A model generated the notes under the pieces. That model saw nothing but the letters and a program-made list of their open reading frames with translations. It was not told where the DNA came from and searched no databases. Below, in pieces: positions 1 to 64,000 of a DNA stretch of 64,000 nucleotides (its first letter is position 1; the number at the start of each line of letters is the position of its first letter). A program made the translations under genes and the position numbers. The stretch is from Albidovulum sediminis (lineage in GTDB: Bacteria; Pseudomonadota; Alphaproteobacteria; Rhodobacterales; Rhodobacteraceae), in contig NZ_JAOCQF010000002.1 in the NCBI RefSeq assembly GCF_025380365.1, positions 452,846 through 516,845 of the forward strand, given 5' to 3'.

Positions 1-375
1 GAGGTACAGGACGATGGTTGCGGCGAACCCGGCCAGCCAGATCGCGGTGCGCACGCCAGTCAGGCCCAGCGCATAGGCCGGGACGTAGAGGACACGGGCG
101 ATCAGGAAGACCTGGGCGGCTGTCAGCGTGCCGGGGCCGAAGGCGTTCAACTGGCCCAGGACCAGAACCGCCGGCGCGAACAGGATCATTGCGGTCGAGG
201 AGTTGGTCAGCGCCCGGTCGAGCCGAGCGGTGATACCCTTCAGTTCCCGCTTCTCGTCGCGCGCCGACATCAGGTAGCCGATGCCCAGCTGTCCCATCGC
301 CCCCGTGGCTTTCAGAAACACGAGGAGGCACAGGAAGAGACCGTAAAGGGCGAGAATCGTCAGTTCGCCGGACAT
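1..375 (-). CDS. MAPEG family membrane protein, partial (C-terminus off the left edge)
   Basis: The visible 125 codons start at an ATG at 373-375 and stay open to the window edge, so the C-terminus is missing. The product begins MSGELTILALYGLFL and has hydrophobic stretches near residues 4-24, 60-80, 84-104 and 108-125. The pattern ALTNSS...F.P...L at residues 55-75 is typical of MAPEG-type (membrane-associated eicosanoid/glutathione metabolism) small integral proteins. The bacterial members mostly have no known substrate. It lies downstream of sucB on the same strand, 89 bp away, with a GC hairpin between. Function beyond family is not claimed. Confidence 0.8.
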   Translation of the reverse strand, partial: MSGELTILALYGLFLCLLVFLKATGAMGQLGIGYLMSARDEKRELKGITARLDRALTNSSTAMILFAPAVLVLGQLNAFGPGTLTAAQVFLIARVLYVPAYALGLTGVRTAIWLAGFAATIVLYL

Positions 376-398
376 GTTCAAGCCTCCTGCCAGGGATG

Positions 399-415
399 CC
401 CGCCCGAAGGGCGGG
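399..415. terminator. GC hairpin after sucB
   Basis: CCCGCCC and GGGCGGG (399-405 and 409-415) form a perfect 7-bp stem with a 3-nt loop between the sucB stop and the MAPEG start. There is no U-tract on either strand, so this may be a weak terminator or an mRNA 3'-end stabiliser of the suc transcript. Structure is seen; function is inferred. Confidence 0.4.
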
Positions 416-464
416 ACTGACCCATGCTACACCCTTTGCGCCGGAAGGGAAAAACCCGCGCCGG

Positions 465-2000
465 TCAGAGATCCATCAAGAGCCGCCGCGGGTCTTCCAG
501 CGCTTCCTTGACCCGCACGAGGAACGTCACCGCGCCCTTGCCGTCGACGATCCGGTGGTCGTAGCTGAGCGCGAGATACATCATCGGGCGGATGACGATC
601 TGGCCGTTCACCACCACCGGGCGGTCCTGGATCTTGTGCATGCCGAGGATGCCGGACTGCGGGGGGTTGAGGATCGGCGAGGACATCAGCGAGCCGTAGA
701 CGCCGCCGTTCGAGATGGTGAAGGACCCGCCCTGCATTTCTGCCATCGACAGTTTCCCGTCGCGGGCGCGGACGCCAAGTTCGGCGATCTTCTTCTCGAT
801 CGCGGCAAAGCCCATCTGGTCGGCGTCGCGCACCACCGGCACGACGAGGCCCGAAGGGGTGCCGACGGCGACGCCCATGTGGACGTAGTTCTTGTAGACG
901 ACATCGCCGCCGTCGATCTCGGCGTTGACCTCGGGCACTTCCTTCAGCGCGTGGCAGCAGGCCTTCACGAAGAAGGACATGAATCCCATCTTCACGCCGT
1001 GCTTCTTCTCGAAGGCGTCCTTGTAGGCGTTGCGCAGGTCCATGATGCCGGACATGTCCACCTCGTTGTAGGTGGTCAGCATCGCGGCGGTGTTCTGCGC
1101 GTCCTTGAGGCGCCGGGCGATGGTGGCGCGCAGGCGGGTCATCTTCACCCGTTCCTCGCGCGCGGCATCCTCGGCCGGGACGGGCGCGCGCGGTGGCGCG
1201 GCGGGGGCGGGCACGGCAGAGGCGACAGCGGGCGCGGCCTCGGCCTTGCCGGCAACGGCGCGGGCGACGTCCTCCTTCATGATGCGGCCGTCGCGGCCGG
1301 TGCCGGTCACCTCGGCGGCGGTGAGGCCGGCCTCGGCCATCGCCTTCTTGGCGGCGGGCGCATCTTCCACATCCGCGCGGGCGGCCGGGGTGGCGGCCGG
1401 GGCAGGGGCGGCGGCTGTGGCCGCCGGGGCGGCGGGCGCCGGGGCGGCAGCGGCGGCGCCTTCGGCCACGACCGCGAGGCGCGCCTTCGCGTCGACCGTG
1501 GAGCCTTCCGGCGCAAGGATTTCCGTCAGGACGCCGGCGACGGGCGAGGGCACCTCGACCGAGACCTTGTCGGTTTCAAGCTCGCACAGCATTTCGTCCA
1601 CCGCGACCGCATCGCCCACCTTCTTGAACCAGGTGGATACGGTCGCCTCGGTCACGCTTTCACCCAGCGTCGGCACCATCACGTCGGTCATCTTGCCCTC
1701 TTCGGCTTTCGGCGCGGCCTTGGGCGCCGGTTGTTGGGTGGGTTGCGCCGTGGCGGCCTCGGCGCCCGCGGCAATCTGTGCAAGAAGGGCATTGACGCCC
1801 ACGGTCGCGCCTTCGGGCGCGACAATCTCGGCAAGCCGGCCCGCTGCGGGGGCGGGAACCTCGACCGTCACCTTGTCGGTTTCAAGCTCGCAGAGCATCT
1901 CGTCCTGCGCGACGATGTCGCCTGGCTTCTTGAACCAGGTCGCCACTGTCGCCTCGGACACGCTTTCGCCCAGCGTCGGGACACGTACTTCGATCGTCAT
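465..2000 (-). CDS. sucB: Dihydrolipoyllysine-residue succinyltransferase, E2 of 2-oxoglutarate dehydrogenase, with two lipoyl domains
   Basis: This 511-residue protein is the E2 core that moves succinyl groups from lipoyl-lysine to CoA. Two N-terminal lipoyl domains are visible, with ETDK lysines at residues 43 and about 145, where the E. coli enzyme has one. An Ala/Pro linker follows, then a peripheral-subunit-binding domain (about 210-250, VxGTGxDGRI) and the CAT catalytic domain, which ends in a DHRIVDG motif (His482, Asp486). The start lies 2 nt after the sucA stop, so the genes are translationally coupled. The succinyl rather than acetyl assignment rests on the sucA neighbour. Confidence 0.97.
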
Positions 2001-2002
2001 CC

Positions 2003-4963
2003 TCAGGTCCCCACCGTCAGTGCTTCATCGACCAACGCTTCCTGTTCGGCCTTGTGGCGCGAGGCAAGCCCCGTCGCGGGCGAGGCAGAGGCAGTGCGCC
2101 CGACATAGCGCGCGCGCTTGTGCTTCGCGCCGATCCGGTCCAGCACCCACTCAAGGTTCGGCTCGACGAAGAACCAGGCGCCCTGGTTCTTGGGTTCCTC
2201 CTGGCACCAGACGATTTCCGCGCCCTTGAAACGCGTCAACTCATGCGTCAGCGACTGCGCCGGGAACGGATAGAACTGTTCCAGCCGTAGCAGATAGACG
2301 TCGTCGATCCCGCGCTTGTCGCGTTCGGCGAGAAGGTCGAAATAAACCTTGCCCGAGCAGATCACCACGCGGCGGATCTTCTTGTCGGTCGCCAGCTTGG
2401 TGTCCGAATGCCCCTTCTGCGCGTCGTCCCAGAGCACGCGGTGGAAGCTGGAGCCGGTGGTGAAATCCTCCGCGTCCGAGATGCAGAGCGGATGGCGCAG
2501 AAGCGATTTCGGCGTCATCAGGATCAGCGGCTTGCGGAACTGCCGGTGGATCTGGCGGCGCAGGATGTGGAAGTAGTTCGCCGGGGTCGAGCAGTTGGCG
2601 ACGATCCAGTTTTCCTGCGCGCATTGCTGCAGGAAGCGTTCCAGCCGCGCGGAGGAATGTTCCGGCCCCTGTCCCTCGAAGCCGTGCGGCAGCAGGCAGA
2701 CCAGGCCCGACATGCGCAACCATTTGGATTCGCCCGAGGAAATGAACTGGTCAAACATGATCTGCGCGCCGTTGGCGAAGTCGCCGAACTGGGCCTCCCA
2801 CATGGTCAGCGCGTTCGGTTCGGCCAGCGAATAGCCGTATTCGAAGCCGAGGACTGCATACTCCGACAGCATCGAATCGATGACCTCGTAGCGCGCCTGC
2901 CCCGCCCGGATGTGGTTCAGCGGGTAATAGCGTTCCTCGGTCGACTGGTCGACAAAGGCCGAATGGCGCTGCGAGAAGGTGCCGCGGGTGCAGTCCTGGC
3001 CCGATAGCCGGACCGGGAAGCCCTCGGTCAGGAGCGAGCCGAAGGCCACCGCCTCGGCCGTGGCCCAGTCGAAGCCCTGGCCGGTCTTGAACATCTGCGC
3101 CTTCGCCTCAAGCTGGCGCAGCACGGTCTTGTGGATGTCGAAGCCCTCGGGCGCGCGGGTCAGCGCGGCGCCGATCTCCGCCAGCGTCTTCTTGGCGATG
3201 GCGGTCTTGCCGGGCGTGTATTCGGCGCCCTCGCGGTCCAGGTGCGACCAGCGGCCGTCGAGCCAGTCGGCCTTGTTCGGCTTGTAGGCCTTGCCGGTCT
3301 CGAACTCCTCGTTCAGCGTCGCCTGGAAGGCCGCCTTCATGTCCTCGATCTCGCCTTCCGGGATCAAGCCGTCCTTGACCAGCCGCTCGGTGTAAAGCTG
3401 GAGCGTGGTCTTGTGGGTCTTGATGGTCTTGTACATCGCCGGGTTGGTGAACATCGGCTCGTCGCCTTCGTTGTGACCGAAGCGGCGGTAGCAGAAGATG
3501 TCGATGACCACGTCCCGCCCGAACTTCTGGCGGAACTCGGTCGCCACCCGCGCGGCGTGGACGACTGCCTCCGGGTCGTCGCCGTTCACGTGGAAGATCG
3601 GCGCCTCCACCATCAGCGCGATGTCCGTCGGATAGGGCGAGGAGCGCGAGAAGTGCGGCGCGGTGGTGAAGCCGATCTGGTTGTTGACGACGATGTGGAT
3701 GGTGCCGCCGGTGCGGTGGCCGCGCAGACCCGACAGGCCGAAGCATTCGGCCACGACGCCCTGGCCCGCGAAGGCCGCGTCCCCGTGCAGAAGGATCGGC
3801 AGCACGGCGCGGCGATCGGGGTCGCCCCACTGGTCCTGCTTGGCGCGGACCTTGCCGAGGACGACGGGGTTCACCGCCTCAAGGTGGCTGGGGTTCGCGG
3901 TCAGGCTGAGGTGCACGGTGTTGCCGTCGAAGGTGCGGTCCGACGAGGCGCCGAGATGGTATTTCACATCGCCCGATCCGTCCACGTCCTCGGGCTTGAA
4001 GCTGCCGCCCTGGAATTCATTGAAGATCGCGCGGTAGGGTTTGGCCAGAACGTTCGCCAGAACCGAGAGGCGTCCGCGGTGCGGCATGCCGATCACGATC
4101 TCCTTCACGCCGAGGCCGCCGCCGCGCTTGATGATCTGCTCCATCGCGGGGATCAGCGCCTCGCCGCCGTCAAGGCCGAAGCGCTTGGTGCCCATGTACT
4201 TGACATGCAGGAACTTCTCGAAGCCCTCGGCCTCCACGAGCTTGTTCAGGATGGCGCGGCGGCCGACCTTGGTAAAGGAAATCTCCTTGCCGTAGCCCTC
4301 GATCCGCTCCTTCAGCCAGCCGGCCTGCTCGGGGTCCGAAAGGTGCATGTACTGAAGCGCGAAGGTGCCGCAGTAGGTGCGCTTCACCATGTCGAGGATT
4401 TCGCGCATCGAGGCGTGTTCGAGGCCCAGAACCTTGTCGATGAAGATCGGGCGGTCCATGTCTGCGTCGGTGAAGCCGTAGCTTTTCGGGTCAAGCTCCG
4501 GGTGCGGCGCCTCGCTGCGCATGCCGAGCGGATCGAGGTCGGCCACCAGATGACCGCGGATGCGGTAGGCGCGGATGATCATCAGCGCGCGGATGCTGTC
4601 GAGCACGGCACGCTTGATCTGGTCTTCCGAGAGCGCCACCCCAGCCTCGGCCGCCTTGGCGCGGATCTTGTCGCCTGCGCCCTTCACCTCCTTCGCGGCC
4701 GCCGGCCATTCGCCGGTCAGCGCGGCGGTCAGGTCGTCGGCCGGGTGCGGCGGCCAGTCGGGCCTGTCCCAGGAGGCGCCGCGCGCCTCGTTGCGCACGT
4801 CGCCTTCCGCGTCGCCAAGCGAGCGGAAGAAGGCGGCCCAGGTCGCATCGACCGCGGCCGGGTCATTGGCGAAGCGAGCGTAAAGCTGCTCGACATATTC
4901 GGCGTTGGCGCCTTGCAGGAAGCTGGAGGCGTGGAACTGGTCGTTCTGGGGATGGTCGGTCAT
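2003..4963 (-). CDS. sucA: 2-oxoglutarate dehydrogenase E1 component
   Basis: This 986-residue thiamin-diphosphate enzyme decarboxylates 2-oxoglutarate and reductively succinylates the lipoyl groups of SucB. It begins with the typical N-terminal E2-binding segment ([17 protein letters not shown]). Family signatures include [31 protein letters not shown] in the ThDP/metal site and [17 protein letters not shown] in the C-terminal half. Length matches alphaproteobacterial homologues. It sits 48 bp downstream of sucD and 2 nt before sucB in the sucC-GT25-sucD-sucA-sucB run. A 933-codon antisense ORF over it is a G+C artefact. Confidence 0.98.
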
Positions 4964-5011
4964 GGGATCACCTCGGGGAGGGGAACGGGGCGGAACTGCC
5001 GCCCCGGCTGG

Positions 5012-5896
5012 TCATTTGCCGATCGCGGTCAGCACGGCCTGGCCAAGGCCCGCGGGGCTGTCGGCGACGATGATGCCGGCGGATTTCATCGCCTCGATCT
5101 TCGATTCCGCGTCACCCTTGCCGCCGGCGACGATGGCGCCCGCGTGGCCCATGCGGCGGCCCTTCGGGGCGGTGCGCCCGGCGATGAAGCCCGCGACCGG
5201 CTTCTTGCGGCCGCGCTTCGCCTCGTCCTTCAGGAACTGCGCCGCCTCTTCCTCGGCGCTGCCGCCGATCTCGCCGATCATGATGATCGACTGCGTCTCG
5301 TCGTCGGCGAGGAACCATTCGAGGACGTCGATATGTTCCGTCCCCTTGATCGGGTCGCCGCCGATGCCGACACAGGTCGACTGGCCGAGGCCCACGTCGG
5401 TCGTCTGCTTCACGGCCTCATAGGTCAGGGTGCCCGAACGCGACACGACACCGACCGATCCGCGGCGGTGGATGTGGCCCGGCATGATCCCGATCTTGCA
5501 GGCGCCGGGCGTGATCACGCCGGGGCAGTTCGGCCCGATCAGGCGGGATTTCGACCCTTGCAGCGCGCGCTTCACCTTCATCATGTCAAGGACCGGGATC
5601 CCTTCCGTGATGCAGACGATCAGTTCCATTTCAGCGTCGATCGCCTCGAGGATCGAATCCGCCGCGAAGGGGGGCGGCACGTAGATCGCGGTGGCGTTGG
5701 CTTCGGTCGCCGCCTTGGCCGCGTGCACCGAGTCGAAGACCGGCAGGCCCAGATGCTCGGTCCCGCCCTTGCCCGGCGTCACGCCGCCGACCATCTTCGT
5801 GCCGTAGGCGATCGCCTGTTCGGAGTGGAAGGTGCCCTGGCTGCCGGTGAAGCCCTGGCAGATGACCTTGGTGTGTTCGTTGACGAGTACGGCCAT
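5012..5896 (-). CDS. sucD: Succinyl-CoA synthetase, alpha subunit
   Basis: This 294-residue subunit binds CoA and carries the phosphohistidine of succinyl-CoA synthetase (ADP- or GDP-forming). It shows the Rossmann motif [10 protein letters not shown] near residue 16, the CPGVITPG loop and the GHAGAI histidine region near the C-terminus. It is normally co-transcribed directly after sucC. Here a glycosyltransferase gene separates the two, with a 30-nt gap to sucD. The sequence coding for VITP contains a chance GTGATCAC. Confidence 0.97.
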
Positions 5897-5926
5897 GCGC
5901 GTGGTCCCTTTCGCTTTCGCGTGCGT

Positions 5927-6799
5927 TCATGACGAGTGGGCGGGGGCGGTGACCCCGGCGCCCGTGTGATCGAGGTAGGTGACCTTGACGAGCCGCGCGC
6001 CATGCGCCGCCATCTGCCAAAGTTGCAGCGGCAGAAGCCGCAGTTCCGTCGCGCCGCGATGCAGTTTCTGGGCCATCCGCCCAAGGCCGCGGGCGCGCCG
6101 GCGACGCAAGCCGGTGCCGGGATGGGCCGGGCGGCTGCTGCCGGGCGGTTCGTTGCCCTGAATGACCAGCCCCGGCACGACCTGGTACAACCGAAGCTCA
6201 CGGGCGAGCCGCGACTGGTTGGGATTGAAGAGCATGTGGTCGATGGGCATAACGATCCGCGGCTCGGCCAGCACCCGTTCCGCGGCTGCGCGGCTGATAA
6301 CATACCCCGCAGTGCCCGGTGAACGCGACAGGATGCGGCGAACCTCGCGGCCGGAAAAGCGGGCTGCTGCCGGGGCGAGAAGCTGCTTCAGCCGGGGGGA
6401 GTGCCAGGCTTCGAACCTGACCACGTCGGCGCCGGCCGGCCACCAGTCGAGCGGCGAGAGCCAATCCCCCAGATCGCGGGCGGCGAAGACGTCATCCTCC
6501 AGAATCAGGCAGTGGCTGGCCTTGCCCGCCAGAAAGCCACGAAGCGCGGCCAGATGGCTCAACGTGCAGGCCTGGTCCTGCAAGGCGAAGGGGGCCAGAC
6601 GTCCGTCTGCCTCCATCTCCTGGATACTGGCCTGCACCTCCGTCCGAGATGCGTCCACGGCCGGGCTGATGGCCGCGGTCACGCCAGCCCGCGCCAGCGT
6701 CGCCTCCATCAGCGCGCGCCGGTCTGCCTGCCGGTCGAGGTTGACCATCAGGCAGGCCGCCTGTGCCGTCGTGGCGTCATTTGTGGCGTGCCCCTGCAC
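5927..6799 (-). CDS. Glycosyltransferase family 25 protein inserted between sucC and sucD
   Basis: This 290-residue protein is a GT25-type (LPS/glycan) glycosyltransferase. It has the N-terminal [11 protein letters not shown] motif (about residues 18-28), a [10 protein letters not shown] segment, the metal-binding ILEDDV (about residues 97-103), and [16 protein letters not shown] followed by MPIDHM. The C-terminal 60 residues are basic. The start used is GTG, 14 nt after the sucC stop. An ATG at 6748 would start at the VNLD motif itself and is a possible alternative. The tight spacing implies co-transcription with suc genes, although the function is unrelated to the TCA cycle. The acceptor is unknown. 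Confidence 0.85.
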
Positions 6800-6813
6800 T
6801 GGCCTGGCCCCGA

Positions 6814-8007
6814 CTACCCCTTCACCGCCTTCACGATCTTCTCCGCCGCGTCGCTCAGGTTGTCCCCGGCGATGACGTTGAGACCGGAGGTCGCGATGAT
6901 CTCCTTGCCCTTCTCGACGTTGGTCCCTTCAAGCCGGACCACGAGCGGCACCTTCAGTCCCACCTCTTTCACCGCGGCGATGATGCCCTCGGCGATGATG
7001 TCGCAGCGCATGATGCCGCCGAAGATGTTGACGAGGATGCCTTTGACGTTGGGGTCCGAGGTGATGATCTTGAAGGCCTCGGTCACCTTCTCCTTCGTCG
7101 CCCCGCCGCCGACGTCGAGGAAGTTGGCAGGTTCCGCGCCGTAAAGCTTGATGATGTCCATCGTCGCCATGGCCAGGCCTGCGCCGTTCACCATGCAGCC
7201 GATCTCGCCATCGAGCGCGATGTAGTTCAGGTCGAACTTCGACGCCGCAAGCTCCTTCGGGTCCTCCTCGGTCTCGTCCCGAAGCGCGAGGATGTCGGCC
7301 TGACGGTAGAGCGCGTTGTTGTCGAAGCCCATCTTCGCGTCGAGGCACTTGAGCGTGCCGTCGGTGCCGAGGATCAGCGGGTTGATCTCCAGCATCTCCA
7401 TGTCCTTGTCGGCGAAAAGCCGGTAGAGCGTCCGCACGAGGGCCACGCACTGCTTGACCTGCGCGCCGGAGAGCCCGAGCGCGAAGGCCACGCGGCGGCC
7501 GTGGAAGTCCGACAGGCCCGATGCGGGATCGACCGAGAACGACAGGATCTTCTCGGGCGTCTTCGCCGCCACTTCCTCGATGTCCATGCCGCCCTCGGTC
7601 GAGCAGACGAAGGCGATGCGGCTGGTCTGCCGGTCGACGAGCAGCGCGAGGTAGAATTCCTTCGCGATGTCGGAGCCGTCCTCGATGTAGATGCGGTTGA
7701 CCTGCTTGCCCGCGGGTCCGGTCTGGTGCGTCACCAGCGTGCGGCCCAGCATCTTGCGCGCCTCGTTCGCGGCCTCCTCGACCGAGCGGGCGATGCGCAC
7801 GCCGCCCTTCTCCCCGGCCTCGGTTTCCTTGAAGCGGCCCTTGCCGCGGCCGCCGGCGTGGATCTGCGCCTTCACGACCCAGAGCGGCCCGTCAAGCTCG
7901 CCCGCGGCGGTCTTCGCCTCTTCGGCGCGCAGGACGGCGCGGCCGTCGGACACCGGGGCGCCGTAGCTGCGCAGAAGCGCCTTGGCCTGATATTCATGGA
8001 TGTTCAT
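6814..8007 (-). CDS. sucC: Succinyl-CoA synthetase, beta subunit
   Basis: This 397-residue ATP-grasp subunit of succinyl-CoA synthetase begins [16 protein letters not shown]. Signatures include HAGGRGK in the N-terminal ATP-grasp lobe, LEINPL near residue 207, [11 protein letters not shown] and [10 protein letters not shown]. It is the first gene of the suc run. Its 279-bp upstream region carries the tandem GTGATCAC element and a TTGACA box described separately. The ATG at 8005-8007 is the family's usual start. Confidence 0.98.
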
Positions 8008-8041
8008 GAGACTGTCCCGTGCTGGTGCGGATTGAGCCGCT

Positions 8042-8067
8042 CATGACATAGGCAAAGGTGCTGTCAA
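8042..8067 (-). promoter_or_regulatory. TTGACA-N10-CTATGTCATG box upstream of sucC
   Basis: Read on the minus strand, TTGACA (8067-8062) is followed after 10 nt by CTATGTCATG (8051-8042), 35-60 nt before the sucC ATG. The sdhC upstream region has the same layout (TTGACG-N10-CTATTCATG). TTGACA is a good -35 hexamer, but no canonical -10 lies 17 bp from it, so the exact promoter is uncertain. Confidence 0.45.
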
Positions 8068-8114
8068 AATGATAAATGCGCGAGAAGGGTCGAACGGGCC
8101 AAATAAGTCGATTT

Positions 8115-8145
8115 TGTGATCACACTCAGAAATTGTGTGATCACA
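8115..8145. promoter_or_regulatory. Tandem GTGATCAC palindromes upstream of sucC
   Basis: Two perfect 10-bp palindromes TGTGATCACA occupy 8115-8124 and 8136-8145, with an 11-nt spacer, so their centres are 21 bp (two helical turns) apart. They lie 108-138 bp upstream of sucC and after the mdh stop. The same arrangement, again with 21-bp periodicity, occurs at 14095-14125 upstream of sdhC. This suggests two dimers of one regulator bound on the same DNA face. I cannot name the regulator. Confidence 0.75.
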
Positions 8146-8250
8146 AGACGGCAGGAGACGACTCGGCGGACGCCATGAACTGCTTCGGATGTTCCGGGGA
8201 AGGGGAAGACGCGCGTCCGTGTCGCCGGACCGCTGACGCCGTGTTTCCAG

Positions 8251-8275
8251 GGCCGGGCGCGCGAGGCGCCCGGCC
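8251..8275. repeat. Strong intergenic hairpin after mdh
   Basis: GGCCGGGCGC (8251-8260) and GCGCCCGGCC (8266-8275) form a perfect 10-bp G+C stem with a 5-nt loop, 11 bp beyond the mdh stop. On the minus strand no U-run follows. It may be a transcription terminator of the GC-rich type or a 3' stabiliser separating mdh from suc expression. Confidence 0.5.
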
Positions 8276-8286
8276 GGAAGGGCCGG

Positions 8287-10463
<2,177 letters not shown>

Positions 10464-10678
10464 GAACTGATTCCCTTTTCCTGGCGTGCCGGTGGCGGCC
10501 GGGGTGGTCCGCTGCCGGGGCCTCTGTCGGGTGAAGCATTCGCTTCCAGCCGGTAAGCCGGGGTAAAGCCATCGTTCGCGCGCCGGCAGCGCACTTTTTT
10601 CTGCGCCGCGGCATTTCCGGGGTTGAAGATTGTGCCCAAATCGGCATGTCTGGCGCAAGATTGTTGCGAGGAGACGTC

Positions 10679-11578
10679 ATGGCCCCCTTGATCGACCCAC
10701 GCGGTCGTCCGTTGCGCTCGGTGCTCTACATCCCCGGCTCCCGGGAACGCGCGCTCGAAAAGGCCCGCGACCTGCCAACCGACGCCATCATCTTCGACCT
10801 CGAGGATGCTGTCGCGGCAGAGGAGAAGGAGAATGCGCGCGCCCTCCTGGCACGCGTCCTGGACGAAGGCGGCTATGGTGGGCGGCTAAGGATCGTGCGC
10901 ATCAACGGGTTCGATACGCCTTGGGGCCGTGCTGACGCGGCGGCCTTCGCAAACGTTGACGCGGATGCGATCCTGGTGCCCAAGGTCGGCTCTCCGGCCG
11001 ATCTTGACGCGGTGGCGGCGATGGTGCCCGACCGTCCGCTCTGGGCGATGATGGAAACGCCTCTGGGCGTTCTCAACGCTGCCGGGATCGCCGCGCATCC
11101 GCGTCTTCAGGGCATGGTCATGGGCACGAACGACCTCGCCAAGGAGTTGTCGGCACGGGTCCAGCCTGGGCGGGCCGAACTGATGACGGCACTCCAGCAT
11201 TGCCTTCTGGCCGCGCGCGCCCGTGGGCTAGCCATCGTCGACGGCGTCTTCAACGCCTTCAAGGACGAGGCGGGGCTGGCCGCGGAATGCGAGCAGGGCC
11301 GCAACCTGGGCTTCGACGGCAAGACCCTGATCCATCCTGCCCAGATCGAGATCGCCAACCGGATCTTCGCGCCCTCGGAGGCGGAAATCGACCTGGCCCG
11401 GCGCCAGATCGCCGCCTTCGAAGCGGCGGCGACCGCCGGGCAGGGGGTTGCCGTCGTCGATGGCCGCATCGTCGAGAACCTGCACGTGGCCACCGCGCGC
11501 GAGGTTCTGGCGCGGGCCGAGGCGATCGCGCGCGATCCCGCGCGCACTGACGCCGGCGGGCAGGAGGGGCGGGCATGA
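10679..11578 (+). CDS. mcl2: HpcH/HpaI-type CoA ester lyase, probable (3S)-malyl-CoA thioesterase
   Basis: This 299-residue member of the citrate-lyase beta/malyl-CoA lyase family starts at the ATG at 10679 behind a GAGGAG ribosome site. An in-frame upstream ATG at 10646 lacks support. Motifs are RSVLYIPGS, the metal-binding IIFDLEDAV, RINGFDTPWG and METPLGVLNA, typical of the TIM-barrel fold. In R. sphaeroides the paralogue next to mesaconyl-CoA hydratase is the malyl-CoA thioesterase that completes the ethylmalonyl-CoA pathway by releasing malate. The alternative is beta-methylmalyl/malyl-CoA lyase. Its stop overlaps the mch start by 4 nt. Confidence 0.85.
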   Translation: MAPLIDPRGRPLRSVLYIPGSRERALEKARDLPTDAIIFDLEDAVAAEEKENARALLARVLDEGGYGGRLRIVRINGFDTPWGRADAAAFANVDADAILVPKVGSPADLDAVAAMVPDRPLWAMMETPLGVLNAAGIAAHPRLQGMVMGTNDLAKELSARVQPGRAELMTALQHCLLAARARGLAIVDGVFNAFKDEAGLAAECEQGRNLGFDGKTLIHPAQIEIANRIFAPSEAEIDLARRQIAAFEAAATAGQGVAVVDGRIVENLHVATAREVLARAEAIARDPARTDAGGQEGRA

Positions 11579-12606
11579 AGACCAATCCGGGCCGCTTTTT
11601 CGAGGATTACAGCGTCGGCGAGGTGATAGACCACGCCATCCCGCGCACCCTGTCGGGCGGGGAACGGGCGCTTTACCACGCGCTTTATCCGGCACGGCAT
11701 GCGCTGCATTCCTCAGATGAATTCGCCCGCGCCTCGGGCCTTCTGGCGGCACCTTTCGACGATCTGATCACCTTCCACACCGTGTTCGGCAAGTCGGTGC
11801 CCGACATCTCGCTGAACGCGGTGGCCAATCTCGGCTATGCCGAGGGACGCTGGCTGAGGCCGGTCTTGCCGGGCGACACGATCCGGTCGGAAAGCACGGT
11901 GATCGGGCTGAGGGAGAATTCAAACGGCAAGTCCGGTGTCGTCTGGGTCAGGACGCGCGGCATGAACCAGCATGGCGATCCGGTACTGGAATTCGTCCGC
12001 TGGGTGATGGTCCGCAAGCATCGCGCAGAGAGCCCCGCAGCCGCGCCGATTGTTCCGGAAGTGAAAGAATTCGTGCCCGCCGATGAGTTGATCGTGCCTG
12101 CAGGGCTCGATTTCTCCAATTACGACTTCACTTTTGCGGGTGAGCCGCACCGCTGGGGCGACTATCGGGTGGGCGAAAGGATTGACCACGTCGACGGAGT
12201 CACCGTTGAGGAGGCCGAGCACATGCTGGCCACGCGGCTGTGGCAGAACACCGCGAAGGTGCATTTCGACCGGACCCAGCGCGAGGACGGCAAGCGGCTG
12301 ATCTACGGCGGGCATGTCATCAGTCTGGCGCGCGCGCTGTCCTTCAACGGGCTGGCGAACGCGCAGTCGATCGTCGCGCTGAATGCGGGCGCGCATGCGA
12401 ACCCCTGCTTTGCCGGCGATACCGTGCGGGCCTGGTCGGAGGTGCTCGACAAGGCCGAAACCGGCGCCCCCGGCGTCGGCGCGCTGCGCCTGCGCCTGGT
12501 GGCCACGCGCCACGGCGCGGAGCCCTTCGCGCTCAGGGACGCGTTGGGGAAATACCTGCCCGACGTCCTTCTGGATCTCGACTACTGGGCGCTCATGCCG
12601 CTGTGA
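11575..12606 (+). CDS. mch: Mesaconyl-CoA hydratase (MaoC-like, double hotdog)
   Basis: This 343-residue protein begins MKTNPGRFFEDYSVGEVIDHAIPRTL and has two MaoC/hotdog halves (about 1-165 and 180-340). The second carries GDYRVGERIDHVDG and YGGHVISLARALSFNGL. It matches the mesaconyl-CoA hydratase that converts mesaconyl-C1-CoA to beta-methylmalyl-CoA in the ethylmalonyl-CoA pathway. Translational coupling to mcl2 (ATGA overlap), together with ecm and ccr elsewhere in the window, strongly supports this over a generic MaoC dehydratase. Confidence 0.92.
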   Translation: MKTNPGRFFEDYSVGEVIDHAIPRTLSGGERALYHALYPARHALHSSDEFARASGLLAAPFDDLITFHTVFGKSVPDISLNAVANLGYAEGRWLRPVLPGDTIRSESTVIGLRENSNGKSGVVWVRTRGMNQHGDPVLEFVRWVMVRKHRAESPAAAPIVPEVKEFVPADELIVPAGLDFSNYDFTFAGEPHRWGDYRVGERIDHVDGVTVEEAEHMLATRLWQNTAKVHFDRTQREDGKRLIYGGHVISLARALSFNGLANAQSIVALNAGAHANPCFAGDTVRAWSEVLDKAETGAPGVGALRLRLVATRHGAEPFALRDALGKYLPDVLLDLDYWALMPL

Positions 12607-12680
12607 CACGAACGTGTAGCAGAGTGACGCCCGAGTGATCGCGAGCCGTGCTAGCCTTTCCGAAAGGAAGGGAGAACATT

Positions 12681-13334
12681 ATGAAAATCAATGGCCTGGT
12701 CACCGTGGTTGCGGTGGCCATCGGGGTGCCGCAGCTGGCGGCAGCCCAGGATTTCAACGTCTACGGCGGTGTCACCGCCACCACCAACTACGTCTTCCGC
12801 GGCGTCACCTTCTCGGATGACGGACCCGCGCTCCAGCCCTACCTGGAGGCGGAGTACAAGGGGTTCTACGCCGGCATCTGGGCGTCCAACGTCGACTTCG
12901 GCCCCGACGGAACCGACGACTATGAGGTCGACTACTACATCGGCTATCGCGGCGAGACCTCGGGCGGTTTCAGCTACGACGTGAACTATGCGCGGTTCAC
13001 TTTCGACGATACGGGCGACTGCTGCGGAGAATTCAACCTGGTGCTCGGCCTGCCGGTGGGGGAAAAGACCGAGGTTTCGGCGGTGTTCGCCTATGACCCG
13101 GATGCCAATGCGCTCGCCTCGGCGCTGGGCGCGTCCTATGCGATCAACGATCTCTGGTCGGTGTCTGCCAGCTTCGGCCACGATGAATTGCTGGCCCACA
13201 ACTACTGGGATGCCGGGGTTGGCTACACGATCAACGACACGACCTCGCTTGACCTTCGCTACCATGACACGTCGGACGGGGATTCGCTGTTCGTCGCGTC
13301 GGTGTCGTTCGACTTCACGCTTCTCAGCCGCTAG
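12681..13334 (+). CDS. TorF-family putative outer-membrane porin
   Basis: The 217-residue protein starts at an ATG at 12681 behind GGAAGGGAG. It has a signal peptide (cleavage after LAAAQ, about residue 23), followed by short alternating amphipathic strands rich in aromatic residues and Asp. The opening FNVYGGVTATTNYVFRGVTFSD is characteristic of the TorF/Gcw_chp family. The chain ends in a strand (SVSFDFTLLSR), as expected for a small beta-barrel. A CC pair (GDCCGEF) near residue 115 is unusual for a barrel. Transported substrate unknown. Confidence 0.8.
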   Translation: MKINGLVTVVAVAIGVPQLAAAQDFNVYGGVTATTNYVFRGVTFSDDGPALQPYLEAEYKGFYAGIWASNVDFGPDGTDDYEVDYYIGYRGETSGGFSYDVNYARFTFDDTGDCCGEFNLVLGLPVGEKTEVSAVFAYDPDANALASALGASYAINDLWSVSASFGHDELLAHNYWDAGVGYTINDTTSLDLRYHDTSDGDSLFVASVSFDFTLLSR

Positions 13335-13394
13335 ACGCGGGCACCTGCGCCTTGGACGCAGACGAACGCGATCCCGCGTGCTAGCGTGCCGCGC

Positions 13395-14078
13395 ATGAGC
13401 CCGTTCCGATCGGCACTTCTCGCAGCCGCCACCGCCCTGTCGCTTCTCCCGGCGCCGGGGCGGGCATGCGATCTTGCGCTGGTCCTGGCGGTCGACATCT
13501 CCGGCTCGGTGGACGAACGGGAATACGAGATCCAGATGCGCGGTCTCGCCGAAGGCCTGAGCGACCCGGAGGTTGCCGAGGCGCTGGTGCGCAACCGCGC
13601 GGCCCTCACGCTGGTGCAGTGGACCGGCTCGACGCGGCAGGCGGTTTCCGTGCCCTGGACGCGAATCGCCTCGCCCGGCGATGTGGCGGCCCTTGCCGAA
13701 AGGATCGAGGGCACCCCCCGGCTCTGGTCGATCTACTCGACCGCGATCGGCGAGGCGCTGCTTTATTCCGCCGCCACCTTCGGCGAGGTGCCGGACTGCG
13801 AGCGGCGCGTCATCGACGTGTCGGGCGACGGCCCTTCAAACGAAGGCATCGACCCGCGAGACCTGCGGGACACCCTTCTGCGCGACAGGATCACGGTGAA
13901 CGCTCTTGTCATCGAGGACGGCGTGTCGGGCCTGCGCGACTATTACTGGCAGAACGTGATCCTCGGCCCCGGGGCGTTCGTCGTCGTGGCCAACAGCTTT
14001 CGCGACTATCCCGACCGGATGCGCGAGAAACTCCGGCGCGAGACGGAACGGCAACTGTCGATGCTGGAATCGCCCTGA
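13395..14078 (+). CDS. DUF1194 domain protein with von Willebrand A-like fold, secreted
   Basis: This 227-residue product has a signal peptide (residues 1-24, ending PGRA) and then CDLALVLAVDISGSVDEREY, a near-canonical MIDAS motif (DxSxS) of the VWA fold. VIDVSGDGPSNEG and GLRDYYWQNVILGPGAFV complete the DUF1194 pattern common in Rhodobacteraceae and Rhizobiales. It is expected in the periplasm; its partner is unknown. The ATG at 13395 is preferred over the GTG at 13386 because it begins the signal peptide directly. It lies 172 bp before sdhC on the same strand. Confidence 0.82.
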   Translation: MSPFRSALLAAATALSLLPAPGRACDLALVLAVDISGSVDEREYEIQMRGLAEGLSDPEVAEALVRNRAALTLVQWTGSTRQAVSVPWTRIASPGDVAALAERIEGTPRLWSIYSTAIGEALLYSAATFGEVPDCERRVIDVSGDGPSNEGIDPRDLRDTLLRDRITVNALVIEDGVSGLRDYYWQNVILGPGAFVVVANSFRDYPDRMREKLRRETERQLSMLESP

Positions 14079-14094
14079 ATTTGCGCCCCTAACG

Positions 14095-14125
14095 TGTGAT
14101 CACACATCGCAACGGCGTGATCACA
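14095..14125. promoter_or_regulatory. Tandem GTGATCAC palindromes upstream of sdhC
   Basis: TGTGATCACA (14095-14104) and CGTGATCACA (14116-14125) are separated by 11 nt, so the GTGATCAC cores start 21 bp apart, exactly as upstream of sucC. They lie 126-156 bp before the sdhC ATG. The shared element suggests joint control of succinyl-CoA synthetase/2-oxoglutarate dehydrogenase and succinate dehydrogenase. Confidence 0.75.
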
Positions 14126-14187
14126 AACTGGAAAAACTGGCGGAACCGGCGGCGAAGGGTGCGTTTTTCGGTGAAGTCCGGCGTGAC

Positions 14188-14212
14188 TTGACGGATTTTT
14201 TCGCTATTCATG
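14188..14212 (+). promoter_or_regulatory. TTGACG-N10-CTATTCATG box upstream of sdhC
   Basis: TTGACG (14188-14193) is followed after 10 nt by CTATTCATG (14204-14212), about 40-60 bp upstream of sdhC. The same layout precedes sucC. It is a plausible core-promoter or activator region, but no ideal -35/-10 pair at 17 bp can be assigned. Confidence 0.4.
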
Positions 14213-14250
14213 TCGCAGCATTCGCGCGACGCACTCCGAAAGGACCGACC

Positions 14251-14634
14251 ATGGCAGAGGCAAACCAGGGCAATCGTCCGCTTTCACCGCATTTGCAGAT
14301 CTACCGCCCGCAACTGACCTCGATCACTTCGATCCTGACCCGCATCACCGGCAATGCGCTGATCGTGGCGACGATCCTGGTGGTGTGGTGGCTGCTGGCG
14401 GCGGCCACGGGGCCCGACTATTTCGTGCTGGCCGATGCGGTCGTCCGGTCCTGGTTCGGAAAGCTGGTCTTCCTCGGATCCATCTGGGCGGTCTGGTACC
14501 ACTTCCTCGCCGGGCTCCGGCACCTCTACTACGACAGCGGCCGCGGCCTCGACATTCCCACCGCGGAAAAGCTCGGCTGGGCCTGCATCATCGGCTCGGT
14601 CGTCCTGACCGTGATCACAGTCATCATTCTCTGA
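14251..14634 (+). CDS. sdhC: Succinate dehydrogenase cytochrome b556 subunit
   Basis: This 127-residue membrane anchor of complex II has three predicted transmembrane helices (about 30-50, 68-90, 105-126). The RPLSPHLQIYRPQLTSI signature and the HFLAGLRHLYYD segment carry the heme/quinone-site histidine. The start is the ATG at 14251 behind GAAAGGA. A longer in-frame TTG start would overlap the promoter box. It is first in sdhCDA-lipoprotein-lipoprotein-sdhB, and the next gene begins 11 nt downstream. Confidence 0.95.
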   Translation: MAEANQGNRPLSPHLQIYRPQLTSITSILTRITGNALIVATILVVWWLLAAATGPDYFVLADAVVRSWFGKLVFLGSIWAVWYHFLAGLRHLYYDSGRGLDIPTAEKLGWACIIGSVVLTVITVIIL

Positions 14635-14645
14635 GGGGGCGGGCG

Positions 14646-15017
14646 ATGAGATACATGACCGACCGCAAGCGCGCCGCAGGCCTCGGCTCGGCGAAAAGCG
14701 GAACCGAGCATTACTGGCACATGCAGGTGTCGGCAGCCGGGCTGGCAATCCTTGTCCCTCTGTTCATCTTCACCTTCGGTTGCATCCTCGGCGCCCCGCA
14801 CGAAGAGGTGGTGGCCTACTACAGCCGTCCCTTCCCGGCGATCGTGGCGGCACTGACGCTGGTCGTGGGGCTGACCCACTTCAAGAACGGGGCGCAGGTG
14901 ATGATCGAGGACTACGCCCACGGGTTCACCCGCAAGGCGCTGATCGTGGGCACGGTGTGCCTGTCCTATGCGCTGATGGCCACCGGGCTTTTCGCGCTGA
15001 TCCGGCTTGCGCTCTGA
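14646..15017 (+). CDS. sdhD: Succinate dehydrogenase membrane anchor subunit
   Basis: This 123-residue second membrane anchor of complex II has three hydrophobic helices (about 30-50, 62-80, 96-120). GTEHYWHMQVSAAGL opens the first helix, and HFKNGAQVMIEDY follows the second and includes the quinone-pocket Asp/Tyr pair expected for SdhD. It lies 11 nt after sdhC and 9 nt before sdhA. Confidence 0.94.
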   Translation: MRYMTDRKRAAGLGSAKSGTEHYWHMQVSAAGLAILVPLFIFTFGCILGAPHEEVVAYYSRPFPAIVAALTLVVGLTHFKNGAQVMIEDYAHGFTRKALIVGTVCLSYALMATGLFALIRLAL

Positions 15018-15026
15018 GGAACGACG

Positions 15027-16829
15027 ATGACTGCTTATCCTTTTGAAGTTCACGAATATGACGTCGTGGTCGTGGGCGCGGGCGGTGCGGGCCTGCGCGC
15101 GACGCTCGGCATGGCCGAACAGGGGCTGAGGACGGCCTGCGTGACCAAGGTTTTTCCGACGCGGTCCCACACGGTTGCCGCGCAGGGCGGGATTGCCGCC
15201 TCGCTCTCGAACATGGGGCCCGACCACTGGCAGTGGCACATGTATGACACGGTCAAGGGCTCCGACTGGCTGGGCGACACCGACGCGATGGAATACCTCG
15301 CGCGCGAGGCGCCGAAGGCGGTTTACGAGCTTGAGCACTATGGCGTGCCCTTCAGCCGGACCGAGGAAGGCAAGATCTACCAACGCCCCTTCGGCGGCCA
15401 CACGACCGAATTCGGCGAAGGCCCCCCGGTGCAGCGCACCTGCGCTGCTGCCGACCGCACCGGCCACGCGATCCTGCACACCCTTTACGGCCAGAGCCTG
15501 AAGGAAAAGGCAGAGTTCTTCATCGAATACTTCGCCATTGACCTCATCATCACCGACGGCGCCTGCACCGGCGTGGTGGCCTGGAAGCTGGATGATGGCA
15601 CGATCCATGTCTTCAACGCCAAGATGGTGGTGCTGGCGACCGGCGGCTATGGCCGGGCCTATTTCAGCGCGACAAGCGCGCACACCTGCACCGGCGACGG
15701 TGGCGGCATGGTGGCGCGCGCCGGCCTGCCCTTGCAGGACATGGAATTCGTGCAGTTCCACCCGACCGGCATCTACGGCGCGGGCGTGCTGATCACCGAG
15801 GGCGCGCGGGGCGAGGGCGGATACCTCACCAACTCGGAAGGCGAGCGGTTCATGGAACGCTACGCGCCGACCTACAAGGATCTGGCCAGCCGCGACGTCG
15901 TCAGCCGCTGCATGACGATCGAGATCCGCGAGGGGCGCGGCGTGGGCGAGGGCAAGGACCACATCCACCTGAACCTCAGCCATATCCCCCCCGCGACGTT
16001 GCACGAACGGCTGCCGGGCATCACCGAGTCGGCGCGCATCTTCTCGGGCGTCGATGTCACGAAGGAGCCGATCCCGGTGCTGCCGACGGTGCACTACAAC
16101 ATGGGCGGCATCCCCACGAACTATTGGGGAGAGGTGCTGAACCCGACGGCGGATGCCCCCGATGCCGTCTTCCCCGGCCTGATGGCCGTGGGCGAGGCAG
16201 GCTGCGCGAGCGTCCATGGCGCCAACCGCCTGGGCTCCAACAGCCTGATCGACCTTGTGGTTTTCGGCCGCGCCGCGGCCATTCGCGCGGGCCAGATCGT
16301 GAAACCCGGGGCGGCGAACGTTCCCGTCAACAAGGCCGAGGTCGACCGGGCGCTTGCACGCTTCGACGGGTTGCGCCATGCCAAGGGCAACGTCGCGACG
16401 GCCGACTTGCGCCTTGAGATGCAGAAGACCATGCAGGCGGATGCCGCCGTCTTCCGCACCGACAAGACTCTGGCCGAAGGTGTCGAGAAAATGGGCAAGG
16501 TCGCCGCCAAGATGGACGACCTGAAGGTCACCGACCGGTCGCTGATCTGGAACTCCGACCTGATGGAGACGCTGGAACTCGCCAACCTGATGCCGAATGC
16601 GCTGGCCACCATCACCGCTGCCGAGGCGCGCAAGGAAAGCCGGGGCGCGCACGCGCATGAAGATTGGCCGAACCGCGATGACGCCAACTGGCGCAAGCAT
16701 TCGCTGGCCTGGGTCGACGGTGCGAAGGTGACTCTGGGATACCGTCCTGTGCATCTGGAGCCGCTGACCAAGCCCGAACAGGGCGGGATCGACCCGAAGA
16801 AGATTGCGCCGAAGGCGAGGGTCTACTGA
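15027..16829 (+). CDS. sdhA: Succinate dehydrogenase flavoprotein subunit
   Basis: This 600-residue catalytic subunit oxidises succinate to fumarate. An N-terminal FAD Rossmann motif [11 protein letters not shown] (about residue 13) is followed by [10 protein letters not shown], whose histidine carries the covalent FAD. Also present are [10 protein letters not shown], the TEGARGEGG loop and the C-terminal [10 protein letters not shown] signature. Length is normal. Its stop overlaps the ATG of the following lipoprotein gene by one base, an unusual neighbour because sdhB normally follows. Confidence 0.98.
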
Positions 16830-17347
16830 TGCGCGGGCCCGCACTGATGACTGTCATGGCTTCGCTAGCGCTCGCCGCCTGCGAAACCCAGACCGTTCCG
16901 GGCGGGCCGATCGCGCTTTGCAGTGCGCAGTCGGGACTGACGGTGCGCGCGGCGCGCCTGCAGGCCTCGGGCGCCACCGGTCCGGTTGCAGCGACGGCGG
17001 CGGAGGCCGAGGCGATCAACGCCTGCCTTGAGCGGGCCGGCGCGCCCGCGCTCGCGCGCGAGGTGACCGTGGCGGTGCCGACGCCGGAGCGCGAGGGGGC
17101 GAACGTCCTCTCCGGGGGGGACGCTTATCGCGGTTCCTCGCTGGTCGAGGTGACGATTGCGCCCGTGCCGTCCGCGCCTGCGCCATACGTGAAACCCGCG
17201 GCCGGCAAGCTGCCGTTGCCGACGTCCTATCCGCTGCTGCCGGGGGATGCGGAACTGTGGCAGACTCTGACGCGGGCAGAGCAGGAACGCGCGCTCCTGT
17301 TCCTTCAGGACGGCTCCAGCATCCGCGCCTCGCTGAGGACGGACTGA
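16829..17347 (+). CDS. Lipoprotein of unknown function within the sdh operon
   Basis: This 172-residue product has a lipoprotein signal (MASLALAAC, lipobox Cys at about residue 18) and no recognisable catalytic motif. The middle is rich in Ala, Thr and Pro and contains ATAAEAEAINACLERAGAP. The C-terminal SYPLLPGDAELWQTLTRAEQERALLFLQDG looks helical. It starts on the last base of the sdhA stop and ends on the first base of the next lipoprotein ATG, so expression must be coupled to complex II. Location is likely the periplasmic side of a membrane. It may be a clade-specific complex II accessory; this is inference only. Confidence 0.75.
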   Translation: MRGPALMTVMASLALAACETQTVPGGPIALCSAQSGLTVRAARLQASGATGPVAATAAEAEAINACLERAGAPALAREVTVAVPTPEREGANVLSGGDAYRGSSLVEVTIAPVPSAPAPYVKPAAGKLPLPTSYPLLPGDAELWQTLTRAEQERALLFLQDGSSIRASLRTD

Positions 17348-17643
17348 TGCACCCTGCCACGGCCCTTCTGCCACTGTGCCTTGCCCTTGCGGCCTGTGGT
17401 CCGATGTCGGTCGAACGCGCCGAGGAGGCGTGCTATGACCGCGCGCGCCTGGCGGCAGGGCCGCGTGGCATGGTCGCGCTGGGCACCGGTTCGGGCGGTC
17501 CGGCCTCCAAGTTCGAGCTGGAGATCTCCAGCGATTACCTTCAGGGCCGCGATCCGTCCGCCCTTTACGATGCCTGCGTCTATCAGAAATCCGGCCAGCC
17601 ACCGCGCCAGCCGCTCTACACCCGCCGAGATTGGAAGGGATAA
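17347..17643 (+). CDS. Small lipoprotein within the sdh operon
   Basis: This 98-residue product has a lipobox (ALAACG, Cys at about residue 17), followed by VERAEEACYDRARLAAGPRG and, near the C-terminus, DYLQGRDPSALYDACVYQKSGQPP. The two extra cysteines could form a disulfide. The ATG overlaps the preceding stop by 1 nt, and sdhB starts 3 nt after its stop. The sandwiching between sdhA and sdhB suggests a conserved partner of succinate dehydrogenase or a co-regulated envelope protein. No family function is known to me. Confidence 0.78.
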   Translation: MHPATALLPLCLALAACGPMSVERAEEACYDRARLAAGPRGMVALGTGSGGPASKFELEISSDYLQGRDPSALYDACVYQKSGQPPRQPLYTRRDWKG

Positions 17644-17646
17644 GCC

Positions 17647-18423
17647 ATGGTCCAGTTCACGCTTCCGAAGAATTCGAAGATCCGGGTCGGCAAGACCTGG
17701 CCGAAGCCCGAGGGCAGGAACATCCGCAAGTTCCAGATCTACCGCTGGGACCCCGACACCGGCGAGAACCCGCGGGTCGATACCTATTTCCTCGACATGG
17801 ACAAGTGCGGGCCGATGGTCCTGGACGCGCTGATCAAGATCAAGAACGAGGTCGACCCGACGCTGACCTTCCGCCGGTCCTGCCGCGAGGGGATCTGCGG
17901 ATCGTGTGCCATGAACATCGACGGGATCAACACGCTCGCCTGCATCTACGGGCTCGACGAGGTTAAGGGCGACGTGAAGATCTATCCCCTGCCGCACATG
18001 CCGGTGGTCAAGGACCTGATCCCGGACCTCACGCATTTCTACGCGCAGCACGCCTCGATCATGCCCTGGCTGGAGACCAAGACGAACCGGCCGGCGAAGG
18101 AATGGCGCCAGTCGATCGAGGACCGCAAGAAGCTCGACGGGCTCTATGAATGCGTGATGTGCGCCTCCTGCTCCACCTCCTGCCCGTCCTACTGGTGGAA
18201 CTCGGACCGCTACCTCGGGCCGGCAGCCCTTCTCCACGCCTACCGCTGGATCATCGATTCGCGCGATGAGGCCACGGGCGAGCGGCTGGACGAGCTTGAG
18301 GACCCCTTCAAGCTCTACCGCTGCCACACGATCATGAACTGCGCCAAGACCTGCCCGAAGGGCCTGAACCCGGCCAAGGCCATCGCCGAGATCAAGAAGA
18401 TGATGGTCGAGCGGGTGGTGTGA
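17647..18423 (+). CDS. sdhB: Succinate dehydrogenase iron-sulfur subunit
   Basis: This 258-residue electron-transfer subunit has an N-terminal plant-type ferredoxin domain with [13 protein letters not shown]...LAC ligands for the [2Fe-2S] cluster. The C-terminal [13 protein letters not shown] and [17 protein letters not shown] provide the [4Fe-4S] and [3Fe-4S] cluster ligands. Length and motif spacing are normal. It is last in the sdh operon, 3 nt after the small lipoprotein gene, and a short stem with four T follows it. Confidence 0.98.
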
Positions 18424-18451
18424 GCGGCGGAGGATCGCCTCTGGCCGTGAG

Positions 18452-18469
18452 CGGCCGCTAGGCCGTTTT
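18452..18469 (+). terminator. Weak terminator after sdhB
   Basis: CGGCC-GCTA-GGCCG (18452-18465) followed by TTTT (18466-18469) lies 29 bp past the sdhB stop. It is the only hairpin/T-run seen before the next gene. The short stem makes it a weak candidate. Confidence 0.4.
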
Positions 18470-18515
18470 CCGGCTCCGTGCTAGCCTGTCCCTGCGCAAA
18501 CAGGGAGAGGCAGAA

Positions 18516-19673
18516 ATGTCCGGGAACATCACGCTTCTCGTCGGCACGACGAAAGGGCTTTTCCTCATCGAGGGGGGCAACGACCGCACCGGCTGGTCGG
18601 TCTCCGGCCCCCATTGCAACGGCTGGCCGATCAACCATGCCGTGGGCGATGCCGAGACCGGCACGATCTGGGCGGGCGGTGGCGGGGACTGGCACGGCGC
18701 GGGCGTCTGGCGGTCGGAGGACGGCGGGCAAAGCTGGGAGCTCAGCAAGCTGACCGCGGGCCAGATGGACGACTGGGCGGCGAACGACGCCGACTTCGCG
18801 GCCATGATCGGCTGGACGGCGGCGGAACCCCCCTTCGGCAAGGACTTTGCACAGGTCTGGTCGCTGGGGCGGGCGCATGGGCGGCTTTATGCGGGAACGA
18901 AGCCCGCAAGCCTTCTCGAAAGCGCGGACGGCGGGCGGACCTGGGCCCGCGTCCAGGGGCTTTCCGATCACCCCTCGGCCGGAAGCTGGCAACCCGGCGC
19001 CGCGGGTCTGGTGCTGCACACCATCGTGGCGGACCCGGACGATCCGCGAAAGCTCTGGATCGGCATTTCGGCGGCGGGCGTTTTCGCGACCGAGGACGGA
19101 GGCGCGACCTGGGAACGCCGCAACCGCCTGTCCAACGCCGAGGCCTGCGCCCATCACGACCATCCCGCCGCGCCCAGGGACGGAGAGACCGGGCACTGCG
19201 TGCACAACATGATGCGCGCGCCGGGAGAGGCCGATGTGCTTTACCAGCAGAACCATCACGGTGTCTGGCGCTCGGCCGATGGCGGGCGCAGCTGGGACGA
19301 CATCACCCCCGGCCTGCCCTCGACCTTCGGCTTTCCGATACGTGTGCATCCGCGCGAGCCCGACACGGTCTGGACGCTGCCGCTCAACGGCGACATGGCC
19401 GGCCGCTTTCCGCCAGACGCCGCCTGCGCGGTCTGGCGGTCGCGCGACGGCGGGCAGACATGGGCGGCGATGCGCGCGGGGCTGCCGCAGCAGGGTTGCT
19501 TCTTCACGGTGCTGCGGCAGGCGATGTCCGGCGACGCCCGCGACCCCGCCGGGATCTACTTCGGCACCAACAGCGGCTCGGTCTTCGCGAGCTTCGATGA
19601 AGGCGACAACTGGCACGAGGTCGCCCGCCACCTGCCCACGATCCTGGCCGTGGAGGCGCTGGATCGTGCGTGA
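18516..19673 (+). CDS. BNR/Asp-box repeat beta-propeller protein (sialidase-like fold)
   Basis: This 385-residue protein carries repeated Asp-box motifs of the form DGGxxW (DGGQSWEL, DGGRTWAR, DGGATWER, DGGRSWDD, DGGQTWAA). They are spaced through the chain as in VPS10/sialidase-type propellers. There is no signal peptide (MSGNITLLVGTTKGLFLIEGG), so it is probably cytoplasmic, and sialidase catalytic residues are not evident. A glycosidase role is therefore not claimed. Similar proteins in proteobacteria are annotated only as exo-alpha-sialidase-like. It is separated from sdhB by 92 bp. Confidence 0.75.
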   Translation: MSGNITLLVGTTKGLFLIEGGNDRTGWSVSGPHCNGWPINHAVGDAETGTIWAGGGGDWHGAGVWRSEDGGQSWELSKLTAGQMDDWAANDADFAAMIGWTAAEPPFGKDFAQVWSLGRAHGRLYAGTKPASLLESADGGRTWARVQGLSDHPSAGSWQPGAAGLVLHTIVADPDDPRKLWIGISAAGVFATEDGGATWERRNRLSNAEACAHHDHPAAPRDGETGHCVHNMMRAPGEADVLYQQNHHGVWRSADGGRSWDDITPGLPSTFGFPIRVHPREPDTVWTLPLNGDMAGRFPPDAACAVWRSRDGGQTWAAMRAGLPQQGCFFTVLRQAMSGDARDPAGIYFGTNSGSVFASFDEGDNWHEVARHLPTILAVEALDRA

Positions 19674-19709
19674 GGGGGCCGGGGCGGTCGGGGCGTTGAG
19701 GACGGCGAG

Positions 19710-19982
19710 ATGCCCCTGATCCGGTCTCTGAAGGACGGCTGGCAGCGCCAGAAGCCCCGCCTCCGCAGGTTGCTGGCGCAGGTCAACCGCAGGGTTCCGC
19801 CGGGGCTTCGGCTGGTGCTGGGGCTCCTGCTGATCGCCGGGGGGATCTTCGGTTTCCTGCCCGTGCTGGGGTTCTGGATGGTGCCCCTTGGCGCCGGGGT
19901 GGTGTGGCTCGACCTTCGCGCGTTAAGGAAGGCGCGAAGGTCCGAGTCGGGGGGAAAGGGAAGCGGCGGTTCCCCGTCCTAG
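19710..19982 (+). CDS. Small membrane protein of unknown function
   Basis: This 90-residue protein has a basic N-terminus (RQKPRLRRLLAQVNRR) and two short hydrophobic stretches (about 33-50 and 52-66, with LGFWMVPLGAGVVWLDL between turns). It ends in a basic, Gly/Ser-rich tail. The WMVPLG pattern resembles small membrane proteins found in Rhodobacteraceae, but I cannot name it. It ends 4 bp into the convergent SHMT-like gene. Confidence 0.6.
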   Translation: MPLIRSLKDGWQRQKPRLRRLLAQVNRRVPPGLRLVLGLLLIAGGIFGFLPVLGFWMVPLGAGVVWLDLRALRKARRSESGGKGSGGSPS

Positions 19983-21298
19983 CCGCGAATGTAGTGCAAA
20001 CCCTGGAAGCCTGCGCGCAACGCGGCGGTTTCCGGCGCCAGGCTTTCGGGGTCGTTCGACCTCAGCGCGGCCGCGATCAGTCGGGCGAGGGCCGGGGCGT
20101 CCGCCTCGGTCACGCCGCGCCGCACAAGCTCGGGCGTCCCGATCCTGAGGCCGTTGAGGTCGCCCGCCACCTCGGGGATCGGAAGGCCGATGCCGCAGGC
20201 CAGGAACCCGGCCTTGCGCAGCGTCTTTGAGGCGGTTTGCCCACCCCCGAAGGCCGCCGCCTCAAGCGCGAACTGGTGCGAGGCGGTCGCGCCGCGCGCC
20301 GAGGCAAAGACCGGCATTCCCTCGGCCGTCAACGCCATGGCCAGTGCCCGCGCGACCGAGATCATCTTGCCCGCGTAGGCGCCCCCAAGATCGCGCCAGT
20401 CGAGCAGCGTCATCGCCAGCGCCGCCACCCGGCCCGCGTCGAAGTTCGCCGTCATGCCCGGAAAGGCGATCCTGTCCAGCCGTTCCGCGATCCCGGCGTC
20501 ATTCGTCACGATCAGCCCCCCGGCTGGTCCGCCCAGGCTTTTGTAGGTGGACATGGTCATCAGGTCGGCGCCCTCGGCCAGCGGATCGTCCCACTGGCCG
20601 CCGGCGATGATGCCGCACTGGTGGGCCGCGTCGAAAAGGACGCGCGCGCCGACCTCATCCGCGATGGCGCGGATGTCGCGCACGGGGTGCGGAAAGAGGT
20701 TGAGCGACCCGCCGATGGTGATGAGCACGGGCCGCACGCGCCGCGCGAGGTCGCGCAGCGCGTCAAGGTCGACGGTGTAGCCGTCGGCATCGACCGGCGC
20801 AGGGTGCGTGACCAGGCCGTAAAGTCCCGCGCACCCCGCCGCATGGTGGGTGACGTGGCCGCCGACGGTGGCGGGCGGCGCGATGATGTGATCGCCCGGC
20901 TTCGTCAGCGCCATGAACCCGTAAAGGTTGGCCATGGCCCCCGAAAAGACGCGCAGTTCCGCGTATTTCGCGCGAAAGACCTCGGCCGCCAGTTCGGCCG
21001 CAATGGTCTCGATCTCCTCGATCGCCTCAAGCCCCATCTCGTACTTGTCGCCCGGATAGCCAAGCGAGGGGCGCGACCCGAGGCCCGCCGACAACAGCGC
21101 CTCTGCCCGCGGGTTCATCACGTTTGTCGCGGGGTTGAGGTTGAAGCAGTCACGGTCGTGGGTGCGGCGGTTCGCCTCGGCCAGCCGTTCGATGCGGCGG
21201 GCGACCTCGGCCGACGGCGCCGCGGTTTCGCCGGCATGGCGCTGGATCAGGGTTTCGCAGGGCGCGGGCACCCAGTCACGCGGGGTTAGATGGGGCAT
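19979..21298 (-). CDS. Divergent serine hydroxymethyltransferase-like PLP enzyme
   Basis: This 439-residue fold-type I PLP protein resembles SHMT in its N-terminal SLGYPGDKYEMGLEAIEEIE, VFSGAMANLYGFMAL and the PLP-aspartate region VLFDAAHQCGIIAGG. The PLP lysine lies in STYKSLGGPAGGLI, where classical GlyA has a THKTLRGPRGG-type sequence. This points to a paralogue acting on another beta-hydroxy-amino acid (for example an alpha-methylserine- or threonine-aldolase-like reaction) rather than the housekeeping glyA. It is divergent from a LysR-type regulator 95 bp away, probably its controller. Confidence 0.8.
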   Translation of the reverse strand: MPHLTPRDWVPAPCETLIQRHAGETAAPSAEVARRIERLAEANRRTHDRDCFNLNPATNVMNPRAEALLSAGLGSRPSLGYPGDKYEMGLEAIEEIETIAAELAAEVFRAKYAELRVFSGAMANLYGFMALTKPGDHIIAPPATVGGHVTHHAAGCAGLYGLVTHPAPVDADGYTVDLDALRDLARRVRPVLITIGGSLNLFPHPVRDIRAIADEVGARVLFDAAHQCGIIAGGQWDDPLAEGADLMTMSTYKSLGGPAGGLIVTNDAGIAERLDRIAFPGMTANFDAGRVAALAMTLLDWRDLGGAYAGKMISVARALAMALTAEGMPVFASARGATASHQFALEAAAFGGGQTASKTLRKAGFLACGIGLPIPEVAGDLNGLRIGTPELVRRGVTEADAPALARLIAAALRSNDPESLAPETAALRAGFQGLHYIRG

Positions 21299-21346
21299 CG
21301 AATCCTCCTTTAGTCCGGGGCATCTGAACCCGTGGGGCTTGCGCGG

Positions 21347-21361
21347 GCAAATGAGATTTGC
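21347..21361. promoter_or_regulatory. Inverted repeat between the SHMT-like gene and lysR
   Basis: GCAAAT-GAG-ATTTGC is a perfect 6-bp inverted repeat in the 95-bp divergent intergenic region. LysR-type regulators usually bind such imperfect dyads and control the divergent gene. It does not fit the T-N11-A rule exactly, so assignment is tentative. Confidence 0.4.
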
Positions 21362-21393
21362 AAGACCTTAGGCGTAGAAAATCTGAGGCTGGT

Positions 21394-22263
21394 ATGCCGG
21401 TTTCCCCGCCTCCCCTGAAGGGCCTTCCGCTGAATGCGCTTCGCGCTTTCGAAGCTGCCGCGCGCCTCGGCGGGTTTGCTGCCGCGGCAACGGAACTGGG
21501 CGTGACCGCCGGCGCGATCACCGCCCATGTCAAGACGCTGGAGGAGGCGCTGGGCGCGCCGCTCTTCGAGCGTCACGCCAGGGGTGTGCGGCTGACCGCG
21601 CTGGGCCAGCGGGTGCTGCCCGATTTCGTCGAGGCGTTCGACCGGCTCGGGCTTGCGGTGCAGACGCTTCGGGCTGAAGCGGCGCCACGGCAGGTCCATA
21701 TCGCGACCTTGCCCGCCATCGCACAGCTTTGGCTGTCCCCGCGACTGCCCGCGATCCGGGCCGCCGCGCCGGAAATCGCCGTTTCCATCACAGCGATGGA
21801 GGCGCCGCCGGACCTCAAGCGCGCGCCCTTCGACCTCAACCTCTTCTTCCGCGAGGACAACCTTGGCCGGCTTGTCAGCGCGGACGAGATCTTTCCCGTC
21901 TGCGCGCCGCAACTGGCCGCCGACCTCGTCCATCCGCGCGATCTGGCGCAGGTGCCGTGCCTGTCCGATGCCGTCTGGGCCGATGACTGGCAGCTTTGGG
22001 CCGAGGTCGCCGCACCCGGTTGGTCGTTTGCCCCGCGCGGGCCGGTCTTTTCGCTCTACGCGCTCGCGGTCGAGGAAACGGTGAACGGGGCAGGGGTGCT
22101 TGTCGGTCACGAACCGCTGGTCGCGCAGCAGCTCGCCACCGGGGCGCTGGTGGCCCCCTTCGGCGCCAGACGCAGGCTCCGGCGCACGCTGCGCCTGTGG
22201 TCCGCGCGCCCGCTGCGCCCCGGTTCCGCCGCGGCGCGGGTCGCGGACTGGCTTTCGGCCTAG
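21394..22263 (+). CDS. LysR-family transcriptional regulator (GcvA-like)
   Basis: This 289-residue protein starts at the ATG at 21394 behind TGAGG. The N-terminal winged helix-turn-helix [26 protein letters not shown] is followed by [30 protein letters not shown], close to the GcvA subgroup. A two-lobed effector-binding domain makes up the rest. It is divergent from the SHMT-like gene, consistent with control of a one-carbon or amino-acid lyase function. Its stop overlaps the convergent deoD stop. Confidence 0.88.
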
Positions 22264-22964
22264 GAAAAGGCCGCCTGAAGCGCGATTTCCACCATGGTGC
22301 CGAAGCTGCGTTCGCGGTCTTCGGCCGGCAACGCCTCATGCGTGATCAGGTGATCGGAGATGGTCAGGATCGCCAGCGCCCGTGCGCCGAGACGGGCGGC
22401 GACCGTGTAAAGCTCCGCCGCCTCCATCTCGACGCAGAGCGTGCCGTGGCGGGCCAGCACCTCGTTCAGGTCGGGGCGTTCATCGTAGAAGACATCGGCC
22501 GAATAGATGCCGCCGACATGCGTGGGCGTCCCGTTCGCGCGGGCTGCCGCGACGGCCTTTTCCAGCAGGCCGTAATCGGCGCAGGGCGCGAACTGCATCT
22601 CCCGGAAGAACCCGCGCGAGGGGGTGGACATGGTCGAGGCGGTCATGGCGATGACGATGTCGCGCACCTTGACGCGGTCCAGCATCGCGCCGGCCGATCC
22701 GATCCGGATCAGCGTCTTCGCGCCGTATTCGCGGATCAGTTCGTTCGCGTAGATCGACAGCGACGGCATCCCCATGCCGGAGCCGTGGATCGTCACCCGA
22801 TGGCCCTTCCAGGTGCCGGTGAATCCCAGCATCCCCCGCACCTCGTTGACGCAGACGGGATCGGTCAGGAACGTTTCCGCCGCCCAGCGGGCGCGGCGCG
22901 GATCGCCGGGCATCAGGACGGTTTCGGCGATGTCGCCGGGCTTGGCGCCGATATGCGGGGTCAT
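22260..22964 (-). CDS. deoD: Purine-nucleoside phosphorylase, DeoD type
   Basis: This 234-residue hexameric-type phosphorylase cleaves purine (deoxy)ribonucleosides with phosphate. It begins [22 protein letters not shown]. Family signatures are [24 protein letters not shown] and [28 protein letters not shown] with the nucleoside-binding MEAAELY and catalytic Asp. The ATG at 22964 restores the usual length; the upstream extension is not conserved. It may act with the BMP-type ABC importer 17 kb away, which is a functional inference only. Confidence 0.95.
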
Positions 22965-23056
22965 GCGGTGTCTCTCGGTTGCGGGTCGGGCCACATGGTA
23001 ACGCCCGCGGGTTCCGCAGCAAGACCGAACTTGAGCGCGCCGGCCGCAGGAAGGTC

Positions 23057-25024
23057 CTACTCCGCCGCCTCTGCCTTCGGCTCGGCAAGGCCGACGATGT
23101 CGCCCATGATCCGGTTCAGCTGGAAATCCTTGGGCGTGTAGACCCTTGCGACGCCCATGGCCGAAAGCGCCGCGCCGTCTTCGTCGGGGATGATCCCGCC
23201 GACGACGACCGGCACCCGGCCCAGGCCGGCCGCCCGCATCCGATCCATCACCTCGGCCACCAGCGGCAGGTGACTGCCCGACAGGATCGACAGGCCGACC
23301 ACATGCGCGCCCTCGCTTTCGGCCGCGGCGACGATCTGCGCCGGCGTCAGGCGGATGCCCTCGTAGTGGATGTCCATGCCGCAGTCGCGGGCGCGTGCGG
23401 CGATCTGCTCGGCGCCGTTCGAATGGCCGTCAAGTCCCGGTTTGCCGACGACGAACTTCAGCCGCCGCCCGAGGCGGGTGGAGACCGCATCGACGGCGGC
23501 GCGCAGATCGTCGAGCCCCTCGGTGCGGTTTGACGGCGCCCGCGCGACCCCGGTAGGGCCACGATACTCGCCGTGCACGGCGCGCAGGACGCCGGCCCAT
23601 TCGCCGGTGGTGACCCCCGCCTTCGCGCAGGCAATCGAGGGGGGCATGATGTTGCGCCCCTCCGCCGCCGCGCGGCGGAGCGCGGCCAGCGCCGCCTCGA
23701 CGGCGCGCGGGTCGCGGGCCTGCCGCCAGGCGTTCAGGCGCCCGATCTGTTCGGCCTCGACCGCCGGATCGACGGTCAGGATAGCGCCGTCGCCCGCGGT
23801 CAGAGGCGAGGCCTCGCCCGCCTGCCAGCGGTTGACGCCGACGACGACGGTCTCGCCCGCCTCGATCCGGCTCAGCCGCTCTGCATTGGCCTCGACAAGG
23901 CGGCCCTTCATGTAGTCGATCGCGGCGATTGCGCCCCCCATGCCGTCCAGCGTCTCGAGTTCCGACCGCGCGCCCTGTTTCAGCGCCTCGACCCGGGCCG
24001 CGACCACGGGGCTGCCGTCGAAAAGGTCGCCGTATTCGAGAAGGTCGGTTTCGTAGGCGAGGATCTGCTGCATCCGGAGCGACCATTGCTGGTCCCACGG
24101 CCGTGGCAGCCCCAGCGCCTCGTTCCAGGCGGGAAGCTGCACGGCGCGGGCGCGCGCATTCTTCGAGAGCGTCACCGCAAGCATCTCCAGAAGGATGCGG
24201 TAGACGTTGTTCTCCGGCTGCTGTTCGGTCAGGCCAAGCGAGTTGACCTGCACGCCATAGCGGAAGCGGCGGTATTTCTCCTCCTCGATCCCGTAGCGGT
24301 CGCGGCAGATCTCGTCCCAAAGCTCGGCGAAGGCGCGCATCTTGCACATCTCTGTGACGAAGCGGATGCCCGCGTTCACGAAGAAGGAGATGCGGCCGAC
24401 CATAGCCGGAAAGTCGGCCGCCGCCACCTTTCCCTTCAGGTCGTCGAGCACCGCGATGCCGGTTGCCAGCGCGAAGGCCAGCTCCTGCTCGGGCGTCGCG
24501 CCGGCTTCCTGCAGGTGGTAGGAACAGACGTTCATCGGGTTCCATTTCGGCAGGTGCCCGGCTGTATAGGCGGCCACGTCGGTGATCATCCGCAGCGAGG
24601 GCTTCGGCGGGCAGATATAGGTTCCGCGACTGAGATATTCCTTGATGATGTCGTTCTGCACCGTTCCTTGCAGTTTTCGAACATCCGCGCCCTGTTCCTC
24701 GGCCACCGCCACATAAAGCGCCAGAAGCCAGGGCGCGGTCGCGTTGATGGTCATGGAGGTGTTCATCTCCTCCAGCGGGATCCCTTGGAAAAGCGCACGC
24801 ATGTCGCCCAGGTGGCAGACCGGGACGCCGACCTTGCCGACCTCGCCCCGGGCAAGCTCGTGGTCGCTGTCATAGCCCGTCTGTGTCGGCAGGTCGAAGG
24901 CGACGGAAAGGCCCGTCTGTCCCTTGGCAAGGTTGGCGCGGTAAAGCGCGTTCGACTTCTCGGCGGTCGAGTGGCCCGCGTAGGTGCGGAAAAGCCATGG
25001 CTTGTCGCGTGTCGCCTCGGTCAT
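23057..25024 (-). CDS. ecm: Ethylmalonyl-CoA mutase (B12-dependent)
   Basis: This 655-residue coenzyme-B12 mutase converts ethylmalonyl-CoA to methylsuccinyl-CoA. It begins [25 protein letters not shown], typical of the MeaA/Ecm branch rather than the methylmalonyl-CoA mutase large subunit. The TIM barrel carries [20 protein letters not shown]-like [10 protein letters not shown] and GTVQNDI. The C-terminal cobalamin domain (about residues 515-650) has the DxHxxG motif (GLDGHSNG) and [12 protein letters not shown] good promoter (TTGACA-N17-CTATCT) lies upstream. The ATG at 25024 follows TCAGGAGG. Confidence 0.95.
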
Positions 25025-25069
25025 GACGGCCTCCTGAATCGCGCGCGTAACTTTATTTCGCAGATGCAG

Positions 25070-25098
25070 AGATAGGCGACACTTCCTGACCTTGTCAA
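25070..25098 (-). promoter_or_regulatory. ecm promoter
   Basis: On the minus strand TTGACA (25098-25093) and CTATCT (25075-25070) are spaced by 17 bp. The downstream hexamer lies about 46 bp before the ecm ATG. This is one of the best sigma-70-type matches in the window. Confidence 0.65.
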
Positions 25099-25159
25099 TT
25101 CGCTGCGTTGCGGCATCCGGGGATTTACCGGCGCATCGCGACCTGTCAGGGTCCGTCCC

Positions 25160-26575
25160 ATGTTCCAGCCGGTCACGCTTCCCCTTTGGCTTTTCGTCCT
25201 GATCCTCGTCTTCGCCGGGGTGACCTTCGCCTCGCATTTCCTGTTTCCGTCGGTCCGCTGGTTCTTCCGCCGCAGGGTGGAGCGGGTGGTGACGCGCCTG
25301 AACGCGCGGCTCGAACGGCCGATCCAGCCCTTCAAGCTGATGGCCCGGCCGGACATGATCGTGCGGCTGACGCACGACCCGAAGGTGGCCGAGGCCATCG
25401 CAACTGAGGCAGCATCGACCGGGATACCCGAGACCGTGCATCTGGAGCGTGCGCGCCGCTACGCGCGCGAGATCGTGCCCGCCTTCTCGGCGACCGTCTA
25501 CTTCGGCTTTGCCACCCGCGCGGCCCGATGGCTGGCGCGTCTGATCTACCGGGTGCGAATCGGGCAGCTCGACACCGCCGCGCTGGCCGCGATCGACCGG
25601 AAATCGGCCGTGGTCTTCGTCATGAATCACCGCTCGAATATGGACTATGTGCTGGTGACGCATCTGGCCGCCGATCGTTCGGCGCTGTCCTATGCGGTCG
25701 GCGAATGGGCACGGGTCTGGCCGCTGTCGTGGCTGATCCGGGCGTCGGGCGCCTATTTCATCCGGCGTAAGTCGGGCAACCCTCTGTATCGCCGGGTGTT
25801 GGCCCGCTATGTCCAGATGGCCACCGCCGAGGGCGTGACGCAGGCGATCTTCCCGGAAGGCGGGCTGAGCCTTGACGGCCGCGTCGGGCGACCGAAACTC
25901 GGGCTCCTCTCCTACATCGTCGAGGGCTGGCAGGCGGACGGGCGCGACGTGGTCTTCGTGCCGGTGTCCCTGGCCTATGACCGGGTGATCGAGGACCGGG
26001 TGCTGACCGCGGCCCATGCCGCTGGCGTACGCCGGTTCCGGGCATCCTTCGGGTCGATCCTTCTGTTCTTGGGGCGCCAGATCCGAAGGCTTCTCACCGG
26101 CCGGTTCGAGCGGTTCGGCACGGCCTCGGTCAGCTTCGGCGCCCCCTTGTCGCTCTCCGCGTTCCTGGCGTCCCCTCGCGTCGATCCGACACTGGAACTG
26201 GCCGAGGAACTGATGCGGCGCATCGCCCGCAACGTGTCGATCCTGCCGGTTCCGCTTTTCTGCGCAGCCCTTGGGCAGGATGCCGATGTGGCGCTGAGCG
26301 AGGTCACTGCCCGCGCGCAGGCGCTCGCGTCCAGGCTGGAGGCGGCCGGCGCGCATCTCGATCTTCCGAACGGTTCGGCGGGCCTGGCCGTGACGCGGGC
26401 TTTGCGCATCCTGGCACTCAGGAAGGTCGTCCTGCGGGTTGGCGACAGGGTCGAGGTGCCGCCGAAGGATCGTGCGCTCATCAGCTTCTACGGGGCTCCC
26501 GTGCTGCAGCATCTTTCTGCGACTGCGGCATCGCTTGCCGAAGAAACGGCCATATGGGGCGCTTCTGAGATGTGA
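25160..26575 (+). CDS. PlsB-like glycerol-3-phosphate acyltransferase
   Basis: This 471-residue protein has an N-terminal hydrophobic segment (LPLWLFVLILVFAGVTFA, about residues 7-25) and an acyltransferase core. The HX4D catalytic motif appears as NHRSNMDYVL (about residue 155), and a FPEGGLSLDG block (about residue 232) corresponds to the substrate-binding EG motif. PlsB-family enzymes acylate sn-glycerol-3-phosphate at the inner membrane. The chain is shorter than E. coli PlsB (about 800 residues), so substrate identity is tentative. It is divergent from ecm and lies before ccr. Confidence 0.82.
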   Translation: MFQPVTLPLWLFVLILVFAGVTFASHFLFPSVRWFFRRRVERVVTRLNARLERPIQPFKLMARPDMIVRLTHDPKVAEAIATEAASTGIPETVHLERARRYAREIVPAFSATVYFGFATRAARWLARLIYRVRIGQLDTAALAAIDRKSAVVFVMNHRSNMDYVLVTHLAADRSALSYAVGEWARVWPLSWLIRASGAYFIRRKSGNPLYRRVLARYVQMATAEGVTQAIFPEGGLSLDGRVGRPKLGLLSYIVEGWQADGRDVVFVPVSLAYDRVIEDRVLTAAHAAGVRRFRASFGSILLFLGRQIRRLLTGRFERFGTASVSFGAPLSLSAFLASPRVDPTLELAEELMRRIARNVSILPVPLFCAALGQDADVALSEVTARAQALASRLEAAGAHLDLPNGSAGLAVTRALRILALRKVVLRVGDRVEVPPKDRALISFYGAPVLQHLSATAASLAEETAIWGASEM

Positions 26576-26585
26576 GAAAGTCATA

Positions 26586-26623
26586 AAATTACAAATTACA
26601 CTCATCCTCTATTGCAAAATTAC
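26586..26623 (+). repeat. Three AAATTAC direct repeats upstream of ccr
   Basis: Exact AAATTAC copies occur at 26586-26592, 26593-26599 and 26617-26623 in an unusually A+T-rich stretch. The last copy overlaps the putative -35 region of ccr. They are candidate operator half-sites for control of crotonyl-CoA carboxylase/reductase. Confidence 0.5.
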
Positions 26624-26640
26624 CAAGCCAATCCTATTCC
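26612..26640 (+). promoter_or_regulatory. ccr promoter
   Basis: TTGCAA (26612-26617) and TATTCC (26635-26640) are spaced by exactly 17 bp. Transcription would begin near 26647, which excludes the in-frame ATG at 26641 and supports the start at 26695. Confidence 0.55.
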
Positions 26641-26694
26641 ATGCCTGAACCGCTGATTGATTCTGCGATGCGGCAACAGGACCGGGAGAGACAG

Positions 26695-27987
26695 ATGGCT
26701 TTGGACACCCAGACCGAGATCGCGCCCTACGACGCGCCGGAGAAGGATCTCTACGAGATCGGCGAGATGCCCCCACTCGGCTATGTGCCGAAGCAGATGT
26801 ATGCCTGGGCCATCCGCCGCGAGCGCCACGGCGAGCCCGACACCGCGATGCAGGTCGAGGTGGTCGAGACGCCGGAGATCGACTCGAACGAGGTGCTGGT
26901 CCTCGTGATGGCGGCGGGGGTGAACTACAACGGAGTCTGGGCCGCGCTTGGCATCCCGATCAGCCCCTTCGACGGCCACAAGGCACCCTACCACATCGCC
27001 GGGTCCGACGCCTCGGGCATCGTCTGGAAGGTCGGCGACAAGGTGAAGCGCTGGAAGGTCGGCGACGAGGTCGTGGTGCATTGCAACCAGGACGACGGCG
27101 ACGACGAGGAATGCAACGGCGGCGACCCGATGTTCTCGCCCAGCCAGCGGATCTGGGGCTACGAGACGCCGGACGGTTCCTTCGCCCAGTTCACCCGGGT
27201 GCAGGCGCAGCAGCTCATGCACCGGCCGAAGCACCTGACCTGGGAGGAAAGTGCCTGCTACACGCTGACGCTGGCCACCGCCTACCGGATGCTCTTCGGC
27301 CACCGGCCGCATATCCTCAAGCCCGGCGACAACGTGCTGGTCTGGGGTGCCTCCGGTGGCCTCGGCTCCTACGCGATCCAGCTCATCAACGCGGCGGGGG
27401 CGAACGCGATCGGCGTGATCTCGGAAGAGGACAAGCGCCAGTTCGTCATGGATCTGGGCGCCAAGGGCGTGATCAACCGCAAGGAGTTCAGCTGCTGGGG
27501 CCAGATGCCCACGGTGAACACGCCGGAATACGCCGCCTGGTTCAAGGAAGCGCGCAAGTTCGGCGCGGCGATCTGGGCCATCACCGGCAAGGGCAACAAT
27601 GTCGACATGGTGTTCGAGCATCCCGGAGAGGCGACCTTCCCGGTGTCGGTCTTCGTGGTCAAGCGCGGCGGCATGGTGGTGATCTGCGCCGGCACCACGG
27701 GCTACAACCTGACCTTTGACGTGCGCTATCTCTGGATGCACCAGAAGCGCGTGCAGGGCAGCCACTTCGCCAACCTCAAGCAGGCGAGCGCGGCCAACAA
27801 GCTGATGCTGGAGCGCCGGCTCGACCCCTGCATGTCCGAGGTCTTTCCCTGGGCGGAGATTCCGGCCGCGCATATGAAGATGCGCCGGAACGAGCACAAA
27901 CCGGGCAATATGGCCGTGCTGGTGCAGTCGCCCAGAACGGGATTGCGCACCTTCGAGGACGCGTTGGAGGCCGGGCGGCGCGGCTGA
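26695..27987 (+). CDS. ccr: Crotonyl-CoA carboxylase/reductase
   Basis: This 430-residue MDR-superfamily enzyme reductively carboxylates crotonyl-CoA to ethylmalonyl-CoA with NADPH and CO2, the key step of the ethylmalonyl-CoA pathway. It starts MALDTQTEIAPYDAPEKDLYEIGEMPPLG behind GGGAGAGA. The VWGASGGLGSYAIQL NADPH loop, the GVNYNGVWAALG segment, and the long insertions typical of Ccr (HCNQDDGDDEECNGGDP) are present. Length equals that of the R. sphaeroides enzyme as I recall it. The gene has its own promoter and a strong terminator, so it is monocistronic. Confidence 0.97.
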   Translation: MALDTQTEIAPYDAPEKDLYEIGEMPPLGYVPKQMYAWAIRRERHGEPDTAMQVEVVETPEIDSNEVLVLVMAAGVNYNGVWAALGIPISPFDGHKAPYHIAGSDASGIVWKVGDKVKRWKVGDEVVVHCNQDDGDDEECNGGDPMFSPSQRIWGYETPDGSFAQFTRVQAQQLMHRPKHLTWEESACYTLTLATAYRMLFGHRPHILKPGDNVLVWGASGGLGSYAIQLINAAGANAIGVISEEDKRQFVMDLGAKGVINRKEFSCWGQMPTVNTPEYAAWFKEARKFGAAIWAITGKGNNVDMVFEHPGEATFPVSVFVVKRGGMVVICAGTTGYNLTFDVRYLWMHQKRVQGSHFANLKQASAANKLMLERRLDPCMSEVFPWAEIPAAHMKMRRNEHKPGNMAVLVQSPRTGLRTFEDALEAGRRG

Positions 27988-28021
27988 TTTTGCGGCGAAA
28001 AGCAGGCAGCATTCTGGAGGA

Positions 28022-28048
28022 CGCGCCACCCATGGTGGCGCGTTTTTT
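28022..28048 (+). terminator. Rho-independent terminator of ccr
   Basis: CGCGCCACC-CAT-GGTGGCGCG forms a perfect 9-bp stem with a 3-nt loop, followed immediately by six T. It lies 34 bp after the ccr stop. It is the clearest intrinsic terminator in the window. Confidence 0.92.
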
Positions 28049-28083
28049 CCATCCTTTGTTTTTCAATGACTTGACGTAAGCGT

Positions 28084-28102
28084 TTCCCCCATTTTCGGGG
28101 AA
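28084..28102. promoter_or_regulatory. Candidate lux-box-like palindrome upstream of the luxR locus
   Basis: TTCCCC-N7-GGGGAA is a perfect 6-bp inverted repeat spanning 19 bp, the size of a LuxR-type binding site. It lies about 80 bp before the small ORF that precedes luxR, and just downstream of a TTGACG (28071-28076). Assignment as a binding site for the adjacent LuxR is inference. Confidence 0.45.
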
Positions 28103-28182
28103 TTGCAAAGGGGCCAGCCTCGTCCGATTCTTCGTCAAAAGATTGCGAACAAGGGTTCAGTTCACTTCACGCGAGAGTTGAA

Positions 28183-28398
28183 ATGCATTACGAATGGATT
28201 TTGGATGTGCTGAGTGATCTCAAGTCTTTCGCCCAGGGGAACGGTCTGCCCGAACTGGCTGAACAGTTGGGGGACACATCGATCATCGCGGCGACGGAAA
28301 TCGCCCGGCTGTCCGAGGACAGGATCGGAGGCCAGGCACCGGATGCGGGCAAGGTTGCGGCGGTTCGTTGGGGAACTACAGCAAGCGACAACGCGTGA
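28183..28398 (+). CDS. Small conserved-looking protein upstream of luxR
   Basis: This 71-residue acidic protein (MHYEWILDVLSDLKSFAQGNGLPELAEQLGD) has no signal peptide. The first half looks like two amphipathic helices and the C-terminus is polar. It starts after the candidate lux box, and its 3' end overlaps the luxR reading frame by 56 nt, suggesting translational coupling. I recall similar small ORFs ahead of luxR genes in Rhodobacteraceae, but no function is known to me. Confidence 0.65.
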   Translation: MHYEWILDVLSDLKSFAQGNGLPELAEQLGDTSIIAATEIARLSEDRIGGQAPDAGKVAAVRWGTTASDNA

Positions 28399-29056
28399 CG
28401 ATCTCCAGCGCCATGTCGGCTGGCTGCGCGACCAACTTGGAATTGACCACCTCGTCTATCACTCGGTCAGCGGCGCCGGGCAGCAGTACGGAATACTGAC
28501 CTATTCCGACGACTGGGTGCGTCGCTACGTCGACGAGGGCTACGCGCGCATCGATCCCGTGGTGCAGGGCAGCCTGCGCCGCTTCGAGCCCATCGACTGG
28601 AAGGAACTGGACTGGAGCGGCCGCCAGTCCCGCAACTTTCTGGGAGAGGCGATTTCCGCAGGCGTTGGCAACCAGGGATATTCGGTGCCGATCCGCGGAC
28701 CGGGGGGCCAGTTCGCGCTGTTCACCATTTCCGGTCGGGTTTCGGATGCCTCCTGGGGCCGGTTCGTCACCAGCACCACGACGGAAGTGCTGCTTGCCGC
28801 CCATTTCCTGAACCAGAAGGCACAGGAGATCGTGCAGGGCGCGGCGCAGGGCGATGCCCAGCCGCTCAGCGGACGCGAGATCGACGTGCTGACGCTGCTG
28901 GCGCTGGGCATGAACCGCGCGCAGGCCGCCGATGCTCTGCAAATCTCGGAGCATACCCTGCGGTCCTACATCGAAAGCGCCCGCATCAAGCTGGGCGCGA
29001 TGAACACGACGCACGCGGTCGCGCGCGCCGTCGCGGGCGGTCTCGTGCTGCTCTAG
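28343..29056 (+). CDS. LuxR-family quorum-sensing regulator with autoinducer-binding domain
   Basis: This 237-residue protein has an N-terminal autoinducer-binding domain with conserved DDWVRRYVDEGYARIDPVV (W, Y, DP of the acyl-homoserine-lactone pocket) and PIDW. A C-terminal LuxR-type helix-turn-helix follows (LSGREIDVLTLLALGMNRAQAADALQIS). The start is placed at the ATG at 28343, just before the domain. The upstream in-frame stretch is the shadow of the small ORF. It lies directly before a luxI-type synthase gene, so it is a cognate pair rather than a solo. The signal is probably a long-chain AHL if it resembles Rhodobacter CerR. Confidence 0.92.
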   Translation: MRARLRRFVGELQQATTRDDLQRHVGWLRDQLGIDHLVYHSVSGAGQQYGILTYSDDWVRRYVDEGYARIDPVVQGSLRRFEPIDWKELDWSGRQSRNFLGEAISAGVGNQGYSVPIRGPGGQFALFTISGRVSDASWGRFVTSTTTEVLLAAHFLNQKAQEIVQGAAQGDAQPLSGREIDVLTLLALGMNRAQAADALQISEHTLRSYIESARIKLGAMNTTHAVARAVAGGLVLL

Positions 29057-29095
29057 GGTGACCCGCTAGGCTCCTGTTAACCAGTTTTCATTAAG

Positions 29096-29119
29096 CCCTC
29101 CTTATCCAAAAAAGGAGGG
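29096..29119 (+). promoter_or_regulatory. Hairpin sequestering the luxI ribosome-binding site
   Basis: CCCTCCTT (29096-29103) pairs perfectly with AAGGAGGG (29112-29119) across an 8-nt A-rich loop. The 3' arm is the Shine-Dalgarno sequence of luxI (ATG at 29125). In the mRNA the ribosome site would be buried in an 8-bp stem, a classic layout for translational control such as an RNA thermometer or protein/sRNA-opened switch. Confidence 0.6.
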
Positions 29120-29124
29120 ATGTG

Positions 29125-29757
29125 ATGCTCAGGTATCTGACCGCAGAAGGACTTTCCGCCTTTCCCCGATTGCGTGACTCGATGTTCGAGGATCGGGCAC
29201 GACAGTTCCGCGACCGGCTGAACTGGTCCGTGAGCGTGGACGAGCGGGGTTGGGAACGGGACGAGTATGACAGCCTTGGCCCGCTTTACGTGATCTGGCA
29301 ACGCGTGGACGGGGGGCACGGCGGTTCGATGCGCTTCATGCCGACCGAGAGGCGGACCATGGTGAACGACCACTTCCGCCATCTGGCAGGCGGCCGCCGT
29401 ATCGCCAGCCCGAAGGTCTGGGAATGCACGCGCTTCTGCCTCGCATCCGAGACGGATCAGAACGCCGCCGCGGCCCTGATGCTCGGGGGCGCGGAACTGG
29501 GCATGGGCCTTGGCCTCACCCGGGCGGTCGGCGTCTTCGATGCGCGGATGGTGCGTATCTACCGGCACCTCGGGTGGGAGCCGGACATCCTCGGCACCAC
29601 GGGCACGGGGCGCGAGGCGGTCAGCCTGGGCTTCTGGCGCTTTTCCGAGGAGGTGCGCCTGCGGCTGGCTGCGAAGGCGGGTTTGCCGCCGTCTCTGTCG
29701 CGGGACTGGTTCCTGGCCGACATGCGCCCGAAACTGCCCGCGATGGCCACGGGATAA
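29125..29757 (+). CDS. LuxI-family acyl-homoserine-lactone synthase
   Basis: This 210-residue AHL synthase makes the quorum signal from S-adenosylmethionine and an acyl-ACP. Hallmark residues are present: the R.xxF...W block (DRARQFRDRLNWSV), the acidic ERDEYDSL, GSMRFMPT with its arginine, NDHF, and the downstream WECTRF (Glu, Arg). It lies 68 bp after luxR. The ATG at 29125 sits 5 nt after the near-perfect SD AAGGAGGG; a GTG one codon upstream is less well spaced. The SD lies in a hairpin. Confidence 0.93.
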   Translation: MLRYLTAEGLSAFPRLRDSMFEDRARQFRDRLNWSVSVDERGWERDEYDSLGPLYVIWQRVDGGHGGSMRFMPTERRTMVNDHFRHLAGGRRIASPKVWECTRFCLASETDQNAAAALMLGGAELGMGLGLTRAVGVFDARMVRIYRHLGWEPDILGTTGTGREAVSLGFWRFSEEVRLRLAAKAGLPPSLSRDWFLADMRPKLPAMATG

Positions 29758-29798
29758 CCCGTCTGGCGCTTGCCCGGCGGGGCGGGTAGGGTCACGCC

Positions 29799-31328
29799 AT
29801 GACCCTGCCCGTGCCCCAGTTTTCCGACGATCAGGCCGAAGCCTGGGATCGCGTGGCCGATGTGCTGCGTGGCGCGGGCGTCGATTTGCTGGAGGGCACG
29901 ACGCTTCCGGCCGCGACCGGCAAGCCGACCGTTCTAGCCGTCATCGGCAAGGCGGGGTCCGGCAAGACCATGCTACTGGCGGAGCTTACCAAGGCGCTGG
30001 CAGAGGCCGGGGTGGACCTGATTTCGGGCGACTATGAAGGTCGCCGCCGCAAGGACCGGCGCACGCTCGCCATCCTGGCGCCCACGAACAAGGCCGCAAG
30101 CGTGCTGCGCGGGCGCGGCGTGCCGGCGACGACGATCCACCGCATCCTCTACACCCCCGTCTACGATCCCGAATACGAACGCATCGCCGAATGGCTGGCC
30201 GGAAACGGCGACCGGCCGGAGGTGGAGGGGCTGAGCGATGCCGCGCTCGACCGGGCGAAGGCATTCTACGATCAGGTGAAATCCATTCCCGGCGCGCTGG
30301 CGACGGCGGGCCTTCGGGGATCGGACTTCATCCTTGGCTGGAAGCGGCGCGAGGATCCGCTCGACATCGGATTCATCGACGAATCCTCGATGCTCGACGA
30401 ACGCCAGTTCGAAGACCTGCGCGAGATTTTCCCGACGCTGGTTCTTTTTGGCGACCCCGCGCAGCTTGCGCCGGTGGGCCAGTCGGGAGAGATGGTGTTC
30501 GACCGCCTGCCCGAGGGGCGCAAGCTGACGCTGAGCCGCATCCACCGGCAGGAGTTTGACAGCCCGATCCTCGACCTGGCCCACGCGCTGTCCGATCCCG
30601 CGCTGGAGTTCGAGGCGTTCGAGCGCATGGTCGAGGAGGCCGCCCGCCGTGATGACCGCGTGCTCTGGTCCGAGCGGGTGGACGCGGGGCTGATGGCGCG
30701 CTCCCCGGTGCTGGTCTGGCGCAACCAGACGCGGGTGCGGCTGATCCAGGCGTTCCGCTCCGCCTATGGCGCGCCGGCCGATGCGCTCCTGCCCGGCGAG
30801 CCGCTGATCTGCGACGGGATCGAACTGCCGCTCAAGCATCGCAAGAAGCGTATCGACCTTGAGGCGCGGGGCCTGATCAAGGGGGCGCAGGTCATCTACC
30901 TCGGACCCGGCAAGAAGCCTGGCTTCTCGCGACTGCATGTCGTCGGGTCCGAGGATCCGCTGGTCTCTGCCGCCTCGATCGTCAAGATCGAACTGCCGGA
31001 CACGGAGGAGCCCTTCATTCCCTACGCCGCGCGGATGGGTGCTGCCTTCCTGCATGGGGCGGCCGTCACCATTCACAAGGCGCAAGGATCGCAGTGGGAG
31101 GACGTGCAGGTCTTCGCGCCGGATCTTTTCGTGGCGGCGCGGACGGGGCGGTGCGAGGCCGGCCTGCCCTTGTGGAAGCGGCTCGCCTATGTCGCCATCA
31201 CGCGGGCCGAAAAGCGGCTGCACTGGGTGGTGCGCAACCGGCTGGCGCGGCCCTCGGAGCCCCTTGGCATCGCCGATCTTCCGAGGGCGAATACGGTCCT
31301 TGCGCTCGACCCGGTAGAGGAAGACTGA
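29799..31328 (+). CDS. RecD-like ATP-dependent DNA helicase (superfamily 1)
   Basis: This 509-residue SF1 helicase has Walker A GKAGSGKT near residue 50, motif Ia ILAPTNKAASVLR, the DExx-type IDESSML, motif III FGDPAQLAPVGQ and the C-terminal UvrD/RecD motifs TIHKAQGSQWEDVQV and YVAITRAEKRLHW. There is no RecBCD partner nearby and no N-terminal RecD2 extension, so it is probably a stand-alone helicase of exodeoxyribonuclease V alpha-like type. It follows luxI by 41 bp, but shared regulation is not evident. Confidence 0.9.
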   Translation: MTLPVPQFSDDQAEAWDRVADVLRGAGVDLLEGTTLPAATGKPTVLAVIGKAGSGKTMLLAELTKALAEAGVDLISGDYEGRRRKDRRTLAILAPTNKAASVLRGRGVPATTIHRILYTPVYDPEYERIAEWLAGNGDRPEVEGLSDAALDRAKAFYDQVKSIPGALATAGLRGSDFILGWKRREDPLDIGFIDESSMLDERQFEDLREIFPTLVLFGDPAQLAPVGQSGEMVFDRLPEGRKLTLSRIHRQEFDSPILDLAHALSDPALEFEAFERMVEEAARRDDRVLWSERVDAGLMARSPVLVWRNQTRVRLIQAFRSAYGAPADALLPGEPLICDGIELPLKHRKKRIDLEARGLIKGAQVIYLGPGKKPGFSRLHVVGSEDPLVSAASIVKIELPDTEEPFIPYAARMGAAFLHGAAVTIHKAQGSQWEDVQVFAPDLFVAARTGRCEAGLPLWKRLAYVAITRAEKRLHWVVRNRLARPSEPLGIADLPRANTVLALDPVEED

Positions 31329-31399
31329 ACGGGCGCGGCAGGCGCCTTTCCGTGGCGCGCCCATCCCGTTACTGTCGCGGACAAAGAAGGGAGTCGCCC

Positions 31400-31636
31400 A
31401 TGCGCTGCGTTTTCGTCCAGTTCCGTTGCCAGCCCGGCAAGACCTATGAGGTCGCCAACGAGATCTACGACCGCGAGGTGGTGTCAGAGCTTTATTCCAC
31501 CTCGGGCGAATACGATCTGATCGCCAAGATCTACATCCCCGAGGATGAGGACGTGGGCCATTGGCTGAACGAAAAGCTTTTCGACATTCCGGGCATCAAC
31601 CGGACGCTGACCACCATGACGTTCCGGGCGTTCTGA
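31400..31636 (+). CDS. Stand-alone Lrp/AsnC ligand-binding (RAM) domain protein
   Basis: This 78-residue protein consists only of the alpha/beta RAM domain of Lrp/AsnC regulators (MRCVFVQFRCQPGKTYEVANEIYDREVVSELYSTSGEYDLIAKIY). It lacks the helix-turn-helix. Such stand-alone RAM proteins form octamers and may bind amino acids or modulate other Lrp proteins. It starts behind AGAAGGGA and is followed 1 nt later by an SDR gene, so the two form an operon. Confidence 0.88.
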   Translation: MRCVFVQFRCQPGKTYEVANEIYDREVVSELYSTSGEYDLIAKIYIPEDEDVGHWLNEKLFDIPGINRTLTTMTFRAF

Positions 31637-31637
31637 G

Positions 31638-32375
31638 ATGGCGGGCACGATCGTCGTGACTGGTGCCTCTGCCGGCATCGGTCGGGGCGTGGCAGAACGG
31701 TTCCTGGCCGAGGGCTGGAACGTCGCCCTGATCGCCCGGCGCGCCGATCTGCTGCGCGCGGTCGCGGGGGCGTCCGACCGCGCGCTTCCGCTCGCCTGCG
31801 ACGTGTCGGATGCGGGGGCGGTCGACACCGCCTTTGCGGCGGCGGCGGAGCGTTTCGGCAGGATCGACGTTCTGTTCAACAATGCGGGCATTTCGCGCCC
31901 GGCGGGGCTGATCGACGAGATCCCGGTCTCGGACTGGACCGACACGCTTGCGGTGAACCTGACCGGGATGTTCCTTTGCGCCCGCGCCGCATTTCGCCAG
32001 ATGCGGGCGCAAAGGCCGCAGGGCGGGCGGATCATCAACAACGGGTCGATTTCCGCCCACGCGCCGCGCCCCGGATCGGTCTGCTACACCACGACCAAGC
32101 ACGCGGTGACCGGGCTGACGAAGACGCTGGCGCTCGACGGGCGGCCCTTCGGTATCGCCTGCGGGCAGATCGACATCGGCAATGCGCGCACCGAACTTGC
32201 GGCGAAGATGGAAACCGGCGTTCCCCAGGCCGATGGCACCATCCGCGCCGAACCGATGATGGACGTGGCCGATGTCGCCGAGGCGGTCCTGACCATGGCA
32301 AGGATGACGGCATCGGCCAACGTTCTGACGATGACGGTCATGGCCTCCAACATGCCCTTCGTCGGGCGCGGCTAG
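31638..32375 (+). CDS. SDR-family oxidoreductase
   Basis: This 245-residue classical short-chain dehydrogenase has the NAD(P)-binding TGASAGIGRG near residue 8, NNAG near residue 82, the catalytic serine in NNGSISAHAP, and YTTTK (Tyr/Lys). The C-terminal substrate loop is average, so the substrate is unknown. It is one base after the RAM-domain gene and tail-to-tail with the TIGR02186 gene. Confidence 0.88.
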   Translation: MAGTIVVTGASAGIGRGVAERFLAEGWNVALIARRADLLRAVAGASDRALPLACDVSDAGAVDTAFAAAAERFGRIDVLFNNAGISRPAGLIDEIPVSDWTDTLAVNLTGMFLCARAAFRQMRAQRPQGGRIINNGSISAHAPRPGSVCYTTTKHAVTGLTKTLALDGRPFGIACGQIDIGNARTELAAKMETGVPQADGTIRAEPMMDVADVAEAVLTMARMTASANVLTMTVMASNMPFVGRG

Positions 32376-32376
32376 A

Positions 32377-33138
32377 TCAGCGGCGCATCATCCGGAAGGC
32401 TTCCGAGGCCGCCCAGCCCGCGACCGCCGCGATGAAGAGCGCAAGCACGCCGTAGATGGCGGGGTGGGTCTGCGCGAGCGTGTAGAGCCAGCGCTCGATC
32501 CCGACCTTGCGGACGTAGATCGCCGACTGGTTCGAGGCGATGACCTCGCGGTTGCGCAAAAGGTAGATGCGCGTGGTGTAGTTGCCTTCGACAAGGTTCG
32601 CGGGCAGGTCGAAGGTCGCGCTGAACAGCGTCTGCTCCTTCAGGTGCGTGCCGCTTTCGGCCGAGGCGTAAAGCCCCTGGCTCTGGCGTATGCGGATCAA
32701 CGCATCGGTGAAGGCGCGGGCGTCGAGCACATCCTGCGGCGCGCCGACCGAGCGGATCTTCTGCGGAACGGAGATCTTGCGCCGCAGATCCTCGGTTTGC
32801 GACAGGATGTATTCGAGCGGCGCGGTCGCCGCGACCGCGTAGAAGCTGGGCGCGTTGTCGACCTCGACCGACGCGGTATTGACCCAGATGCCCATCTCGC
32901 GCGACTTGCGCCGCACGACGATCGGCCCCGATGGCCCCTCGACCGTGATGATGACCTGAAGGATGCCGGTTTCGGGGATCCTGGTTTCCCGCTTTACCGC
33001 GCCGTAGACGAGAATGTCCGACCCTTCGAAGTTCGCCGTGATCGAGATGCGGTCCTGGCTCATGCCGGACACGACCTCTTCCTGCGCGGCGGCCTGCGCG
33101 GCGCACCCGATGGCGAAGGCGAGCGCGAGCCACCTCAT
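32377..33138 (-). CDS. TIGR02186 family membrane-anchored protein
   Basis: This 253-residue protein has a signal peptide (MRWLALAFAIGCAAQAAA), a large periplasmic beta-rich region and a single C-terminal transmembrane helix (IYGVLALFIAAVAGWAASEAF). The sequence, including RISITANFEGSDILVYGAVKRE, fits TIGR02186, which regularly accompanies a TauE/SafE exporter in alphaproteobacteria. Its ATG overlaps the stop of that exporter by 4 nt here. It probably acts with the exporter; the mechanism is unknown. Confidence 0.88.
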   Translation of the reverse strand: MRWLALAFAIGCAAQAAAQEEVVSGMSQDRISITANFEGSDILVYGAVKRETRIPETGILQVIITVEGPSGPIVVRRKSREMGIWVNTASVEVDNAPSFYAVAATAPLEYILSQTEDLRRKISVPQKIRSVGAPQDVLDARAFTDALIRIRQSQGLYASAESGTHLKEQTLFSATFDLPANLVEGNYTTRIYLLRNREVIASNQSAIYVRKVGIERWLYTLAQTHPAIYGVLALFIAAVAGWAASEAFRMMRR

Positions 33139-34052
33139 CGCCGCACCTTGGCGAGCGAGTAGAGTTCCGACGGCTCCAGCAGCAGGTCGAGCGCGATCTT
33201 GGCGCAGACCGCAAGGACCAGGATCGCCAGCAGCACGCGCAGCTGTTCCGCATTCAGCCGCGCGCCGAGCCGGGTGCCGATCTGGGCCCCGACGACGCCG
33301 CCCAGGATCAGCAGCAGCGCCAGCATCAGATCGACAGACTGGTTCGTCAGCGCATGCATGAAGGTGGTGAATCCGGTGACGAAGATGATCTGGAACAGCG
33401 AGGTCCCGATGACGACCTTTGTCGGCATTCCCAGCAGGTAGATCATGGCCGGAACCATGATGAAGCCGCCGCCGACACCCATGATCGCGGCAAGAATACC
33501 CACCGAGGCGCCCACGACCAACGGCGGAATGACCGAGATGAACAGGCCCGAGGCGCGGAACTTCATCTTGAGCGGAAGATTGTGGATCCAGGTGTGATGG
33601 TGGCGCTTCACGCGCGGGGCGGTTCCCGTCCGCATCCGCCTGAGGGTGCGCAGGCTTTCCTGCAGCATCAGAACGCCGATAAGTCCCAGGAAGACCACGT
33701 AGGCCAGTTGCACCGCCAGGTCGATCTGCCCCATCCGCGACAGGAAGTTGAAGACCCAGATGCCGACGCCCGACCCGGCAAGGCCGCCGATCAGCAGGAC
33801 GATACCCATGCGGACATCGACGGTGCGGCGCTTCAGGTGGGCAAGCACACCCGAGATGGAGGACGCGACGACCTGGTTCGCGCCGGTCGCCACCGCCACC
33901 GTGGGCGGCACCCCGATGAAGAACAGGAGCGGCGTTATGAGAAAGCCGCCGCCGACGCCGAACAACCCCGACAGCACCCCGACAAGACCGCCAATTCCGA
34001 ACAGCAGGATGGCGTTCACGGACACTTCGGCAATGGGCAGATATATCTGCAT
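33135..34052 (-). CDS. TauE/SafE family sulfite exporter-like protein
   Basis: This 305-residue multi-pass membrane protein has the duplicated TauE/SafE pattern: ILLFGIGGLVGVLSGLFGVGGG near residue 16 and VGILAAIMGVGGGFIMVPAMIYLLG near residue 185. About eight hydrophobic helices are visible, with a basic cytoplasmic loop between halves (RVKRHHHTW). It is the larger of two family members in the window and is coupled to the TIGR02186 gene. The substrate is not readable; sulfite or an organosulfonate is the family precedent. Confidence 0.92.
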   Translation of the reverse strand: MQIYLPIAEVSVNAILLFGIGGLVGVLSGLFGVGGGFLITPLLFFIGVPPTVAVATGANQVVASSISGVLAHLKRRTVDVRMGIVLLIGGLAGSGVGIWVFNFLSRMGQIDLAVQLAYVVFLGLIGVLMLQESLRTLRRMRTGTAPRVKRHHHTWIHNLPLKMKFRASGLFISVIPPLVVGASVGILAAIMGVGGGFIMVPAMIYLLGMPTKVVIGTSLFQIIFVTGFTTFMHALTNQSVDLMLALLLILGGVVGAQIGTRLGARLNAEQLRVLLAILVLAVCAKIALDLLLEPSELYSLAKVRR

Positions 34053-34630
34053 CGGCGGCCAGCTGCCTGTGGAGTTTGACTGCGCAACGGTCGCGGTCCG
34101 TCACGGGGATGTCAAATCCCCTTGCGCCCGAACCATGCAAAATGGAAGAGAAAATTCGCCCCGCGTTGCCGAAAAGCCGGAACCGGGACGCCGCGCGCCG
34201 GGCGCCGGAACAGGCAAACAGGCGGCACGTCCGGTCGCACTGCCCTGTGCCGCGGTTCGCGCAAGTCCCTGTCCGCAAACGACGCCTGCCCATCGTCCAC
34301 CTTGCGGCGGAACGATCGAAGCGGTCGCGGCGCCGGGTGGTGGCGGGCGCGGCGCAGGTCAACTGGACATAACTATTGGTTTCTTTGGACCTATCGCAAC
34401 CATGGCGGGCATGGTGACCTTCATGCAGATGTCGTCAAAGCCTGCTTCCCTATCCGCGCGGTACCCGTCCTTCGGCGGCCTATCCGCGCGCAGGGTAGGC
34501 GCGGGCGGTTCGACACGGGGCATTGCAGGACTAGGAATTTTTCATCCATCGGTGGAGTATCGGGGGGCGAGGACACAACCGACTCAGCGGTTCAACGATA
34601 ATCAGACACGTATCCAAGGGAGATATCTGC
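34053..34630. other. 578-bp non-coding region upstream of the polyamine-type ABC operon
   Basis: No convincing gene is seen; the open frames are arginine-rich and start-poor. Two exact 12-bp copies of CCTATCCGCGCG lie at 34449-34460 and 34479-34490 (30-bp period). The second is part of a longer dyad GCCTATCC-N7-GGGTAGGC (34478-34500, one G:T pair). The region probably holds the promoter and operators of the downstream transporter. Confidence 0.6.
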
Positions 34631-35755
34631 ATGACGAAGACCAAGACACTTTCACGGCGCACGGTGCTGAAGGGCGCCGGTGCGGCTGCTCTGGCAGCAC
34701 CGCTCTATTCCAGAAGCGCGCTCGCCTCTTCGGGTGAACTCAACATCCTGATGTGGTCGGACTACCTGCCGCCGGACTTCCTTGCCGCCTTCGAGGCGGA
34801 AACCGGGATCAAGGTGAACTACACCGGGATCGGCTCGAACGAGGAAATCATCAACAAGATGAAGGCCACGAAGGGCGAGGGCTTCGACATCGTCAGCCCG
34901 ACCAACAACCGCTCGCTCCAGTGGGAGCCGCTGGAACTGCTCCAGCCGATCGACATGAACCGCGTGAAGATCGACGCGGTGAACCCGGCGATGGCCAAGA
35001 TCGGCACCGATGCCTGGAACTTCGGCGCCAAGGGGTCGCACTGGCTGCCGCATATCTGGGGCACCGAGGGCATCGCCTACCGCACCGACCTGTGGCTGCC
35101 GGCGGGTGACGCGCCGTCCTACGGTGATGTCTGGTCCGAGGAGAATGCCGGCAAGACCATGGGTCGCGCGCATTCCATGCTGCTTGGCGCGGGCCTCTTC
35201 ATGGAGCGTTCGGGCGAGATGGAGCCGGGGTCGATCTGGTCTGCCTACAACGACGAAGAAACCATGCGCAAGGTCTGGGGTCAGGTGACCGACTGGTGCG
35301 TGGCGCGGAAGGACCGGATCAAGCTGATCTGGAACGATGCGGACACGCAGAAGAACGGTCTTCTGAACGAAGGCGTGGTCGTCGGCCAGACCTGGGACGG
35401 GCCCCCGCTCGCGCTCAAGGCGGCGGGCGAGCCGGTGCACTACCAGGCGCCGGTTGAAGGGGCGATGGCCTGGGTCGACGGCATGTCGATCCCGACCGGC
35501 GCGACCAACATCGACCAGCTCTATGCGTTCATCGACTTCTCGTACCGCGCCGACCAGGCGGGCCATGCCATCGACAGCCACGGCTACAACTCGCCGGTCC
35601 TCGGCGCGGACGGCTTCGCGGGCGACGTCTACAAGAAGAACTTCCAGGAAGCCTATCCGGGCGAGAGCCTGGCCAACCTGAACCCCTGGCCGGCCGAAGC
35701 GCCCTGGTATGCCGACGTGCGGACCGAGTTCGTCAACAAGTTCACGAGCGCCTGA
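34631..35755 (+). CDS. Polyamine-type ABC transporter, periplasmic binding protein
   Basis: This 374-residue extracellular solute-binding protein has a twin-arginine signal (SRRTVLKGAGAAALAAP), with cleavage likely near residue 34. The mature chain begins with LNILMWSDYLPPDFLAAFEAETGIKV, typical of PotD/PotF-like proteins, and keeps WGTEGIAYRTD. The substrate is probably a polyamine or another cationic amine, but close relatives bind other compounds. It is first gene of the operon with an ATP-binding protein and two permeases. Confidence 0.9.
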   Translation: MTKTKTLSRRTVLKGAGAAALAAPLYSRSALASSGELNILMWSDYLPPDFLAAFEAETGIKVNYTGIGSNEEIINKMKATKGEGFDIVSPTNNRSLQWEPLELLQPIDMNRVKIDAVNPAMAKIGTDAWNFGAKGSHWLPHIWGTEGIAYRTDLWLPAGDAPSYGDVWSEENAGKTMGRAHSMLLGAGLFMERSGEMEPGSIWSAYNDEETMRKVWGQVTDWCVARKDRIKLIWNDADTQKNGLLNEGVVVGQTWDGPPLALKAAGEPVHYQAPVEGAMAWVDGMSIPTGATNIDQLYAFIDFSYRADQAGHAIDSHGYNSPVLGADGFAGDVYKKNFQEAYPGESLANLNPWPAEAPWYADVRTEFVNKFTSA

Positions 35756-35880
35756 GCGCGCGTGCCGGTCCCTCCGCCCGTCGCGGGGGGACCTTTCTGC
35801 CTGGCGGGGGCCCGGACCCCGCGCACAAGGGGAATGCGGCCCAGCCGAAACGAGAGCCGCATGAGGGGGGAAGTCACGAC

Positions 35881-36993
35881 ATGAGTGCAGGCGTCGGCGT
35901 CGATCTGGAGAACCTCTGGATCCGCTTCGGGGACTTCGTCGCCGTGCGCGACGCAAACGTGAACATCCGGGGCGGGGATTTCTTTTCCTTTCTGGGGCCT
36001 TCGGGGTGCGGCAAGACGACGATCCTGCGCGCGGTCTCCGGGTTTCTGGAACCGTCGCAGGGCAACATCCTGATCGGCGGCAAGAACATGAAGGGCGTCG
36101 GCCCGAACAAGCGGCCAACCGCGCTGATCTTCCAGAACCTCGCGCTGTTCCCGCTGATGAAAGTCTGGGAAAACATCGCCTTCTCGATGGAGATCAAGGG
36201 GGCGAGCGCGGGCGAACGGCGCAGGCGCGCCGATGAGCTTCTGGAAATGATCGCGCTTGAAGGCCAGGGTGACAAGCTGCCGTCCGAGCTGTCCGGCGGC
36301 CAGCGCCAGCGCGTCGCCATCGCCCGCGCGCTTTGCGCCGAACCGCATGTCCTGCTGCTGGACGAGCCGCTTTCGGCGCTCGACCTGAAGCTGCGCCAGC
36401 ACATGCGGACCGAACTGCGCGAGATCCAGAAGCGCGTCGGCATCACCTTCATCTACATCACCCATGACCAGGGCGAGGCGCTGACGATGTCGGACAGCAT
36501 CGCCGTCATGCGCGCGGGCGTTATCGACCAGATCGGCGACGGCAAGACCATCTACAACGACCCCGCCACTCCCTTCGCGGCCTCGTTCGTGGGGGAAAAC
36601 AACGTCTTCCGCGGCAAGGTCAAGCAGGTCAGCGGCGACCGCGTGCTGGTCCAGTCGAACCGGTCGGGCGATCTTCTTGCGCGGGTCTCTTCGGCCAACA
36701 TCGGCAAGATGAAGGAAGGCGACAGTGCCATGATCTTCATCCGGCCCGAGGCGTTCCAACTGGCCCGGACCGGAACCGAGGGCGATCACTACGTCTCGGC
36801 CCGCGTGGTCAACGAGGAGTTCGAGGGTAACGCCTTCAACATCTTCATGGAGGGCGACGGCGGCAAGGAGATCAAGGTTTCGCTGCCCAACCACGGCCAG
36901 TCCTTCGACAGCCACAAGGGCGAGACGATGACGCTGAGGTATGACGTGAAGAACGCCGTGGCCATGCCCGCGGGCGTTCTGGCGACGGAATGA
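35881..36993 (+). CDS. Polyamine-type ABC transporter, ATP-binding protein (PotA-like)
   Basis: This 370-residue importer ATPase has Walker A GPSGCGKTT near residue 40, the signature LSGGQRQRVAIARAL, Walker B LLLDEPLSAL and the switch histidine TFIYITHDQGEA. A C-terminal TOBE regulatory domain (about 280-365) is present. It lies 125 bp after the binding-protein gene and 13 bp before the first permease. Confidence 0.95.
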   Translation: MSAGVGVDLENLWIRFGDFVAVRDANVNIRGGDFFSFLGPSGCGKTTILRAVSGFLEPSQGNILIGGKNMKGVGPNKRPTALIFQNLALFPLMKVWENIAFSMEIKGASAGERRRRADELLEMIALEGQGDKLPSELSGGQRQRVAIARALCAEPHVLLLDEPLSALDLKLRQHMRTELREIQKRVGITFIYITHDQGEALTMSDSIAVMRAGVIDQIGDGKTIYNDPATPFAASFVGENNVFRGKVKQVSGDRVLVQSNRSGDLLARVSSANIGKMKEGDSAMIFIRPEAFQLARTGTEGDHYVSARVVNEEFEGNAFNIFMEGDGGKEIKVSLPNHGQSFDSHKGETMTLRYDVKNAVAMPAGVLATE

Positions 36994-37006
36994 CGGAGAG
37001 GAACGC

Positions 37007-37927
37007 ATGCCCCGTTTCCTCAAGGATTTCCTGAACCGCAACGGCACCGGGCCGGGGCTGGCGATGCTGGGGCTTGTCCTGTTCTGGACGGTCGGCCTGA
37101 TCATCCTGCCGCAGCTTTCGATGCTCGACTTCTCGTTCCGGCCGAACCTGCCGCCGCCGGAATTGGGCGGGCCGAAGGATCTCTACACGCTGGAGAACTA
37201 CAAGTATCTGGTCTACGGCCCCGAGGGCGGCAGCCAGGCCTACAACACCGTCGACCTGATGGTCTTCTTCCGCACCCTCGTCGCGGCGGTCTGCGTGACG
37301 GTGTTCAACCTGATCCTGTGCTATCCGATCGCCTACTACCTTGGCCAGACCAGGGGCAACCACATCCGCGTGCTCGCTCTCCTTCTCATCATCCCCTACT
37401 GGATCAACGAGATCCTGCGCGCCTTCGCCTTGCGGATAATCTTCGGGGAAACCGGTGTCCTGAACACGATCTTCATGGGGATCGGGCTTTTCGATGCGCC
37501 GTTCGACTTCATCCGCAACGACTACGCGCTCTATGCCGGGCTGGGCTATGCCTACATCCTGCTGATGATCTTTCCGATCTACAACGTCATCGAAAGCCTT
37601 GATCACAACCAGATCGAGGCGGCGCGTGATCTGGGCGCGCCGTGGTGGCGCATCCACTGGCGGGTGGTCATTCCCTACGCGAAGCCCGGCATCAGTTCAG
37701 GCTGCACCATGGTCTTCATGCTGTCGGCGGGTGCGCTCGCCGCGCCGCAGATCCTCGGCGGTCCGTCGAGCCTGTGGTTCACGCAACTCATCTACCAGCA
37801 GTTCAACGACAGCAGCGACTGGCCGCAGGGCGCGGCCTATGCGGTCGTCCTGCTGGTCACCTGCGTGCTTCTGGTGCTGGCGGTGATGCGGCTCTTCAAG
37901 GTGAACATGGGGGACATCGGCAAATGA
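37007..37927 (+). CDS. Polyamine-type ABC transporter permease (PotB-like)
   Basis: This 306-residue inner-membrane permease has about six transmembrane helices and the EAA-loop sequence EAARDLGAPWWRIHWRVVIPYAKPGI near residue 205, which contacts the ATPase. Length is normal for the PotB/PotH branch. Its stop overlaps the next permease start by 4 nt. Confidence 0.93.
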   Translation: MPRFLKDFLNRNGTGPGLAMLGLVLFWTVGLIILPQLSMLDFSFRPNLPPPELGGPKDLYTLENYKYLVYGPEGGSQAYNTVDLMVFFRTLVAAVCVTVFNLILCYPIAYYLGQTRGNHIRVLALLLIIPYWINEILRAFALRIIFGETGVLNTIFMGIGLFDAPFDFIRNDYALYAGLGYAYILLMIFPIYNVIESLDHNQIEAARDLGAPWWRIHWRVVIPYAKPGISSGCTMVFMLSAGALAAPQILGGPSSLWFTQLIYQQFNDSSDWPQGAAYAVVLLVTCVLLVLAVMRLFKVNMGDIGK

Positions 37928-39279
37928 GCCTGCCCTTCCTGCGCCTCAGCGTCTGGGTCTACCTCGCGATCTTCTTCGCCTACCTGCTTGGCCCGCTGGT
38001 GATCATGTCGGTCACCGCCTTCAACTCGCCGTCGTTCCCGAGTGCCACGCCGTGGGAGTGCCTGACCTTCGACTGGTTTTCGGCGCTGTTCCAGGACCAG
38101 CGCATCCTGAACGGGATCCGCAACTCGCTCCTGATCGGGGCGGGGACGGTCGTTCTGTCGGTGCTGATGGGGCTGGCCGGCGCGCTGATGCTGACCCAGG
38201 TCTGGCCGAAGCTGCGCGCCACCTTCTACACCGTCATCATCGCGCCAATCCTGATCCCGGGCGTCGTCCTCGGAATTTCGACGCTGGTCTTCTGGGACCG
38301 CATCAACCGGATGCTTGGCCTCGGCCCCGACAGCTTCTTGTCGAGCGGCCTTTTCCTGACCATCGTCGGCCAGTCCACCTTCATCGCCTCCTACTGCATG
38401 CTGGTCTTGGTGGCGCGGCTGCAGCGCTACGACATCGCGCTGACCGAGGCGGCGCTCGACCTGGGCGCCAGCCATGCGCAGGCGTTCCGCAAGGTCCTGC
38501 TGCCGTTCATGCGCCCCGCCATCGCCTCGTCGGCGGTACTGGCGTTCCTTGCCAGTTTCGAGAATTACAACACCACCACCTTCACCTTCGGCGAATATCC
38601 GACGCTGACGATCGAACTGGCGCAGAAGGTGCGCTATGGCATCTCGCCCGCGATCTCCGCGCTGGCTTTCCTCATCGTCGTGCTGACCGTGTTCGCGGCG
38701 CTCGCGAACGAGGCGGTACTGCGGCGTCGCGAACTGGTCATGGCCGCGCGGCGTCAGGCGACCGTGGCAGAGCTTTCGGGCGGCGGCCTCAGGCTGCCGG
38801 GCTTTCTCAGCGGCAACGTCGCGGCCGTTCTTCTGGTCGTGATGGCGGTTGGCACCATCGTTGTGGTCGGCACCGCGGCGACCTACCGGCCGGACCAGTG
38901 CATCGCGGACGTGCGCGAGCAGAAGCGGCTGGAGGCCGAGAAGCGCGCCGAGGAACTGCGCGCCAAGCGCGAGGCGGAGCGGAAGGAGAAGGCGGGCAGC
39001 GAGCCTGCGGCGACAGCGCCCGCGGGGGCTGGCGGCGCCAACAGCGGCAGCTTCGGCAGCGTCTTCAATCCCGGCGCGCTCCAGGGCGGGACGGTGGAGG
39101 AACCCGCCGCCAAGGACGGCAGCAACAGCGGCTTCGGCAGCGTCTTCGATCCGGGCGCCTTGCAGGGCAGCGAAACGGAGGGCGAGGCCCCGTCCGGGGA
39201 CGGCGCCACGGGTTCGGGCGCCAGCGGCGGTTTTGGCGGGGTTTTCGATCCAAACCTGCTGCAGGGGTCGGGCAACTGA
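37924..39279 (+). CDS. Polyamine-type ABC transporter permease (PotC-like) with an extra C-terminal tail
   Basis: This 451-residue protein combines a normal PotC-like permease (about residues 1-285, EAA loop TEAALDLGASHAQAFRKVLLPFMRP) with about 165 extra residues. The tail has an added transmembrane helix (about 297-317, VAAVLLVVMAVGTIVVVG), a charged helix (KRLEAEKRAEELRAKREAER), and three copies of a 13-residue motif FGxVFxPxxLQGx at residues 377, 404 and 437, separated by Gly/Ser-rich linkers. Typical PotC proteins end near residue 280. The tail is therefore an unusual, possibly periplasmic, addition of unknown role. Confidence 0.88.
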   Translation: MSLPFLRLSVWVYLAIFFAYLLGPLVIMSVTAFNSPSFPSATPWECLTFDWFSALFQDQRILNGIRNSLLIGAGTVVLSVLMGLAGALMLTQVWPKLRATFYTVIIAPILIPGVVLGISTLVFWDRINRMLGLGPDSFLSSGLFLTIVGQSTFIASYCMLVLVARLQRYDIALTEAALDLGASHAQAFRKVLLPFMRPAIASSAVLAFLASFENYNTTTFTFGEYPTLTIELAQKVRYGISPAISALAFLIVVLTVFAALANEAVLRRRELVMAARRQATVAELSGGGLRLPGFLSGNVAAVLLVVMAVGTIVVVGTAATYRPDQCIADVREQKRLEAEKRAEELRAKREAERKEKAGSEPAATAPAGAGGANSGSFGSVFNPGALQGGTVEEPAAKDGSNSGFGSVFDPGALQGSETEGEAPSGDGATGSGASGGFGGVFDPNLLQGSGN

Positions 39280-39342
39280 CCCGGCCCGGATCGCGCGCGG
39301 GCGGCCCCACCGGCCACCCGTCCGGGTCATGGAAGACGCGGC

Positions 39343-40314
39343 CTAGCGTTCCTTTACATAGGGCTCGCCCCCCGCGCGGGGCGGGATGGCGCGACCGACG
39401 AAGCCCGCAAGCACGATGACGGTCAGGATGTAGGGCAGCGCATCCAGTGCCGGGACCGGCACATCGAAGCCGATCGTGTTCCTGATCACGTCGGGGCGCA
39501 ATGCCAGCGCCTGGAAGAAACCGAACAAGAGCGTCGCCATCAGCGCGTACCACGGCCGCCACTTGGCGAAGATGAGCGCGGCAAGCGCGATGTAGCCGCG
39601 CCCTGCCGTCATCTCCTTGCCGAAGCCTGCCTGAAGGCCCGCGGCCATGTAGGCCCCGGCGAGACCGCAGAGCAGGCCGGTGATGACGACCGCGGCATAG
39701 CGCAGGCGCACGACAGAGATGCCGGCAGTATCGACCGAGGCGGGGTTTTCCCCCACCGCGCGCAGCCTGAGGCCGAAGCGTGTCCGGTAAAGCACCCACC
39801 ACGTCGCCGGAACCGCCAGGAAGGCGATGTAGACCAGCGCCCCGTGCCCCGACACCACGTCCGCGTAGAACGGGCCAAGGATCGGCACCCCCGACAGGGC
39901 GTCGGCGAAGGGCAGGGTAATCGGGTTGAACCGCGCGTCCCCGCTCAGCGGCGGGGTGCGCCCGCCCTGCTGGAACAGCGACTGCGCGACAAGCACGGTC
40001 ACCCCGGAGGCGACGAAGTTCAGCGCGACCCCGGAAATCAGCTGGTTACCCCGGAAAGTAATCGACGCGACCCCGTGGATGACGGCGAAAAGGACGGACC
40101 CGGCGATCCCGGCCAGAAGCCCGACCCAGACCGATCCGGTCATGGCGGCCACCGCGCCGGTGCACATCGCCGCCATCAGCATCTTGCCCTCAAGCCCGAT
40201 GTCGAAGATGCCCGACCGTTCGGAGTAGAGCCCGGCCAGGCAGGCCAGCAGCAGCGGCACCGCCAGCCGAATGGTGGAATCGAGGATTTGCAGCAGGATC
40301 GCGTAGTCCATCAC
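39343..40314 (-). CDS. BMP-type (nucleoside) ABC transporter permease 2
   Basis: This 323-residue BPD_transp_2-type permease has about eight hydrophobic helices and the family hallmark GLYSERSGIFDIGLEGKMLMAA near residue 28, plus GVALNFVASGVTVLV. It belongs to the YufQ/NupC-like branch paired with BMP-family binding proteins that usually import nucleosides. Its start overlaps the other permease by 4 nt. It is the last gene of this minus-strand operon. Confidence 0.93.
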   Translation of the reverse strand: MMDYAILLQILDSTIRLAVPLLLACLAGLYSERSGIFDIGLEGKMLMAAMCTGAVAAMTGSVWVGLLAGIAGSVLFAVIHGVASITFRGNQLISGVALNFVASGVTVLVAQSLFQQGGRTPPLSGDARFNPITLPFADALSGVPILGPFYADVVSGHGALVYIAFLAVPATWWVLYRTRFGLRLRAVGENPASVDTAGISVVRLRYAAVVITGLLCGLAGAYMAAGLQAGFGKEMTAGRGYIALAALIFAKWRPWYALMATLLFGFFQALALRPDVIRNTIGFDVPVPALDALPYILTVIVLAGFVGRAIPPRAGGEPYVKER

Positions 40315-41398
40315 GCCGCCTCCATCCGCCGGGGCCGGAAGAAGATGCCGAGTATCATCCGCACCATCTGGTCAAGCGCCCCGGTAAACAGGATCACGAG
40401 GCCCTGGACGACCGTCCTCAGCTCTATCGGTATCGAGGTCCAGAGCCCGATTTCGGCCCCGCCCTGGTAGAGCATCCCGAACAGGATGGCGGCGAGGAAG
40501 ACCCCGATCGGGTGATTGCGCCCCATCAGCGCCACCGCGATGCCGATGAAACCCGCGCCTTCGGAGGAGTTCTGCAGGAGCCGTCCGCTTTCCCCCATCA
40601 CGTTGTTGATCGACATGAGCCCCGCCAGCGCGCCCGAGATCAGCATGGCGATCATCGTCACCTTGAAGGGCGAGATGCCGGCGTAGATCGCGGCCGGCTC
40701 CGATTTGCCGAATGCGCGGATCTCATAGCCGAGCCGCGTGCGCCACAGGATCAGCCAGACCAGCCAGCAGGCGATGAGCGCGACGAAGAGCGTGACATTC
40801 GCTGGCACCTTCTTGTCGAAGATCAGGCTGAGGAGGGGCAGGTCGCTCAGCGTCGGAAGCGCGGTTCCGGCGGGGAAGCGGGCGGTTGCCGGGTCCATCT
40901 GGCCCGCGGGTTTCAGCACGTTGACGAGCAGGTAGATGATCAGCGCCGCGCCGATGTAGTTGAACATGATCGTGGTGATGACGATGTGGCTGCCGCGCCT
41001 GGCCTGCAGATAGGCCGGAACCGCCGCCCAGGCCGCCCCGAAGATCGCGCCCGCCACCATCGCCACCGGCAGCGCCAGCGTCCAGTGCGGCCAGGGCAGC
41101 GCCAGGCAGACGAGCGCCACGCCCAGCCCGCCCAGCTGGGCCTGCCCTTCGCCGCCGATGTTGAACAGGCTGCCGTGGAAGGCGACCGTCACCGCCAGTC
41201 CGGTGAACATGAAGCTGGTGGCGTAATAAAGCGTGTAGCCCCAGGCATAGGCCGACCCGACCGATCCGGTCACCATCGTCCTGAGCGCCTCCCAAGGGCT
41301 TTGGCCGATGGCAAGGATCACGATCGCGGAAATGATGCCGGCGAGCGCCAGGCTGATGAACGGCACGAGGACAAGATCGGCCCAGCGGGGAAGTCGGG

Positions 41399-41402
<4 letters not shown>
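40311..41402 (-). CDS. BMP-type (nucleoside) ABC transporter permease 1
   Basis: This 363-residue permease of the same BPD_transp_2 family has GSLFNIGGEGQAQLGGLGVALVCL near residue 80, the YufP-type hallmark, and IVITTIMFNYIGAALI. About nine hydrophobic stretches are visible. It is the heterodimer partner of the downstream permease; start and stop overlap neighbours by 4 nt each. Confidence 0.93.
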
Positions 41403-42975
<1,573 letters not shown>

Positions 42976-42976
<1 letters not shown>

Positions 42977-43977
42977 CAGAAGGACGCGGCCGGGCAGGTT
43001 TCGTCGGACATGTAGTCGTGCACGACCAGTTCGCCCGATTTGATCTTGGCCGCCGCTTCGTCGACCGCCGCCGCCATCTCGGGCGTCACGAGCGAGGCGT
43101 TGTTCTCGTCTATCGCATAGCCCACGCCGTCATTGGCCAGGCCCATGACCTTGACCATGCCGGTCTCTAGGTCGGCGCCGGCCTTGAACGCCTCGTATAC
43201 CGCGTTGTCCACGCGCTTGAGCATCGAGGTGAGGACCTGTCCCGGGTGCAGGTGGTTCTGGTTGCTGTCCACGCCGATCGAGAGGATGCCTTCGTCCGCG
43301 GCGGCCTGCAGCACGCCGATGCCGGTGCCGCCCGCGGCCGCATAGATCACGTCCGCGCCCTGCGATTTCTGCGCCTTGGCCAGTTCCGCGCCCTTCACCG
43401 GGTCGTTCCAGGCCGCCGGCGTGGTGCCGGTCATGTTCATGACCACGGTCGCGTCCGGATTCACCGCCTTCACGCCCTGCGCATAGCCGCAGCCGAAGCG
43501 GCGGATCAGCGGGATGTCCATGCCGCCGACAAAGCCGACCGTGCCGGTCTTGGAGGCGAGGGCGGCCAGCATCCCGACGAGGTAGGAACCCTCATGCTCG
43601 GTGAAGGCGACCTGAAGGATGTTCGGCGCGTCCAGCCAGTCGACGTCGATGATGGCGAATTTCGTGTCCGGGAAATCGGGCGCGACCTTGGCCAGCACAT
43701 CGCCGAAGGCGAAGCCGGTCATGACGACCGGGTTCGCCCCGGCCTCGGCCAGCCGGCGCAGCGCCTGTTCGCGCTGGGCCTCCGACTGCATCTCCAGTTC
43801 CTTGTAGGACCCGCCGGTTTCCGCCTTCCAGCGTTCGGCCCCGTTGAAGGCGGCTTCGTTGAAGGATTTGTCGAACTTCCCGCCCAGGTCGTAGATGATG
43901 GCAGGATCGGCCAGGGCTACGCCCGAGGTCAGCGCCAGCGTCGCGGCCGCGCCGAGGAATTTGGTCATGAGGGTCAT
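42976..43977 (-). CDS. BMP-family ABC transporter substrate-binding protein
   Basis: This 333-residue periplasmic binding protein has a signal peptide (MTLMTKFLGAAATLALTSGVALA) and begins its mature chain with DPAIIYDLGGKFDKSFNEAAFNGAERWK, the PnrA/BmpA pattern. It retains GFVGGMDIPLIRRFGCGYAQGVKAVNP and IYAAAGGTGIGVLQAA. BMP proteins most often bind purine nucleosides, though some bind other ligands. First gene of the operon, preceded by two palindromes and a promoter. Confidence 0.93.
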
Positions 43978-44033
43978 CGGTTTCTCCCGGTTCTGTTCTT
44001 CGGTCACCCGGATCGGGGCCGCCCGCAATCCGC

Positions 44034-44058
44034 GGGTCGATCACTTGCGGATCGACCC
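44034..44058. promoter_or_regulatory. 8-bp inverted repeat at the start of the BMP operon transcript
   Basis: GGGTCGAT (44034-44041) and ATCGACCC (44051-44058) form a perfect 8-bp inverted repeat with a 9-nt spacer. The repeat sits at or just after the predicted transcription start. It could be a DNA operator or a 5'UTR hairpin. Confidence 0.5.
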
Positions 44059-44060
44059 AG

Positions 44061-44089
44061 ATTAGCGCGGAGTCGCGACAAAGGGTCAA
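44061..44089 (-). promoter_or_regulatory. Promoter of the BMP transporter operon
   Basis: On the minus strand TTGACC (44089-44084) and GCTAAT (44066-44061) are spaced by 17 bp, about 85-110 bp before the binding-protein start. The -35 hexamer TTGACC equals the half-site of the palindrome at 44119-44134. Confidence 0.6.
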
Positions 44090-44118
44090 TAGCAATCTGC
44101 GGGCGGTCGCGGTCAGGT

Positions 44119-44134
44119 TTGACCTTTTGGTCAA
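44119..44134. promoter_or_regulatory. TTGACC-N4-GGTCAA palindrome upstream of the BMP operon
   Basis: A perfect 6-bp inverted repeat with a 4-nt spacer overlaps the rimI stop codon and lies 30 bp upstream of the BMP -35 element. A repressor or activator operator is likely; the regulator is not identified. Confidence 0.5.
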
Positions 44135-44562
44135 GCTGGAGCGGGATTTCCGTTCAGCGCCCGCACCATGATCAGCGCGTCGATGCGGCGGCCGTCGGGA
44201 TGGCGGAAGTATCCCTTGCGCAGTCCCGTCCGCGCGAAGCCCGCCGCCGAATAGAGGGCGATGGCCGCGGCATTGTCTGCGGCGACTTCCAGAAACGCGG
44301 TGGCGGCGCCTCGTGCGGCCGCCTGCTCCAGGAACACGCCGACCAGCGCCGCGCCCAGGCCGCGGCGGCGGGCAGCGGGGGCGACCGCCAGGGTCAGCAG
44401 TTCTGCCTCGTCCGCGATGACCCTGCCCAGCAGAAAGCCCTCGCCCGTGCCGACCAGAAAGGTGTCGGCGCGCGCGGTCAGGTCGGCGAACTCCGCGGCG
44501 CTCCAGGGGCGTGGCACGACGAAGGCGAGGGCGTGCAGCCGGGCAAGGTCAGCGGGTGTCAT
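44131..44562 (-). CDS. rimI: GNAT acetyltransferase, probable RimI (ribosomal protein bS18-alanine N-acetyltransferase)
   Basis: This 143-residue GNAT protein contains LLTLAVAPAARRRGLGAALV, the acetyl-CoA-binding Q/RxxGxG/A loop, and EVAADNAAAIALYSAAGFARTG. It starts 4 nt inside the end of tsaB. The tsaB-rimI pairing is widespread and supports the assignment over a generic GNAT. The ATG at 44562 gives the normal length; the longer frame is antisense-like noise. Confidence 0.85.
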   Translation of the reverse strand: MTPADLARLHALAFVVPRPWSAAEFADLTARADTFLVGTGEGFLLGRVIADEAELLTLAVAPAARRRGLGAALVGVFLEQAAARGAATAFLEVAADNAAAIALYSAAGFARTGLRKGYFRHPDGRRIDALIMVRALNGNPAPA

Positions 44563-45215
44563 GTCAGGATGCGCGGAGCGGCCTCGCGCGAGGGCAGGGC
44601 ATCCGCCGGGCGCAGGTAGAGCGGCGCGGGCCGGGCAGGGGCGGCCTGCCACCGAAGTGCTGCAATGCGGGCGGTGGCCTCGGCCAGCGGATAGCGGGGC
44701 GGTGCGACGCGCCCCCCGGTGATCGAGGCAATCCTGTCGGCATCGTGGCCGATGCAGAGCGGCGGTTGACCCGTGGGAATCGCGGGCAGGGTCGCCGGAT
44801 CGCACAGGACGGGCGTTTCCGCTTCTTGCGGGCCGAAGACCTGGACGTAGAGCCGACCCTGGCGCGCGTCGAGGCTGGCCGCCCGCAACCCCTCGGCGCC
44901 AAAGGCCAATGCCTCCAGCGCGGACACGCCGACGGCCGGAATGCCAAGCGCAAGCGCCAGACCCCGTGCCGCCGCGACCGAGATCCTGACGCCGGTGAAG
45001 TTACCCGGCCCGATCCCCACGCCGATGGCGTGAAGATCGCGCCAGCCCGCGCCGGCCTCGCCAAGCAGTTCCGTCAAGAGCGGCATCAGCCGTTCCGCCT
45101 GCCCCTTGTCCATGGGTTCCGCCGCCTCGGCCAGAACCCGGTCGCCCTGCAGCAAAGCGGCCGCGCAGTGCGCGGCCGATGTGTCGAAAGCAAGGATCAG
45201 GGGTTCAGGCCGCAA
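44559..45215 (-). CDS. tsaB: tRNA threonylcarbamoyladenosine biosynthesis protein TsaB
   Basis: This 218-residue protein of the ASKHA fold begins LILAFDTSAAHCAAALLQGDR, typical of TsaB/YeaZ, and retains GIGPGNFTGVRISVAAARGLALALG near residue 70. TsaB works with TsaD and TsaE in the t6A tRNA modification. It is followed by rimI and overlaps the upstream NifU-like gene by 11 nt. Confidence 0.94.
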   Translation of the reverse strand: MRPEPLILAFDTSAAHCAAALLQGDRVLAEAAEPMDKGQAERLMPLLTELLGEAGAGWRDLHAIGVGIGPGNFTGVRISVAAARGLALALGIPAVGVSALEALAFGAEGLRAASLDARQGRLYVQVFGPQEAETPVLCDPATLPAIPTGQPPLCIGHDADRIASITGGRVAPPRYPLAEATARIAALRWQAAPARPAPLYLRPADALPSREAAPRILT

Positions 45216-45765
45216 CGGGCCTGACCTCGACGACCTCGGGGATATAGTGCCTGAGCAGGTTCTCGATCCCCATCTTCAGCGTCAGCGTCGAGGACGGGCA
45301 GCCCGCGCAAGCGCCCTGCATGTGCAGATAGACGATCCCGCGATCGAAGCCGTGGAAGGTGATGTCGCCGCCGTCTTGCGCCACCGCGGGGCGCACGCGC
45401 GTGTCCAGCAATTCCTTGATCTGTCTCACGATGTCGCCGTCAGGCCCGTCATGGGCGGCATGCGCGCTTTCGCGCCGCTCCCCCTCGATCGCCGGGCGAC
45501 CGGACTGGTAATGCTCCATGATGGCGCCAAGGACCGCGGGCTTTATGTGGTCCCAGAGCACCGAGTCCGCCTTGGTCACGGTCACGAAGTCGCCGCCAAG
45601 AAAGACGCCGGTTACGCCCTCGACCGCGAAGATGCGGGAGGCGAGCGGGGACTTGGTCGCGGTGTCGGGCGCGGGGAAATCCGCGGTTCCGGAATCCAAG
45701 ACTGCCAGTCCTGGCAGGAACTTCAGCGTGGCGGGGTTGGGCGTGGATTCGGTCTGGATGAACAT
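45205..45765 (-). CDS. NifU/NfuA-like iron-sulfur scaffold protein
   Basis: This 186-residue protein has the Scaffold Nfu/NifU N-terminal domain (MFIQTESTPNPATLKFLPG) and a C-terminal NifU domain with the cluster-binding pair in GACAGCPSS near residue 153. Such proteins carry Fe-S clusters to target apoproteins, which is relevant to the sdh genes in the window. The ATG at 45765 gives the standard length. It runs into tsaB with an 11-nt overlap. Confidence 0.94.
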   Translation of the reverse strand: MFIQTESTPNPATLKFLPGLAVLDSGTADFPAPDTATKSPLASRIFAVEGVTGVFLGGDFVTVTKADSVLWDHIKPAVLGAIMEHYQSGRPAIEGERRESAHAAHDGPDGDIVRQIKELLDTRVRPAVAQDGGDITFHGFDRGIVYLHMQGACAGCPSSTLTLKMGIENLLRHYIPEVVEVRPVAA

Positions 45766-45873
45766 CCTGGGTCTCCGACTGTTCCAGTCGGATATGCGCC
45801 TCGTGCCCCGGCAAGTCAAGGCGGCCGCGGCGCAATCAGGGCGCCAGGGCCCATTCGGTGCGGTCTGCCCGAC

Positions 45874-46329
45874 TCAGGTGATGGCCTCGAGCCGCTCCTT
45901 GGACATCTCGCCCGGAACGATGGTGATCGGGATCGGCAGGTTCCCCGACGAACGCGACATCTGCGTGACGAGCGGGCCGGGGCCGGACTTTTCGGTGCCC
46001 GCGCCCAGGACCAGGACCCCGATCTGGGGATCGTCGCGAATGAGCGTCAGGATCTCGTTCACCGGCTCGCCTTCGCGAATCACAAGCTCCGGGTTCACCC
46101 CCTGACGGTCGCGCATCCACTTGGCGAAGACCTCGAAATGGGCCTCGATCCGTTCGCGCGCCTCTGCCCGCATGATGTCTGCCACGCCGACCCAGTGCTG
46201 GAACTCGTCCGGCGGGATGACCGCCAGAATCGTTACCCCGCCCCCGGTATGGGCCGCGCGCAGCGCCGCGAAGCGCATCGCGTTCAGGCACTCGCGGCTG
46301 TCGTCGAGAACGACAAGGAACTTGCGCAT
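45874..46329 (-). CDS. Universal stress protein family (UspA-like)
   Basis: This 151-residue protein begins MRKFLVVLDDSRECLNAMRFAALRA and ends with GVLVLGAG...LPIPITIVPG. An ATP-binding G-2x-G-9x-G(S/T)-like segment is only partly preserved, so nucleotide binding is uncertain. The start used is the ATG at 46329, after AAGGGGGAGAT on the minus strand. It lies 137 bp from the divergent sugar transferase. Confidence 0.88.
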   Translation of the reverse strand: MRKFLVVLDDSRECLNAMRFAALRAAHTGGGVTILAVIPPDEFQHWVGVADIMRAEARERIEAHFEVFAKWMRDRQGVNPELVIREGEPVNEILTLIRDDPQIGVLVLGAGTEKSGPGPLVTQMSRSSGNLPIPITIVPGEMSKERLEAIT

Positions 46330-46466
46330 GATCTCCCCCTTGTGCGCCGCGATCATGGCGGGTCGGCGGTGTTCTGGCAACCGGATCGCGCGTGGGCGGA
46401 TTAAGGCTTCGTCAAGCACGATCATGGTCAACTCCGCCGTCGCCCGCATCAGACGGATGGAAGCCG

Positions 46467-47084
46467 ATGACAAAGCGCCTGTTCGACGTGGGTCTTGCGA
46501 TCGCACTGCTGCCGTTCCTGCTCCCCGTCATGGCGGCGATCGCGGTGGTGGTCCTGGTCTGCGACGGCCGGCCGGTGCTGCATGCGGGCGAACGGATGCA
46601 GACCTGCGACCGCGGGTTCCTTCTGTGGAAATTCCGCACCATGCGGCCGGGTTCCGCCGACGGCGTGGCGACCGGGGGCGACAAGAACGGGCGAGTCACG
46701 CGCCTCGGCCGCGTGCTCCGGCGGACACGGCTCGACGAAATGCCGCAGCTTTTCCACATCCTTTCGGGGCGGATGAGCTTCGTCGGGCCGCGTCCCCCCC
46801 TGCGCCGCTATGTCGAGCTTCACCCCGAGATCTTCGCTGAGGTGCTACAGAGCCGCCCCGGCGTCACCGGTCTGGCCACGGTGCGTTTTCACGCGCACGA
46901 GTCGCGGCTGATGGCGCGGTGTCGCACCGCCTTGGAAAGCGATGGCGTCTACCGGCGCCGCTGCCTGCCGGCGAAGGCGCGCCTTGACCGTCTCTACGCA
47001 CGCAAGCGCCACCTCGGCCTCGATCTCCTGATCCTCGCCTGGACCATCCGGGCGGTCCTGCCCGGCCGGACCCGCGGGACTTAA
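46467..47084 (+). CDS. Minimal undecaprenyl-phosphate sugar phosphotransferase
   Basis: This 205-residue monotopic phosphoglycosyl transferase has one N-terminal membrane helix (LFDVGLAIALLPFLLPVMAAIAVVVL), KFRTM, and the catalytic LDEMPQLFHILSGRMSFVGPRPPL block. It has only the PglC-type core, without the N-terminal CoA-binding-like domain of WbaP/WcaJ. It probably transfers a sugar-1-phosphate to undecaprenyl phosphate to start surface polysaccharide or glycan assembly. It opens the polysaccharide locus. Confidence 0.92.
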   Translation: MTKRLFDVGLAIALLPFLLPVMAAIAVVVLVCDGRPVLHAGERMQTCDRGFLLWKFRTMRPGSADGVATGGDKNGRVTRLGRVLRRTRLDEMPQLFHILSGRMSFVGPRPPLRRYVELHPEIFAEVLQSRPGVTGLATVRFHAHESRLMARCRTALESDGVYRRRCLPAKARLDRLYARKRHLGLDLLILAWTIRAVLPGRTRGT

Positions 47085-47126
47085 CCGGCCGGTAAGCATG
47101 TTTCGCCTAGAGGTTCGGTCAGTGCC

Positions 47127-47133
47127 AGGAGGG
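47127..47133 (+). promoter_or_regulatory. Ribosome-binding site that sets the start of the epimerase/dehydratase
   Basis: AGGAGGG lies 6 nt before the ATG at 47140. The in-frame ATG at 47098 has no such site, so the shorter protein start is preferred. Confidence 0.7.
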
Positions 47134-47139
47134 CTCGGG

Positions 47140-48588
47140 ATGCGACAGGATGATCGACATGTCAGGTTTGCCCGCTCCGGGTGGCCCCGGGCGGCCGAGG
47201 CCGTCTCGGCGGTCGCGCCGGCTTTCCTGACGCCCGCGGGGCCGGGGCAGGTCGCATTTGCGCTGGCCGGGCTTGCCATCCTTGCCGGCCTCGCGCTTGC
47301 GGCGGGCGAGGGGCAGCCGCCCGCCTTCCGTCGGCGGATCGCCGGGGGGCTGCTGCTTCTGGGCGCCGGGCCGTCGGCGGGGATGCTCCTCGGCGGCAGC
47401 GGCGGCGGCGACGGTTCGGTTCTGGCCGCCGCCACCTATCTTCTGCTCTCCGCGCTGACCTTGCCCGCCGCCCTTTCCGTTCGCGAACCAGCCCCCACGC
47501 GCCCCGAGGCAGAGGCGATCCTCGGCCGAAGGTCCATCGCCCCGGTCCTGCCGCCCGACGCACCGTTCCGGGGCCGCAGCATCCTCGTGACCGGCGCCGG
47601 CGGCTCCATCGGCAGCGAGATCTGCCGCCAGGTTATCCGGCTCGCACCCGCCCGACTGGTGCTCTTCGACCTGAGCGAGGCGGCGCTTTACGACGTCCTG
47701 CAGCGGCTGCGCGGATGGCCTGGCTCCGAAAACGTGGATTTCGTGCCGGTGATCGGGTCCGTCACCGATGGCGACACGGTGCTCAGCGTGCTGCGCGGCC
47801 ATCGCGTCGATGTCGTCCTGCACGCGGCCGCTTACAAGCATGTGCCCCTGATCGAGCACAATCCCCGCGCGGGCCTTGTCGCCAACGCCCTTGGCACGCA
47901 GACCATCGCCCGCCTGGCGCGCGAGGCCGGCGTGGCCCGCTTTGTCCTGATCTCGACAGACAAGGCGGTCCAGCCCGCCAGCGCGCTCGGCGTCTCCAAG
48001 TTCCTCGCCGAATGCGCGGTCCTCGATCTTGCCGCGCGGCCGGCGTCCACGGTCTTTTCCGTCGTCCGCTTCGGCAACGTCTACGGTTCTTCCGGATCGG
48101 TCGTTCCGCTTTTCCTTGACCAGATCGCACGGGGCGGCCCGGTGACGGTGACCGACCCCGAGGCGACGCGCTACTTCATGACCGTGAAGGAGGCCGTCGG
48201 CCTCGTGCTGGCCTCCGCCGCCCTGGCGGAGGGCGGCGAGGTCTACGTACTCGACATGGGGGAACCCATTGCCATCGGCGAGCTTGCACGCCGCCTGATC
48301 GCAGCCGCGGCCCCGCGCGGTGTGCGCATCCCGATCGAGATCACCGGCCTGCGCCCGGGCGAGAAGAAGCGCGAATCCCTCTCCTTCCCCGGCGCGCTCG
48401 CCCCGACCGCGGTGCGGGGAATCTGGCGCGCCGCCGACCCCCGGCCGAGCCAGATCGAGATCGCGGCGGCGTTCCGTGATCTTCGCAGGGTGCTCTCGGG
48501 TGACGACGCGATGGTGCATGCCTTCGTCGCGCGTTGGCGTGCCGCGCCCGAGGTCCGCGCCGCCCTGTCGCGGGAGCTTGCGCTGTGA
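47140..48588 (+). CDS. CapD/FlaA1-type membrane nucleotide-sugar epimerase/dehydratase, short form
   Basis: This 482-residue protein has three to four hydrophobic segments in its first 115 residues and an extended-SDR domain. The SDR part includes ILVTGAGGSIGSEICRQV, HAAAYKHVPLIEHNP, the STDKAVQPASALGVSK catalytic segment and VVRFGNVYGSSGSV. It resembles CapD/WbpM-like 4,6-dehydratase/C5-epimerases acting on UDP-GlcNAc. The usual N-terminal region is shortened (about 480 versus about 620 residues). Its last bases overlap the GTG start of the next gene. Confidence 0.88.
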   Translation: MRQDDRHVRFARSGWPRAAEAVSAVAPAFLTPAGPGQVAFALAGLAILAGLALAAGEGQPPAFRRRIAGGLLLLGAGPSAGMLLGGSGGGDGSVLAAATYLLLSALTLPAALSVREPAPTRPEAEAILGRRSIAPVLPPDAPFRGRSILVTGAGGSIGSEICRQVIRLAPARLVLFDLSEAALYDVLQRLRGWPGSENVDFVPVIGSVTDGDTVLSVLRGHRVDVVLHAAAYKHVPLIEHNPRAGLVANALGTQTIARLAREAGVARFVLISTDKAVQPASALGVSKFLAECAVLDLAARPASTVFSVVRFGNVYGSSGSVVPLFLDQIARGGPVTVTDPEATRYFMTVKEAVGLVLASAALAEGGEVYVLDMGEPIAIGELARRLIAAAAPRGVRIPIEITGLRPGEKKRESLSFPGALAPTAVRGIWRAADPRPSQIEIAAAFRDLRRVLSGDDAMVHAFVARWRAAPEVRAALSRELAL

Positions 48589-51500
48589 AAGAGGCGGTCG
48601 TGGTCCTCGGCATGCACCGATCCGGCACCTCGTTCCTGGCCAGCAGCCTGGCCGCACTCGGGTATTGCCTGCCGCGCGACCGGCAGCCGGGCGCCGAGGA
48701 CAACCGCCACGGCCATTGCGAACCCCGGGCCGTGGTCGCCCTGAACGATACCATCCTTGCCGCGGGTGGGGGGCGCTGGGACCAGGCGGCGCCGTTCCTG
48801 GCCACGCCGGCGCGGCAGGTGATCCCCGATCTCGGCGCGCGGATGCGGGCAGCCCTTCGCGCCAGCTTCGGTGCCTCTCGCAGGGTGGTGCTGAAGGACC
48901 CGCGACTGTCGCTCACCTTTCCGCTTTGGCGGGCCGAGATGGAGGCGATGGGGATCGAGCTGCGCGTCCTGATCGCGCTGCGCCATCCGGTCGCGGTGGC
49001 GCAGTCGCTCGCCCGTCGCAATGCCTGCCCCCCCGATCTCGCGGCGCTGTCCTGGATGGCGCACACGATTTCCGCGATCGAGGCGAGCCGCGGCCTGACC
49101 CGCGCGATCGTGGTCTATCCCGACTGGATGGCAGGGCAGGCCGGAACCGCGCACGAGCTTGCCGCCCGGCTCGGATTTCCGGCGGATGCGGCGGGGGAAT
49201 GGGCCCGCGCAAGCCGGCGCGGCTTCAGCGACGGCGACCTGCACTGCCGCGCGACGGGATCCGCGCGCGGGGCGCTCGCCGACGCGGTGCACCTTTACCA
49301 GGCCCTGCGCCAGGCGGAACCGGAAGACGAGGGGCTGGACCGCGCCGCCGCGCAATCGCGCCCCGCGCTCAGGCAGAGGCAGGCCGCACTCGCCCCCGTC
49401 GACAGCCATCGCCTGCGCGAGATCGCGGCCCTGTCCGCCGCGCCCGGCGCGCAGGTCGCCGCCGATACCGCGGACCGCCTTGGCGCCGAACTGGACCTGG
49501 CCGAGGCGCGGATCGCAGCCCTTCGGGCCGAAAGGGACGCCGACCGGATGGCGGTCGCCGCGGATCGTGTCCGCGATGCTCGGGACCGGGCCGTGCTGTC
49601 CGGGCGTCTCGCGACTCTGCGCCGCCTGATCGCCGGGCGCGATCGGGAAGGTGCCGCCGCGCTGCGCGCGGCCGCCCGCGACCGCGCCCGCCTGCGGGTC
49701 TCGCATCGGCGCGCGCTCCTGCGACAGGCCGAAACCGAAGCCGTCGCCCGGGCAGCACAGGATCGCGCCGAGGAGATCGACCGGCGCCTGACCGCTGCGC
49801 TGGGCGAATGTGCCGCGCTGAGGCGGGCGCAGGCGGATACCGAATGCCGGGCCGAAGACCTCGCCCGGCTTGTCCAGAAGGAGATGCTGACCGTGTTCCG
49901 ACCCATCTATCGGCGCCTTTACCGTTTCGGCGGCACCACCCTTCGCCGGCTCCTGCCGCCTGCTCGGGTCGAGCGGATCAAGCGGCTTCTGCCGCACCCC
50001 GAGGGGGTTCCCCGCGTGCTGGCGGCTCCGGCACATGAGGAGGCAGCACGGGTCCCTCGGACTGCCGTGCCGGAGCAAGCAGTCGTCATGCCGCCGCGCG
50101 ACCTCGGCATCGACAGGGCGGACATCTTCGTGCTCTCGATCATCAACTGGGACTTCCGCACCCAGCGGCCCCAGCACCTTGCGCGGGAGTTCGCGTCGCG
50201 CGGACACCGCGTGTTCTTCGTCGAGATGGAGGCCGAGGCGGCGGGAACGCAGCTGCGCCCGGTCGCCGACGGCGTCTGGACCGTGCGGCTGTCGAACGAG
50301 GGGATCGGCTTTGTCCGGCCCTACTCCGGCCGTCCGAGCGGCGCACAGGTCAAGGCATGGCTGGATCATTTTCACGCGCTTTGCGACCGCATCGGCGCCT
50401 CGCCCTGGCGCCATGTGGTCATCGAGCATCCCTACTGGTGGGCCTTCGCCCGCCACCTTCCCGCCGAAAACCGGATCACCTTCGACTGCATGGACGAGAT
50501 CGCCGGGTTCGCGAACACCGAGCCGCACATCCTCGCGGCCGAGGAGCAGATGGTGGCCGCCTGCGACCGGCTGATCGTCAGTTCGGACTACCTGATGTCG
50601 CGCCGCGGGTCTGGTCGGACAGCGGCGCTGGTGCGCAATGGGGCCGACATCGCCCATTTCACCGGGCGGCCGCAGACCCCACTGCCGCGCCGGATCGCCG
50701 CTGCGCTGCGCCCGGGCCGCCTGCGCGTCGGTTATGTCGGCGCGATCGCGGAATGGTTCGACGAAGACCTTCTTTCCGAGGTCGCGCGGCTCTGCCCCGA
50801 CCTCGACATCCACCTATGCGGCGCCGTGACCGCGCCGGGCCCCCTGCGCCTGGCGGATCTGCCCAATGTCACGCTTCACGGCGAGATTGCCTATGCCGAG
50901 GTGCCGGCCTTCCTCGATGCGATGGACGTGATGATCATCCCCTTCCGGCCCCTGCCGATCATCGCCGCCTGCGATCCGGTCAAGTACTACGAATATTCCG
51001 CCGCGATGCGCCCGACCGTCGCGACCCCGATGCCCGAACTCCGGCGGGCAGGCGATCTGGTGCGCACCGCGGCCACTGCCGGGGACTTTGCCGCGGCGAT
51101 CCGCGCGGCGGCGGCAGACCGCGATGATGCACTCACCGGGGAGCGGCTGAGGAATTACGCGCTGGCCAACACCTGGAGCGCGCGGGCGACCCTGATGCTT
51201 CAGGAAATGGAGCGCGCGCCCCTGGTGTCGGTGGTCATCCTCGCCTGGGGCGACGCCAGCCTGACCATGACCGCCGTGCACGCGCTCCTGGGCGAGGGGC
51301 GGGCCTATCCGGCGCTGGAGGTGATCGTCGTCGACAACGGCTCCCCCTCGGCGGAATGCGAGAGACTGGCAAGCTACCTCGCCCGCTTCCCCGAGGCGCG
51401 GCTGATCGAGAACGGGGCCAATCTGGGCTTTGCCGCCGGCAACAACGTCGGCATCGCGGCGGCGCGGGGGGACTATGTCCTGCTTCTGAACAACGACACG

Positions 51501-52010
51501 TTCATGGCGCCCGGCGCGATCTGGGCGATGGTCGGCCATCTCGAACGCAGCCCGGAAATCGGCGTCGTCGGCCCCTTGACCAACAACATCGGCAACGAGG
51601 CGCGGGTGGCGGTGGATTATGCGGACATGGAGGCGATGCGGATCGCGGCTCGGCGTCTGACGCAGGGGTTCCGCGGGCGGTGGGAGCCTTTGCCGGTCGT
51701 CGCCTACTTCTGCGCCATGTTCCGGCGTGCCGATCTAGGCCGGTTCGGCCTGCTCGATCCGGCCTACGGGCGCGGCATGTTCGAGGATGACGACCATTGC
51801 GCCGTGATCCGGGCGCAGGGCTTCGCCTGCGCGCTCGCCGAGGATGCCTTTGTCCATCACCATCTCTCGGCAAGCTTTGCGCGCCTCGAACCCGCCGAGC
51901 GCACGGAACGGTTCGAGGCCAATCGACGGATCTACGAGGGTCGGTGGGGCCCATGGCAGCCGCACCGCTACCGCCAGTCCCGCCCCGCCCCGGCGTGGGA
52001 GGCCGCCTGA
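48585..52010 (+). CDS. Sulfotransferase / coiled-coil / two-glycosyltransferase fusion protein
   Basis: This 1141-residue protein begins at a GTG in a 4-nt overlap with the upstream stop. Residues 1-230 look like a PAPS sulfotransferase (VVLGMHRSGTSFLASSL; KDPRLSLTFPLW). About 270-440 is an Ala/Arg/Glu-rich coiled coil. Residues about 515-860 resemble a GT4/TuaH-like transferase (INWDFRTQRPQHLAREF; VKYYEYSAAMRPTVATPMPE). Residues about 879-1120 are a GT2 domain (VVIVDNGSP-like VIVVDNGSP, LLNNDTF). It has no signal peptide. The order suggests one enzyme both glycosylating and sulfating a surface polymer. Domain calls are from motifs only. Confidence 0.85.
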   Translation: MKEAVVVLGMHRSGTSFLASSLAALGYCLPRDRQPGAEDNRHGHCEPRAVVALNDTILAAGGGRWDQAAPFLATPARQVIPDLGARMRAALRASFGASRRVVLKDPRLSLTFPLWRAEMEAMGIELRVLIALRHPVAVAQSLARRNACPPDLAALSWMAHTISAIEASRGLTRAIVVYPDWMAGQAGTAHELAARLGFPADAAGEWARASRRGFSDGDLHCRATGSARGALADAVHLYQALRQAEPEDEGLDRAAAQSRPALRQRQAALAPVDSHRLREIAALSAAPGAQVAADTADRLGAELDLAEARIAALRAERDADRMAVAADRVRDARDRAVLSGRLATLRRLIAGRDREGAAALRAAARDRARLRVSHRRALLRQAETEAVARAAQDRAEEIDRRLTAALGECAALRRAQADTECRAEDLARLVQKEMLTVFRPIYRRLYRFGGTTLRRLLPPARVERIKRLLPHPEGVPRVLAAPAHEEAARVPRTAVPEQAVVMPPRDLGIDRADIFVLSIINWDFRTQRPQHLAREFASRGHRVFFVEMEAEAAGTQLRPVADGVWTVRLSNEGIGFVRPYSGRPSGAQVKAWLDHFHALCDRIGASPWRHVVIEHPYWWAFARHLPAENRITFDCMDEIAGFANTEPHILAAEEQMVAACDRLIVSSDYLMSRRGSGRTAALVRNGADIAHFTGRPQTPLPRRIAAALRPGRLRVGYVGAIAEWFDEDLLSEVARLCPDLDIHLCGAVTAPGPLRLADLPNVTLHGEIAYAEVPAFLDAMDVMIIPFRPLPIIAACDPVKYYEYSAAMRPTVATPMPELRRAGDLVRTAATAGDFAAAIRAAAADRDDALTGERLRNYALANTWSARATLMLQEMERAPLVSVVILAWGDASLTMTAVHALLGEGRAYPALEVIVVDNGSPSAECERLASYLARFPEARLIENGANLGFAAGNNVGIAAARGDYVLLLNNDTFMAPGAIWAMVGHLERSPEIGVVGPLTNNIGNEARVAVDYADMEAMRIAARRLTQGFRGRWEPLPVVAYFCAMFRRADLGRFGLLDPAYGRGMFEDDDHCAVIRAQGFACALAEDAFVHHHLSASFARLEPAERTERFEANRRIYEGRWGPWQPHRYRQSRPAPAWEAA

Positions 52011-52789
52011 TGCGCACCGTCATCTGTCACTACCACATCTACAAGAATTCCGGCACCAGCTTCGATGCCGCCCTGCACCAGGTCTTCGGCGCGGCGCACC
52101 TGAGCTTTGACGGGCCGTTTCCCTATTTCGGCATCGACCGCACGCAGCTTGACCGGATCATCTGCCGCAATCCCGCCGGACGGGCTTTTTCCTCGCACCA
52201 GATCCGGCTTCCGGCGCCGGCCTCGCTCGACTACCGGGTGCTGGCGGCGACGTTCCTGCGCAACCCTTTCCTGCGTGTCGCGTCGATCTGGCGCTTCAAG
52301 CGCGGGCACGAGGATGGCACCCGCACCTCCGACCTGGCCCGGCGCATGGACTTCGCCGAATGGCTCGACCACGCGCTCTCCGACCCGCAGGAGATCACCC
52401 ATGTCTCGAACGCCCAGACCCGGATCCTGGGCGAGGACGGGACGGGGCGCACGCTCATGCGGCGGTCTGCGGGGCGGATGGAATACGATCTGGAGCAGGC
52501 GCGCGCGAACCTCAGGAACGTCGCGCTTCTGGGCCGGACGGACCATTACGAGGCCGACCTGGCCCGCATGACCCGGCGGCTGAAAGCCGAGGGGATCGAC
52601 TTCTCCACCCCCGCGCCGCTAAGGCTGAACGTGACAGAGGCGTCTGCAGGCCCCCCCGAAGACCGCGTCCGGGCGCTCCTCGCCGCGCTGCCCGAGGCGC
52701 TCGCCGCCCGCTTCGTCGCGGCCAACGACCAGGATGTCGCCCTTTACGACCACGCCACCCGCCTGATCGAAGCGGAGGATCGCCCTTGA
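52010..52789 (+). CDS. Sulfotransferase family protein
   Basis: This 259-residue protein begins MRTVICHYHIYKNSGTSFDAAL, where KNSGTS fits the PAPS 5'-phosphosulfate loop of Sulfotransfer_2-like enzymes. FLRNPFLRVASIWRFK fits the 3'-phosphate site (R...S). It has no signal peptide and is expected to use PAPS in the cytoplasm. It starts on the last base of the fusion gene's stop, and the following wecB TTG start overlaps its own stop, giving tight coupling within the polysaccharide locus. Confidence 0.85.
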   Translation: MRTVICHYHIYKNSGTSFDAALHQVFGAAHLSFDGPFPYFGIDRTQLDRIICRNPAGRAFSSHQIRLPAPASLDYRVLAATFLRNPFLRVASIWRFKRGHEDGTRTSDLARRMDFAEWLDHALSDPQEITHVSNAQTRILGEDGTGRTLMRRSAGRMEYDLEQARANLRNVALLGRTDHYEADLARMTRRLKAEGIDFSTPAPLRLNVTEASAGPPEDRVRALLAALPEALAARFVAANDQDVALYDHATRLIEAEDRP

Positions 52790-53883
52790 CCGTCCCGAAG
52801 ACCGTCCTCTGTGCCATCGGCACCCGGCCGGAGGCCATCAAGATGGCCCCCGTTATCCTCGCGCTCAGGGCGGATCCAGCGTTCCGTTGCCGGGTCCTGG
52901 CCACCGCCCAGCACCGCCAGATGCTCGATCAGGTGCTCTCGGTCTTCGGCATCGTCCCCGATGTCGATCTCGACATCATGCAACCCGACCAGAGCCTTTG
53001 CGACCTGACCGGCCGGCTGCTCCTGCGGCTCGGCACCGTGATGGCCGAGGAGGCGCCGGACATCGTCCTGGCACAGGGCGACACGACCACGGTCTTGACC
53101 ACCGCAATCGCCGCCTTCTACGCGCGCATTCCCTTCGGCCATGTCGAGGCGGGCCTCAGAACCGGCGATCCGTGCAATCCCTTTCCCGAAGAGATGAACC
53201 GGGTGCTGACCGCAAGGCTGGCGAGCTGGCATTTTGCGCCGACGCCGCAAGCAGCACACCACCTCAGGGTGGAGAACACTCCCGACCACGCGATTCACGT
53301 CACCGGGAACACCGTCATCGACGCGCTACACCAGGTGCGCGACAAGGCGCGGCGGCCGGCATGCCTGACCCCGGGCCGGCGGCTCATCCTGGCCACGCTG
53401 CACCGTCGCGAAAACTTCGGCGCCCCGCTCGCCCGGATCTGCGCGGCTCTGCGTGCCATCGTCGAGGCGAACGAGGATGTCGAACTGCTGCTGCCGGTAC
53501 ACCACAACCCAAATGTCCGCGCGACCGTCACCGAGGCGTTCCGGGGTTGTTGCCGGGCGCACTTGACCGACCCGCTGGACTACCTCGACTTCGTCGGCGC
53601 GATGGAACACGCCCATATGGTCATGTCCGATTCCGGCGGCGTGCAGGAAGAGGCGCCCGCGCTCGGCAAGCCCGTGCTGATCCTGCGCGAGACGACGGAG
53701 CGGCCCGAGGCGGTCGAGGCGGGCGTGGCCGCGCTGGTCGGCACCGACGCAGGGGCGATCCGTGCCCGGGCGCAGCGCCTTCTCGACGATCCCGCCGCCT
53801 ATGCCGCAATGGCGCGCGGGGCATCGCCCTTCGGCGACGGGCAGGCCGCGCGGCGCATCCTCGGGGTTCTGCGCGCCGCCTGA
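52786..53883 (+). CDS. wecB: UDP-N-acetylglucosamine 2-epimerase (non-hydrolysing)
   Basis: This 365-residue enzyme interconverts UDP-GlcNAc and UDP-ManNAc. Signatures are AIGTRPEAIKMAPV at the N-terminus, QGDTTTVL, EAGLRTGDPCNPFPEEMNR and SDSGGVQEEAPALGKPVLILRETTERPEA. The start is a rare TTG (52786-52788) with GGAGG 7 nt upstream and a 4-nt overlap with the sulfotransferase stop. No in-frame ATG or GTG precedes the conserved N-terminus. ManNAc-type residues are implied for the polymer. Confidence 0.95.
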   Translation: MTVPKTVLCAIGTRPEAIKMAPVILALRADPAFRCRVLATAQHRQMLDQVLSVFGIVPDVDLDIMQPDQSLCDLTGRLLLRLGTVMAEEAPDIVLAQGDTTTVLTTAIAAFYARIPFGHVEAGLRTGDPCNPFPEEMNRVLTARLASWHFAPTPQAAHHLRVENTPDHAIHVTGNTVIDALHQVRDKARRPACLTPGRRLILATLHRRENFGAPLARICAALRAIVEANEDVELLLPVHHNPNVRATVTEAFRGCCRAHLTDPLDYLDFVGAMEHAHMVMSDSGGVQEEAPALGKPVLILRETTERPEAVEAGVAALVGTDAGAIRARAQRLLDDPAAYAAMARGASPFGDGQAARRILGVLRAA

Positions 53884-53975
53884 TCCCCTGGGCCTTAGGA
53901 CTTCGTTCACCTTTCGCGCGGTTCGCCGAAAAGATTCACTCCTTGGCAACGGTTTCGCCCGCCTAATCGGGGCGG

Positions 53976-56828
53976 GTGAATTCGGGTGTAGTGGTGATCG
54001 GGGTCCAGCATATGGCCACGCTCGGCGGCGCTGTGGTGCCCGCCGGGTTCCGCATCACCGACCTTGTCGCGACGACGACGGGGTCGGGCGGCGTCCTTTA
54101 CGCTGCGACCGCCGCCAACGGGGTTCTGGGCCTGGCGCTGTCGCAGGGTGCGGCCGCGACGCTGGTCGGGTCCGCCAGCTATGCACCGGGCGCGGACATC
54201 TTCGGCCCGCCGCGGCTCGATATCCTCGACCACGACGGGCAGCGATGGCTCCTGCCGGGCGGGCGCTTCCCGGCCGAGATGAGCGGCTTCACGCTCGCCG
54301 CCGACGGCATTCCGGGCGCATCCACCACATTCTCGGACGGGCCGGGCGGAGACTTTGCCGCCGGCGATCTCGCCGTGCTCGATCAGGGCGGATCCGGCCG
54401 GATCTTCGCGGCAGAGGCGGGCGGGGGCGGGCTTGCGGCCTGGACCATGGCCGCGGGGTCCACGGCACTTGTCGCTGGCGCGGGGTTTGCCGACACTGCC
54501 GCAACCTATCTCGCCGCGCCGTCGGTGCTGACCGCGGCCGTCATCGGTGGGCAGGGCTGGGTCTTTGCAGGATCGGCGGCCGATCACGGCGTCACGGCGC
54601 TGAGGCTTGGCGTCGATGGCACGCTGTCCCATGCCGGGTCGATCGGCGCGGCCGAGGGGTTCGGCCTTGACACGCCGACCGCGCTTGCGGTGGCGGCGCA
54701 GGCGGGCGCGACCTATCTGATCGTCGCCGACGCGGGCAGTTCCTCGCTTTCGGTGCTGCGCCTGGATGCGGGCGGCCTCACCCCCACCGACTACGTGCTC
54801 GACATGCTGACCACGCGCTTCCAGGGGACGATCGCGCTTTCAGCCCTGACTGTCGGGGAACGGACCTATGTCGCCGTCGGCGGCTCGGATGACGGCATCT
54901 CGATCTTCCGGCTGCTGCCGGACGGCAGGCTCTACCTCGAGTCCACGCTGTCCGACAGCGCGGGCGTAACACTTGCCGACGTCTCCGCCCTCCAAATGGT
55001 CGAGGTCGCGGGCGAGATCCAGCTTTTCGTGGTCTCCGGATCGGAGGACGGGCTGACCCAGTTCCGGCTGGTGCCCGGTCCGGTCGGTCTCGACCTGACG
55101 GGGGGCGCGGGCGCGGACCCTCTGACGGGCGGCGCGTCGGACGATATCCTTCACGGCGGGGCGGGGGACGACACGCTGACCGGGGCGGGGGGGAACGACA
55201 TTCTTCTGGATGGCGCCGGGTCGGACGTTATGCGCGGCGGCGCCGGGGCGGATGTCTTCATCCTCAGTGCGGACGGCAGCGCGGACCGGATCGAGGATTT
55301 CGACATTGCCGCGGACCGCCTCGACCTTTCGGACTGGCTGATGCTCAATTCGATCGGTCAGATCGCGATCGAGGCGACGGCGACGGGCGCCATCCTGCGC
55401 TACGGCTCCGAAGTGCTTGAAATCCTGAGCCATGACGGCACGTCGCTTCTGCCCGGCCAGTTCTCGAATGCCGGTGTGCTGAACCTGCCGCGGCCGGCGG
55501 TGGAACTGATCCACCGCGCCCGCGTCCAGGCGGGCACGGCCGGGGCCGATTCGATCGCGGGATCGGTGTTCGCCGACCAGATCGCCGGCGGCGAGGGCGA
55601 CGACACGCTGGCAGGGGGCTACGGCGATGACACGCTTGAAGGCGGCGGCGGTGCCGATCGCCTCGAAGGCGGTGCGGGGTCGGACTGGGCCGATCATGCC
55701 CAGGCGCCGGCCGCGGTGACGGTCGATCTGGTCAGTCCCGCGAACAACCGGGGCGCCGCGGCGGGCGACCGGCATGTCTCGATCGAGAACCTTCGCGGAT
55801 CGGCCTATGCCGACGACTTGCGCGGCGATTCCCTAGGCAACGTGCTGGAGGGCTGCGCGGGGAACGACTGGCTGACCGGGCGCGGCGGCAACGACACGCT
55901 GCGCGGCGGCGAGGGCATCGACAACCTGGTTGGCGGCGAGGGCGCGGACCTTCTGGACGGCGGCGAGGGGCTGGATCGTGCAGTCTACTCCGACGCCACC
56001 TCGGGCCTGCGCATCGACCTGCTGGAACCCTGGACGAACACCGGCATCGCCGCGGGCGACATCTTCGTGTCTGTCGAGGCGGTGCGCGCCTCGGCCTACG
56101 CGGACGAGCTTTTCGGCGATCACGGCAACAACACGCTCGACGGTGGGACCGGCAACGACCAGATCTTCGGACGCGGGGGCAACGACTGGCTGCTGGGTCG
56201 GGCCGGCGACGATCTGCTGGACGGGATGGAGGGTAACGACATCCTGCTGGGCGGCCCGGGGGCGGATCGCTTCGTCGGCGGCGCCGGGATCGACCGGGCG
56301 CATTACGGCGATTCCGCGGTCGGACTGCTGGTCGATCTCCTCTATCCCGCGAACAACACGGGAATTGCGGCGGGCGACACCTATTCGGGCATCGAGAACC
56401 TGCAAGGCTCGCTCGGCAACGACACCCTCTGGGGGGACGACCGCGGCAACATGATCCTGGGCGCGCGAGGGAACGATCTGATCCGCGGGCGCGGCGGCAA
56501 CGACTTCCTCATCGGTCTCGACGGCAACGACACGCTGAGCGGCATGTCGGGCGATGACACGCTCGAGGGGGGCGCGGGGGCCGATGTCTTCCTCTTCGAG
56601 GCGGGCAGCGGAATTGACCGCGTCAAGGATTTCCAGATCGGGCAAGACGCTCTCCGTTTTGACCCCGCGCTCGCCGCGGTCTCGGGTATGGATGCCCTGA
56701 CGCTGATTTCGACCTACGGCCAGTCGACCGCCGCGGGCGCGACCTTCGATTTCGGCGGGGGCGATGTACTCATCATCCGCAACGTGGCCGATCCCTTCGA
56801 TCTGCTGGGGGACATCGTGATCGGATAG
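53976..56828 (+). CDS. Large RTX (hemolysin-type calcium-binding repeat) protein with N-terminal propeller-like region
   Basis: This 950-residue protein has an N-terminal half (about 1-370) rich in short beta-repeats such as [11 protein letters not shown] and [13 protein letters not shown], resembling a seven-bladed propeller. Blocks of GGxGxDxLx RTX repeats follow at about 376-430, 521-575, 620-673, 716-780 and 813-876. No Sec signal is present and the end is a hydrophobic, Asp-containing tail (DLLGDIVIG), so type I secretion is expected. The start is GTG at 53976; ATG at 54012 is possible. Located inside the polysaccharide locus. No catalytic motif seen. Confidence 0.88.
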
Positions 56829-56832
56829 GTGA

Positions 56833-57759
56833 TCAGACCCGGCCGATCATCGCGGCGACGGCGAGCGACAGGTTGCCCGCGCGGCTCTGCCGGAACAGCC
56901 CGGCGGCGCGAAGGCGGCGCAGCGCGGTTATGCCGCGATCGCGTCGCAAGGCCACAAACGCGTCGAGGCAGTCCCGGTTCTCCCGCGTGAGCAGCGGGGC
57001 CACCTGCGACAGGGCGGCGGCATTGGCCCGGTTCCAGTCGGCGAAGCGGCCGCCGATCATTGCCTTAAAGCGGTGGTATCTGGCCTTCAGCGAAAGGTTC
57101 GCGCCGATCTGGTTCTGCCCGTGCTGGCGGTAAAGCAGCGTCGGGGACGGGTCGAACAGGATCGTGCCGCCGGCGCCCGACACCAGCTGGTAAAGCCACC
57201 AGTCGTGGCAGGCAGCCCCGTCCGCCCGGCCCGCCCGAACCGAGATGTCGCGCGCCCGCGCGTTCAGGACCATCGTGTTGCCGCCGGCAAGGCTTTGCAC
57301 CAGGGCGTTGCGGAACCCCGGCGTGCGGCGCGGCATCGGCGAGACTCCCAGGATGGTCAGGCCGGCGTCCGTCACCCAGGTGCGGCTGCCGTAAAGCGCG
57401 GGTGTCGCGGCATGGGGCGCAAGGGCGGCGACGGCGCGGCTGAGCTTGTCCGGCAGCCAGACATCGTCCTGATCGGCGAAGGCGAAGAAGTCGGCAGCGA
57501 TCCGGGGGTCGTGCAGGAGCGAGAGGAAGTTTGCGGTGCTCCCCCGCCCTGGCCCCCTGCGCCAGACGATGCGCCGGCCGGGATGGGCCCGCGCGAACGC
57601 GGCCAGGATGGCCAGTGTCCCGTCGCTCGATCCGTCGTCGGAGACGTGGAGCGACCAGTCGTCATGATCCTGCACTGCAATCGATTCGAGTTGGTCGCGC
57701 AGGAACCGCGCGCCGTTGTAGCTGGCCATCAGGATCGCGATGTGTCGGCCTGTCTGCAT
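56833..57759 (-). CDS. Glycosyltransferase family 2 protein (rhamnosyltransferase-like)
   Basis: This 308-residue GT-A enzyme opens with IAILMASYNGARFLRDQLESIAVQ and HVSDDGSSDGT near residue 40. It has the metal-site region FFAFADQDDVWLPDKLSRAV near residue 90, which is the pattern of GT2 rhamnosyl-type transferases. The acceptor is unknown. It lies tail-to-tail 4 bp after the RTX gene and 66 bp downstream of the KpsM-type permease on the minus strand. Confidence 0.9.
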   Translation of the reverse strand: MQTGRHIAILMASYNGARFLRDQLESIAVQDHDDWSLHVSDDGSSDGTLAILAAFARAHPGRRIVWRRGPGRGSTANFLSLLHDPRIAADFFAFADQDDVWLPDKLSRAVAALAPHAATPALYGSRTWVTDAGLTILGVSPMPRRTPGFRNALVQSLAGGNTMVLNARARDISVRAGRADGAACHDWWLYQLVSGAGGTILFDPSPTLLYRQHGQNQIGANLSLKARYHRFKAMIGGRFADWNRANAAALSQVAPLLTRENRDCLDAFVALRRDRGITALRRLRAAGLFRQSRAGNLSLAVAAMIGRV

Positions 57760-57825
57760 CCCGGAGCCTCCCTTGCGTGGTGCGACAAAGTCTTGCGCGC
57801 GCCGGGTTAACCAGGACCTGACATC

Positions 57826-58611
57826 TCACATTTGAAGCATTTTCCCAGATTGCCCGCGGATCAGGATGATCCCGGCCAGGAACAGCACCGCCGCGACGGT
57901 CAGGACATAGGGGGCGGAAACGAAGCCGTCCGGGTCGGGGCCGAAGAATCCCGCGCGCATCGTCTCCACCACATGCAGGATGGGGTTGAACCAGAGCGCC
58001 CCGGCCAGCGCCTCGGGGATCTGGCGCGCGGTGAAGAGGATGCCGGAGATGACGAAGACCGGCCGGCTCAGCACCGACCAGACCTGCCGCCAGGTGGGAA
58101 ACATGGCGGCCAGCCCGGCGTTGAGCGTGCCCGCCCCTGTGCCGAGTGCCGCGGCAAGCGCGAGCGACAGGGCGATCCACTCCGGCGCGATGTCGGGCCG
58201 GCGCGGTTCGGCCAGCACGACCGGGGTCAGGACGGCGGCGGCGACCGCGATATGGGTCAGCGTTTCAAGGAGCGCGCGGGCCAGAATGACGTCCAGCGGC
58301 CGCACAACCGGGTAGGTGAGAAGTCCGCGGTTCGCCTGGACGGCTGCCATAAGGGCGGACGTTAGCGAATTGTACATCAGGAACGGGATAATTCCGCTGG
58401 CGTAGAAGAGCGTGAAGCTCGACCCCAGCGGAGGTTTCGGCGCGATGAACGAGAAGGCCAGCGACAAAAGCGCGATCCCGCCGACAGGTTCGGCCAGGGC
58501 CCAGGCATACCCGCCCCAGGACCGGCCGAAGCGGGCGCAGGTCTCGCGCAGGGCAAGGGCTGCGACGATGCGGAAGGTGTTGCGGTGCGCGGGGGTCGTG
58601 ACGGCGGTCAT
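57826..58611 (-). CDS. ABC-2 type polysaccharide export permease (KpsM-like)
   Basis: This 261-residue inner-membrane protein has about six hydrophobic helices. The N-terminal basic segment RETCARFGRSWGGYAWALAEPVGGIALL and GIIPFLMYNSLTSAL fit the KpsM/CtrC family, which exports capsule or teichoic-type glycans with a KpsT ATPase. It is divergent from the kpsE- and kpsT-like genes across a 70-bp gap, so the exporter is split over both strands. Confidence 0.92.
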   Translation of the reverse strand: MTAVTTPAHRNTFRIVAALALRETCARFGRSWGGYAWALAEPVGGIALLSLAFSFIAPKPPLGSSFTLFYASGIIPFLMYNSLTSALMAAVQANRGLLTYPVVRPLDVILARALLETLTHIAVAAAVLTPVVLAEPRRPDIAPEWIALSLALAAALGTGAGTLNAGLAAMFPTWRQVWSVLSRPVFVISGILFTARQIPEALAGALWFNPILHVVETMRAGFFGPDPDGFVSAPYVLTVAAVLFLAGIILIRGQSGKMLQM

Positions 58612-58681
58612 GCACCCATCCTTTCGTTCTCAGGGGACGCCCACGATCCTGATGGCCAATGGTTAAGAAATCGGAGTGACG

Positions 58682-59902
58682 ATGATGTCGCAGCCCGCCC
58701 TCGCCCAGCCCGCTCTCGCCCAGCCGTTGCGCCCGCTTCCCGCCCCGGTTACCGTGCCGGACCCCTCGACGGTCTTTCTGGTGCGCTCACGCCTGCGCAG
58801 CGCCGCGCGCAGTCGGCGGCGCCGGCTGATCGCGAGCTTTGTGCTGGCGGTCCTTCTGCCCGCGGCCCTCGCCATCGGCTACCTTTTCGCCTTGGCGGAG
58901 GACCAGTTCCATTCCCGCGTGGCCTTCTCGGTGCGATCGGAGGCCGCGCCGATCGGCCCCGATCTCGGCGTGCTTGCCGCGGTCGGCGGCATCGCCAGCG
59001 CCTCCGCGCCCGATGCCGACATCCTGTTCGACTTCATCGGCAGCGAGCAGATGGTCGCCGCCATCGACCGGCGGCTTGACCTTGCGCGCCTCTTCCACCC
59101 GGTCGACAGCGACCCGGTGTTCACGCTGGCCGACGGCGCCACGCGCGAGGACAAGGTCGACTATTGGCACCGCATGGTGCGCGTGCGCCGCGACGCGGGC
59201 ACCGGGCTTCTCAATGTCGAGGCGCGGGCGTTCCGGGCGGCCGACGCCCGCGCCCTGACGGCGGCGATCTTCGAGGAAAGCGAGGCCTTGGTGAACCGGC
59301 TGTCGGAGCAGGCGCGCCGGGACGCGATCCGCTACGCCGCGGCCGACCTCGCCGATGCGGAGGCGCGGCTGCGCGACAAGCGCCGGCTTCTGGCCGAGTT
59401 TCGCGACGAAAACCGCATCATCGACCCGAAGGCCGATGTCGAGGGGCAGATGGGGCTGCTCGCCGCGCTGCAGTCCGAACTGGTGCAGACCCTGGTCGAA
59501 CGCGACATGCTGCTGAGCTATGCCAAGGCGGATGACCAGCGGGTGGCCCAGGCGAACCGCCGTGTCGACGCAGTCAGCGCCCGCATCGAGGCGGAGCGGG
59601 AAACGCTGGGCCTCGGCGGCGACGGCCGGGCGATGGCATCGCTTCTGGGGCGCTACGAGGAACTGAGGACCGATCTGGAATTCGCCGCCGGCGCCTATAC
59701 GCAGGCGCTGGCGGGCCATGCGGCGGCCCAGGCCGAGGCGCGGCGCAAGTCCCGCTATCTGGCCGCCCACGTCGCCCCCACCCTGCCCGAAAGTGCGGTC
59801 CACCCCCGGCGCGTGCTGCTATCGGCGCTGATCGCCATGGGTCTCGTGGTCGCCTGGGGTATCGGGACGGTCCTGGCCTACAACCTGCGTGACAGCCGAT
59901 GA
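58682..59902 (+). CDS. Capsule polysaccharide export inner-membrane protein (KpsE/Wzz-like)
   Basis: This 406-residue polysaccharide co-polymerase-type protein has one membrane helix near residues 48-70, a long periplasmic coiled-coil region (about 190-350, with EARLRDKRRLLAEFRDENRIIDPKADVEGQ) and a second helix near 375-400. This layout matches KpsE/CtrB. The ATG at 58682 follows CGGAG; a GTG two codons upstream is possible. It overlaps the ATPase start by 4 nt. Confidence 0.9.
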   Translation: MMSQPALAQPALAQPLRPLPAPVTVPDPSTVFLVRSRLRSAARSRRRRLIASFVLAVLLPAALAIGYLFALAEDQFHSRVAFSVRSEAAPIGPDLGVLAAVGGIASASAPDADILFDFIGSEQMVAAIDRRLDLARLFHPVDSDPVFTLADGATREDKVDYWHRMVRVRRDAGTGLLNVEARAFRAADARALTAAIFEESEALVNRLSEQARRDAIRYAAADLADAEARLRDKRRLLAEFRDENRIIDPKADVEGQMGLLAALQSELVQTLVERDMLLSYAKADDQRVAQANRRVDAVSARIEAERETLGLGGDGRAMASLLGRYEELRTDLEFAAGAYTQALAGHAAAQAEARRKSRYLAAHVAPTLPESAVHPRRVLLSALIAMGLVVAWGIGTVLAYNLRDSR

Positions 59903-60585
59903 GCGCGCAGATCCGGCCCCCCGATCTCGCGCTGTCTCTGGTGGGCCTGTCCAAGGGGTTCGCCGCCCCCGACGGATGGCGCAGCCTGTTCGAGGGCCTG
60001 ACGCTGCGCCTGCCCGCGGGCGCGCGGATGGCGCTTCTGGGTGCGAACGGCGCGGGGAAATCCACGCTCCTGTCCATCCTTGCGGGGACGGTCCGGCCCG
60101 ATGGCGGGCAGGTGCGGACGGACGCGCGCGTGTCCTGGCCGATGGGATTTTCCGGCGGCTTCGCGAACGACCTGAGCGGGGTGCAGAACGCCCGCTTCGT
60201 CGCCCGCATCTACGGCGCGGACACCGACGCGGTCGTCGATTTCGTGACCGGGTTCTCCGAACTTGGGCGCGACATGCGGCTGCCGGTCCGCGCCTATTCG
60301 GCCGGGATGCGCGCGCGGCTGGCCTTCGGCCTGTCGATGGCGCTCCGCTTCGACTGGTATCTGGTGGACGAGATCATCGCCGTCGGTGACCAGCGTTTCC
60401 GCGCCAGGGCCGAGACGATGTTCCGGGACCGGCTGTCGCAGGCCGGGCTGATCATGGTCTCCCACGCCCCGGCCATCCTGCGCCAGTACTGCACCGGCGC
60501 GGTCCTGCTGGATCGCGGCCGGGCGCATGTCTTTCCCGATCTAGAGGAGGCGCTGGCGCGGCAGGCCGAACTCGCCGCCGCCTGA
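59899..60585 (+). CDS. Polysaccharide export ABC ATPase (KpsT-like)
   Basis: This 228-residue ATPase has Walker A GANGAGKST near residue 50, a signature region AYSAGMRARLAFGLSMA, Walker B WYLVDEIIAVGD and the switch histidine in MVSHAPAIL. The MRARL signature in place of LSGGQ is normal for KpsT/TagH-type exporters. It lacks a long C-terminal substrate-binding domain, so export is probably of a lipid-linked or capsule-like glycan without tail recognition. It ends 11 bp from the convergent VOC gene. Confidence 0.93.
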   Translation: MSAQIRPPDLALSLVGLSKGFAAPDGWRSLFEGLTLRLPAGARMALLGANGAGKSTLLSILAGTVRPDGGQVRTDARVSWPMGFSGGFANDLSGVQNARFVARIYGADTDAVVDFVTGFSELGRDMRLPVRAYSAGMRARLAFGLSMALRFDWYLVDEIIAVGDQRFRARAETMFRDRLSQAGLIMVSHAPAILRQYCTGAVLLDRGRAHVFPDLEEALARQAELAAA

Positions 60586-60596
60586 GCGGGCGCGCC

Positions 60597-61094
60597 TCAG
60601 CGCGCCTCGGCCAGCAAGGCCCGCAGGTCGAGCGGTTCGGTCACCATGGCAAGCTCGCCGCTGTCGTCACGGGGCCAGTCGGCCTCGTCCCGGTCGCGGT
60701 AAAGCTCCACCCCGTTGCCGTCGGGGTCGCGCAGGTAGATCGCCTCGCTCACCCCGTGGTCGGAGGCGCCGTCCAGCGGATAGCCCGCCTCGACCAGGCT
60801 TTTGAGAACCCGCGCCAGGTCGGCGCGGGTCGGGTAGAGGAACGCGGTGTGGTAAAGCCCGGTGTGACCCCGCGCCGGCGGGGTGCCGCCCTTGCTCTCC
60901 CACGTGTTCAGCCCGATGTGGTGGTGATAGCCACCTGCGGAGAGGAAGGCCGCGCCCTTGCCGTAGCGCTGCATCACCTCGAAGCCGAGAATCCCGGAAT
61001 AGAAGGCGATCGCGCGGTCGAGGTCCGCCACCTTCAGGTGGACGTGGCCGATGCGGGTTCCGGCCGGGGCGGTATAGGTCATCTGTGTCTCCAT
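60597..61094 (-). CDS. VOC superfamily (glyoxalase/extradiol dioxygenase-like) protein
   Basis: This 165-residue protein has two VOC modules. GHVHLKVADLDRAIAFYSGILGFEV opens the first and includes a likely metal histidine. GLYHTAFLYP and VELYRDRDEADWP give the second histidine and glutamate. This resembles catechol-2,3-dioxygenase-type CppA/YwkD proteins, but the substrate is unknown. The ATG at 61094 follows GGGGAGA; an ATG at 61082 is possible. It is flanked by kpsT and trpS in opposite orientation and same orientation respectively. Confidence 0.88.
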   Translation of the reverse strand: METQMTYTAPAGTRIGHVHLKVADLDRAIAFYSGILGFEVMQRYGKGAAFLSAGGYHHHIGLNTWESKGGTPPARGHTGLYHTAFLYPTRADLARVLKSLVEAGYPLDGASDHGVSEAIYLRDPDGNGVELYRDRDEADWPRDDSGELAMVTEPLDLRALLAEAR

Positions 61095-61178
61095 TCGCGT
61101 CTCCCCGCAATATGACATGGCGAGGACGCACATAAAGACACGTTTATGCGCGCAGTCTGTGCAAGAACGCAGAGGATG

Positions 61179-62213
61179 TCAGACGCGCGACCGGATCATG
61201 CCCACGATGTCGTAGGTCTGGCGCAGGATCGGCGAGGCGATTGCGTCGGCCCGCGCCGCCCCGTCGCCGAGGATGCGGTCGATCTCGGCCGGGTCGGCCA
61301 TCAGCCGCTTCATCTCCCCCGCGATGGGGGCAAGCCGGGCCACGGCGAGATCGGCGAGCGCCGGCTTGAACGTGCCGAAGCCCTTGCCGCCAAACTCCGC
61401 GATGACCGCCTCAGGCGTGGCATCGGAGAGCGCCGCGTAGATGTTGACCAGGTTCTTCGCCTCGGGCCGGTCCTTCAGCCCGTCGAGCGTTTCGGGCAGG
61501 GGTTCGGGGTCGGTCTTTGCCTTGCGGAATTTCTGCGCGATGGTGTCCGCATCGTCCGTCAGGTTGATCCGGCTGGCATCCGAGGGATCGGATTTCGACA
61601 TCTTCTTCGATCCGTCACGCAAGCTCATCACCCGCGTCGCGGCGCCTTCGATCACCGGCTCGGTGACGGGGAAGAAATCGACCTTGTAGTCGTGGTTGAA
61701 CTTCATCGCGATGTCGCGCGTCAACTCCAGGTGCTGCTTCTGGTCCTCGCCCACCGGGACGTGGGTCGCGTGGTAAAGCAGGATGTCCGCCGCCATCAGC
61801 GACGGATAGGCGAACAGCCCCAGGCTTTCGGCCTCGGCGTTCTTGCCGGCGGTCTTGTCCTTCCACTGGGTCATGCGGCCCATCCAGCCCATCCGCGCGA
61901 CGCAGTTGAAGATCCAGGCCAGTTGCGCGTGGCCGGGCACCTGGCTCTGGTTGAACAGGATCGACCGTTTCGGGTCGATGCCGGCGGCGATGAAGCCCGC
62001 CGCCGCCTCGCGCGTCTGGGCGCGCAGCTTTTCCGGGTCCTGCCAGACGGTGATGGCGTGCAGGTCGACGAGGCAGTAGATCGTCTCGATCCCCTCGTTC
62101 TGCTTCTCGACAAAGCGCTTGAGCGCGCCGAGGTAGTTGCCCAGCGTCAGCCCGCCGGACGGCTGGATGCCCGAAAAGATGCGCGGGGTGAATTTGGAGG
62201 TCGCCTCGGCCAT
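61179..62213 (-). CDS. trpS: Tryptophanyl-tRNA synthetase
   Basis: This 344-residue class Ic aminoacyl-tRNA synthetase charges tRNA-Trp. It has the HIGH-equivalent [18 protein letters not shown] at the N-terminus and the KMSKS loop in [14 protein letters not shown]. Length is standard. The ATG at 62213 removes a long, unconserved upstream frame. It is divergent from the rhomboid-like gene by 87 bp. Confidence 0.98.
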
Positions 62214-62300
62214 GGTCCGTCCCACTCGTCCGTCTGGAAATTTTCGCCCCGCTCGCGTATCGCAGGGGGGAAGTCCCGTCAACGCCGTAAGGAGATCGCG

Positions 62301-62987
62301 ATGCGGCCAGGATACGACGAAGCGCCGCTGAACCCTCTGCCGGGGGTGGTGTGGCTTCTGCTTCTGCCGCTTGTCGCGATGGAGGTGGCGGTGGGCCTCG
62401 GGGCCGCGGGCCTGGCCGGGGGCGCGGCGGGCGAGGGCTGGCGCAACGACGCGCTGCAACGCTTTGCGCTGCCGCCGCAACTGCTTGAGGCGATGATCGA
62501 TCAGGGACAGTATCCGCCCGACGCGCTCTGGCGCTTCGTCACCTACATCTATGTCCACGGCAGCTTTACCCATGCGATCTTCGTCGCGGTCTTCCTGCTT
62601 GCGCTCGGCAAGATGGTGGCCGAGGTCTACAAGGCCTGGGCGGTGATGGTGATCTTCTTCGGGGCCGGGATCTTCGGCGCTCTCGTCTACTCCGCCGTTC
62701 CGGGCATCAGCTATCCGCTTTTCGGCGGCTATCCGGCGGTCTACGGGCTGATCGGCACCTTCACTTTCATGCTCTGGGCGCGGCTCGGGGCGGAAAACGC
62801 CAACCGCGCCCGCGCCTTCACGCTGATCGGGTTCCTTCTGGGCATCCAGTTGCTGTTCGGCATGCTCTTCGGCGGCACCCCCGACTGGATCGCGGATCTC
62901 GCCGGCTTCGGCTTCGGCTTCGGCGCCTCCTTCGTCGTTGGCCCGGGCGGGCCCGCCCACCTTCTGGCGCGGATCCGTCAGCGCTGA
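62301..62987 (+). CDS. Rhomboid-fold membrane protein, probably catalytically inactive
   Basis: This 228-residue protein has six hydrophobic helices, and the [32 protein letters not shown] segment fits the rhomboid core (W-R and loop-helix 2). The catalytic GxSG site is replaced by GGYPAVYG, so the nucleophilic serine is a tyrosine. The C-terminal helix reads [12 protein letters not shown] with no histidine. It therefore looks like a pseudo-protease. It starts behind AAGGAGA and overlaps the convergent murJ by 10 bp. Confidence 0.85.
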
Positions 62988-64000
62988 CGCGAAAGCCCCG
63001 CGCGCAGGTCGGACGGACGGAAGGCCCCGGAGAGGAGCGCGGCGGCGCCGAAGCTGGCCATGCCGCCCAGGACCAGCAGGAAGAGTGCCAGGATGCGCAC
63101 ATGCTCCCTGCCCAGCATGTCGGCCATCAGCCAGGTCAGCGCCCAGAGGCATAGCCCCATGATCGCGGCGGACAGGACCGTGCGCGGCAGGCGCCGGCGC
63201 AGCCGGTCGTCGGCGCGCGCCGCCTCGCCCATTTGGCGCGTCCCCCACCACAGTTGCCCCGTCATCGCCCAGCCTGACAGCGTGGTGCCCCAGGCCGCCG
63301 CGCTGAACCCGATCAGCGGCGCAAGGCCGATGGCAAGTGCGGCATTGATCAGCATCGAGTGGACGGCAAAGCGGAAGGGTGTCCGCGTATCCTCGCGCGC
63401 GAAGTAGAGCGGTTGCAGCACCTTCTGAAGCACGAAAGCCGGCAGGCCCAGGCCGTAGATCGCGAGCACCTGCGCGGTGGGCAGCGTGTCGGAGGCAAGG
63501 AACTCGCCCCGCTCGAACAGGACGGCAATCAGCGGAACCGGGATGACGACCAGCGCGACCGCCGCCGGGATGGTAAGGAAAAGCGCGAACTCCATCGCGC
63601 GCGACAGAGCGTGGCGGCCGCCGCCGGTGTCGCCGTTCTTCAGCCGCCGCGACAGGTCGGGCAGCAGCACGATGCCGATGGCGATGCCGACGACGCCGAG
63701 GGGAAGCTGGTATAGCCGGTCGGCGTAGTTCAGCCAGGCGATCGCGCCGTCGAAGAAGCTGCCGACCTGCCGGCCGACCAGCAGGTTGATCTGCACCACG
63801 CCGCCGGCCAGCACCGCGGGCGCGGCGATGGTGAGAAGGCGCCTGAGTTCGGGCGTGAAGCGGGGCCGGCGGAAACGCAGTGCAAAGCCCATCCGCGCCG
63901 CGGCGAGCCAGACCAGCCCCAGTTGTGCAAGCCCGGTCAGCGGGGTTGCCCAGGACAGTGTCAGCCCCATGTCCCAGCCGCGGTGCCGGGCGAGGACCAT
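62978..64000 (-). CDS. murJ: Lipid II flippase MurJ, partial (N-terminus off the right edge)
   Basis: The visible 340 residues run in frame to the window end, so roughly the first 170 residues of a typical 510-residue MurJ are missing. The first in-window codon happens to be ATG but is internal. Signatures include [48 protein letters not shown] and [24 protein letters not shown]. The rest is multi-pass MATE-like membrane sequence. MurJ moves lipid II across the inner membrane. It shares its strand with trpS, with the rhomboid-like gene between. Confidence 0.96.

Follow-up and report, generated by a model that had tools for sequence, protein, structure and literature searches.

AkgR of Rhodobacter sphaeroides is reportedly RSP_0981, an identification ascribed to Imam et al. 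2015. In the part of PMC6365646 covered here, AkgR is called a transcriptional activator and GTGATCAC is given among its reported binding sites. RSP_0981 is described as a GntR regulator with predicted control of sucCD (RSP_0967-6), sdh (RSP_0974-6) and the sucAB-lpd or 2-oxoglutarate dehydrogenase genes (RSP_0965-62), according to the covered part of PMC4344238. The GntR-like PS417_07240 of Pseudomonas simiae is 32% identical to AkgR and shares the upstream GTGATCAC palindrome, but it is proposed to control a deoxyribonate-oxidation cluster and one palindrome is described in the available text (PMC6365646). CceR (RSP_1663), a member of the LacI family, is likewise predicted to act on sdh, and on mdh, but its motif differs, being [A/G/T]GTT-N6-8-AAC[A/C/T] (PMC4344238, in part). 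A CceR site was rejected for the elements described here because the palindrome TGTGATCACA, scanned alone, contains neither GTT nor AAC.

These elements share with the AkgR/RSP_0981 regulon of Rhodobacter (Cereibacter) sphaeroides, as it appears in the covered texts, a GntR-type regulator, the GTGATCAC core and the predicted sucCD, sdh and sucAB-lpd targets. The regulator, the core and the targets are already known from R. sphaeroides. Added here are the geometry and wide occurrence of the paired sites, the pattern of distances at sdhC and a site in the promoter of the regulator gene itself. The AkgR literature covered, which excludes Imam et al. 2015, holds in its available parts no 21-bp tandem, no sdhC phasing and no own-promoter site. 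A literature search of the same coverage returned no description of the pair geometry, its breadth, the sdhC distances or the own-promoter site, and a text search on TGTGATCACA returned no title on bacterial TCA-cycle regulation. A sequence-only reading of this DNA had assigned the pairs to a regulator still to be identified, a claim contradicted by the reported AkgR site GTGATCAC (PMC6365646) and the target prediction for RSP_0981 (PMC4344238), as far as these texts were covered.

The window is the whole stretch of 64,000 nucleotides of Albidovulum sediminis that was analysed (Table 1). Two perfect copies of TGTGATCACA (8115-8124 and 8136-8145) lie in the mdh-sucC intergenic region with their centres 21 bp apart, and the pair is 107 bases from the sucC ATG (8007, minus strand). 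The two palindromes of 10 bp, two helical turns apart, are as the sequence-only reading had reported them. It had also reported a matching pair at sdhC, for which the identical spacing holds; the second copy is imperfect, as 14095-14104 is an exact TGTGATCACA and 14116-14125 is CGTGATCACA, identical at 9 of 10 positions. This pair is 125 bases from the sdhC ATG (14251). Exact TGTGATCACA occurs three times in the window versus zero in every one of 100 dinucleotide shuffles. With one mismatch allowed there are five occurrences, versus a shuffle mean of 0.83, and five were reached in one of the 100 shuffles; the fifth of these matches, a CGTGATCACA at 14610-14619, is within the sdhC coding sequence.

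Table 1. Genes and putative regulatory elements of the suc-mdh-sdh region, in window coordinates
Feature	Position	Strand	Remark
sucB, 2-oxoglutarate dehydrogenase E2	465..2000	-	
sucA, 2-oxoglutarate dehydrogenase E1	2003..4963	-	
sucD	5012..5896	-	
sucC, succinyl-CoA synthetase beta subunit	6814..8007	-	first gene after pair
paired operator (putative), sucC upstream	8115..8145	.	two perfect TGTGATCACA, 21-bp period
mdh	8287..9249	-	upstream of sucC pair, same strand as sucC
paired operator (putative), sdhC upstream	14095..14125	.	TGTGATCACA + CGTGATCACA, 21-bp period
GTGACT, -35-like element (putative promoter)	14183..14188	+	58 bases after sdhC pair core
sdhC	14251..14634	+	
sdhA	15027..16829	+	
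sdhB	17647..18423	+	

The suc genes are interspersed with glycosyltransferase ORFs, one of GT25 type between sucD and sucC (window 5927-6799, minus strand) and, immediately to the left of the window, one of GT2 type between lpd and sucB (L028:11820-12818, minus strand). The stretch between mdh and sdhC (9397-14078) holds a TauE/SafE-type exporter, an HpcH/HpaI-type (malyl-CoA lyase-like) gene, a mesaconyl-CoA hydratase-type gene, a Gcw_chp outer-membrane-type gene and a DUF1194 gene.

A scan of the whole A. sediminis genome (4,294,115 bases, 20 contigs) gave a single exact pair. When as many as 3 mismatches of 20 were tolerated, the sucC and sdhC places were still the only ones in the entire 4.29 Mb. 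Many unrelated or intragenic copies of the pair, which the sequence-only reading had named as evidence against its proposal, were not found. At sucA and lpd the same search returned no pair of their own. Exact single copies of TGTGATCACA number six, with three in the two pairs and three intragenic. The intragenic copies comprise one in a conjugative coupling-protein gene and one in each of two identical IS6/IS240-type transposase ORFs, which lie at 5192-5902 and 16777-17487 of a 17.6-kb contig (L029, G000:C2).

Conservation was examined in 248 genomes of the family, representing 247 genera, with the search GTGATCAC-N0-30-GTGATCAC. The pair is present in 222 of these genomes and its backwards control in one (G243). 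The cores are separated by 13 nt (21-bp period) in 354 of 438 pairs, in 205 genomes, and by 12 nt (20-bp period) in 46 further pairs, summed over 67 genomes; the other 38 pairs are scattered over 29 different spacings. Two pairs per genome were found in 156 of the 248. A looser search, with 3 mismatches of 20, gave matches in three of the 26 family genomes without an exact pair. One of these, G040, carries a pair with 2 mismatches 107 bases ahead of the sucC ATG and is a diverged real case because this is the same distance as in the window. The matches in G155 (two) and G209 are inside long open frames and look like chance. Built from 34 sucC and 31 sdhC pairs of 13-nt spacing, the consensus is T-rich before the pair and A-rich after it, with an AT-rich spacer. 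The class-wide sample has the pair in 21 of 289 genomes, including all four members of this family; outside the family the spacings are dispersed, and the backwards control had 42 matches in G320 and one in G477. The paired arrangement is kept in most sampled genera of Rhodobacteraceae. Conservation in relatives, expected by the sequence-only reading, is therefore present, and together with the shuffles and the genome-wide uniqueness it places the pairs far beyond chance.

The genes that follow the pairs were classified for 181 distinct pairs, a non-random sample drawn from loci among the matches listed, the window and deliberately chosen third pairs. Among the 158 with 12-13 nt between cores, 79 precede sucC, 74 sdhC, two sucA, one fumC and two none of these. 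Of the two without a target class, L336 falls within a Mur-ligase-type ORF, whereas L313 is between ORFs and ahead of one of vitamin-transporter type. Measured from the GTGATCAC core, the distance to the start codon is 96-154 bases (median 109) at sucC and 107-191 bases (median 131.5) at sdhC. In G177 (L053) mdh and sucA flank the pair and sucC is absent from the interval, so the place at the operon head is kept. The 23 distinct pairs of other spacing include one before the GntR regulator gene described below, one before sucC and one before sdhC; 20 were assigned to none, and several sit within long ORFs. Of gltA, acn, icd, fumC and lpd, named earlier as further candidate targets, only fumC was seen among the 158 pairs, in one genome (G042), with gltA, acn and icd not searched by name. 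The fumarase C pair is a third pair with 13 nt (L197, G042:C16:228293-228321). In G135 three GTGATCAC cores follow one another in 21-bp steps before sucC (L300, G135:C8:374318-374367); this triple site was entered as two overlapping sucC pairs.

A preferred distance to a putative promoter was found at sdhC. Downstream of the pair, GTGAC[ATC] occurs in 65 of 74 sdhC regions (the first was used in the four regions with several), and in 51 of these 65 it is 57-61 bases from the pair. The other 14 distances are 24, 37, 48, 51, 68, 69, 70, 70, 71, 78, 78, 79, 80 and 81. These outlying distances lean to multiples of 10.5 bp from the main peak (p 0.0002 versus random positions, 20,000 draws), with those of 24 and 51 bases off the helical phase. 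The p value is only a guide because the GTGAC anchor was picked after viewing 35 sequences and the genomes are related. The distances support, and do not prove, a face-of-helix constraint. In the window a second -35 candidate near sdhC is TTGACG at 14188-14193. At sucC no consistent -35/-10 emerged when promoters were sought by consensus.

The candidate ortholog of AkgR is an FCD-type GntR gene (L024, C13:449635-450282), which is 2.6 kb left of the window and convergent with lpd. In 23 of 66 named regulator loci lpd is within 600 bp of the end of the regulator gene, and in the others it is further away or outside the fetched stretch. The L024 protein has GntR and FCD domains above the Pfam cut-offs and no NCBIfam match above cut-off, the match to McbR scoring 82 bits, far below the required 225. 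Its predicted model has a mean pLDDT of 89.6, and the closest solved fold is that of E. coli McbR (YncC; 4p9f, TM 0.85, 27% identity), which is also the best PDB profile match of the protein. The targets of McbR differ from suc and sdh. Residues N137, H141, H184 and D206 do not vary among 40 orthologs, and by analogy with FCD proteins they may make up a site for a metal or ligand.

The regulator gene often carries a single site in its own promoter. Of 64 named loci, 37 have exact GTGATCAC 10-34 bases ahead of the regulator start and 27 lack it, two of the 66 having been excluded for too short an upstream sequence. Among unnamed loci, which may overlap the named ones in species, it is upstream of the regulator in 12 of 30 and absent from 18; in A. 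sediminis it is at -16. As a control, GTGATCAC occurs in 273 of 13,200 random windows of 309 bases from the named loci. TTGA[CT] is ahead of the site in all 37 of the 37 loci, and the gap between hexamer and site is 12-14 nt in 35 of 37. The site would therefore overlie the -10 region, and an ATG so close behind it points to a leaderless transcript. The regulator gene of G187 is preceded by two sites 5 nt apart.

The pairs are very probably operators of the lpd-linked AkgR ortholog, from which two dimers would activate suc and sdh, and the single site would serve self-repression. Each TGTGATCACA would be the docking site for one dimer of the ortholog. Two dimers 20-21 bp apart would occupy the same face of the helix, ahead of the promoters of suc and sdh, a position suited to activation. 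The fixed spacing thus suits the idea of two-dimer binding put forward in the sequence-only reading. The paired dimers would activate suc and sdh, so that the enzymes leading from 2-oxoglutarate to fumarate rise together. One dimer bound downstream of the -35 hexamer and ahead of the start codon would lie over the core promoter of the regulator gene, a position suited to repression, and AkgR would repress its own gene. Binding, activation and self-repression are all deduced from the arrangement of the sites.

Alternatively, the lpd-linked GntR protein binds the pairs mainly as a repressor or roadblock. GntR proteins are mostly repressors, and the own-promoter site is placed as it would be for one. 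However, the pairs are far upstream, with the sdhC core mostly at the distance of 57-61 bases before the -35-like element described above, and AkgR is termed an activator in the covered part of PMC6365646. We regard a mainly repressive role as unlikely.

The identity of the regulator is supported by its distribution. With orthologs called at E <= 1e-70, the 248 genomes include 218 with both pair and ortholog, 22 with neither, four with the ortholog without the pair and four with the pair without the ortholog, counts that come from a cut set after the values were seen and from genomes that are related rather than independent. The ortholog was scored as present down to matches of about 1e-75, and the next ones are at 6.9e-56 and 8.2e-55. 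At E <= 1e-25 both are found in 221 genomes, the ortholog only in ten, the pair only in one and neither in 16. The class-wide matches listed fall into two groups, one of at least 73% identity, entirely from this family, and one of at most 43%. The operator core GTGATCAC of the AkgR regulon is present at both pairs of the window, and the pairs stand at sucC, the head of the suc genes, and at sdhC, in line with the predicted AkgR targets. We infer that the lpd-linked GntR ortholog is AkgR/RSP_0981, and judged from sequence both pairs most likely bind it.

A different regulator still to be identified, a GntR paralog or a member of another family, might bind the pairs instead, the lpd-linked GntR protein merely having a similar site. 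Pairs of GTGATCAC adjoin other GntR/FCD genes in other alphaproteobacterial families (L160 in G393, with 13 nt; L176 in G358, with 16 nt), whose proteins have 27-37% identity, and the covered part of PMC6365646 proposes that a Pseudomonas regulator, 32% identical, uses GTGATCAC. The site is thus not unique to one protein, and a wider GntR/FCD subfamily probably reads this core. Against a different regulator stands the co-occurrence of the pair with the lpd-linked ortholog. In addition, many pair-bearing genomes have a single match to the ortholog at E <= 1e-25, so paralogs are not needed. Among the 19 FCD regulators of A. sediminis only L024 has GTGATCAC in the stretch from -400 to +300 relative to its start, and the other 18 all lack the core there. 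Such a regulator is improbable, a little more so than the repressive role.

TGTGA and TCACA are CRP half-sites, and the CRP consensus is TGTGA-N6-TCACA. A CRP-type site was rejected because in the palindrome the half-sites abut, without the 6-nt spacer. Reading the pairs as sites of CRP or FNR type, or as chance, is scarcely credible, since no CRP analogue is predicted for R. sphaeroides (PMC4344238, in part) and the family-wide counts stand against a backwards control found in G243 alone.

We lean slightly towards a fuller reading in which AkgR has two modes and a very small regulon that is deeply conserved. At suc and sdh, and in most genomes nowhere else, it would act through a stereotyped enhancer of two dimers, in helical register with the promoter across about 200 genera, and through a single site it would repress its own, probably leaderless, gene over the core promoter. 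If the two-mode reading is true, the fixed 20-21-bp pairing, and not the palindrome alone, separates activation from repression.

Under the operator reading, a strongly conserved element of a large bacterial family is tied to a known, little-studied regulator of the TCA cycle. That regulator gains an architecture, with two sites at a 20-21-bp period, a preferred promoter distance and a single site at its own gene. AkgR sites could then be annotated readily from sequence, and whether a GntR protein activates cooperatively would become directly testable.
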